36,137 nt of DNA. It comes from Candidatus Thermoplasmatota archaeon (GTDB taxonomy: Archaea; Thermoplasmatota; Thermoplasmata; RBG-16-68-12; JAGMCJ01). Both the position numbers and the translations under genes were made by a program. The stretch is from assembly GCA_022848865.1 (NCBI GenBank), contig JAJISE010000018.1:1-36137 (forward strand), written 5' to 3'. Shown here piece by piece: positions 1-36,137 of the stretch (its first letter is position 1; each line of letters starts with the position of its first letter). The notes beneath the pieces are model-generated. The model did not search any database and was not told where the DNA came from. It saw only the letters and a program-made list of their open reading frames with translations.

Positions 1-2993
1 TCGTACGTGCATAACCTGCCTGGCAGCACGGGCGGTGCGCTATCACCGTGGTAGCCCCAACTGTGCGACCCTTCAATGGAAGGCAATGCGCACGGATCAG
101 TCGCATCATCGACCTCATGCCAGAGTCCAGAGCCGACCCACCCGGGTGAACCGCTCTCGAAGTCCTCCTGCATGTACCAGATGATCGGGTCGTCCTCCAT
201 CATCGGGACAGGACTCCCGGGAAGCTCCACGCCGCTGTCCAGAATGTGGACTTCGGGTGTTCCCGCGGATGGCAGGTGCTGGTCGTTGTCGTAGAAGTCG
301 ATTCTGTACGTGAATACGGTCGCAGGATCTCCTGTTTCAGGGTCAAGCCCGTCGGCCACGTAGTTCGGCTCGCCCGTCCAATCGAAATACGGTGCATCGT
401 TGCAGAAGACCTGGGGCCCGATGGACTGGATCGACATGGCCGTGTTCCCGGCAGTGTCGTTCGCCTCGAACCAATAGTCGTAGTAGTTCCCGCACGTCAG
501 GGTCTGCGAGTGCGTGTACAGCTTCCCGTCCGTGAAGTCGACGTCGAGGGGATTGACCTCGCTCATTGTGAATGGCCCTCCCGGAATCGGTGCGAGGTTC
601 TCGTTGATATTCAGAATCGGATGACCCGCTTCGGGAGGTTCGTTGTCCAGGTCCGTGTATATGACCCTCCACTCGAAAACCGTTGCCGCATCTCCCCAAT
701 CGGGGTTCAGGCCGTCCGCCACGAAGGAAAGCTCTTCTGTCCAAGAAAGCTCAGGGAGGTTGCCGCAGATGACAGTAGGACCAAGGAATGTGCCCCCAAC
801 GTACCAGAGCCCCGTGGCGTCGTTGGTCTCCATGTAGAGACTGTAAACCTCTGGGCACGGTAGCGTCGTATTGTAGTAGTAGGCTGCACCCGTCACGTAG
901 TCCCCGGGGGCTCCGAGCCAATAGTCTAAGTTCATGCTGAACGGTGACCCGGGGATGTCCACGAGAAGGTTGTCCAGGATATGGACCAGGGGATGCCCTG
1001 CCGCTGGCGGATCGTTATTGAGGTCGGAGTAGAATACGGTGTAGTTGAAGCCCGTGGTCGCGTTGCCCATCCACGGGTTGAACCACTCGTTGAACAGGAC
1101 TGGCGGGTCCGCGGCAGGGACGGGGAACGGCATGTAGAGCACTACATTCTCCAGGAATCCGGATAACCCGTTGTCATAGCCCCATTCGAGAGGCTGACTG
1201 GAGACGATGTATCCCGAGTAGGGCGCTGTGGCGCGTTCCGAGAAAATAGGAGGCCCACTGTCCAAGATTGTCAAAGACCCTCCCGGAGTCACCGTGAGAT
1301 GTCCGTGATAGGACCACAACCAGCCCTGGAGCTCGGCAGCTGTTATCACAAGCGGGTAGTTCAGCACCTCATGCGTTGGCTCTGTCACCACTACGTTGTC
1401 TCCAAACACGGCAGAGTATGTGTATCCCCCCGGTAAAACACCGGTAGGCCAAGTCCCCAAGTTCGATCCATCGTCCGCCGTGTGGATTTCCAACACACCG
1501 CCAGATGCCACGTAGGCTTCGAACCAAGGGATATTGCCCTCCACCGCGATATAGAAAGGATCGTCCTGATCGCTCGATATGATGACCTTGTCGTAAGGAT
1601 CCAGCGCCACGACTCCGATGTCCGCCCCGGAATAGACCGTGTAGCGGATGCCCCAGTAGTTGAGGGCATCCTCGTTCGAGGGGTTGCCCCAAGCATCCAT
1701 GTTCTTGAACAGAGCCACGTTCGTCGGCCACGGAGCGATGAGCTCGTCTATGTTGATGTCATCGACGTACCAGCCTGCCATGTCGTTTGACATGTCATCG
1801 ATCGTGTCGAACTGGAATCGTATCCAGATGACCCTTCCAACGTACTGATTGAGGTTGACGGCAGCCAGGTTCCAGGTCTGCCAGGGGTCTAAAGAACCGA
1901 GGACAATGTACACCGTGTTGAAAGTGACGTTGTCAGTACTTATCTGCACAGTCTTCTGATCCCAGGGAAAGCTCTCGGTGTCCCACCAGCTGAGGAACGT
2001 CAACCGGGCTGTCGAAGCAAAGGTGAGATCTATCGGGGGCGAAGTCAGATTGCCTATGTTGGCCAGTGGAGGTGTATCATAGTTGCAGGTCGCATCATCA
2101 TGGTACGCGAAGGCATTATTCGGTGAGAAGGCAGACGGGGGATGTACTGCCGGCGGAGGAACGCCACCGTAACACGGGTCGATTGTCTGATCGGCCACAT
2201 GCCACATTCCATCCATTGTCCATCCGGTTCCCGGCGTGTCAACATCGTCGAAGTAGTGCGTCTGGCGCACCGGATGGAACTCGACTGCGAGGCCGTCGAA
2301 GAGAGAGGGCGAGTAGTATGAGTACTCGACACCCACAGTCCCGTCCCAATTCTCGATTCCTGCGACAGCGACCAATCCGAAGTCATCGATCCCCCCGTAA
2401 AGCGTGTCGAAGTACTGGAACCGTATGACGTTCGTGGTCTCGTACAGAATGAGCTCGAATGTCAGGTCATCCCACCCCTGATTCGCGAAAGTGTCAACGC
2501 CGAACCACTCGACAATCATCATTCGGTAAGGGGCATTGCCTTGCAGCAGATAGCGGATCTCCCCCTGCTCGTGCAGGTCGTCCCAGAATGGTGCGATCAG
2601 GTTGTCCGGCTCTCCAGTCGTCGGTATGGGGGCGTTTGGGGCCCAGATGTTCTCGCACGTCGGCTGAGTGTTGAACGTTATCCCGCCGTTGTTGCCGATG
2701 CAGAACTCACCGAACACGTTCCCGTAGAACACGAACGGGAAGCCTATCCTGAAGGGTCCGAACTCGTCATCGTCCGCGTGCGGAAAGATGACGTTCGGCG
2801 AAGCGCTGGTGTCGATCCAGCTGTACTCAATCGTCGGGTTGGGGATCTGGTTGTCCACGTAGTAGTACCCCCAGCCGTCGTTTCCTCCAGTGCTCGCTTC
2901 CGCATTCTCACCGGTCATCACCATCGCAAAGGCGGAGACCAGCATCACAAAGCTCACAAACAATGCCCACAGCTTACTAGTAGCAGTATTCAT
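1..2993 (-). CDS. Large secreted multidomain surface protein (3' end outside window)
   Basis: One frame stays open from the ATG at 2993 to the window edge (997 codons) with no stop. The N-terminus has a signal peptide (basic residues, then a hydrophobic stretch to about residue 32). Roughly: residues 35-240 resemble extracellular sheet domains of the FPFVFYGN...IAPFWDDL kind; 250-415 a jelly-roll/MAM-like module ending in GWYVDDINI; 423-622 a GATase-like-fold module beginning VALFKNMDAWG; then three related repeats of about 120 residues marked by PGSPFSM, PGGPFTM and PGSPVPM; a second jelly-roll (EDFESGS) begins at the edge. There is no recognisable catalytic motif. A TATA box lies at 3043-3051. 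The 423-622 module is homologous to one in the protein starting at 34130. It is probably exported and cell-wall or S-layer associated. The domain names are my judgement from sequence appearance. Confidence 0.85.
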   Translation of the reverse strand, partial: MNTATSKLWALFVSFVMLVSAFAMVMTGENAEASTGGNDGWGYYYVDNQIPNPTIEYSWIDTSASPNVIFPHADDDEFGPFRIGFPFVFYGNVFGEFCIGNNGGITFNTQPTCENIWAPNAPIPTTGEPDNLIAPFWDDLHEQGEIRYLLQGNAPYRMMIVEWFGVDTFANQGWDDLTFELILYETTNVIRFQYFDTLYGGIDDFGLVAVAGIENWDGTVGVEYSYYSPSLFDGLAVEFHPVRQTHYFDDVDTPGTGWTMDGMWHVADQTIDPCYGGVPPPAVHPPSAFSPNNAFAYHDDATCNYDTPPLANIGNLTSPPIDLTFASTARLTFLSWWDTESFPWDQKTVQISTDNVTFNTVYIVLGSLDPWQTWNLAAVNLNQYVGRVIWIRFQFDTIDDMSNDMAGWYVDDINIDELIAPWPTNVALFKNMDAWGNPSNEDALNYWGIRYTVYSGADIGVVALDPYDKVIISSDQDDPFYIAVEGNIPWFEAYVASGGVLEIHTADDGSNLGTWPTGVLPGGYTYSAVFGDNVVVTEPTHEVLNYPLVITAAELQGWLWSYHGHLTVTPGGSLTILDSGPPIFSERATAPYSGYIVSSQPLEWGYDNGLSGFLENVVLYMPFPVPAADPPVLFNEWFNPWMGNATTGFNYTVFYSDLNNDPPAAGHPLVHILDNLLVDIPGSPFSMNLDYWLGAPGDYVTGAAYYYNTTLPCPEVYSLYMETNDATGLWYVGGTFLGPTVICGNLPELSWTEELSFVADGLNPDWGDAATVFEWRVIYTDLDNEPPEAGHPILNINENLAPIPGGPFTMSEVNPLDVDFTDGKLYTHSQTLTCGNYYDYWFEANDTAGNTAMSIQSIGPQVFCNDAPYFDWTGEPNYVADGLDPETGDPATVFTYRIDFYDNDQHLPSAGTPEVHILDSGVELPGSPVPMMEDDPIIWYMQEDFESGSPGWVGSGLWHEVDDATDPCALPSIEGSHSWGYHGDSAPPVLPGRLCTY

Positions 2994-3042
2994 GTATAAA
3001 CCCCATCCTTGCCCCTCTCTGCTCAGAGCGAAGTGATTACCG

Positions 3043-3051
3043 CTATATAAA
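3043..3051 (-). promoter_or_regulatory. TATA box of the large surface protein gene
   Basis: The minus strand reads TTTATATAG, 50 bases before the ATG at 2993. This predicts transcription starting near 3018-3020 and a short leader. Confidence 0.6.
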
Positions 3052-3104
3052 TTCAATCTCAGCTCTATCAGCGGTTCTGTGCGTCGTTCTCGTTGACTGA
3101 GGCC

Positions 3105-6100
3105 CTAGTCCCTCAGGTCATCATCAGCGTGGTCCGCGAGGACCTCGTACTTCTTCGCCTCGTTCGGCGTTGTTGAAAGAACGATGTAGTGCGTCAGCAT
3201 GCGGGTCTCTCTCGGTTTCAGCGGCATGCTCGACTCCGAGTGAACGTGCTTCCCCTCCTTGGCCATGTCGAACAGCATGACCTTGCATCGCCTAGAAGGG
3301 GACACGAAGCAGATGGACTCTCTCTTCCTCGAGCCGGTGATCACTATCGTGCGGTTATCGCTAATGGAGAAGGAGCTCACCTTCGCCCACTTCCTCTGTC
3401 TCCATCCCGACCTGCTGAAGTACGCGGATGTCCTCTTGGACCCGCCGACCTGATAGAAGCTCATGCATCCGCCCTCGAAGTACAGGGAGGACTTGCTGGT
3501 GTTCTTGAAGTCCTGTCGGACCGCGACGACATTGCTCCCTGGTCTGGTGAGATACTCAGTTGATACGGTCAGCCCCTTGAGCTTCTCGTCCTTCTTGATT
3601 CTCGTCTGGACTCTCACGCCCTTCCACGGTCCCCTCCTGACCTTCTCGTGCTTGAACGATTCCTCGTATAGCTTGCCAGGGAAAGCACCCTTCCTGGCGA
3701 CGGGCGTCACGCCTCCGTACCAAGGACGGAACCACGACAGCTGACCAGGTTCAGGATAGGCGGATAGCATGTACTCGGCGCCCTCCTTCTTCAGTGACAC
3801 CAGAGAACCTGCGAAGCCAGGGACCACGACAAAGGCGAGGTGCCCGTTGTCGACAACGATCCTCCCCTTCCTCTCACGGACCGAGACCTTCCCCGGCTTC
3901 CCGATGACGACAATCGGGAGAGCATACACGTCATCGTAGAGGGGGGTCCAAAGGCGGGCCTTCGCGAAGCTGACGCCCAAGCGAGCAGCCCTTACCCTCA
4001 ATCTGACAGTTTCGTCGAAGGGGTTGTCCAGGCACAGCTCCTTCGCCTCGAACCTCGTCTTGTCCGCCCTGAACTGGGCGGGGAAATCGAGGGCTATCCT
4101 CGCGTCCGTCTTCTTGTTCCGCAGGTTCCTGAGCCTAAGTCCGAACTCGCCTTCGTTCTCCAGAACCAAGGGGCTCGGGTCCGTTGCGACCTGGAACACC
4201 CGCACGGGACTCACCTTCTCGTCCGACTCCAGACGCCCATGCGCAAGTTGGAGCCATGACTTCCTCACGCTTCTCCAGTCGGTCGTCGCGGGAATGACGT
4301 AGAACGGAGGGAGCTCCTTCCTCTCACCCGGCCTGATTCTCGGGGCATCCAGAGTGAAGTTGGGTCCCCATCCGCCGATGTGCGCCTCGGTCGCTGATTC
4401 CTGGTCCCAGATAAGTCCCAGACCCGTTTCCCCGTCCCGGAAATGGACCCAAGACTCTGTCAGGTATCCCGTCTTGGGAACGTCTTCCATCCAGTCCGGG
4501 AAGTCATCCTCGATGGTCTCCTCCTGGATCATGCCGTACTTGCTGGGAATGGTGATCCTGCCCTCGTAGACCTCTCGGAAGCCGGCGAACTGAATCTGGC
4601 ATTCCACCGCCTTCTTCCCTTTGTTGTCAAGAATCGGAACGATCTGAACCGTGTTGCTGCCCGACATCCGTATCTGAACGGAGATCTCCAGCCCCTCCCT
4701 CTCCTCGGAGGATGTGGTGAGCGTCCCCGTCGCCAGCCCTCTCTCGTTCTTCGCTTTCATCTTGAACTCGAGCCTTGCGAGTTCCGACGGCCAGAAGGGC
4801 GGCCCGAGACGCACGTTGATGTGCTCCATCACCCGGTCCCTTTGGGACTTGTCATAGACATCCACCCATGCGCCTTTCTTGGTTGCCACCAGGCGTACCT
4901 GGGCGTTCTCCACCACCAGACGGTCGTCCTCCACGTCCGCGATCGCCCCGTGCACGCCCACGCTCCTCACTTTGAGCGTCTTCTTCTTGGTCCGCTTTCC
5001 CTCGAACTCTGCCCAGGCCATGATGGAATAGGTTCTCGTCTCTGGAGCCTTGGCGGTGATTCTGAGTGGAATCCCCGCGAGACCTTCGGCGGGTAACGTG
5101 AAGGGCGCGGTCCTCTTGTCGAGTTGCACGCCATCCGGTTCCAGGTGTATTCGACCCCTCACCTTCTTCTTCAGGTTGCTCCTGAGATTGATGTAAACTT
5201 CCCTTGACGTTCCCGGGACCATCGATATGAAGTCGGGATCCGTCTGCATCTCGATTGCCTGCTTGATGTGTAATCCCGTGCTGAGAACGAATGACTGCCC
5301 GTCGACCTTCATGCGGGATAGCACGCCGTCGCACTTCTCCTCCGAGTGTTTCTCCTTCGCATCAAGCGACACTTTGAGGCTGGAAGAGACCTCCCTCGAC
5401 TTCCCCGCGGGAACGACGAACTTCTTCTCCTTCGAGCGAATAGTCACTCCCTTGGGCGGGGTCGCCCTCAGGCTGCACGCTATCTGCCGCTCGCTCTTGT
5501 TGACCACGGTCCACGTCATCTTCCATGTCATGCCCGCCAGAACGTCGTGTCTGTCGAGCTTGGCGAAGACCTTCATCTCATGGTTCTCGAAACCCGTGAT
5601 CCCTCTGGATTCCCGGTCTATCCAGATCGTGAGCTCGTCATCGCCCTCCTTCCAGCCGTACGGGAAGACGTTCATCCCTTCAACCTCGACATCATCCTCC
5701 TCCAGAACGACCGGTCGCCGGAACGTGTGGTACCAGTCGTGCTCGTCGAAGTAGGGCTTCGCCGGCGGGAACCGCATTATCAGCGGGACGTAGCTCTGCA
5801 TGTATACGTCGGTCTTGGGCACCCAGAAGAAGCCCGTCTTCTTGTACGCGGGAAGTGCCTTCATGTTGCCCGGCCAGGTGTGCAGGTCTAGCCTCTCGAG
5901 CCCCTGCTCGCGCGTGCACTCGACCGACCTGCAGAGAAGCTTCCGGCCGTAGCTCTTGCCGTGATGGGTGGGGAGGACGTTCAGCCAGGAGACGTACGCC
6001 GCCTCCTTCTCTTCAAAATAGGGGTTCACGCGCACATATCCGATCGCCTTGCCCTTTTCCATCAGGATGAACCGGCCATAGCACTTGATCCTCCTCTCGC

Positions 6101-6227
6101 TCTCCATGACCTTGTCCGGGGTCATGGGAACGCCTCTGGTCAGCCCGCCAGGCCAACCCTCGTCGCTGGCGTTCCACATGTCGGCCAATTCCTGCGCGTA
6201 CTTCTCCTCGTAGTCCACGATCTCCAT
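3105..6227 (-). CDS. GNAT acetyltransferase fused to a large beta-sandwich region
   Basis: The protein has 1040 residues from the ATG at 6227. A longer in-frame start at 6368 exists, but a TATA-like CTTTTTTATGC at 6255-6265 lies inside that extension and fits a start at 6227. Residues 1-155 are a GNAT N-acetyltransferase domain; the acetyl-CoA-binding motif A is visible as LNVLPTHHGKSYGRKLL, followed by the typical NMKALPAYKKTGF ending. The remaining 880 or so residues are rich in beta strands, with at least one NEW3-like Ig fold (TWTVVNKSERQIACSL...VPAGKSREV) and a later region (GLIWDQESATEAHIGGWGPN) reminiscent of carbohydrate-active sandwich domains. I see no signal peptide or membrane segment, so it is predicted cytoplasmic. 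The substrate is unknown. It is transcribed alone, divergent from the AIM24-like gene. Confidence 0.85.
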   Translation of the reverse strand: MEIVDYEEKYAQELADMWNASDEGWPGGLTRGVPMTPDKVMESERRIKCYGRFILMEKGKAIGYVRVNPYFEEKEAAYVSWLNVLPTHHGKSYGRKLLCRSVECTREQGLERLDLHTWPGNMKALPAYKKTGFFWVPKTDVYMQSYVPLIMRFPPAKPYFDEHDWYHTFRRPVVLEEDDVEVEGMNVFPYGWKEGDDELTIWIDRESRGITGFENHEMKVFAKLDRHDVLAGMTWKMTWTVVNKSERQIACSLRATPPKGVTIRSKEKKFVVPAGKSREVSSSLKVSLDAKEKHSEEKCDGVLSRMKVDGQSFVLSTGLHIKQAIEMQTDPDFISMVPGTSREVYINLRSNLKKKVRGRIHLEPDGVQLDKRTAPFTLPAEGLAGIPLRITAKAPETRTYSIMAWAEFEGKRTKKKTLKVRSVGVHGAIADVEDDRLVVENAQVRLVATKKGAWVDVYDKSQRDRVMEHINVRLGPPFWPSELARLEFKMKAKNERGLATGTLTTSSEEREGLEISVQIRMSGSNTVQIVPILDNKGKKAVECQIQFAGFREVYEGRITIPSKYGMIQEETIEDDFPDWMEDVPKTGYLTESWVHFRDGETGLGLIWDQESATEAHIGGWGPNFTLDAPRIRPGERKELPPFYVIPATTDWRSVRKSWLQLAHGRLESDEKVSPVRVFQVATDPSPLVLENEGEFGLRLRNLRNKKTDARIALDFPAQFRADKTRFEAKELCLDNPFDETVRLRVRAARLGVSFAKARLWTPLYDDVYALPIVVIGKPGKVSVRERKGRIVVDNGHLAFVVVPGFAGSLVSLKKEGAEYMLSAYPEPGQLSWFRPWYGGVTPVARKGAFPGKLYEESFKHEKVRRGPWKGVRVQTRIKKDEKLKGLTVSTEYLTRPGSNVVAVRQDFKNTSKSSLYFEGGCMSFYQVGGSKRTSAYFSRSGWRQRKWAKVSSFSISDNRTIVITGSRKRESICFVSPSRRCKVMLFDMAKEGKHVHSESSMPLKPRETRMLTHYIVLSTTPNEAKKYEVLADHADDDLRD

Positions 6228-6323
6228 GCTGTTCCAGACACTAAGAAAGCAGAAGCATAAAAAAGTGTTGACGGGTTGGAATGAGTTGGCTGGCGTCAGT
6301 ATCCACAACTTCCGTCGATTAGC

Positions 6324-6332
6324 TTTATATAT
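6324..6332 (+). promoter_or_regulatory. TATA box for the AIM24-like gene
   Basis: TTTATATAT lies 69 bases before the TTG start at 6401, giving a predicted leader of about 45 bases that carries a strong ribosome binding site at 6389-6394. Confidence 0.55.
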
Positions 6333-6400
6333 CCAAATCGGGGTCTCCAACTGTCTCCCTGGAACCAACAGAGGTCTGAGGGACAGATGGAGGTATTTGC

Positions 6401-7075
6401 TTGAAGTACAAGATATCAGGAGACAATCTCCAGATAGTGACGTGTGAGCTCGAACCCAACGAGAAGGTTTACGCAGAAGCGGGTACGATGGTCTACATGA
6501 GCGGGAACATGATGTTCGAAGCCAGGGCCAAGGGTGGAATGATGAAAGGACTCAAGAGGAAGCTCGCCGGGGAGACCTTCTTCCTGACGGAATTCTCGCC
6601 CACTCGGAGCCAGGGATTCGTAGGCTTCGGAGGATCTGCTCCGGGGACGATCATGCCCATTCAGCTGGCCCCTGGCAGGGATTTCATGATCCAGAAAACC
6701 GCGTTCCTCTGTGCCGAGAACAGCGTGAACCTCGACATGGCATGGCAGAAGAAGCTGGGCGCGTCTCTGTTCGGCGGGGAGGGCTTCATCCTGCAGAAGC
6801 TATCTGGCAAAGGAACAGCGTTCATCCAGGCGACTGGCGATTTCGTCGAGATGGATCTGAAGCCCGGTCAGACCGTCAAGGTGGATACAGGATCGGTCGT
6901 CGGCTGGGATGCCACGGTGTCATACGACATCGAGAGGGCAGGCGGGCTGAAGACAATGATGTTCGCCGGAGAAGGAGTGTTCCTGACCACGCTGAAAGGT
7001 CCTGGCAAGATCCTGCTTCAGTCCATGAATCTTGCCGAACTCGCGGCGACCCTGGCCAGGCTCGCGCCCAAGTAG
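6401..7075 (+). CDS. AIM24/TIGR00266 family protein
   Basis: 224 residues. The start is TTG at 6401, chosen because GGAGGT lies six bases upstream and the protein then begins KYKISGDNLQIV, as usual for the family. Typical features are the early LEPNEKVYAEAGTMVYMSG segment, glycine-rich turns, and a C-terminal half with GLKTMMFAGEGVFLTTLKGPG and LAELAATLA. Family members (AIM24, TIGR00266, formerly DUF124) form a trimeric beta-barrel-like fold. The yeast homologue acts in mitochondrial membrane organisation; the prokaryotic role is not established. The length is normal. The next gene starts 44 bases downstream and may be cotranscribed. Confidence 0.92.
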   Translation: MKYKISGDNLQIVTCELEPNEKVYAEAGTMVYMSGNMMFEARAKGGMMKGLKRKLAGETFFLTEFSPTRSQGFVGFGGSAPGTIMPIQLAPGRDFMIQKTAFLCAENSVNLDMAWQKKLGASLFGGEGFILQKLSGKGTAFIQATGDFVEMDLKPGQTVKVDTGSVVGWDATVSYDIERAGGLKTMMFAGEGVFLTTLKGPGKILLQSMNLAELAATLARLAPK

Positions 7076-7119
7076 GACGGTGCGGGCGGATTCAATTGGG
7101 CAGATAGGGTGGGACATAA

Positions 7120-7401
7120 ATGAAACCCGAGAAATTCGCTGTAGTAGCTCTGGTAGTGTTTCTGGCCATACTGGTGGCCATTCTCTTTGCGCTCTACATA
7201 CTGGGGATTCTGATTGCCGTTATCGTCTTCCTCGGCGCTATCGTCTTCTTTGTGATAGTCGCAGCGATAATCATCATCGGAATCGTCTCCATTCTCGCCC
7301 TTCCGTTCTACTTGCTGGCAAAAGAGCCCGAGGTTGAGCAGGGCGGGGACTACAGAATCGACAACATCGAGGACAAGGAAGACTGGCCCAAGTCAGAATA
7401 G
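7120..7401 (+). CDS. Small two-helix membrane protein
   Basis: 93 residues with a continuous, very hydrophobic region from about residue 8 to 68, enough for two membrane helices, then an acidic hydrophilic tail (EPEVEQGGDYRIDNIEDKED). A purine-rich GGGTGGGA precedes the ATG by 5 bases. It lies 44 bases after the AIM24-like gene on the same strand, so the two are probably one transcript. I do not recognise the family. The composition (nearly all I, V, L, A, F) fits an integral membrane protein with a cytoplasmic tail. Confidence 0.75.
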   Translation: MKPEKFAVVALVVFLAILVAILFALYILGILIAVIVFLGAIVFFVIVAAIIIIGIVSILALPFYLLAKEPEVEQGGDYRIDNIEDKEDWPKSE

Positions 7402-7464
7402 CTCCTTCTGTTGAGCACAGTCCACTCGCTGTTTTCCAGCCCAAAGCCCGTTGAAAAGTGTTTA

Positions 7465-7480
7465 ATATCCTCGCGGATAT
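7465..7480. promoter_or_regulatory. Inverted repeat overlapping the superoxide reductase TATA box
   Basis: ATATCC and GGATAT are perfect inverted arms separated by TCGC. The left arm overlaps the TATA box TTTAATATC (7461-7469). This is the expected place for a repressor operator on the superoxide reductase promoter. No regulator is identified. Confidence 0.5.
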
Positions 7481-7526
7481 CCAACGAGCGTCAGCTTATC
7501 TATCATATCAGCGGGGAGGAATTGGA

Positions 7527-7904
7527 ATGAAGAAGATTGGAGACCTGATATACTCAGAAGAGGCAGAAGAGGACGCGACGCTAAAGGAGAAGCACACGCC
7601 CGAGATCGAGGCCCCCGCCAATGCGAAGGTGGACGAGGCATTCGACGTGACCGTGGTCGTGGGAAGGGCGGTCCCCCACCCGAACCTCGTGGAGCACCAC
7701 ATCAAGTGGATTCGGGTGTTCGTGGAGGAGGAAGGCCGATCGCACAACCCCGTGCATGCAGCTACGTACGAGATCGGACCCGCCTACGCGGAGCCGCAGG
7801 TGACGTTCCCCTTGAAGCTGAGGAAGTCGTCCACGGTCTACGCCCTGGGGTACTGCAACCTGCACGGCATGTGGGAGAGCTCAATCGACATCACCGTCGA
7901 ATGA
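7527..7904 (+). CDS. sor: Superoxide reductase (neelaredoxin type)
   Basis: 125 residues from the ATG at 7527, preceded by GGGGAGGA with 6-base spacing; the longer in-frame start at 7458 overlaps the TATA box and is rejected. It reduces superoxide to hydrogen peroxide without making oxygen, using a mononuclear iron centre. The expected ligands are visible: Glu21 and His23 in the KEKHTPEIE segment, His51 and His57 in VGRAVPHPNLVEHHIKW, and Cys110 and His113 in GYCNLHGMW. There is no N-terminal rubredoxin-like (desulforedoxin) domain, so this is the one-iron class II enzyme. Such enzymes suit an anaerobe or microaerophile meeting oxygen. It has its own promoter with an inverted repeat. The stop lies 20 bases from a methyltransferase remnant on the other strand. 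Confidence 0.95.
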   Translation: MKKIGDLIYSEEAEEDATLKEKHTPEIEAPANAKVDEAFDVTVVVGRAVPHPNLVEHHIKWIRVFVEEEGRSHNPVHAATYEIGPAYAEPQVTFPLKLRKSSTVYALGYCNLHGMWESSIDITVE

Positions 7905-7923
7905 GACTGGTGATCGGGACGAA

Positions 7924-8052
7924 TATCCGCCCTCCTTCCGGAACGCCTGTCTCCTCGAACAGTGACCGCAAGTAGGCGCACTGGGCATCGTAGTCCATCT
8001 ACCTCCCATAGATGAGGTCGTAGCAGCAGGCCCATCGGTCGTAGTCGTTCAT
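7924..8052 (-). pseudogene. Remnant of a class I SAM-dependent methyltransferase (N-terminal fragment)
   Basis: The minus strand from the ATG at 8052 reads MNDYDRWACCYDLIYGR, then an in-frame TAG (7999-8001), then MDYDAQCAYLRSLFEETG and VPEGGRI. This is the characteristic beginning of small SAM methyltransferases (YDxxAxxYDLIYG..KDYxxE...L...GGRILDLxCGTG). The SAM-binding glycine motif that should follow GGRI is missing: the sequence continues FVPITS and runs into the superoxide reductase gene. The fragment is about 43 codons, with one nonsense codon and no catalytic part, so it cannot be functional. It is probably a deletion or recombination remnant. Confidence 0.6.
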
Positions 8053-8136
8053 TCGCACGTTGAATCAGCTTCCCGCCTGTATCGTTTAGCCCTCGCAAGG
8101 TTTATCTCAATGGTCCTGATGTGTATTACTGGTACC

Positions 8137-9189
8137 ATGAGGAAACGCACAGCGCTCTTTGTGATCGCCCTGCTGGCCGCCTCACAACTGATGGGAGTAT
8201 CACTGTCCAGAGCGGATGAGCTGGGCGAAGTCGATTTCGAGGGTCGCCTGCCGAGACCGCTGTATCGCGCGTCCGCCGTGTGGGACGGCCACGAGGCCTT
8301 CGTCTTTGGCGGCCGGAACGAGGCGCAGGTATTCGACGACGTCATCGCCTTTGACGCGTCCCACAACGTCGCCTTCGACGAGAGCGTATTGCCCTCCAAG
8401 ATGTCGAGCTCACCTTCGATCTGGGACGGGAGCCACGCTTTCGTCTTCGGCGGTATCGACGACATTGGCGTCAAGCTCGACCGGATAATAAGATACGATT
8501 CCCACGGCGGTACGGCGGAGGTCATGAGTGCAACGCTTCCCAACGGGAGAGTGGGCTCCTCTGCCGTGTGGGACGGAGACCACGCATTCATCTTCGGCGG
8601 GCATGACACGGAGTTCCTCAGCGAGATCGTCAGGTACGACACATCAACGGACACGATCACAGTCATGTCGTCCGGGCTTCCTAGCGGGATAGCGGGAACG
8701 TCCGCAATCTGGGACGGTTCCCATGTGTACATATTCGGTGGCAGAGACAACGCTTCCGCACTCGATCAGATCCTGAGATACGACCCGAGCACGGACACCA
8801 TCGAGAAGCTCGGAGAGACTCTGCCAGGCCCAAGGTTCCACGCTTCAGCCATCTGGGATGGCGAGAGCGCCTACATCTTCGGCGGGAGGAACATGGAGAC
8901 GACGCTGGACGAGATCGTGCGGTTCACCCCGTCGACTCAGAACGTGACGCTCCTCTCAGTCGGACTGCCAAGCCCCCGGGAGCTCACGTGCGCGATCTGG
9001 GACGGCGAGACTGCACACATCTTTGGCGGGATGAAAGCGTTCGTCGCGCTGGACGATATCCTGGGGTTCGACCCAACTGGCGGCGGACCTGCGGGAATGT
9101 GGGAGTCCCCGCTCCTTTATGTGCTCCTGGCGGTCGTGATCGTCTCCATGGCGACCGTTGTGGCCTGGCTGGCCAGAGAGCGCGACTGA
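8137..9189 (+). CDS. Secreted or membrane-anchored kelch-repeat beta-propeller protein
   Basis: 350 residues. I use the ATG at 8137, since a TATA-like GGTTTATCT at 8098-8106 puts transcription start near 8130 and makes the ATG at 8110 too early. The order is signal peptide (MRKRTALFVIALLAAS), then six kelch-type repeats of about 47 residues, each with a core like SAxWDGxxAxIFGG followed by LDxIxRYD. A C-terminal membrane helix (about residues 324-345) ends in ARERD. Six repeats make a closed six-bladed propeller displayed outside the cell. Propellers of this type usually bind proteins or glycans; no catalytic residues are evident. The two membrane genes downstream may share its transcript. 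Confidence 0.9.
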   Translation: MRKRTALFVIALLAASQLMGVSLSRADELGEVDFEGRLPRPLYRASAVWDGHEAFVFGGRNEAQVFDDVIAFDASHNVAFDESVLPSKMSSSPSIWDGSHAFVFGGIDDIGVKLDRIIRYDSHGGTAEVMSATLPNGRVGSSAVWDGDHAFIFGGHDTEFLSEIVRYDTSTDTITVMSSGLPSGIAGTSAIWDGSHVYIFGGRDNASALDQILRYDPSTDTIEKLGETLPGPRFHASAIWDGESAYIFGGRNMETTLDEIVRFTPSTQNVTLLSVGLPSPRELTCAIWDGETAHIFGGMKAFVALDDILGFDPTGGGPAGMWESPLLYVLLAVVIVSMATVVAWLARERD

Positions 9190-9238
9190 GCTCAGGGAGG
9201 CACCATGGTCAGGAGCTCCAATTCCGGAGGGATGTGAG

Positions 9239-9622
9239 ATGGCCGAAGAGATGTATGACGAGCACGGAAGGGTGAAGACCGAGCGGGAGTTGGCCCCGCC
9301 GGCCGAACGCAGGTATGGCAAGTGGATGGCGATCGTCGCCGGAGTCCTGATTCTCGTACCATCCATTCTGGTCATGATCATCAGCATATCTTTCTTGGTC
9401 TTCGGCGCCTCCGACATCACCGGTTTTGGCTTCTACGCGTTCGTGCTCGGTTGGTGGGTCCTCTTCTTCGGGATCGGGGGAATGGCTGGCGCAATATGCG
9501 CGCTGATGCGAACGCGCGGTCTGTTGGCGGTCACGGGCGCTGTCCTCATGATGCTCGTGATGCCCTATTTCGGCGCCCCTGCACTCCTGCTACTCTATTT
9601 CGCGAGGGACGAGTTCTCGTAG
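9239..9622 (+). CDS. Small three-to-four-helix membrane protein
   Basis: 127 residues from the ATG at 9239, with GGAGGG about 7 bases upstream. A hydrophilic N-terminus (MAEEMYDEHGRVKTERELAP) is followed by hydrophobic segments near residues 30-55, 60-85 and 90-120. It starts 49 bases after the kelch gene and ends 24 bases before the next small membrane gene, so the three are likely cotranscribed. I do not recognise the family and see no catalytic motif. Confidence 0.75.
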   Translation: MAEEMYDEHGRVKTERELAPPAERRYGKWMAIVAGVLILVPSILVMIISISFLVFGASDITGFGFYAFVLGWWVLFFGIGGMAGAICALMRTRGLLAVTGAVLMMLVMPYFGAPALLLLYFARDEFS

Positions 9623-9646
9623 ATCCTTGACGGGAGGCAAGTCGGA

Positions 9647-9955
9647 ATGGAGATGGAGGAACTGCTGACCGATGCGGGATTCGCGCTGGTGATATCAGGT
9701 CTGCTTGCGGCGACCTTCACGTTCGCGTACGTCGGCAACTGCGGGGAAGCAGCCTACCGCGAACTCCACGGCGAGGATTGCGGTCTCTACCCGCCCATGT
9801 TCTACGGCGGTGTCATCGTTGGCGCCGTCGGATTCCTCATGGTCGGTGCTGGCGTCCTGGGCGCGAGGAGGTCCAAGGATCCGCCGCCCGAGGAAGAGAA
9901 CTGGACCAGTGGATTTGGGCCCGCTCATGCAAAGGAATCGAAGTCGAAGAAGTAG
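9647..9955 (+). CDS. Small two-helix membrane protein
   Basis: 102 residues. The ATG at 9647 follows GGGAGG by about 10 bases. There are two hydrophobic segments (about residues 10-30 and 50-72) with two cysteines between them (GNCGEAAYRELHGEDCGLY), which could form a disulfide on the outer side. The tail is charged and lysine-rich (ESKSKK). It is the last gene of the kelch group and converges on the zinc-ribbon gene at 9984. The family is not recognised. Confidence 0.7.
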   Translation: MEMEELLTDAGFALVISGLLAATFTFAYVGNCGEAAYRELHGEDCGLYPPMFYGGVIVGAVGFLMVGAGVLGARRSKDPPPEEENWTSGFGPAHAKESKSKK

Positions 9956-9983
9956 TCCAAGCTGAGTTGGCCAGACGCTTCCG

Positions 9984-10526
9984 TCAGTCTTCTCCATTCC
10001 TCTTCCTGGCATCCGAGAAGACATGTCTGCAGTCCCGGCAGATGCCTGAACCGTCGGGATAGACCGCGAGGTTCCCCGAGCCGCACTCCTCGCAGGTCAG
10101 TCCAGAGATCTCTTCCGTTCTAAGCGTCTCCACTCTGGGGATTCTCCTCCTCAGGTTCCATCGGGGTTCCAGTCGGTGCTCTCCAAGGATGTAGAAGATG
10201 GCAACGTGGATGATTATCATTGGCACCAGCAGGGCCCAGGACAGAGAATTGGCAAAGAAGATCATCGCACCAACCAGAAGGATGATGACAAGGACCATGA
10301 ATATCTTCGCACCGAAGTACGCCCAAGAACGTCTCTTGATTAGGCCAACTCCAAGGATGATGTACCCAAGGCACCCGAGTATGGGTAGCCAGAGGACCAG
10401 ACACATGAACGGGACGATTGGGAGCATAACGATTAAGGGGGTGATCAGCAGAAGGCCCCATACTACGAGAAACGCTCCGACCAGAGTCGTGACTGGTAAT
10501 TTCACCTCTTCCGCGACATCCCTCAC
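9984..10526 (-). CDS. Multi-helix membrane protein with C-terminal zinc ribbon
   Basis: 180 residues. The start is GTG at 10526; no in-frame ATG lies nearby, and a TATA-like CACTTAAGCG about 25 bases upstream suggests a leaderless message. About four membrane helices fill residues 10-120. A cytoplasmic tail then carries a zinc ribbon of the CEECGSGNLAVY...CRDC form (two CxxC pairs about 17 residues apart). The function is unknown; small membrane zinc-ribbon proteins like this are common in Thermoplasmatota. It ends 28 bases from the convergent gene at 9955. Confidence 0.8.
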   Translation of the reverse strand: MRDVAEEVKLPVTTLVGAFLVVWGLLLITPLIVMLPIVPFMCLVLWLPILGCLGYIILGVGLIKRRSWAYFGAKIFMVLVIILLVGAMIFFANSLSWALLVPMIIIHVAIFYILGEHRLEPRWNLRRRIPRVETLRTEEISGLTCEECGSGNLAVYPDGSGICRDCRHVFSDARKRNGED

Positions 10527-10701
10527 CTCTGCATCATCGTGCTGCGGCGCTTAAGTGTTTTGGGGAGGACCATGCAGCGGAGAGACATTCGATTCCCATT
10601 CAGCAGTCTGATACCGTAGCGAGAGGGTCGACCAAGGGATTGGGGGCTCTCACGTACAGTTTGATATAACGAAGTTAATCTCCAGCCTGGAGGCAACATC
10701 A

Positions 10702-11040
10702 TTGGTATACTGTGCAAAGTGCGGTCAGCAAAATGCGGATGGTGCCCAGTTCTGTAGCAACTGCGCCGCTCCCTTCGGAGCCGACAGAAGAGGCAGGGAG
10801 AAGGAGTGCGAGAGGGACTGCGAGGATGAATGCCACGGGGGCCCTCCTCGTGGCGGTTCGATCATCTGGGGAGTGATAATCGCCCTCATCGGTCTGTTCA
10901 TCGTGATTGAGCTCGGCCTGAAGAACGTCGAAGGAATGCCGGATTGGATAGCGAACTTCCAGCTCTGGTGGATCATACCAGTCCTCATCGGCATTGCCAT
11001 AATCATCGCCGGCATCAGGATGATGGTCAAGAAGGCCTAG
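10702..11040 (+). CDS. Zinc-ribbon two-helix membrane protein
   Basis: 112 residues. The start is TTG at 10702, supported by GGAGG at 10689-10693. The N-terminus is a zinc-ribbon (YCAKCGQQNADGAQFCSNC, two CxxC pairs), followed by a charged Cys-containing linker (CERDCEDECHGG) and two hydrophobic segments at about residues 52-72 and 88-108. This layout, a zinc ribbon then membrane helices, is widespread in archaea, and its role is unknown. The linker adds three more cysteines and a histidine that could bind a second metal ion. It converges on the gene ending at 11043, with 2 bases between stops. Confidence 0.8.
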   Translation: MVYCAKCGQQNADGAQFCSNCAAPFGADRRGREKECERDCEDECHGGPPRGGSIIWGVIIALIGLFIVIELGLKNVEGMPDWIANFQLWWIIPVLIGIAIIIAGIRMMVKKA

Positions 11041-11042
11041 GC

Positions 11043-11744
11043 TCAGTAGGCCTTGCAGACCTCACTGCAGTTCTCGCAGATCTTCGCGTGACGCCAGTTG
11101 GAGAGATGGATTCTCGCATCCAGCCAGAGAAATGACACGACTATTGCGAGCAGTGCAGAGGTTGCATCACCCGTCGAGTGAAAGACGCCGGTCACGACGA
11201 AGAAGAAGCCGATTACCAGAAGGCCATTGAATGCCGCGTGCAAGAGGGCGTTTCTCCTCGGGAGTGCTATCTCCCCGAATGCCACGACGATGAGGATTAA
11301 CCCAAGCAGCACGAACAAGCCAGGGATCCCTGGTGACATCCTGGCGGGTATGATGACGAAGATACTCATCAGGATGATGGCCATCACGCTACCACTGGCC
11401 AGACCCGTGCAGCCCGCGCACCGAGCTCCCTTGTCGGTTGTGATGACGTGGCTCGCGAACCCTTCACAGTCCGGGTGGTGACCGCGACGTCCTCTGGTTT
11501 CCGCCCGACCGTGGCCCTCGCTCGATCCGTTTCCTCTGCCGACAGCCCTACCGATCCATCCTGGTCTGAGAGCCAGTGAGATTCCGAGCAAGCAGCTCCC
11601 GATGAACGCCCCGCCCGCGATCAGCCTGTCCAAGATATCCAGGTTCTCTGCTTCCGAGGAGACGAAGAGCGTCATTGCCATGACAATGCACGCACCTATG
11701 ACCGAGACGACCAAGTAGTATGCCAACTCGCCCTTTCGGCTCAA
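11043..11744 (-). CDS. Six-helix membrane protein with HHPDC...CAGC motif
   Basis: 233 residues and about six membrane helices. A loop between helices 2 and 3 holds HHPDCEGF...CAGCTGL, the metal- or redox-capable signature of an uncharacterised archaeal membrane family; the C-terminus adds CENCSEVC. The ATG at 11744 overlaps the stop of the radical SAM gene in an ATGA, so the two are translationally coupled. Coupling suggests that the membrane protein handles the enzyme's product or its metal cofactor, but this is inference. The reaction and substrate are unknown. Confidence 0.8.
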   Translation of the reverse strand: MSRKGELAYYLVVSVIGACIVMAMTLFVSSEAENLDILDRLIAGGAFIGSCLLGISLALRPGWIGRAVGRGNGSSEGHGRAETRGRRGHHPDCEGFASHVITTDKGARCAGCTGLASGSVMAIILMSIFVIIPARMSPGIPGLFVLLGLILIVVAFGEIALPRRNALLHAAFNGLLVIGFFFVVTGVFHSTGDATSALLAIVVSFLWLDARIHLSNWRHAKICENCSEVCKAY

Positions 11745-13168
11745 ATCAGACGCCTCAGGTTCCTCAGCACGCTCTTGCCCGCCATGTGGCGGTAGGCTCT
11801 TCTCTTGGTCCTGTTCTTCGAAAACAACCCCGCTATGTTACGCGGGAGGGACCCGTAGAAGGCCCTGTAGCATCCATAAAGCTCCTGCTGCACCTCGTCA
11901 CGCGAGAGCGACTCGGTCGGCATGATAGCGTGAACCATGTCGTAGTGCGCGTAGTTGGAATCCTCGATCCACCCGTTTCGCAAGGCGGTCTCATGGACTT
12001 CCGTTCCGGGATATGGCGTGAGGACGGTGTATATCGCCAGGTGAGTGTCCAGCTCGAGAGAGAACCTCCGCAGTTGCTTTATCGACTCCGCCGTGTCCCT
12101 CCTCGAGCCCATGACCAGCATGGACTGCGTGAAGACGTCGTTGTCGTTGAGGATCTTCACCGCGCGGGCCGCATCGCCAACTCGCAGCCCCTTCTTGAAA
12201 TCCTTCAGGATCTCGGGAGAGTTGCTCTCGACACCGATGAGGATCCAGCTGTTCCCCACCTCCCGCAGTTTCGCCACCAGATCGGGGTTGTTGGCGATGT
12301 CGTCCGTCCTCGCTTGGAAGAACCAGGCGATGTCGTCGGTGAAATCCCGTTGGCGCAGCTCCCGCCAAAGCTCCTCTCCCCGACTCCTGTAATCGAAGTT
12401 GTCATCCGTCAGCCAAAGGAACTTCCCGCCGAATCGCTGATGGAAATGCTCCATCTCATCCGCTATCCGTTTGGGCGATTTCGTCCTCCACACGCCGTTC
12501 CAGTGCCTCCACTGCGTGCAGAAAGAGCATCTATGCTTGCAGCCCCGCGAGCCTTCCAGGATCATGTACCTGGTGCTCTTGCCCGCCATCATGGTGAAAT
12601 GATACTTCCCGATGTTCTTCTCGACGAGATGATACGCGGGGAATGGCAGGGTGTCGAGATTCTCGACCAGCGGGCGCTGCGGTGTGTGAACGACTCCGCC
12701 GTTGTTCCTGAACGAGAGCCCTTCGATCCCCCCGACGTCCTGTCCATCTCTCAGGGCTCTGATAAGCTCTACGAGCGTCACTTCCCCCTCTCCCCTGACG
12801 ATGTAGTCGATCTCGGGGAAGTCGTTGAGGGAATCCTCCGTCGTGAATGAGAAATGCTGACCGCCCAGGACCGTGACTATATCCGAGCTCACCCTCTTCG
12901 CCGCTTCCGCGACCTTTGCACAGGCATATGCATTGGCCGTGAATCCCGAGGCGGCAACGACGTGTGGAGCGAACGGTTCGATGCGCTCCTCGACATCCTT
13001 CCAGCCCTTCCTCTCGGCCTGGCAGTCAAGGACCTCGATCTCGACGTCGGGCAGTTCCCTCTCCAGGTACGCTGCGAGCACGAGCAGTCCCGTGGGCGGG
13101 GGAAGATACTCGCCCATGAGAAACCAGTAGTCCTTGGGCGGCTCGACGAACAGGATCTTCGTGGACAT
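11741..13168 (-). CDS. B12-binding radical SAM enzyme
   Basis: 475 residues from the ATG at 13168, chosen over 13201 because GGGAGA directly precedes it and the TATA box at 13206-13212 adjoins the longer start. Residues 1-140 form a cobalamin-binding-like Rossmann domain (PPTGLLVLAAYLE, VLGGQHFSF, IDYIVRGEGE). The radical SAM core begins near residue 200 with the 4Fe-4S cluster motif GCKHRCSFC (Cx3Cx2C), followed by WLTDDNF and the GVES segment. This architecture is that of the BchE/methyltransferase class that alters lipids, tetrapyrroles or natural products; the substrate cannot be told. The C-terminus is a basic tail. It is the first gene of a two-gene operon, with an 11-bp repeat array upstream. 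Confidence 0.92.
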   Translation of the reverse strand: MSTKILFVEPPKDYWFLMGEYLPPPTGLLVLAAYLERELPDVEIEVLDCQAERKGWKDVEERIEPFAPHVVAASGFTANAYACAKVAEAAKRVSSDIVTVLGGQHFSFTTEDSLNDFPEIDYIVRGEGEVTLVELIRALRDGQDVGGIEGLSFRNNGGVVHTPQRPLVENLDTLPFPAYHLVEKNIGKYHFTMMAGKSTRYMILEGSRGCKHRCSFCTQWRHWNGVWRTKSPKRIADEMEHFHQRFGGKFLWLTDDNFDYRSRGEELWRELRQRDFTDDIAWFFQARTDDIANNPDLVAKLREVGNSWILIGVESNSPEILKDFKKGLRVGDAARAVKILNDNDVFTQSMLVMGSRRDTAESIKQLRRFSLELDTHLAIYTVLTPYPGTEVHETALRNGWIEDSNYAHYDMVHAIMPTESLSRDEVQQELYGCYRAFYGSLPRNIAGLFSKNRTKRRAYRHMAGKSVLRNLRRLI

Positions 13169-13205
13169 TCTCTCCCGCTCCTTGACCCGAAACGGTGCCA
13201 TCCCC

Positions 13206-13212
13206 TATATAT
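13206..13212 (-). promoter_or_regulatory. TATA box of the radical SAM operon
   Basis: The minus strand reads CGATATATAG, 38 bases before the ATG at 13168. It lies about 55 bases downstream (in transcription direction) of the 11-bp repeat array. Confidence 0.6.
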
Positions 13213-13265
13213 CGATAACCCAGCGGCTCCTAGCTCCCCGCCCGCATCCCTTCGTAAAGCTATGC

Positions 13266-13364
13266 CTCCGTTCTTTCTCCGTTCTTTCTCCTATGTCTCA
13301 CTAGAGATCCTCCGCTTCTCCTCCGTAACTCCTCCGTACCCACTCCGTTTCAACTCTGCATAGG
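13266..13364. repeat. Degenerate 11-bp tandem array (CTCCGT core)
   Basis: On the plus strand, CTCCG occurs at 13266, 13277, 13310, 13321, 13332 and 13343, all in the same 11-base register. The in-between positions 13288 and 13354 carry CTCCT and CTCTG; 13299 is degraded (CACTA). This makes nine units, the first two identical (CTCCGTTCTTT). It lies between the NosD-like gene and the radical SAM promoter. The 11-bp spacing puts each core about one DNA turn apart. The function is unknown. Confidence 0.6.
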
Positions 13365-13403
13365 AGGCTTCGAGAAATCGCACTCGAGCGGTCGCAACAT
13401 CTG

Positions 13404-16331
13404 CTAGTCGATTCGTCGCCCTTTGGCCTGCTCTTCCTCTGTCTCCCGAGACGTGGTTGGCTTCTTGGGCTTCGTCTTCTCTCTGAGATAGAGCAACAGG
13501 AGGACCGCCGTGACGACAACCAGAATTAGCAGCCCCCAGAACCATACCTGGTCATGCAAAGGGGTTTCCGGAGGGCGTTCCTCAGCATTGCTGATGGTGA
13601 AAGTCACGGTTGCGAGAGCCGAGTAGTCGGTGCCGTCGAATGACCGAGCGTAGACGGTGTGTTGTCCGTTCGAGAAGACCGTCGTGTCCAGATCGTAGCT
13701 CCACGATGTCGTTCCGATTGCCTCTATCCATCCGCCACCGCCAATTCTGACCTCGACGAACTCGATAGTCCCGTCAGAGTCTGTCGCGGCCCCAATGACC
13801 GCGTGCCTGTCCGAGACGGTCTCGCCCGTTGAAGGGCTGATGAAGGCGCACGAGGGCATCTGGTTCTGATGGGAGGCCGAAGGTCTGGCACTCACCTCGG
13901 ATGAGATCTCCCCTTCACCGACAACGTTGGACGCCGTCACCTGATAGTAGTATGTCAAACCATTGGTCAGGCCAACGTCTTCGTACGTGAGGATGTTCCC
14001 CGGCGTAGTCAGGTATGTCTCGTTGCCACTGGAGGTTCCTCTGTAGACGCTGTAGTGCGTGACCGGAGAGCCACCATCATCGATCGGGGGAATCCAAGTG
14101 AGCGTGACCAGACTGTTCCCCGCCGAGACCCCAAGTCCGATCGGAGGACCGGGCACCGCCATCGGCACCGCGCTCACAGAGTCCGACTTCGAGCCCTCTC
14201 CGATGGCGTTCTTTGCTGAGATCCTGTAGGAGTATGTCTGACCATTCGTCAGGCCCGTCTCGGTGAATGTTAGAACGTTCCCGATTTCGACGAGGAACGT
14301 CTCGCCCCCGGAGAAGGGCCCCTTGTAGACTGCATAGTTGGTGATGGGAGAACCGCCGTTGTCCGTCGGAGCGTCCCACGTCAACGTCAGCCGGCGGTCG
14401 CCCGCGGAAGCCGTGAGCCGCGTCGGCACACTCGGAACGGTCAAGACTGCTGCCGGTGTCGCACTGACCTCCTCGGACATGGCACCCTCGCCGACCTCGT
14501 TGATCGCGGATACCGTGTAGTGGTAAGTCACTCCATTGGTCAGTCCTATGTCGACGTATTGCTGGACGTACCCGACCTCGGCGAGAAGCGACCCGACTCC
14601 GGGTGTTATACCTCTGTATATGTTGAAGTTCGTGACCTGAGACCCGCCATCCTCAGAGGGCGGCATCCAGGTGAGGGTGATCAGCCTGCTTTCCGCCATG
14701 GCAGCGAGACCCAGAGGCGGGCCGGGCACCGTCGCCGGAGTCGCGTAGACATCCTCGGTCTCCAACCCCTCGCCCACCTGATTCCTGGCGGAGATCCAGT
14801 AGCTATGCGTCTGGCCGTTCGTCAGGTTTTCATCGGTGTACGTGAGCACATTCCCTATCTGAACTAGAAAGGCCTGGTTATCATAGTCTATCCGCCGGTA
14901 CACGCGGTAGTTGAGAATCGGTGAGCCGCCGTCGTAGGCAGGGGGATCCCAGGTGAGGGTGACTTGGCCGTCTGCTGGTGTTGCCTCGAGATTCTGCGGC
15001 TGGGAGGGCGGGGATAGAGGAACCACGTTGGGGTTCACCTTCGGATAGTGGTCGACGCTGCTCCCGACAGGGATATAGTACAATGAGTCGCCTATTCCGT
15101 CGCTGCCGGGCAGGTTCTGGTCGAATCCGCTGAATTGATCCGTCCCCACATAGTCGCTCCAGTAGTTGCCACCCGAGGGGTATCCGTCATCCCACTGGTT
15201 CGCGCCATCGTCGTACGCTTGATCTCGGTTCCCTACTATGTTGTTGTGGTACATCCGATTGCTGTCAGAAAGGTAGAGATCCAATCCCCTGTAGCGGTTC
15301 GAAGAGATGCTGTTGCCGAATATCGTGTTGTTTCCCGAGGAACGAAGGCTAATGCCATCGCCATCATTGGAGGATATGCTGTTCTGATCCATCGTGTTGC
15401 TGCTGGAGGATTCGAGATAGATGCCATAATAACCGTTCAGCGACACCTGGTTGCCACTCATTGTGTTCCCACTCGACAACTTGAGGTATATGCCGTACTC
15501 ATTGCTGGACACCTTGTTTCCAATGAGAACGTTACTTGCGGATTCCTCGAGACGTATGCCGGTCCTGTAGTTTGACGAGGCCGTGTTCCCCTCGATCCGG
15601 TTGCTGCTAGAGGACACGAGCCAAATCCCGGAGCCCCATGATGGACTGCGGTCATAGTAGTTGCTCCAAGCTGTGTTTCCGACTATGTCATTGCTGCTGG
15701 ACGAATCCAAGTAGATGCCCCACTGGTTGCTGGACACGAAGTTGTTCTCGATGGTGTTCCCCACCGACGAGTCCATGTAGATTCCAGAACGTTCGTTCGA
15801 GGACACGACGTTGTTCGCAACGTGAGCATTACCCGAGGTGGAGAGTTCGATGCCATTATAGCCGTTCGAGGAGATGATGTTGTCAACAATCACTGTTCCA
15901 TCCGTGTCAAACACGTCGATGCCCCTGTAGCCATTGGAGATGATGTTCGAAGAGACGACGCAGTTGTCGACGGCCCCGATTCTGATACCGGGATAACCGT
16001 TGGTGATGGTGAATCCAGATACGGTCGCGGAGTTGGCAGCGAATAGGATTCCTTCCGGCCCATTATGGCCGTCGATTATGGTCGTTTCCCTGCTCTCCCC
16101 ATTGAGGAAGACCGACTTGGTTACGACTATGTTCTCCCGGTAGATCCCACCATAGACGTAGACGGTGTCGCCTGGATTGGCCGCGTTCACAGCCGTCTGT
16201 ATTGTCGTGTAGTTCCCGGGGCCCGCCCCGCCCACATAGCGCGTTACCGCACTCACGCTCTCTGGTAGCACAGTCACTATCGCGAATACCGATGTGAGTA
16301 CCAGAAGAGACACTAAGATTGACCTCTTCAT
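13404..16331 (-). CDS. NosD-like right-handed beta-helix surface protein with four FN3 domains
   Basis: 975 residues from the ATG at 16331, preceded by GGGGAGG; a TTG at 16355 is less likely. The signal peptide (KRSILVSLLVLTSVFAIV) is followed by a beta-helix region (about 30-430) with many NxIxxNxxxGIxLxxSSxN coils of the NosD/CASH type, closing with GNYWSDY and DGIGDSLYYIP. Four fibronectin type III domains of about 95 residues follow (about 440-820; each has LTWxPPxxDGGS and GLTNGxTYxY), then an Ig-like domain, one membrane helix near the C-terminus and a basic tail. It is predicted to be anchored in the membrane facing outward. Beta-helix domains of this class usually bind or cut polysaccharide, but catalytic residues cannot be assigned here. 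Confidence 0.93.
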   Translation of the reverse strand: MKRSILVSLLVLTSVFAIVTVLPESVSAVTRYVGGAGPGNYTTIQTAVNAANPGDTVYVYGGIYRENIVVTKSVFLNGESRETTIIDGHNGPEGILFAANSATVSGFTITNGYPGIRIGAVDNCVVSSNIISNGYRGIDVFDTDGTVIVDNIISSNGYNGIELSTSGNAHVANNVVSSNERSGIYMDSSVGNTIENNFVSSNQWGIYLDSSSSNDIVGNTAWSNYYDRSPSWGSGIWLVSSSSNRIEGNTASSNYRTGIRLEESASNVLIGNKVSSNEYGIYLKLSSGNTMSGNQVSLNGYYGIYLESSSSNTMDQNSISSNDGDGISLRSSGNNTIFGNSISSNRYRGLDLYLSDSNRMYHNNIVGNRDQAYDDGANQWDDGYPSGGNYWSDYVGTDQFSGFDQNLPGSDGIGDSLYYIPVGSSVDHYPKVNPNVVPLSPPSQPQNLEATPADGQVTLTWDPPAYDGGSPILNYRVYRRIDYDNQAFLVQIGNVLTYTDENLTNGQTHSYWISARNQVGEGLETEDVYATPATVPGPPLGLAAMAESRLITLTWMPPSEDGGSQVTNFNIYRGITPGVGSLLAEVGYVQQYVDIGLTNGVTYHYTVSAINEVGEGAMSEEVSATPAAVLTVPSVPTRLTASAGDRRLTLTWDAPTDNGGSPITNYAVYKGPFSGGETFLVEIGNVLTFTETGLTNGQTYSYRISAKNAIGEGSKSDSVSAVPMAVPGPPIGLGVSAGNSLVTLTWIPPIDDGGSPVTHYSVYRGTSSGNETYLTTPGNILTYEDVGLTNGLTYYYQVTASNVVGEGEISSEVSARPSASHQNQMPSCAFISPSTGETVSDRHAVIGAATDSDGTIEFVEVRIGGGGWIEAIGTTSWSYDLDTTVFSNGQHTVYARSFDGTDYSALATVTFTISNAEERPPETPLHDQVWFWGLLILVVVTAVLLLLYLREKTKPKKPTTSRETEEEQAKGRRID
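13870..15020 (-). repeat. Four tandem fibronectin type III domains (coding repeat)
   Basis: There are four units of about 285 bases within the NosD-like gene, recognised from recurring LTW, DGGS, VYR, GLTNG and EVSATP segments. Units 2-4 share the hinge words VPGPPxGL or VPSVPxRL. They have diverged in DNA, so recent duplication is unlikely. Confidence 0.75.
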
Positions 16332-16367
16332 ATCCTCCCCAACCGATGTTGACAAGCTGAGTTCGGG

Positions 16368-16376
16368 CTTATAATC
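16368..16376 (-). promoter_or_regulatory. TATA box of the NosD-like gene
   Basis: The minus strand reads GATTATAAG, 37 bases before the ATG at 16331. The region from here to the tRNA at 16498 shows no gene. Confidence 0.5.
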
Positions 16377-16497
16377 TTTGCGTTTGGGCTCTGGTTGCGA
16401 CCGTTCGAGTCGATTCCAATGCCACTAGTGGACTCGCGAATGAGCGGGCGGGAGATGACAGACCGCGGAAGCATCACCTTGCCGCGCCAGCAAAGAG

Positions 16498-16602
16498 CGC
16501 CGAGGGGGAGATTCGAACTCCCGCGGTGCAAAGCACCAGTGGCTGTCTCGATCGTCGAGACTCTCGAGGCCACCGCCGTAGACCGGACTTAGCTACCTCG
16601 GC
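16498..16602 (-). tRNA. tRNA-Ser (anticodon CGA) with intron
   Basis: Read on the minus strand from 16602. The acceptor GCCGAGG pairs with CCTCGGC, discriminator G. The anticodon stem is GTGGC/GCCAC, with loop CT-CGA-GA after intron removal (anticodon at 16564-16566). A long variable arm TGGTGC/GCACCG marks it class II, and the T arm is GGGAG-TTCGAAT-CTCCC. A long variable arm with discriminator G is serine identity in archaea. It decodes UCG. No CCA is encoded. Mature length is 87 nt plus an 18-nt intron. It is divergent from the SAMP-like gene, and an AT-rich patch at 16609-16622 may serve both promoters. Confidence 0.9.
16545..16562 (-). other. tRNA intron at position 37/38 with canonical bulge-helix-bulge
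   Basis: The intron is 18 nt. The splice-site fold is textbook: anticodon stem, 4-bp central helix CTCG/CGAG, two 3-nt bulges (AGA and ACA) and an inner GTC/GAT helix with a 5-nt loop. Cutting after the second base of each bulge restores the 7-base loop. This is the substrate of the archaeal splicing endonuclease EndA, which is not in this window. Confidence 0.8.
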
Positions 16603-16646
16603 CTGGTGCAAAAGCTATTAGGGAATGCGGAAATAACACTATCGGT

Positions 16647-16853
16647 ATGAAGGTCCACGTCGAACTGCTACCTTCGGGGGAGAGGAAGACGATGAAGTTC
16701 CCGGACGAGGCCAGCGGATTCGATGTCGTCCGCGCGCTTGACCTGAAGCCGGATGCGCACATCCTGGTCAGGGACGGCAGCCCGGTCCCGATGGATGTCG
16801 TCCTGAGCAACGGTGACAGGGTCAAGCTCATCAAGGTCGCGTCTGGCGGGTGA
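16647..16853 (+). CDS. Ubiquitin-like small archaeal modifier protein (MoaD/ThiS family)
   Basis: 68 residues: a beta-grasp domain in the usual order ending in the diagnostic C-terminal Gly-Gly (IKVASGG). The ATG at 16647 follows an AT-rich element (AAAAGCTATTAGG) by about 25-35 bases, so the message may be leaderless. Such proteins are adenylated at the C-terminal glycine by an E1-like enzyme (UbaA/MoeB type). They then either donate sulfur (molybdopterin, thiamine or tRNA thiolation) or are conjugated to lysines as SAMP modifiers. No E1-like gene lies in the window. Without it I cannot tell SAMP2/Urm1-like from ThiS/MoaD. Confidence 0.85.
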   Translation: MKVHVELLPSGERKTMKFPDEASGFDVVRALDLKPDAHILVRDGSPVPMDVVLSNGDRVKLIKVASGG

Positions 16854-16890
16854 AGATTTATAGTGCATAGGCAATTCCTAGAGGGTTTAC

Positions 16891-18213
16891 ATGGACTCAG
16901 AGGACGAGATGCTCAGGTCGCTAGGCATGAAATCCATCGACGAGCTCTTCGAGGACATCCCCGAGGAAATCAGGGTCGAGGAGATCGGCCTGCCACCTGG
17001 CAAGAGCGAGATGGAGGTCCTCAACGAGGTCGGGGCAGTGCTCTCCAGGAACAAGAGCATCAGCGAGATGCCGGCCTTCCTCGGCGGAGGGGTGTACAAC
17101 CATTACGTGCCCGCGCTCGTCGATGAGATCCTCTCCCGCTCGGAGTTCTACACGTCCTACACGCCGTACCAGCCCGAGGCCAGCCAGGGAATGCTGCAGG
17201 CGCTGTTCGAGTACCAGAGCATGATCTGTGAGCTCACGGGGATGGAGGCGGCGAACACGTCCATGTACGACTGGTCGACCGCCATCGGGGAGGCAGCGCT
17301 CATGGCCGCCCGCCTGACCCGCAAGAGCGAGATAGTCGTCCCGAGGGCGATGCACTGGGACAAGCACAGCGTCCTCGCCAACTACTGCAAGGGCCCCGGG
17401 ATCAGGGTCAGGGCGTTCGACTACGACAAGGAGACGGGCAAGATAGACGTCGAGCACCTGAGCAGCCTCGTCTCCGACCAGACGGCAGGCGTGTACTTCG
17501 AGAGCCCCAACTTCTTCGGTATTGTTGAGGACGAGCTCGACGCTGTGAGGGACGTCTCAGGGGACGCCATGCTCATTGCCGGCGTCAACCCCATATCCCT
17601 CGCGCTGCTGAAGCCGCCGGGGGACCACGGCGCTGACATCGTCGTCGGCGAGGGTCAGATGCTCGGCTCCTATCCGAGCTTTGGCGGGCCGCTCCTGGGG
17701 ATATTCGCATGCCTCCAGAAGCACGTGAGGAAGATGCCCGGGCGGGTGATCGGGATCACCGATGACGCCGACGGCAACCGGGCCTTCTGCATGACCCTGC
17801 AGACGAGGGAGCAGCACATCAGGCGGGAGAAGGCGACGAGCAACATCTGCTCGAACGAGTCCCTGATGGCAATCGCTTCCGCGGTCTACATCTCGGTCCT
17901 GGGAAGGAACGGGCTCAGAAAGGTCGCCAACGAGTGCGTTGCGCGGACACGGGAGGCGGCGAGGCGCATCGGCACGCTCGACGACTACCTCGCCCCCGCG
18001 TTCTCGGCGGAGTACTTCAACGAGTTCGTTGTCAGGTCCAAGGTCTCCTACGACGCCGTTCACAGGCACCTGCTGCACTCTGGCATACACGGCGGGCTCC
18101 CTCTCAAGTCCCACTTCCCGGAGCTGGAGGAGTCCGCTCTATTCGCGTTCACTGAGGTTCACACGACATCGGACATCGACAGGCTCGTCTGGGCGCTGGA
18201 GGGGGTCAGGTGA
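16891..18213 (+). CDS. gcvPA: Glycine dehydrogenase (decarboxylating) subunit 1
   Basis: 440 residues, the normal length for the N-terminal half of the split P-protein. With GcvPB it decarboxylates glycine through pyridoxal phosphate and loads the aminomethyl group onto the lipoyl GcvH protein. Signature segments are MPAFLGGGVYNHYVPALVDEI near residue 60, YTPYQPEASQGMLQALFEYQ near 90, and QTREQHIRREKATSNICSNE near 310. The ATG at 16891 follows GAGGG, and a TATA-like AGATTTATAG lies at 16854-16863. The stop overlaps the GTG of gcvPB by four bases. gcvT and gcvH are not in this window. Confidence 0.96.
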   Translation: MDSEDEMLRSLGMKSIDELFEDIPEEIRVEEIGLPPGKSEMEVLNEVGAVLSRNKSISEMPAFLGGGVYNHYVPALVDEILSRSEFYTSYTPYQPEASQGMLQALFEYQSMICELTGMEAANTSMYDWSTAIGEAALMAARLTRKSEIVVPRAMHWDKHSVLANYCKGPGIRVRAFDYDKETGKIDVEHLSSLVSDQTAGVYFESPNFFGIVEDELDAVRDVSGDAMLIAGVNPISLALLKPPGDHGADIVVGEGQMLGSYPSFGGPLLGIFACLQKHVRKMPGRVIGITDDADGNRAFCMTLQTREQHIRREKATSNICSNESLMAIASAVYISVLGRNGLRKVANECVARTREAARRIGTLDDYLAPAFSAEYFNEFVVRSKVSYDAVHRHLLHSGIHGGLPLKSHFPELEESALFAFTEVHTTSDIDRLVWALEGVR

Positions 18214-19637
18214 GCTACCGCCAGGCGCGCTACGAGGTCCCGCTGATCCTCGAGCTGGAGGACACGGTTGGGGAGGACGGACCCGAGAGCGAGCTGCCGC
18301 AGCCTCTGCTGAGGGATGAGCTGAGGATACCCAACCTGCGCGAGTCCCAGGTCACGCGTCACTACTTCAGGCTCAGTCAGATGAACTTCGGCGTCGACAC
18401 AGGGTTCTACCCGCTGGGGTCGTGCACGATGAAGCACACGCCCAAGATACTCGAGCGGGTGGCCTCCTCGCCCAAGGCCAAGTTCCTGCATCCCGAGCAG
18501 GACTGGTCCACGGTCCAGGGCGCCCTTCAGATCCTGTACGAGCTCCAGGGCATGCTCGCCACTCTGGGCGGTGTGCATTCCGTGACCCTGCAGCCCGCGG
18601 CCGGTGCCCAGGGCGAGTTCACGGGACTACTCGTCGCACGCGCCCACCACGAGGACAACGGGGAGAAGAGGACCCAGGTGGTCCTCCCCGATTCCGCGCA
18701 CGGCACGAACCCCGCGAGCGCCGCCATGATGGGCTTCGAGGTGATAGAGATCCCGTCCAACGAGGGGCGCGTGGACCTCTCCGCTCTGGAGAAGGCCGTC
18801 GGGGAGAAGACCGCGGCGTTCATGATAACCAACCCGAACACGCTGGGGCTCTTCGAGAGCGACATCCTGGAGATTGCGAGGATTGTGCACGACGCCGGGG
18901 CCGTGCTGTACTACGACGGAGCGAACCTCAACGCGATAATGGGACGCACCAACCCCGGCAGGATGAGGTTCGACATAGTGCACTTCAACCTTCACAAGAC
19001 GTTCGCGACGCCCCACGGGGGAGGCGGACCCGGTGCGGGTCCCATCGGCGTCGTCGACAGGCTGGATGAATACCTCCCCGTGCCCGTTGTCGCCTACGAC
19101 GGGGAACGCTACTATCTAGAGCACGACCGCCCGAAGAGCATCGGGAAGGTGCGATCCTACCTGGGGAACTTCGCCGTCCTTCTCAAGGCGTACGCCTACA
19201 TCAAGCTCCAGGGAGGGGACGGGCTCAAGCGCGTATCGGACCGGGCCGTTCTCAACTCCAACTACCTGAGCTCGAAGCTCGAGGGCGTGCTGGATATCCC
19301 CTACAACGGGCTCAGGAAGCACGAGTTCGTCGCGAGCGCCTCGTGTCTGAAGGAGAGGGGCGTCAGGGCGAAGGACGTCTGCAAGCGCCTCATCGACTTC
19401 GGTTTCCACCCGCCCACCGCCTACTTCCCACAGCTCGTGGACGAGGCACTGATGATAGAGCCCACCGAGAGCGAGACGAAGGAGACGCTGGACAGGTTCG
19501 CCGAGGTCATGCGGGAGATAGTGAACGAGGACCCCGAGATCACGAGGAACGCTCCCCACAATGCATCCGTCAAGCGTGTGGACGATGTGGCAGCCGCGCG
19601 AAAACCCGTTCTCAGCTTCAAGATGATGGGAAGATGA
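18210..19637 (+). CDS. gcvPB: Glycine dehydrogenase (decarboxylating) subunit 2
   Basis: 475 residues starting at GTG 18210, which overlaps the gcvPA stop (GTGA), so the two subunits are translationally coupled and made in equal amounts. This half carries the pyridoxal phosphate lysine in NLHKTFATPHGGGGPGAGP, with FYPLGSCTMK near residue 70 and DSAHGTNPASAAM near 165, all typical. The last 20 bases overlap the end of the convergent mptE gene. Length and motifs are complete, so the complex should be active if GcvT and GcvH are encoded elsewhere. Confidence 0.96.
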   Translation: MSYRQARYEVPLILELEDTVGEDGPESELPQPLLRDELRIPNLRESQVTRHYFRLSQMNFGVDTGFYPLGSCTMKHTPKILERVASSPKAKFLHPEQDWSTVQGALQILYELQGMLATLGGVHSVTLQPAAGAQGEFTGLLVARAHHEDNGEKRTQVVLPDSAHGTNPASAAMMGFEVIEIPSNEGRVDLSALEKAVGEKTAAFMITNPNTLGLFESDILEIARIVHDAGAVLYYDGANLNAIMGRTNPGRMRFDIVHFNLHKTFATPHGGGGPGAGPIGVVDRLDEYLPVPVVAYDGERYYLEHDRPKSIGKVRSYLGNFAVLLKAYAYIKLQGGDGLKRVSDRAVLNSNYLSSKLEGVLDIPYNGLRKHEFVASASCLKERGVRAKDVCKRLIDFGFHPPTAYFPQLVDEALMIEPTESETKETLDRFAEVMREIVNEDPEITRNAPHNASVKRVDDVAAARKPVLSFKMMGR

Positions 19638-20274
19638 TCCTCTCGTTGTCGAGGCTCTGGATGAGTACATAGGCCCAGTCCAGCTTTCTCGCCTTCACCT
19701 TCACGTCCTTGTCCTTCTTCCGCGGGTTCTCGAAGTCGAATCCCGCGAGCCTTATCTCCTCCGCGCCGAAGTGGTCGGCAATGAAAACCGCCCTGTCCCC
19801 GTCCGTGAAGCCGCCGAAGTTGAGTATCCCGCCCAACGGTTCGACCTGGGTCGTTCCGATGACCCGCCCCTCGAACTTGCCCACGTGCTCCTGCAACGCG
19901 TCCATGTTGTCCCCGTGGGCGTGGATTATGGCCACCGCCCCCTGCAGGTTCGCCCGCACAAGGTCCTCGATCTTCCCGTCCAGGTCCGTCGTGAAGGCGT
20001 CGGGGACCACGTCGTGGGCGAGCAGAACGGATGTCGCCTCGTCCGCGGATATGACAACGCCCGCCAGGCTGTCGACCTCCCGCCCGAGCGACTCCGCGTC
20101 GCCGGCGACCGTCACGAGCTTACCCTCGATCATCACGCGCAGATCGTCTGCGGACGAGGACATGCCCTCGAGCAGTCCGGAGAGCACCCGGGCCGCCCGC
20201 TCGTCCTCCTCTCGGCTGTAGCCAAAATCCGCCAGAATCTGGTCGTAGTAGATTTCCCAGCGGGAGAATTCCAT
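19618..20274 (-). CDS. mptE: 6-hydroxymethyl-7,8-dihydropterin pyrophosphokinase MptE-like (DUF115)
   Basis: 218 residues from the ATG at 20274. An open frame runs further upstream but encodes unrelated low-complexity sequence overlapping the DUF373 gene, so it is rejected. The archaeal MptE enzyme transfers pyrophosphate from ATP to the pterin, a step toward tetrahydromethanopterin or tetrahydrofolate. Family segments seen are VVISADEATSVLL, VPDAFTTDLDG, AIIHAHGDNMDAL, TTQVEPLGGILNFGGFTDGDRAV and DHFGAEEIRLAGFDF. The N-terminus (EFSRWEIYYDQILADFGYS) matches the usual one. It starts 11 bases after the DUF373 stop, so the two form an operon. Confidence 0.93.
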   Translation of the reverse strand: MEFSRWEIYYDQILADFGYSREEDERAARVLSGLLEGMSSSADDLRVMIEGKLVTVAGDAESLGREVDSLAGVVISADEATSVLLAHDVVPDAFTTDLDGKIEDLVRANLQGAVAIIHAHGDNMDALQEHVGKFEGRVIGTTQVEPLGGILNFGGFTDGDRAVFIADHFGAEEIRLAGFDFENPRKKDKDVKVKARKLDWAYVLIQSLDNERIIFPSS

Positions 20275-20285
20275 GCCAGTCCTTC

Positions 20286-21437
20286 CTAGTGCCGCCAGAG
20301 GTCCTCCGAAGGAACCCTCGGCGCGATCATGCGGTATATCGCCAAGCCCAGAACCGTGATGACCAGCCCGAACACGATCTCCACCGTTATCACGGTCGTC
20401 ATGTACGGGTCCACCGCGCTGACGATGAGGCGAATGGCCTCGAAGAAGATCAGAGTGAGGAAGCTCATCACGAGCCAGAAGACCATTATCGGGACGAAGG
20501 ATGCGGGGAACTTCCTTCTCTTCGCGTAGGCATCCACGACGCTGCCCAGCTCGTAGACGAACATGGCCAGTATGAACCACCATATGGCCGTGAAGAAGAA
20601 GATGAATATCGCCTGTGAAATGCCCTGGACATCGGGCGTCGTGCCGGCGGAGATGCCCATGATGAGGCCAATCAGGATCATCACCATCGTGACACCCTTG
20701 AAGATTACCGTGAAGTCGCCCGACATGATGGAGCTCCTGACGTCGCGCACGCCGTCCTTCGTCCTCGTTGCGGTCGTCCTCACGAAGCCCTCATCGAAGT
20801 GGATTCTGGATAACATGTAGATGCTCAGAACGAGAGCGATGAGCCCCGGTGCAAGGGCGGGGAGCGTGGGAATGATCTCCACACCGCTCACGAACAGAGC
20901 GTAGAAGAACGGGATGATGTTGAGGACACCCAGTATGAACAGTACATAAGCCACGGGTGTGCCGTATCTCTTCTTGATCTTGTCGTCCTTGAGCGCCTTG
21001 ATGACGCTGTAGTAGGCGCTCTCGATCTCCGGGTTCTGCCTGACATACACCCTCTTCACGTGGTTGACCTTGATCCTGGACGCGATTATGGGGAAGACCT
21101 GTTCGTCCTCCGCACCGTCGCTCACGAGGTAGGCGTAGTCCGGCTGGACCTCGTCGAGGACCTCGTTGAGCTGCCTCGTTAGCTCCCTGTCCGACTTGTA
21201 ACCGACGTTCTTGTCCCCGGATATCGTCGCGACCTCCGCCGAGATGCCCTTCTCGGTCAGGTCGTTGTACATGGCGACAGCTGAGAGAATCGTGTTGACA
21301 TCGGCATCCTCCGGATCCACAAGGCCGAGCTTCACTGCGGCCGCCAGGTTTTCATCCTTCCCAATCACTGGTGCTGGTATGCCGGCCTTCACGCCGATGT
21401 CGTCGTCTCTGTCGACGCAAAGGACGAGAGCCTTCAT
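20286..21437 (-). CDS. DUF373 family membrane protein
   Basis: 383 residues. The N-terminal half (about 1-150) is a soluble domain beginning KALVLCVDRDDDIG, with GKDENLAAAVKLGL and YLVSDGAEDEQVFPII, the signature of archaeal DUF373. The C-terminal half has about six membrane helices. The family is archaea-specific and its function is unknown. A TATA element TTTCATATAG lies at 21463-21472, giving a leader of only a few bases. It is the first gene of the operon with mptE. The association may be accidental or may hint at a membrane role linked to pterin supply. Confidence 0.92.
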   Translation of the reverse strand: MKALVLCVDRDDDIGVKAGIPAPVIGKDENLAAAVKLGLVDPEDADVNTILSAVAMYNDLTEKGISAEVATISGDKNVGYKSDRELTRQLNEVLDEVQPDYAYLVSDGAEDEQVFPIIASRIKVNHVKRVYVRQNPEIESAYYSVIKALKDDKIKKRYGTPVAYVLFILGVLNIIPFFYALFVSGVEIIPTLPALAPGLIALVLSIYMLSRIHFDEGFVRTTATRTKDGVRDVRSSIMSGDFTVIFKGVTMVMILIGLIMGISAGTTPDVQGISQAIFIFFFTAIWWFILAMFVYELGSVVDAYAKRRKFPASFVPIMVFWLVMSFLTLIFFEAIRLIVSAVDPYMTTVITVEIVFGLVITVLGLAIYRMIAPRVPSEDLWRH

Positions 21438-21462
21438 GGCGCCCGCTCTATCGTGAGAGGAA

Positions 21463-21472
21463 CTATATGAAA
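21463..21472 (-). promoter_or_regulatory. TATA element of the DUF373-mptE operon
   Basis: The minus strand reads TTTCATATAG, 26 bases before the ATG at 21437, the spacing of a nearly leaderless archaeal message. Confidence 0.5.
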
Positions 21473-21543
21473 TTATCTAGCTCGTTCCTCGATAACGATG
21501 TCGAAACGATTATATGGTCAGAGAAGATAATGCGAAAAGGCCC

Positions 21544-22230
21544 ATGCCAGAGGAAGAGGAGCTCGAGGATGCCGTGAATTCCATACGCGACCTCGGCGAC
21601 ATCGCTGATCTGATGCGCTGCCCGAACTGCGGGGAGATGACGGACGCGAACAGGAACATATGCGAGTCCTGCGGCTTTCTGATCGGAGGAAGTGGACCTT
21701 CCGAGGAGGACTTGACGCACGCAGTCGACGGCGGCTTTGAGGAACGTCTCAACATGACGCTCAAACCGATGGTCCGGTCTGAGCCCAGACGCTCATCGGA
21801 AGCAGAGCCTTCGAAGATCGCCCGTGACGTCGTCGAAACGGAGGTCCTCCAGACAGCTCCTGAAGAGCCGATAGGCCAGAGGACCCGCAGGTCGATCGAG
21901 ACCGTGGCCCCTGTCCGACTCGAGAGGAGGAGCAATGCCGTCATGGTTTCATCCGTCATAGCCGTGATCGCCGGGATAGCGACCTACATGCTCTCGTTCT
22001 TCCTCGTGGCTGACAGGGTGCTCGCAGGAGCTACCATGGTCTTGGGGGCTGTTCTCATCGTGATCTTCGGCAACGTCGCCGTGGAGGGCGCCTTCGCGTC
22101 GAGACGTCCGGTCCTCGTCGCCGAAGGTCCGAGGAGGAAGACGGTCCAGTATGCCTGCCCCGACTGCAAGACCGCTCTCAGGGAGGAGGAGCTCGAGTGC
22201 CCGATATGTGGGGCCGTCTTTGAATCATAG
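21544..22230 (+). CDS. Double zinc-ribbon membrane protein
   Basis: 228 residues from the ATG at 21544, preferred over 21514 because the TATA-like GATTATATGG overlaps the earlier ATG. The N-terminal zinc ribbon is CPNCGEM...CESCGF. A variable charged linker follows, then two adjacent membrane helices (about 135-180), and a second zinc ribbon CPDCK...CPICG at the C-terminus. Both ribbons should lie in the cytoplasm on either side of a helical hairpin. The function is unknown. It is followed 19 bases later by a metallo-hydrolase gene and probably shares its transcript. Confidence 0.8.
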   Translation: MPEEEELEDAVNSIRDLGDIADLMRCPNCGEMTDANRNICESCGFLIGGSGPSEEDLTHAVDGGFEERLNMTLKPMVRSEPRRSSEAEPSKIARDVVETEVLQTAPEEPIGQRTRRSIETVAPVRLERRSNAVMVSSVIAVIAGIATYMLSFFLVADRVLAGATMVLGAVLIVIFGNVAVEGAFASRRPVLVAEGPRRKTVQYACPDCKTALREEELECPICGAVFES

Positions 22231-22249
22231 GGAATAAGGGGGAATCGGG

Positions 22250-22885
22250 TTGGAGATTCGGTGGCACGGACACTCGTGTTTCGAGATTTCGAATGACATC
22301 ACCATCGTGACTGATCCTCACGACGGCAGATCCATAGGGATAAGGCAGCCGAACGTCATGGCAGACCTAGTGCTCATATCACATGACCACTGGGACCACA
22401 ATTGTGCCCGGATCGTCCGGGGCAATCCCAAGGTCATAGACTCGGACTTCAGCGGCACGGTCAAGGGAGCGAGGATAAGCTCCATCGGGACCTTCCACGA
22501 CAGGTCCGGTGGCGAGAAGAGGGGGACGAACAACGCCTTCCTCATCGACCTGGACGGCACCAAGTTCTGCCATCTCGGGGACCTCGGGCACGTACCGCCT
22601 GAGGACAAGCTCGCCAAGATGAGGGAAGTGGACGTGCTCTTCATCCCCGTCGGGGGCGTCTTCACGATCGGGGACAAGGAGGCCGCGAAAGTGGCCAGGG
22701 AACTGCGTCCCAAGGTGTGCGTGCCCATGCACTACCGCATCGGGGGGCTGTCCCTGTCAATCGGCCCCGTGGACGACTTCCTCGGGCATTTCCCGGAGGA
22801 GCAGATCATCCGCGTCGGGAATCAGGTCTCTTTCGAGCGGGACGACCTTGGCGGGAAGATGAACATCTGGGTCTTCTCGCTGTAG
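22250..22885 (+). CDS. MBL-fold metal-dependent hydrolase (UlaG-like)
   Basis: 211 residues. The start is TTG at 22250, supported by GGGGGA upstream and by the family's usual N-terminus (EIRWHGHSCFEI). The metal-binding motif is SHDHWDHN near residue 45, with further ligands in GTFHD, HLGDLGH and PMHYR. This is the UlaG/RomA-like subgroup, often annotated as beta-lactamase-related or L-ascorbate-6-phosphate lactonase-like; the true substrate is unknown. The length is normal for the subgroup. It converges on eIF6, with 2 bases between the stop codons. Confidence 0.92.
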   Translation: MEIRWHGHSCFEISNDITIVTDPHDGRSIGIRQPNVMADLVLISHDHWDHNCARIVRGNPKVIDSDFSGTVKGARISSIGTFHDRSGGEKRGTNNAFLIDLDGTKFCHLGDLGHVPPEDKLAKMREVDVLFIPVGGVFTIGDKEAAKVARELRPKVCVPMHYRIGGLSLSIGPVDDFLGHFPEEQIIRVGNQVSFERDDLGGKMNIWVFSL

Positions 22886-22887
22886 GC

Positions 22888-23544
22888 TCAGTATAGGACC
22901 AGACCGTCCTCTATTCTCCCGATCTCGATGGGCGTCGTCGCCGTGCCCACGACGGCCCCCTTGCTGTTCGCCACGAGACACGCCCCGATATACGTCGTTC
23001 CGTAGTTTGCCGTCGCTATCGTCGCCGGGACCTTGAGCACGTCCTCCAGGACACCTTTCTCCGCCTCCGTGATGTCGGGGTGGCATAGGACGCCCTTGTT
23101 GGTCGCGACCGCCACCGAGCCGACCGTCTTGAGGCCGGCGATCACGCCCCTGACAACGGGGACCTGGAGCGCGTCCTTGAGCAGCTTCACCGTATTTCTC
23201 CCGAAACCGGGGTGCACCATCGCGCCGTTGTCGTTGCATAGGATGTTGTTGCCGACGGCGTTCAGCACGTGGTCTATCACCACGGGCTTGAGCATCTTCA
23301 GTTCATCGAGCTCCTTGCGGCTCACGAAGTTCGTCACCATGGAACCGTACGAGTTGGAACGTATCAGGGAGCCCAGAATCGTCGAGCCGCCGATTGTGGT
23401 GACAACAGCTTCGCTCTCCAGCGACTTCGAGGCCCTTTTCACTACTTTGGCGGGAACGCTGGGATTGCACACGACGTATCGCTCGCTCGCCGAGCTGAAG
23501 ACCCCCACATACGAATTACCAGTGAAATCGAGCTTGCTTATCAA
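22888..23544 (-). CDS. eif6: Translation initiation factor 6 (eIF6)
   Basis: 218 residues. It binds the large ribosomal subunit and prevents premature joining with the small subunit. The fivefold pentein repeats show in RKELDELK, NAVGNNILCNDNGAMVHPGF, GSVAVATNKGVLCHPDITEAE and NYGTTYIGACLVANSKGAVVG. The start is TTG at 23544, 7 bases after the rpl31e stop; no in-frame ATG fits. It is the last gene of the translation block. In many euryarchaea LX, prefoldin alpha and ftsY follow here, but a convergent hydrolase takes their place. Confidence 0.95.
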   Translation of the reverse strand: MISKLDFTGNSYVGVFSSASERYVVCNPSVPAKVVKRASKSLESEAVVTTIGGSTILGSLIRSNSYGSMVTNFVSRKELDELKMLKPVVIDHVLNAVGNNILCNDNGAMVHPGFGRNTVKLLKDALQVPVVRGVIAGLKTVGSVAVATNKGVLCHPDITEAEKGVLEDVLKVPATIATANYGTTYIGACLVANSKGAVVGTATTPIEIGRIEDGLVLY

Positions 23545-23551
23545 GGGGACA

Positions 23552-23821
23552 TCAGCCCTCCGGAAGGGAAATCTCGACGAGTCCGTCCTCGAACTTGATG
23601 ACCCTCACCCGTATCTTGCCGGGTGGCTTCTCGATCCCCCGCGCCCACACGGCCTCGTTCACGCGGGCGTCTATCCAAATATCCTCGGGGCCCGCCTTCA
23701 TGTGCTTCATCACGTACTCCTTTATCGCCTTCATCGCCCTCGGAGCACGCTTCTTCCTTGGAACGTTGATGACCATCCTCAGCGGGATGGTCAGGATCCT
23801 CTCATCCTCTTCATCTGCCAT
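23552..23821 (-). CDS. rpl31e: 50S ribosomal protein L31e
   Basis: 89 residues, the normal length for archaeal L31e. The recognised segments are RILTIPLR, the basic KKRAPRAMKAIKEYVMKHM helix, IWIDARVNEAVWARGIEKPP and RVRVIKFEDGLVEISLP. The ATG at 23821 lies 4 bases after the rpl39e stop, so translation is coupled. It sits at the exit of the large-subunit tunnel. It belongs to the operon rps19e, PDCD5-like, rpl39e, rpl31e, eif6. Confidence 0.96.
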   Translation of the reverse strand: MADEEDERILTIPLRMVINVPRKKRAPRAMKAIKEYVMKHMKAGPEDIWIDARVNEAVWARGIEKPPGKIRVRVIKFEDGLVEISLPEG

Positions 23822-23825
23822 GGGA

Positions 23826-23981
23826 TCACCTATTGAGGCGTCCGCGTCTCCAGAGCCTTCTCTTCGGGTGGCGGAGGAACCTTCTGTTCGTCCTCTGGAT
23901 GACCCACGCGGGGACCCTCCTGTTTCTCTTCGTCGCCTTCATCAGCCTGAGCTTCCTTCCGAGGGGCTTGTTCCGTGCCAT
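23826..23981 (-). CDS. rpl39e: 50S ribosomal protein L39e
   Basis: 51 residues, very basic: [18 protein letters not shown], then [19 protein letters not shown] and a final arginine-rich tail ending RGRLNR. L39e lines the peptide exit tunnel, and this length is normal. It is too short to be caught by routine gene scans. The ATG at 23981 lies one base after the stop of the PDCD5-like gene and is preceded by GGAGATGAG. The order with L31e and eIF6 is the standard archaeal one. Confidence 0.96.
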
Positions 23982-23982
23982 C

Positions 23983-24315
23983 TCATCTCCTCTCAATCTT
24001 TATCTCTCTCTTCTTCGGCATGACCTTCCTGAGTATCTCTCTCAGCCCGACATCATCTATGACGGACTTGACCCTTCCCGTCTGAACGAGAGCTATCAGC
24101 TGGTTCTCCACTCCCCGTGCGATGTCCGGGTAGGCGAGGGCGACCCTGCCCATCCTCTCCCTGGCCTCGGGAGTGAGTATCTTCCTCAGTACCGCCTGTC
24201 TCTGGCCCTCGATCTGCGCGGCCTGCTCCTGCTCGAAGACCCTCTGTTCCTGGTCCATCTGGATCTGTTCGATTCGCTTCTTTCTCAGGGCCTCAAGTTC
24301 CTCGTCTTCTTCCAT
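23983..24315 (-). CDS. PDCD5/TFAR19-family DNA-binding protein
   Basis: 110 residues. A charged, coiled N-terminus ([18 protein letters not shown]) precedes a three-helix bundle with [22 protein letters not shown] and the ending [17 protein letters not shown]. These match the archaeal homologues of human PDCD5 (TFAR19). Archaeal members bind DNA weakly, and some associate with the chaperone and ribosome machinery; the precise role is open. It sits 8 bases after rps19e and 1 base before rpl39e, the usual archaeal neighbourhood. Confidence 0.93.
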
Positions 24316-24323
24316 CTCAGACC

Positions 24324-24779
24324 TCAGAGGTACTTCGTGAGTTCAGGTTCGACCTTTGCCATCTTCTTGAGGATATCGTGCGAGGCGTTGTCCAGGAGAC
24401 TCTGCCCGGCGGGAGAGATGATCCTCCCCTTCTTCTCCACGATGGAGACGTATCCGAGCTCCTCCAGCTGCTTCAAGCAGTGCCTGGCCACGGCGCCGCT
24501 TCCTGCCCTCGCCTTGGAGGGCTTTGACCCCCTGTCCTCCTTCCCGCCGAAGAGGGCCGCCAACCTCTCGGTCCCTATGGGCCCGTCGAGGTAGACCTTC
24601 CTGAGCACCGCCGCCAGCCTCGTGTACCACCAGTCGTTCTGGGCGGGGCTCTTCTCCTTGTGGACCCCGGTCTTCGCGAACGCGCTCCACTCGGGCGGCT
24701 CGACCTTGGCCTCTTTCTTGAACTGTGCAGCGACCTTCTCTATCAGGTGCTGTGCGGGAACGTCATGGGCGGTTGTCAT
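24324..24779 (-). CDS. rps19e: 30S ribosomal protein S19e
   Basis: 151 residues from the ATG at 24779; a TTG three codons upstream is less likely. The winged-helix S19e fold shows in TTAHDVPAQHLIEKVA, PPEWSAFAKTGVHKEKSP, NDWWYTRLAAVLRKVYLDGP and the ending GQSLLDNASHDILKKM. S19e acts in 30S assembly. It is the first gene of the translation operon and has a TATA box GTTTAATATC at 24819-24828. Confidence 0.96.
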   Translation of the reverse strand: MTTAHDVPAQHLIEKVAAQFKKEAKVEPPEWSAFAKTGVHKEKSPAQNDWWYTRLAAVLRKVYLDGPIGTERLAALFGGKEDRGSKPSKARAGSGAVARHCLKQLEELGYVSIVEKKGRIISPAGQSLLDNASHDILKKMAKVEPELTKYL

Positions 24780-24818
24780 CGAATCCAATCCTCGCGGAAC
24801 GAAATAGAACCAAGGTCT

Positions 24819-24828
24819 GATATTAAAC
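24819..24828 (-). promoter_or_regulatory. TATA box of the rps19e-PDCD5-rpl39e-rpl31e-eif6 operon
   Basis: The minus strand reads GTTTAATATC, 40 bases before the ATG. The core TTTAATATC is identical to that of the superoxide reductase and nadC promoters in this window, which makes it a good local consensus. Confidence 0.65.
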
Positions 24829-24940
24829 GTTTCTGTTTCCCGCCAGACCTCCAGTCGTTATCGCGTCTCCGACTTCTCGCCCGCGGGGAACATCGTTAAG
24901 GTTATTATTCTCGATACGCATTGGGTGTTTGGTTGATTCC

Positions 24941-25654
24941 ATGAGTGAACGAATCAAGACGTTTATCGGCGGCCTCGATGAGAGGATGGAAGGCGGGATA
25001 CCGGACAAGTACCTCACGCTCGTATGCGGACGGGCAGGGACGATGAAATCAAGCATCGCTTTCAACATCCTCTACCACAACGCCAAGGAGAACGGGCTCA
25101 GGGGCGTCTACATCACGCTCGAGCAGAACCGCAAGAGCCTCGTGGAGAGCATGGTCCGGATAGGGATGGACCCGCGGAAGATCACGGGGAAGGGCGGCAT
25201 AGTCGTCGTGGACATGGCCCGCCTCCGCAAGGAGCTCGAGGACCAGGGCAAGCAGGCCGAGATAAACTGGCCGCAGTCGATCATCACGACGGTGAACAAC
25301 TACAAGATGAAGTACGGCTGCAACCTGTTCGTGCTCGACTCGCTCGCAGCGCTGTACTCCATCACCGACTTCAAGACGCCAAGGAGCGACGTCTTCATGT
25401 TCTTCGACAGGATCAGGGACCTGGACGTGACAACCTTCCTCGTCTCGGAGATGCTCGACCCGGACAAGCAGCTCTTTGGCCAGTACGGCGTCGAGGATTT
25501 CCTTGCGGACGGCATCTTCCATCTGGACATGCAGAGGGACGAGAGGAACGTGAACCTCTTCCTGAGCGTCGTGAAGATGAGGATGACCAAGCACGACAGG
25601 GCGTACTATCCCGTCATCGTTGACAAGGAAGGCTTTGAGATAGTCACGCAGTAG
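24941..25654 (+). CDS. RAD55/KaiC-like RecA-superfamily ATPase
   Basis: 237 residues from the ATG at 24941; an in-frame TTG at 24929 is possible. A TTATTATTC element about 35 bases upstream fits a leaderless message. It is a single RecA-type domain: Walker A GRAGTMKSS near residue 34, the KaiC-like catalytic glutamate in YITLEQ near 61, and Walker B LFVLDSLAALY. It lacks a second KaiC domain and any DNA-binding extension, so it is the single-domain archaeal form often linked to signalling. It stops 5 bases before ubiX and is certainly cotranscribed with it. The biological role is unknown. Confidence 0.9.
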   Translation: MSERIKTFIGGLDERMEGGIPDKYLTLVCGRAGTMKSSIAFNILYHNAKENGLRGVYITLEQNRKSLVESMVRIGMDPRKITGKGGIVVVDMARLRKELEDQGKQAEINWPQSIITTVNNYKMKYGCNLFVLDSLAALYSITDFKTPRSDVFMFFDRIRDLDVTTFLVSEMLDPDKQLFGQYGVEDFLADGIFHLDMQRDERNVNLFLSVVKMRMTKHDRAYYPVIVDKEGFEIVTQ

Positions 25655-25659
25655 CTCTC

Positions 25660-26202
25660 ATGAGGATAATCATCGCCGTCACGGGCGCATCCGGCATGCC
25701 GTACGCCACGACCCTTCTGAGGGAGCTCGACGCCGAGAAGCACCTCATAGTCTCCGAGAACGCCGTCAAGGTCATCGAGCGGGAGTCCGACATCGGCCTG
25801 GATGGGATGAGAGCCCTGGCGGATCACGTGCACGACCCCGCCGACATGACGGCCCCCATGGCCTCCGGCAGCGCGAGGTTCGATGCGATGGTCATCGTCC
25901 CCTGCTCCATGTCCACCCTCTCGAAGATAGCGTGCGGGATCGCCGACAACCTGATATGCAGGACCGCCCAGGTGTTCCTCAAGGAGAGGAGGAGGCTCGT
26001 TCTCGTTCCCCGCGAGACGCCGCTGAGCTCGATCCACCTGGAGAACATGAAGAGGCTCTCGGACTGCGGTGCCACCGTCCTGGCAGCGATGCCCGCATTC
26101 TACACGAGGCCGTCAACGGTGGCGGACATGGTGAACTTCGTCGTCGGCAGGATTCTTGACAGTCTCGGCGTCGAGCACTCGCTCTGCGAACCGTGGGAAT
26201 GA
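25660..26202 (+). CDS. ubiX: Flavin prenyltransferase UbiX
   Basis: 180 residues. UbiX attaches a dimethylallyl group to FMN, making the prenylated cofactor used by UbiD-type decarboxylases. Motifs seen: the N-terminal IIIAVTGASGMPYA, VIVPCSMSTLSKIACGIADNL for flavin binding, LVLVPRETPLSSIHLENM, and AMPAFYTRPSTVADMVNFVVGRILD. The length is slightly short but complete. No UbiD partner lies in the window. It follows the RAD55-like ATPase by 5 bases and converges on the RING-like membrane gene. Confidence 0.95.
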   Translation: MRIIIAVTGASGMPYATTLLRELDAEKHLIVSENAVKVIERESDIGLDGMRALADHVHDPADMTAPMASGSARFDAMVIVPCSMSTLSKIACGIADNLICRTAQVFLKERRRLVLVPRETPLSSIHLENMKRLSDCGATVLAAMPAFYTRPSTVADMVNFVVGRILDSLGVEHSLCEPWE

Positions 26203-26217
26203 AAAAGGGGACCGCGT

Positions 26218-28527
26218 CTAAGGACCTGTGACGTCCTCCACCCTGTCGAACTCCTTCTTCAGCATCGACAGCTGGTCCTGTGCCAACGACAGCGGGGTTA
26301 TGGGGACGACCAGAGTCGCGTCGTTGATCGAGCAGAGGTCGTTCACCTTCTTTATGAACTTGAGCGAAACCTCGAACCCGTTCTCCACAGCGAGGTACTC
26401 CAGGCCGTCCAGGAGTATCACGCCGCCCTCGGACTTCTTCACGAAGTTGCTTATGGCCCTCATTATCTCGAAGTCCAGCCTCTTCGGGTCAAGGGTCTGG
26501 AAATCCGAGCTCGTGTCCGTCAGCCAGTACAGCTCGACGTTCTCGATCGGTATCTCCCTCTTCAGCTTCTCCGGGTAGGTCGTCGAGATGATCAGCCCCG
26601 CCAGGTTCTTCTTCATCAGGCTGTTGAACTGCTCGTACGCCACCGTCGGCGTGTCGCCCACCACTAGGTGGTTGTAGCCCGGCTCCACGACCTTGAGTGC
26701 CGAACCGCAGTTCTCGCACATCGTCCTCATCAGGTCGGCGCCCTCCTCGATGAGGACCACCTCGGAACAGGAGCTGCACTTCGCCGTGGTCATCTTCTTC
26801 TCCTCTTCCTCGTCGACCTCCAGGTCGTTCCCGCACGCCGGGCAAGTGGCCACCTTCGTGGCGCAGCTCTTGTGGTAGATCTGCCCGCACTTGCAGCGGA
26901 CGGCCTCCCTGAGGCTCGTGATCTCGTCCATGCAGACCGTGCACGCCAGGGTCGAGTGGACCGGCGGCGGTGGCGGCGCCTCCGGCTCGCTGACGGCCGC
27001 TCCCTCCACAGTGATGTGTATGTCCTCTTCCTCCACGGCTGGCGGTATCATCATCGTCTTCCTGTCGTACATCACCTTCGTCATGACGACCATCGCTACG
27101 AAGGTCGCGATAGTGAAGATCCACATGAACAACCCCGTGAGGTATACCCCAGCGCCGACGAAGACGAGGAGGGAGGGGAAGAAATAGAAGATGATGTAGA
27201 GCAGGACGAAGACCTTGCCGAGGATGTGGAGCCACTTGATCTTGACAGCTCCCGCCCGATAGCGCCTCGGGTGCGCCATCTTGAAGACCATGTATGACTT
27301 GTTCTGGGCCGACAGCATGGCGTAGGTCAGGATGAAGATGAGTATGAACAGGATCTGCGGGTTCTCGAAGACGTCGAAGTCGACGAAGACGGTCTTGTCC
27401 TGGCCGCTGGCGGCGTAGTCGAAGTCCGACGTGTACGAGAGGATCATCCCGCCAGGCGTGCGGATGATGTGCACGGTCCCCTTGTTCGCGGCCACGTCTT
27501 GGAAGCTCGTGAGGCCGAGCAGGTAGTCCGTGTGGTGCATCTCAATGCTGCCCTCGTATGTGCTCGGCGCAATGACGGCGAGGTCGTTGAGTCTGAAGCC
27601 CTCCGCGTTATTGACGGAATCAGACTTGAAGAGCAATCTGAGGAAGAACTCCGTTCCCGCGTGGTCCTCTGTCAGGTCGAGGCTCACAGGGATCCAGCTG
27701 GATGTGCCATTGGAAACCGACAGGTTGTATATCTCGTTCCAGTTCACACCGTCCACGCTCGTGAGGAAGGCAAGGTAGTCTCCTCCGTTGGCGACGTTTC
27801 CAGTGTAGCTGAAATTGAGGATGCATTCGGTCGAGGAATTCAATCGGAGGTACTCGGAGTCCATGACCATCCTCGTGTCGTTCTCGTACATCCATGTCGT
27901 CACATTGCCAGCGTAGAGCGTTCCCCCGGGGTTGGGCCACGGGAAGTACAAGTACGGTCCCAATACCGTCTCGAAATCGGTCGTCAGGTTGACTGAGAAC
28001 ACGTCATAGAACGCTCGGGCGATCGCTATCTCGTCCTGAACGTAGGTCCTCCTGGCCTGGTTGGTCTCCATGGTGAACCTGTGCGTGATGCTGAGGCTCC
28101 CCGTCGTGCTCGCGTCCGAGCCCACGAGCCCGCTCGAGCTTTGCTGCACTCCCGGTTCCGAGTTCCCCTCATCCAGGGTCACCTCCTTGATGCGTCCGTA
28201 TCTGTAGTCGGTGCCGTACGCCCCCGAGGGCGGTCTCTCCAGGTAGTCCTGGACGTCTTGCGAGTAAGCGAAGGCCTCGTCCACCTCGATCACTCCGTCA
28301 CCGTCATCATAGCGGTAGAGTATCTTCTCCCTGAGGTCGAGGGCCTCGGCGCCAACCGCCGTGAAGTAGATGTGCCCTCCACCAGAGAGGCCCGTGGTCC
28401 CGATCATCTCCACGTCCGTGGTCACGATGATGCGGTTCCCCTGGGCGGAAACGACGCTGAGGAAGAGTGAGACAAGAAGGGTCAGGAATACAACAATGCA
28501 GAAGTGCTGGAGAGCGTGGCGGTCCAT
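26218..28527 (-). CDS. Membrane protein with extracellular domain, RING-like zinc finger, zinc ribbon and DUF835
   Basis: 769 residues from the ATG at 28527; a far longer open frame continues upstream but only as antisense to the TrmB gene, and a TATA box at 28552-28560 fits this start. The order is signal peptide; extracellular beta-rich region (about 25-375) with several Asn glycosylation-like sites; membrane helices at about 385-500; a proline-rich linker; a RING-like finger from residue 529 (Cx2C, 12 residues, CxC, x4, H, x2, C, x6, Cx2C); a zinc ribbon (CSSC...CENC) at about 586-612; and a C-terminal DUF835 domain (about 617-769). The cytoplasmic half therefore combines two zinc modules with DUF835, common in Thermoplasmatota and probably regulatory. 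Its ligand and output are unknown. It is divergent from a TrmB regulator. Confidence 0.88.
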   Translation of the reverse strand: MDRHALQHFCIVVFLTLLVSLFLSVVSAQGNRIIVTTDVEMIGTTGLSGGGHIYFTAVGAEALDLREKILYRYDDGDGVIEVDEAFAYSQDVQDYLERPPSGAYGTDYRYGRIKEVTLDEGNSEPGVQQSSSGLVGSDASTTGSLSITHRFTMETNQARRTYVQDEIAIARAFYDVFSVNLTTDFETVLGPYLYFPWPNPGGTLYAGNVTTWMYENDTRMVMDSEYLRLNSSTECILNFSYTGNVANGGDYLAFLTSVDGVNWNEIYNLSVSNGTSSWIPVSLDLTEDHAGTEFFLRLLFKSDSVNNAEGFRLNDLAVIAPSTYEGSIEMHHTDYLLGLTSFQDVAANKGTVHIIRTPGGMILSYTSDFDYAASGQDKTVFVDFDVFENPQILFILIFILTYAMLSAQNKSYMVFKMAHPRRYRAGAVKIKWLHILGKVFVLLYIIFYFFPSLLVFVGAGVYLTGLFMWIFTIATFVAMVVMTKVMYDRKTMMIPPAVEEEDIHITVEGAAVSEPEAPPPPPVHSTLACTVCMDEITSLREAVRCKCGQIYHKSCATKVATCPACGNDLEVDEEEEKKMTTAKCSSCSEVVLIEEGADLMRTMCENCGSALKVVEPGYNHLVVGDTPTVAYEQFNSLMKKNLAGLIISTTYPEKLKREIPIENVELYWLTDTSSDFQTLDPKRLDFEIMRAISNFVKKSEGGVILLDGLEYLAVENGFEVSLKFIKKVNDLCSINDATLVVPITPLSLAQDQLSMLKKEFDRVEDVTGP

Positions 28528-28551
28528 CTCAATCACGAAATAAGTGCCAGA

Positions 28552-28560
28552 GATAAATAG
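28552..28560 (-). promoter_or_regulatory. TATA box of the RING-like/DUF835 membrane protein gene
   Basis: The minus strand reads GGAAACTATTTATC around these bases, 25 bases before the ATG at 28527, as expected for a leaderless or very short leader message. Confidence 0.6.
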
Positions 28561-28584
28561 TTTCCTGAGCCGATATCGCTTCAA

Positions 28585-28598
28585 TGAAAAGCTTTTCA
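28585..28598. promoter_or_regulatory. 14-bp perfect palindrome in the divergent promoter region
   Basis: TGAAAAGCTTTTCA is a perfect inverted repeat centred 20 bases before the TrmB start and upstream of the TATA box of the divergent membrane gene. Its position over the likely core promoter of the TrmB gene suggests a transcription factor site, perhaps autoregulatory. Binding is not shown. Confidence 0.5.
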
Positions 28599-28611
28599 AG
28601 TCCAGTGCGTC

Positions 28612-29349
28612 ATGTCCGTCGGGAGCATGGAAGTCGGTGACGTTGACCTGATGGAGGAGTACGACAAGATAGTCGGCGTGCTCCATACGCTGGGCCTCTC
28701 CAATTACGAGGCGAGGGTCTACATAGCTCTCGTCGCACACGGATTCGGCGATGCCGAGACGATCGCGGGCACCGCCAGGATCCCCCGGACCTCGTCCTAC
28801 AAGGCGCTCCAGTCGCTCTGCTCGAAGGGGTTCGCCTTCTCCACGTCCGGAAGGCCGTCCGTCTACAAGCCGGAACTTCCCGAGAGGATGAAGAAGAAGA
28901 TACTCGGCGAGGTGTCCGACGCCTTCGACAAGCTGAGCCTGGTGCACGAGATCGCACGCGACAAGGGCGAGCCTCAGCTGGTCTTCACGATCACAGGCAA
29001 GAGCAGGGTCATCGACAAGATCGGCGAGCTCGTGGACAAGTCCTCCGAGAAGTTCGTCGTCGCCACCCCGACGTTCTCCGAGATAAGGGAGGCTCACATG
29101 AAGAGGCTGGAGGCGGCGATCCGAAGGGGGATCAGGGTGATCGTCATCACGGAGCCTGGGCAGAAGGTGCCCGAGGGCGCCGAGGTCCACTTCCGGAAGG
29201 GGCTGATCGCCACGGACATCATCGTGGACGGTAGCGAGGCCCTCCTCGCGAGCCCGGACCTGAACGCCTGCGGGTTCACGGACAATCCCTATCTCGCGAG
29301 GCATCTGGAGGACTTCCTCTCCATAATGATATCACACGGGCGGGAATGA
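28612..29349 (+). CDS. TrmB-family transcriptional regulator
   Basis: 245 residues. The N-terminal winged helix (about 18-90: YDKIVGVLHTLGLSNYEARVYIAL, then RIPRTSSYKALQSLCSKGF) is the TrmB DNA-binding domain. A coiled linker follows, then a C-terminal domain (about 125-240) with a phospholipase-D-like fold (FVVATPTFSEIREAHMKRLE...IDIIVDGSEALLASPD region) but no sugar-binding domain, as in the short TrmB group. The ATG at 28612 is the first in frame; 28624 is possible. The stop overlaps an ATG of the reductase gene by four bases. The palindrome at 28585-28598 may be its operator. Confidence 0.92.
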   Translation: MSVGSMEVGDVDLMEEYDKIVGVLHTLGLSNYEARVYIALVAHGFGDAETIAGTARIPRTSSYKALQSLCSKGFAFSTSGRPSVYKPELPERMKKKILGEVSDAFDKLSLVHEIARDKGEPQLVFTITGKSRVIDKIGELVDKSSEKFVVATPTFSEIREAHMKRLEAAIRRGIRVIVITEPGQKVPEGAEVHFRKGLIATDIIVDGSEALLASPDLNACGFTDNPYLARHLEDFLSIMISHGRE

Positions 29350-29369
29350 GAGCTGATCGGCGGGTTGAG

Positions 29370-30548
29370 ATGGAATTCGACGTCTTGGTTGTTGGCGCGG
29401 GACCGACTGGATGCCTGATCGCCAGACGGCTCTGCAGTGATGGCTTCTCTGTCGCCGTTGTCGAGGAGCACAGGGAGATAGGCGAACCCGTCCAGTGCTC
29501 GGGGCTCGTCACGAAGCGCGTTCTCGAGTTCGCGACCGATGAGAGGACCGTCCTCGGCCGCCTGAAGGGGGCGCACCTCTTCTCCCCGGGCGGGCACAGG
29601 ATAACGATCGGTGGGACCGACGAGAGGGCCGTCGTCCTGGACAGGGCCATGTTTGACCGAGGACTGGCGGAGGCCGCATCCCGGGCGGGGGCGGAGATGC
29701 TTCTGGACACTCAGGCGATCGCCGCAAAGAGGTCGTCCGATGGGGTCACGGTGACGCTCACTCACTCCAAGGAGACGAAGAAGGCTAAGTGCAAGATCCT
29801 GGTCGGCGCCGACGGGGTCAAGTCCAGGGTGGCGAGGTGGTTCGACCTGTCGCAGCCCGAGATCACGGTCTCAGGGTTCCAGGCCGAGATGTTCGGCGGG
29901 GAGCTCGACGAGGACATGGTGAGCCTCTACGTGGGCAACGAGGTCGCGCCTGGATTCTTCGCATGGGTCGTGCCCGCGGGCGACGCGGTCCGCGTGGGTC
30001 TGTGCGTCAGGGAGGGCAGCGCCTTCGAGCATTTCGAGAGGTTCCTCGCGAACCCCCTGGTCTCGGAGATGCTCAAGGGGGCGGAGCCCCTTTCCTATCA
30101 GGCGGGGATGATCCCCTTCGGCCTCTCCAAGAGGACGGTGGACGACAACGTCGTGATAGTCGGGGACGCGGCCTGTCAGGTCAAGGCAACGAGCGGCGGG
30201 GGACTCTACACGGGCCTCGTCTCTGCCGAGGAATGCGCGAAGGCCCTCGTCGACGCGCTGGAATCGAAGGACTGCTCGCGCGCTTCCCTGTCGGCCTACC
30301 AGAAGGCGTGGTTCGAGCGCGTGGGGGCCGAGGTCAAGCGGGGACTCCTGCTCCACCGGGCCTTCGCAAGGCTCAGCGACAAGCAGTTCGAGACGATATT
30401 CGGCCTGATCGACAGGGAGGACATACTGGACATCATAACGAAGAAGGGGGACATGGACTATCCCTCGAAGATCGGCTGGCGGCTCGTCAAGAAGGAGCCC
30501 AGGTTGCTCAAGTTCGCGTCGCCCGCTCTAAGAGCCCTTTTCTGCTGA
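29370..30548 (+). CDS. Geranylgeranyl reductase family FAD-dependent oxidoreductase
   Basis: 392 residues from the ATG at 29370, where the family's normal N-terminus EFDVLVVGAGPTGCLIA begins. An in-frame ATG at 29346, overlapping the TrmB stop, is an equally possible start. FAD binding is seen in GAGPTG, the ribityl-contacting ILVGADGVKSRVARW and VGDAACQVKATSGGGLYTGL. Family members saturate geranylgeranyl chains of archaeal lipids or quinone side chains; paralogues with other substrates are common, so the substrate is uncertain. It lies in one transcript with the TrmB regulator. The end overlaps nadC by 41 bases on the opposite strand. Confidence 0.9.
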   Translation: MEFDVLVVGAGPTGCLIARRLCSDGFSVAVVEEHREIGEPVQCSGLVTKRVLEFATDERTVLGRLKGAHLFSPGGHRITIGGTDERAVVLDRAMFDRGLAEAASRAGAEMLLDTQAIAAKRSSDGVTVTLTHSKETKKAKCKILVGADGVKSRVARWFDLSQPEITVSGFQAEMFGGELDEDMVSLYVGNEVAPGFFAWVVPAGDAVRVGLCVREGSAFEHFERFLANPLVSEMLKGAEPLSYQAGMIPFGLSKRTVDDNVVIVGDAACQVKATSGGGLYTGLVSAEECAKALVDALESKDCSRASLSAYQKAWFERVGAEVKRGLLLHRAFARLSDKQFETIFGLIDREDILDIITKKGDMDYPSKIGWRLVKKEPRLLKFASPALRALFC

Positions 30549-31356
30549 GCTCCTTGATCTCGAGCGAGAAGTCTATCGCACGAACGGAGTGCGTTATCCA
30601 TCCCAGGGAGATGATGTCCGCGTAGTCCGCGTAGTCCACGATGTTCTGCGGGTTGATCCCGCCGGAGACCTCGATCGTGCAATGCGAGATCTCCCTTATC
30701 TTCCCCGCCACGACCCTTCCGATGTCCGGAGGCATGTTGTCCAGCATGATTATGTCAGCTCCTGCCTGAGCTGCTTCCATGGCCTCCTCCTCCGTCTCGA
30801 CCTCCACCTCGACCTTCTTGTTGAAGTGTCCCGCCTTGGCCCGCTTGATCGCCTCCTTCACGGACCCGACGACCTTCAGGTGGTTGTCCTTGATGAGGAA
30901 CGCGTCGTCCAGCCTGAACCTGTGCGGGTCGCCCCCTCCGAGCATGACAGCCTTCTTCTCGAAGAACCTGAACCCTGGCGTGGTCTTTCTCGTGGCCGCT
31001 ACGCTCACGTCTGGATTCCTCTCGCGGCACTTGTTCGTGAGCTCCCATGTCTGGGTCGCGATACCGCTCATCCTCATGAGGAAGTTGAGCGCAACTCTTT
31101 CGCCCGCCAGCATCGCCTTGGCCTTGCCCCTGAGCAGCATCACCTTTGTGAACTTCCCGATCCTCTGTCCGTCCCGGAAATCCGTTTCCGTCTCGACACC
31201 CAGATGACCGAATATCGCCGCGGCCTCCTCCAATCCGGCGAGGATGCAGTCCTCCTTCGCGAAGATCATCGCCTCGGCGTCCACATCGCCGATCAGGGCA
31301 TCGGAGGTGATGTCGCCGTGCCCGAGGTCCTCCTTCAGAAACGCGGCAGCGTCCAT
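30508..31356 (-). CDS. nadC: Quinolinate phosphoribosyltransferase (NadC)
   Basis: 282 residues, normal length. It converts quinolinate and PRPP into nicotinate mononucleotide, a step of de novo NAD synthesis. Motifs seen: FLKEDLGHGDITSDA at the N-terminus, ERVALNFLMRMSGIAT, the active-site ATRKTTPGFRFFEKKAVMLG, GGDPHRFRLDDAFLIKDNH, and the phosphate-binding IEVSGGINPQNI. The ATG at 31356 lies 20-30 bases after a TATA box, so it is probably leaderless. nadA and nadB are not in the window. The 3' end overlaps the reductase gene tail-to-tail. Confidence 0.95.
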   Translation of the reverse strand: MDAAAFLKEDLGHGDITSDALIGDVDAEAMIFAKEDCILAGLEEAAAIFGHLGVETETDFRDGQRIGKFTKVMLLRGKAKAMLAGERVALNFLMRMSGIATQTWELTNKCRERNPDVSVAATRKTTPGFRFFEKKAVMLGGGDPHRFRLDDAFLIKDNHLKVVGSVKEAIKRAKAGHFNKKVEVEVETEEEAMEAAQAGADIIMLDNMPPDIGRVVAGKIREISHCTIEVSGGINPQNIVDYADYADIISLGWITHSVRAIDFSLEIKELSRKGLLERATRT

Positions 31357-31375
31357 CGTGAGCCCATCATCCTGC

Positions 31376-31386
31376 GATATTAAATC
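31376..31386 (-). promoter_or_regulatory. TATA box of nadC
   Basis: The minus strand reads GATTTAATATC about 25 bases before the nadC ATG, immediately after the beta-CASP stop codon, so nadC has its own promoter. Confidence 0.65.
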
Positions 31387-31392
31387 GTTTCT

Positions 31393-32616
31393 CTACAATT
31401 CCATCCACTCGCCCTCGACCGGGAGCACGTTCTCCCTGCCCTCCACCTGGCTCGCGAGCTCCTCGCGGTTGTCGCCGTGGCAGTAGACGACCTTGTCGGG
31501 GTCGCAGCGCTCTATGAACGTAAGCAGCTCGGAATGTCCAGCGTGCGCGGAGAAGTCGAAGGAGCAGACCTCGCACTCGATCTCCTGCGTGGCGCCGTAG
31601 AGGTTGATCTTGCCCTCTTCCTGGAGCATCCGGCCGTTGGTCCCCTCCACCTGGTAGCCCGTGAGCAGTATCCCGCTCTTCTTGTCCCTCCTCACGCGGT
31701 TGATGTACTCGAGGACGGGCCCGCCGTCCAGCATCCCGCTCGTGCAGACGATGACGTCGCCCTTCAGGGCCATCCCTCTCGCCCTCGGGCTCCTCACCAT
31801 CCTGGTTTTCCTCACCGCCCGCCTGAGTTTCTTCGGGTTCCTCAGGAACTCGGGCATGCTGAGGTAATGCCTGTTGATCGCCTGGCCCATGCCGTCGAGC
31901 CAGACCTCGAAGTTGCTGTTGGCGAGGGAGAGGAGGACCTCCTGCGTCCTTCCCACCGCGAACGAGGGGACTATGACCTTCCCGCCGCGGTTGACGATCT
32001 CCTCCACCTTCTTGAGGAACTTGTACTCCACCTTCTGCCGGTTCTCGTGGTCCCGTCCGGCGTATGTGGACTCGAGAATCAGTACGTCGCACTTGACGGG
32101 CTTGGCCCCTCGCACGAGTCCCGTGGGTATCGTGTGGATGTCGCCGGTGAACAGGACGCTCTTGTCCCCCACCATCTCGTACATGGCTGCCCCGGGTACG
32201 TGGCCCGCCGAATGCACGCGGACCTCCGTATCGCCGACCCTGATGACCTCGTCGAAGAGGACCGGCTCGAAGTTCTCCCGCATCCGCTCGATGTCCTCCT
32301 TACCGTAGGGTTTGGGGTATCCCTCGTACTCCGCGATCTTGAGCGTGTCATGGGTCAGCATCTCCGCGACGAGAAATGTCATGGGCGTCGCGAGGACCCT
32401 CGTGTCGTGCCTGCCGCACAGCCAGGGGATCATGCCCGAGTGGTCTATGTGCGAATGGGTCAGCATGACATGCCCAACCGGAGGCGCGGGCCTCGGGTAC
32501 TTGGGTGGCTTGGCGGGAGTCATCCCGTAGTCGAGCAGTATCTCGTCGGGACCGTTCCTCAAGAGACATGCCAGGCTTCCGACCTCGTGGGCCCCGCCAA
32601 GGAAATTAGCTTCCAT
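31393..32616 (-). CDS. Archaeal beta-CASP metallo-ribonuclease (CPSF-like)
   Basis: 407 residues from the ATG at 32616; a GTG three codons earlier is possible. An MBL-fold nuclease of the CPSF73/RNase J group, acting on RNA. The zinc motif is LTHSHIDHSG near residue 55, with later ligands in SAGHVPGAAM and FTGDIHT. The beta-CASP motifs are LESTYAGRDH (A), FDFSAHAGHSEL (B) and VYCHGDNREE (C). It has no N-terminal KH domains, so it resembles aCPSF2 rather than the KH-bearing transcription terminator FttA/aCPSF1. Whether it is mainly an exonuclease or endonuclease cannot be told. It follows the DUF4010 gene with 80 bases between. Confidence 0.94.
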   Translation of the reverse strand: MEANFLGGAHEVGSLACLLRNGPDEILLDYGMTPAKPPKYPRPAPPVGHVMLTHSHIDHSGMIPWLCGRHDTRVLATPMTFLVAEMLTHDTLKIAEYEGYPKPYGKEDIERMRENFEPVLFDEVIRVGDTEVRVHSAGHVPGAAMYEMVGDKSVLFTGDIHTIPTGLVRGAKPVKCDVLILESTYAGRDHENRQKVEYKFLKKVEEIVNRGGKVIVPSFAVGRTQEVLLSLANSNFEVWLDGMGQAINRHYLSMPEFLRNPKKLRRAVRKTRMVRSPRARGMALKGDVIVCTSGMLDGGPVLEYINRVRRDKKSGILLTGYQVEGTNGRMLQEEGKINLYGATQEIECEVCSFDFSAHAGHSELLTFIERCDPDKVVYCHGDNREELASQVEGRENVLPVEGEWMEL

Positions 32617-32696
32617 GCTCACCACGATAGGCAGACTCTTCTTAACCCTTTTGGGCTGTCAGCGGGAGCTTGCTCGGACCCGCAAGCCGCGCATCC

Positions 32697-33965
32697 CTAG
32701 GCAAACGAGTATAGGACCACGGATGAGACGACGCCGATAGCCACGGCGAGGCCGAAGATGACGATGATGTATTTGCTCAGTTGCCTGGTCCCGAGGACGG
32801 CTACGATCCCTCCCTTTACGAGGGTGTTCGATATCGCGGCGAGGATGATGGCGATGCTCGCCGTCATGTTGGAGATGGAGGAGCCGCCCAGTCTTGCCAT
32901 GCTCAGCGTTATCGCGTCGACGTCCATGAGGCCGGAGAGCGCGCTCGCGACGTAGATGCCAGTGTCCGCGAAGTGGACCTGCGCCGCCTTTGCGACCAAC
33001 AGGATGATGGCGAAGAACAGGCCGAACTTGAGGGCCTGTCGGACGCTGAAAGGGTTCTTGAGCTCCACCTCCTCCGTCTCTCCCACCTCCTTCCTGAAGA
33101 AGAGAACGACGGCCGCCACGGCACAGACGATGGTCATGACCACCATCGGGCCGAGAAGCATCCAGAACAGGGGGTGGTTGAGCACAGCCACCTCGAGGAG
33201 GATCCTCGGGAACATCATCATGGAGGCTACGGTTATCCCGATCGCGAAGGACCTGGTCAGTGATGGGTTCTCCTTGCTTCTTTGGGAGAAGGCCAACGCC
33301 ACGGCCGTGGAGGACACCAGGCCGCCGAGCAGTCCCGTCAGCCCGACGCCTTTCTTGCCTCCGAGGACCTTCACGGCGACGTATCCGGCGAACCCGATGC
33401 ACGCGATGAAGACGACCATCAGCCATATGTAGAAGGGGTTGAGGACGCCGAGCCAGCCGTAAGCCTCATTGGGGAGGATCGGGAGAATGACTATGGTCAA
33501 TATCGCCAGCTTCAGGGTCGCGTAGACATCCTCTCGGCTCACCTTCTTCACGAGCTTGTGCAGAGCTGGCTTGACCGACAGGAACGCCGTCGTCACAACG
33601 GCAACCGTGGCTGCTGCGATGAGGTGTTCGAAGTAGACGAGACCGCCCACGATGAAGATGATGAGAGTCGCCACCTCGGTCGTGCCGCCGATCGATCCTC
33701 TCTGTGACGACGCGTAGTATGAAATGGCAACAAGGGCGGAGAACGCGATGAAGGATACAACGAAGAACCAAACGTCAAACATGGCCGAGATCGTGCCCAT
33801 CATGGCGATGAGGATGAACGTCCTGATCCCCGCGAACTCCCGTGCGGTCCTGTCCTTCCTCGCATACTCCCGCTCGAGACCCGCCAAGCCTCCCAGGGCG
33901 ATGGATATCCCCAGCTTGACGACAATGGCCACCTCGGGGTCGAGAGTCGTGCCGAATAGATCCAT
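32697..33965 (-). CDS. MgtC/SapB-like plus DUF4010 membrane protein
   Basis: 422 residues, almost entirely hydrophobic, about 11-13 membrane helices. The N-terminal part (about 15-140) is MgtC-like: ALGGLAGLEREYARKDRTAREFAGIRTF. The remainder is DUF4010, with GLLGGLVSSTAVALAFSQRS, a repeated short motif near the end GGSSISNMTASIAIILAA, and several Gly-Ser clusters. Related proteins are suggested to act in magnesium or anion homeostasis; no transport activity can be read from the sequence. A clear TATA element ACTATAAATAG lies 25-35 bases before the ATG. Confidence 0.93.
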   Translation of the reverse strand: MDLFGTTLDPEVAIVVKLGISIALGGLAGLEREYARKDRTAREFAGIRTFILIAMMGTISAMFDVWFFVVSFIAFSALVAISYYASSQRGSIGGTTEVATLIIFIVGGLVYFEHLIAAATVAVVTTAFLSVKPALHKLVKKVSREDVYATLKLAILTIVILPILPNEAYGWLGVLNPFYIWLMVVFIACIGFAGYVAVKVLGGKKGVGLTGLLGGLVSSTAVALAFSQRSKENPSLTRSFAIGITVASMMMFPRILLEVAVLNHPLFWMLLGPMVVMTIVCAVAAVVLFFRKEVGETEEVELKNPFSVRQALKFGLFFAIILLVAKAAQVHFADTGIYVASALSGLMDVDAITLSMARLGGSSISNMTASIAIILAAISNTLVKGGIVAVLGTRQLSKYIIVIFGLAVAIGVVSSVVLYSFA

Positions 33966-33989
33966 CCCGCTGGCTTATCCTGGCGGCTC

Positions 33990-33998
33990 TATTTATAG
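33990..33998 (-). promoter_or_regulatory. TATA box of the MgtC/DUF4010 gene
   Basis: The minus strand reads ACTATAAATAG, about 25 bases before the ATG at 33965. Confidence 0.65.
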
Positions 33999-34129
33999 TT
34001 GCATACTTCGGGTTTCTACCGGTCGCATGAAGGTCCTTCCAGGTCGACCGACAATGTTAAATTCGCCCCAGCTTATGGACTCGAGGCATGGGGCGATGCT
34101 CCAGGTCTGTTTGGGAATGGAGGATTGAA

Positions 34130-36137
34130 ATGAGAAAGATTAGTGGAAGTTTGTGTGCCTACTTTTTGGGAGCGATAATGGTTCTTTCCGCACTGGTCAT
34201 TCTGATACCTGGACCCGCGGAGGCTCCGCCACTCGGCTCCGTTGCGCTGTTCAAGGACAGGGATGCTTGGGGAACCCTGAGCAATGAGAATGTCCTGACA
34301 TCGCATGGGATTTCGTATGACGTCTTCGGGTCGTCGGACATGGGTGTCGTTGACCTCTCGAGCTACGACAAGATAATCATAGTCTCCTGTCAGGACCTGG
34401 CCTTCTACCAGGACGTGGAGGCCAACCGTGCATGGTTCGAGAGCTACATCTCGGGGGGAAAGAAGTTCCAGATGAATGGCGCGACCTATTTCGCGGACAA
34501 CTGGAACCTACTGACCATGCCCGGCGGTCTCACATCCATCGGCGACCAAGGAATCGAGCTGCTCTCGATCGTGGACAACGGCCATGAGATGGTGAACGTG
34601 CCGCATGTCATAACGGACTCCGAGATAGACAACTGGTGGTTCTCTACGCACGGCTACATAACCGGAACCGGGGGCTCGCCCAAAGTGATCATCGAGGAAA
34701 CGGGTACCGGAAACATGATTCTGATCGAGTACAGGTTTGGCGGGGGGACGGTCATAGCGTCCATGCAGACCTTGGAGTTTGGATATGCATTGGGATACTC
34801 CCCCATCCTGGAGAACATCATTCTCTACAATCCTATCTCGGTCGACCATGACGTTGCAGTGGAATCGCTGGACATACCGGACGTCGTGGAGAGGACGGGG
34901 ACCTACTTCGTCAACACGACGATCTGGAACCTCGGGCTCAACGACGAGTTCAGCATAGTCGTGAACTTCTCGATCGATGGAATCCTTCAGGATTCAAGAT
35001 TCATACCTGCGCTTCCAACGCTGACATCTCAGAACGTGAGCTTCATGTGGACGCCGATGGTCAGCAACGACTACTTCCTTGAGGTCGACGCATCCTTCGT
35101 CCCGAACGAGAACATAACGACCAACAACGCCGCGAACAAGACCGTTTCCGTCGTGGACACGGTGTCGCCCGTAACGCCTTCGGGCTTCATGATAAGGCTC
35201 GTCCCGACGGGCAATGCGCTGGATATCTTGTGGACCGAGAACACGGAGCCGGACCTCGCGTTCTACAACGTCTACAGGAGCATGGACGCGATGGGCTATA
35301 CTCTCCTCGCGCAGGTCCCGTCAGGCAATGACCACTGGATCGACACGAGCGTGTCCAACGGTCTCACGTACTTCTACAAGATATCGACCCAGGACAATGT
35401 CCCGAACGAGTCGCCGACGACGATGGTCCTGGCGGCAATACCTGACTACGACTCGGACAATGACGGCACCGGGGACGCTTTCGACAACGACGATGACAAC
35501 GACGGCGTGCCCGACAACGTGGACGCCTTCCCGTTCGACCCCACTGAGTGGGCGGACTTCGACGGTGACGGTATCGGCGACAACGCTGACCCGGACGACG
35601 ACAATGACGGCGTGCCGGATGGTGCCGACCAGTTCCCGTACAACGCCAATGAGTACACGGACAGCGACGGTGATGGCATAGGGGATAACACGGATCTTGA
35701 CGACGATAATGATGGCTATCCGGATGACATCGACGATTTCCCCTACGACCCGTTCGAGTGGGAGGACACCGACGGTGATGGCATCGGCAACAACCTCGAC
35801 CCGGACGATGACAACGACGGCGTGCTGGACGGGAACGACGCATTCCGGCTCAATCCGAACGAGTGGAGGGACACGGACTCTGACGGCGTCGGGAACAACG
35901 CCGACCCGGACGATGACAATGATGGCCGCGTGGATGAGGTCGATGCTTTCCCGCTTGACCCCACGGAGTGGGAGGACACGGACGGTGACGGCATCGGCAA
36001 CAACGCGGACACGGACGATGACAACGATGGCGTCCTGGATATCGATGACGACTTCCCGCTCAATCCGAACGAGTATCGCGATACGGACGGCGACGGGACC
36101 GGGAACAACGACGACATCGACGACGACAACGATGGCG
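34130..36137 (+). CDS. Secreted surface protein with GATase-like module, CARDB, FN3 and calcium-binding repeats (3' end outside window)
   Basis: The frame is open from the ATG at 34130 (GGAGG at 34119-34123 upstream) to the window end, 669 codons. Signal peptide (hydrophobic stretch at residues 8-28). Residues 38-235 are a module starting VALFKDRDAWG, homologous to residues 423-622 of the protein at 1-2993. A CARDB-like domain (about 238-345) and an FN3 domain (about 346-440) follow. From residue 453 come 35-residue acidic repeats, DDDNDGVxDxxDxFPxxPxEWxDTDGDGIGxNxD, the calcium-binding type seen in thrombospondin type 3 and surface proteins of archaea. It probably coats the cell and binds calcium. 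No anchor is visible within the window. Confidence 0.9.
   Translation, partial: MRKISGSLCAYFLGAIMVLSALVILIPGPAEAPPLGSVALFKDRDAWGTLSNENVLTSHGISYDVFGSSDMGVVDLSSYDKIIIVSCQDLAFYQDVEANRAWFESYISGGKKFQMNGATYFADNWNLLTMPGGLTSIGDQGIELLSIVDNGHEMVNVPHVITDSEIDNWWFSTHGYITGTGGSPKVIIEETGTGNMILIEYRFGGGTVIASMQTLEFGYALGYSPILENIILYNPISVDHDVAVESLDIPDVVERTGTYFVNTTIWNLGLNDEFSIVVNFSIDGILQDSRFIPALPTLTSQNVSFMWTPMVSNDYFLEVDASFVPNENITTNNAANKTVSVVDTVSPVTPSGFMIRLVPTGNALDILWTENTEPDLAFYNVYRSMDAMGYTLLAQVPSGNDHWIDTSVSNGLTYFYKISTQDNVPNESPTTMVLAAIPDYDSDNDGTGDAFDNDDDNDGVPDNVDAFPFDPTEWADFDGDGIGDNADPDDDNDGVPDGADQFPYNANEYTDSDGDGIGDNTDLDDDNDGYPDDIDDFPYDPFEWEDTDGDGIGNNLDPDDDNDGVLDGNDAFRLNPNEWRDTDSDGVGNNADPDDDNDGRVDEVDAFPLDPTEWEDTDGDGIGNNADTDDDNDGVLDIDDDFPLNPNEYRDTDGDGTGNNDDIDDDNDG
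35489..36137 (+). repeat. 105-bp tandem coding repeats (calcium-binding DxDNDG units)
   Basis: Units begin at 35489, 35594, 35699, 35804, 35909, 36014 and 36119 (the last cut by the window edge). The period is exactly 105 bases (35 codons). Each unit has two Asp-rich calcium loops (DDDNDG and DxDGDGIG). The even spacing with no length change suggests expansion by unequal recombination. Confidence 0.85.

Follow-up and report, generated by a model that had tools for sequence, protein, structure and literature searches.

Architecture of the receptor-like protein

Our analysis covered a window of 36,137 nt (the whole stretch of DNA examined), whose minus strand encodes a 769-aa membrane protein with a RING finger, a zinc ribbon and a DUF835 domain (26218..28527, stop included; the Met start lies at 28527 and the stop codon ends at 26218). 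An earlier note had set the upper coordinate at 28598; no in-frame start is found there, and the residue numbering of that note fits the start at 28527. The protein begins with a signal/anchor helix (residues 9-28, 28444..28503, by hydropathy; AlphaFold2 places the helix at 3-22), followed by an exported beta-rich ectodomain (residues 30-385, 27373..28440), a transmembrane helix (residues 390-411, 27295..27360) and two more such helices (residues 431-490, 27058..27237), which are seen both in the hydropathy profile and in the AlphaFold2 model. A Pro/Glu-rich linker separates the membrane helices from the RING finger (residues 529-565, 26833..26943), a member of the Prok-RING_1 type according to profiles, ligand conservation and Foldseek. 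The zinc ribbon, with its four Cys ligands (residues 584-607, 26707..26778), and DUF835 (residues 631-760, 26248..26637) complete the tail.

The full-length AlphaFold2 model has a pLDDT of 82 and a pTM of 0.54, and agrees with hydropathy on the signal helix, the beta-rich ectodomain and a tail on the cytoplasmic side. The ectodomain is modelled as a jelly roll that resembles MAM, reelin and CBM4 domains in structure comparison, and weak matches to the InhA-like_MAM family occur in two orthologues. DUF835 scores far above its Pfam cut-off (E 8.8e-27, 94 bits vs 33.1), and comparison of its predicted structure points to the fold of FlaH and KaiC. The receptor-like layout proposed in the earlier note is thus backed by Pfam, hydropathy and AlphaFold2. 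A similar arrangement of signal peptide, ectodomain, membrane helix and cytoplasmic RING is known from the eukaryotic PA-TM-RING ligases. The likeness to these or to the ZNRF3/RNF43 ligases is one of layout only, however, since the archaeal ectodomain is unrelated and the protein has three membrane helices and a DUF835 tail. DUF835 has been described as an inactivated KaiC domain of archaeal signal-transduction proteins (PMC5847659), and the present protein shares with these the use of DUF835 as an inactive KaiC output domain, but is a membrane receptor in which the RING and ribbon take the place of REC and PAS domains. DUF835 is strongly expanded in the source genome, where it is found in 14 places.

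Identity and predicted fold of the finger

The RING ligands follow the order C529-x2-C532-x12-C545-x1-C547-x4-H552-x2-C555-x6-C562-x2-C565, and those of the ribbon are C584, C587, C604 and C607. Among 32 relatives, some with as little as about 27% identity, neither the eight RING ligands nor the four of the ribbon vary, which argues against a chance pattern; in a wider orthologue set, C545 is lost in one protein (L165). The finger is recognised by zf-RING_2 (E 8.8e-5 for the whole protein; 30.2 bits on the 45-aa core vs a cut-off of 27.3). Its Prok-RING_1 score (16.1-21.9 bits) lies under the Pfam cut-off of 29.1, as do those of most orthologues, because the third ligand pair is CxC rather than CxxC. 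The orthologue L039, which has the full CxxC pair, reaches 38.0 bits, and the finger is therefore assigned to Prok-RING_1 by homology and not by its own score. It shares with this family (Pfam PF14446) the binuclear Cys/His order and a CG-x3-4-YH-x2-C core, and differs in its setting, placed behind membrane helices and followed by a ribbon and DUF835. Judged by these sequence features, it is a Prok-RING_1 finger shortened by one residue and not a RING-CH. The C4HC3 pattern from residue 529, the ribbon and DUF835 were correctly recognised in the earlier note, while the closeness to the RING-CH order that it saw is superficial and results from the deleted residue. RING-CH (MARCH) fingers have the spacing CxC-x7-HxxC. 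We rejected membership in that family on the spacing found here, CxC-x4-HxxC-x6-CxxC, and on the absence of a profile fit; no RING-CH family appears among the Pfam matches of the whole protein at E up to 1.

The finger is predicted to adopt a cross-braced, binuclear treble-clef RING fold (pLDDT 85-89 over the RING). Foldseek pairs the RING-ribbon model with RNF125, SIAH1, RNF165 and RNF12 at a probability near 1, although with modest E-values because the domain is small. Some Pfam ribbon models weakly overlap the region, as would be expected if the cysteines formed two ordinary rubredoxin-like ribbons without a cross-braced RING. We consider this very improbable, given that the SIAH1 RING superimposes at 1.6 A over 43 columns, that the majority of the confident structural matches are RINGs, that the finger profile finds the RING E3s EL5, ARK2C and RNF165 among PDB sequences (E 1.6e-5 to 1e-4), and that L039 exceeds the Prok-RING_1 cut-off. 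The structure prediction, a check suggested earlier, and the ligand conservation in homologues both favour a RING.

The likeness to the eukaryotic RING-H2 E3s RNF125, SIAH1, RNF165 and EL5 extends to the predicted cross-brace and the profile, and in RNF125 also to a zinc finger after the RING. Unlike these enzymes, the archaeal finger has a shorter C6-C7 helix, no Trp and no linchpin Arg. Only six residues lie between C555 and C562, there is no Trp in the E2-binding helix (CATKVATC), and G566 follows C565 where a linchpin Arg/Lys would stand; an Arg at this position is seen only in some orthologues of family f4, which lack an E2. In the one archaeal cascade that has been reconstituted, residues I30, W58 and R69 of the Caldiarchaeum RING protein srfp matter (PMC5654768). 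Of these, the receptor finger has only the equivalent of I30, the hydrophobic V531 at the E2-contact site flanked by C529 and C532, and so is without two of the three residues needed by that ligase. In srfp, too, the third and fourth ligands are shifted (PMC5654768), and its genome likewise holds E1, E2, Ub and JAMM, but srfp is a small, operon-encoded protein.

Orthologues and gene neighbourhood

Orthologues of the receptor are found throughout the order and in several further families of the class; a scan of the genome contigs recovered only seven close relatives. The gene is divergent from that of a TrmB-family regulator (28612..29349, plus strand) and convergent with that of a UbiX flavin prenyltransferase (25660..26202, plus strand), its most widely conserved neighbour, which adjoins it in families f1, f3, f4, f8 and f12. 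Close by lies a gene for a KaiC-family ATPase (24929..25654, plus strand), and a KaiC-type gene is near the receptor gene in f1, f2, f3 and f17. The divergent arrangement with TrmB, already noted at this locus, is conserved throughout the order, being found in 25/25 of its genomes with enough flank. As to whether such RING-DUF835 genes always neighbour TrmB, the association is fixed within the order and not universal: no TrmB was found beside the receptor gene outside it.

Ubiquitin-like machinery in the genome and the class

Within the window, the ubiquitin-like genes amount to one SAMP/ThiS-like ORF with a C-terminal GG (about 16647-16853); this confirms the earlier observation of such a gene, at roughly 9 kb from the receptor gene instead of 10 kb. 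The argument that a ligase role is unsupported because no E1 or E2 lies in the window fails, since the source genome carries on another contig (C3, G000:C3:8000-25000, L070, 7094-9328) a single operon for an E1-like protein, a Ubl ending in PDPEGG, an E2 with HPN and the catalytic Cys, and a JAMM peptidase. A cognate set of E1, E2 and modifier is thus present in this genome; the same gene order is found in most sampled E2-bearing relatives and is repeated in many Thermoplasmata. Prokaryotic operons that combine JAMM with homologues of Ub, E1 and E2 have been reported before (PMC6043591). The E2 of the source genome keeps the loop-4 Pro-aromatic motif (YPY), which is needed for RING contact in the reconstituted archaeal cascade (PMC5654768).

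Nor are RINGs rare in these archaea, as the earlier note had assumed for archaea in general: among 400 Thermoplasmata genomes, 188 have a RING and 121 an E2, with 114 holding both, 7 an E2 only, 74 a RING only and 205 neither. The association (Fisher p 9e-40) ignores shared ancestry and counts all RING proteins, and the absence of an E2 from a MAG can reflect incompleteness, as for the E2 that is missing in G001, of the same genus. Two E2-like proteins of family f12 (L091 and L092) are without the usual catalytic Cys, and no E1, Ubl or JAMM was detected beside them.

Five further RING proteins are encoded in the source genome. They are a small protein with a RING plus several ribbons, encoded on contig C1 (L142 865-1650; also L136-L141, L185 and L186), an oligopeptide (Opp) ABC-transporter ATPase with a C-terminal RING (L147 1495-2718; L149), a clostripain-family peptidase that carries a membrane helix besides its C-terminal RING (L150 1498-3129), a repeat/CARDB protein of about 1500 aa ending in a RING (L152, L135, L145 and L146), present in E2-bearing and E2-less families, and an archaeosortase/exosortase with a C-terminal RING (L153 481-1683; L144, L148, L154 and L193-L195), found in E2-less genomes too. 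In eight of the E2-bearing genomes sampled, the only RING hit is of the RING-plus-ribbons type, mostly with CQIC or CGLC, and where an E2 is present this protein is therefore the leading candidate for an E3, ahead of the receptor.

Retention and loss of the receptor RING

Across genomes, the presence of the receptor RING does not follow that of an E2. The finger is retained with all its ligands in families f3, f4 and f18, in which no E2 is detectable; these holders comprise about 17 f4 orthologues together with those of f3 and f18, in genomes up to 98% complete. When the RING columns are left out, the tree places f3 beside f4, and f18 together with f9, f10 and f12, which suggests about two E2-loss events. 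After one of these, the contact residue changed to H, Q or D (f3 and f4), whereas position 531 is V, I, M or A, and once S, in E2-bearing families. After the other, f9, f10 and f12 lost their RINGs; the E2 that f12 has is catalytically degenerate. Three RING losses can be reconstructed, one in the f9/f10/f12 clade and two in f4 (the genomes of L047 and L048). Each lies in a lineage that lacks an active E2, and none of the sampled lineages with an active E2 has lost the receptor RING. We do not take this confinement as proof, as three events on a tree with 53% of its length E2-less would coincide by chance with a probability of about 0.15. Nor is the hydrophobicity of V531 a proof of E2 use, since in E2-less genomes most RINGs of other architectures have a hydrophobic residue there too. 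The change of the contact residue and the RING losses after the E2 losses are thus suggestive and not significant.

A receptor with a proposed docking tail

We favour, with a probability of about 0.58, the view that the protein is a receptor whose tail of RING, ribbon and inactive KaiC domain serves as a docking platform. The exported jelly roll probably binds a ligand or glycan, and the three membrane helices would tie it to the cytoplasmic platform, which may pass signals on by docking partner proteins. The gene neighbourhood suggests KaiC-type ATPases and the TrmB of the divergent gene as the most plausible partners or outputs. The RING would act here as a protein-interaction module that needs no E2, as is suggested by its retention in E2-less genomes (f3, f4 and f18; 74/188 of the RING genomes). 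The absence of the Trp and of the linchpin from the finger, the nature of DUF835 and its FlaH/KaiC-like fold, the neighbouring TrmB and KaiC genes, and the attachment of RINGs to very different proteins within the same genome also argue for docking. Against it stand the complete E1-Ubl-E2-JAMM operon, the retention of the receptor RING in all sampled E2-bearing lineages with losses only where an active E2 is lacking, and the restriction of the TrmB neighbour to the order. A sensor signalling through its zinc modules, which the earlier note had held as likely as a ligase, remains the best-supported reading.

The alternative with the next best claim, though an unlikely one, is that the protein serves the cell's own ubiquitin-like system as a receptor-type RING E3 anchored in the membrane. 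Its ectodomain would sense a signal while the RING recruits the charged E2, and the tag would go to docked proteins or to membrane proteins close by. The operon with its intact E2, the YPY motif, the predicted fold and the hydrophobic residue at 531, replaced by H, Q or D in f3 and f4, are what one would expect of such a ligase, but the short helix without Trp, the missing linchpin, the persistence of the RING without an E2 and the better candidacy of the RING-plus-ribbons protein are not, and the correlation at position 531 rests on about two loss events and is unspecific. A still more tentative version holds that the receptor is a euryarchaeal transmembrane RING Ubl ligase, one of several membrane-side RING-tailed proteins served by the operon. 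The ligase role is more open than the earlier note held, though it is not established. It is improbable that the RING and ribbon cysteines instead sense metal or oxidative stress and relay it to DUF835 and a partner: the twelve invariant metal ligands would suit such a sensor, and redox-active zinc sites are known in RING-family C1 domains (PMC4999995), but zinc is usually structural, some orthologues dispense with just the RING, and no metal-homeostasis genes are seen immediately beside the receptor gene.

Among archaea, discussion of RING fingers and E2 enzymes usually centres on Caldiarchaeum and the Asgard group. If the receptor were an E3, it would provide signal-controlled membrane ubiquitination outside eukaryotes, and a prokaryotic counterpart of the signal-controlled membrane RING E3s. 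The lineages that keep the RING and lose the E2 offer a natural experiment on the role of archaeal RINGs without ubiquitin transfer, in a class in which these fingers sit on receptors, sortases, proteases and transporters.
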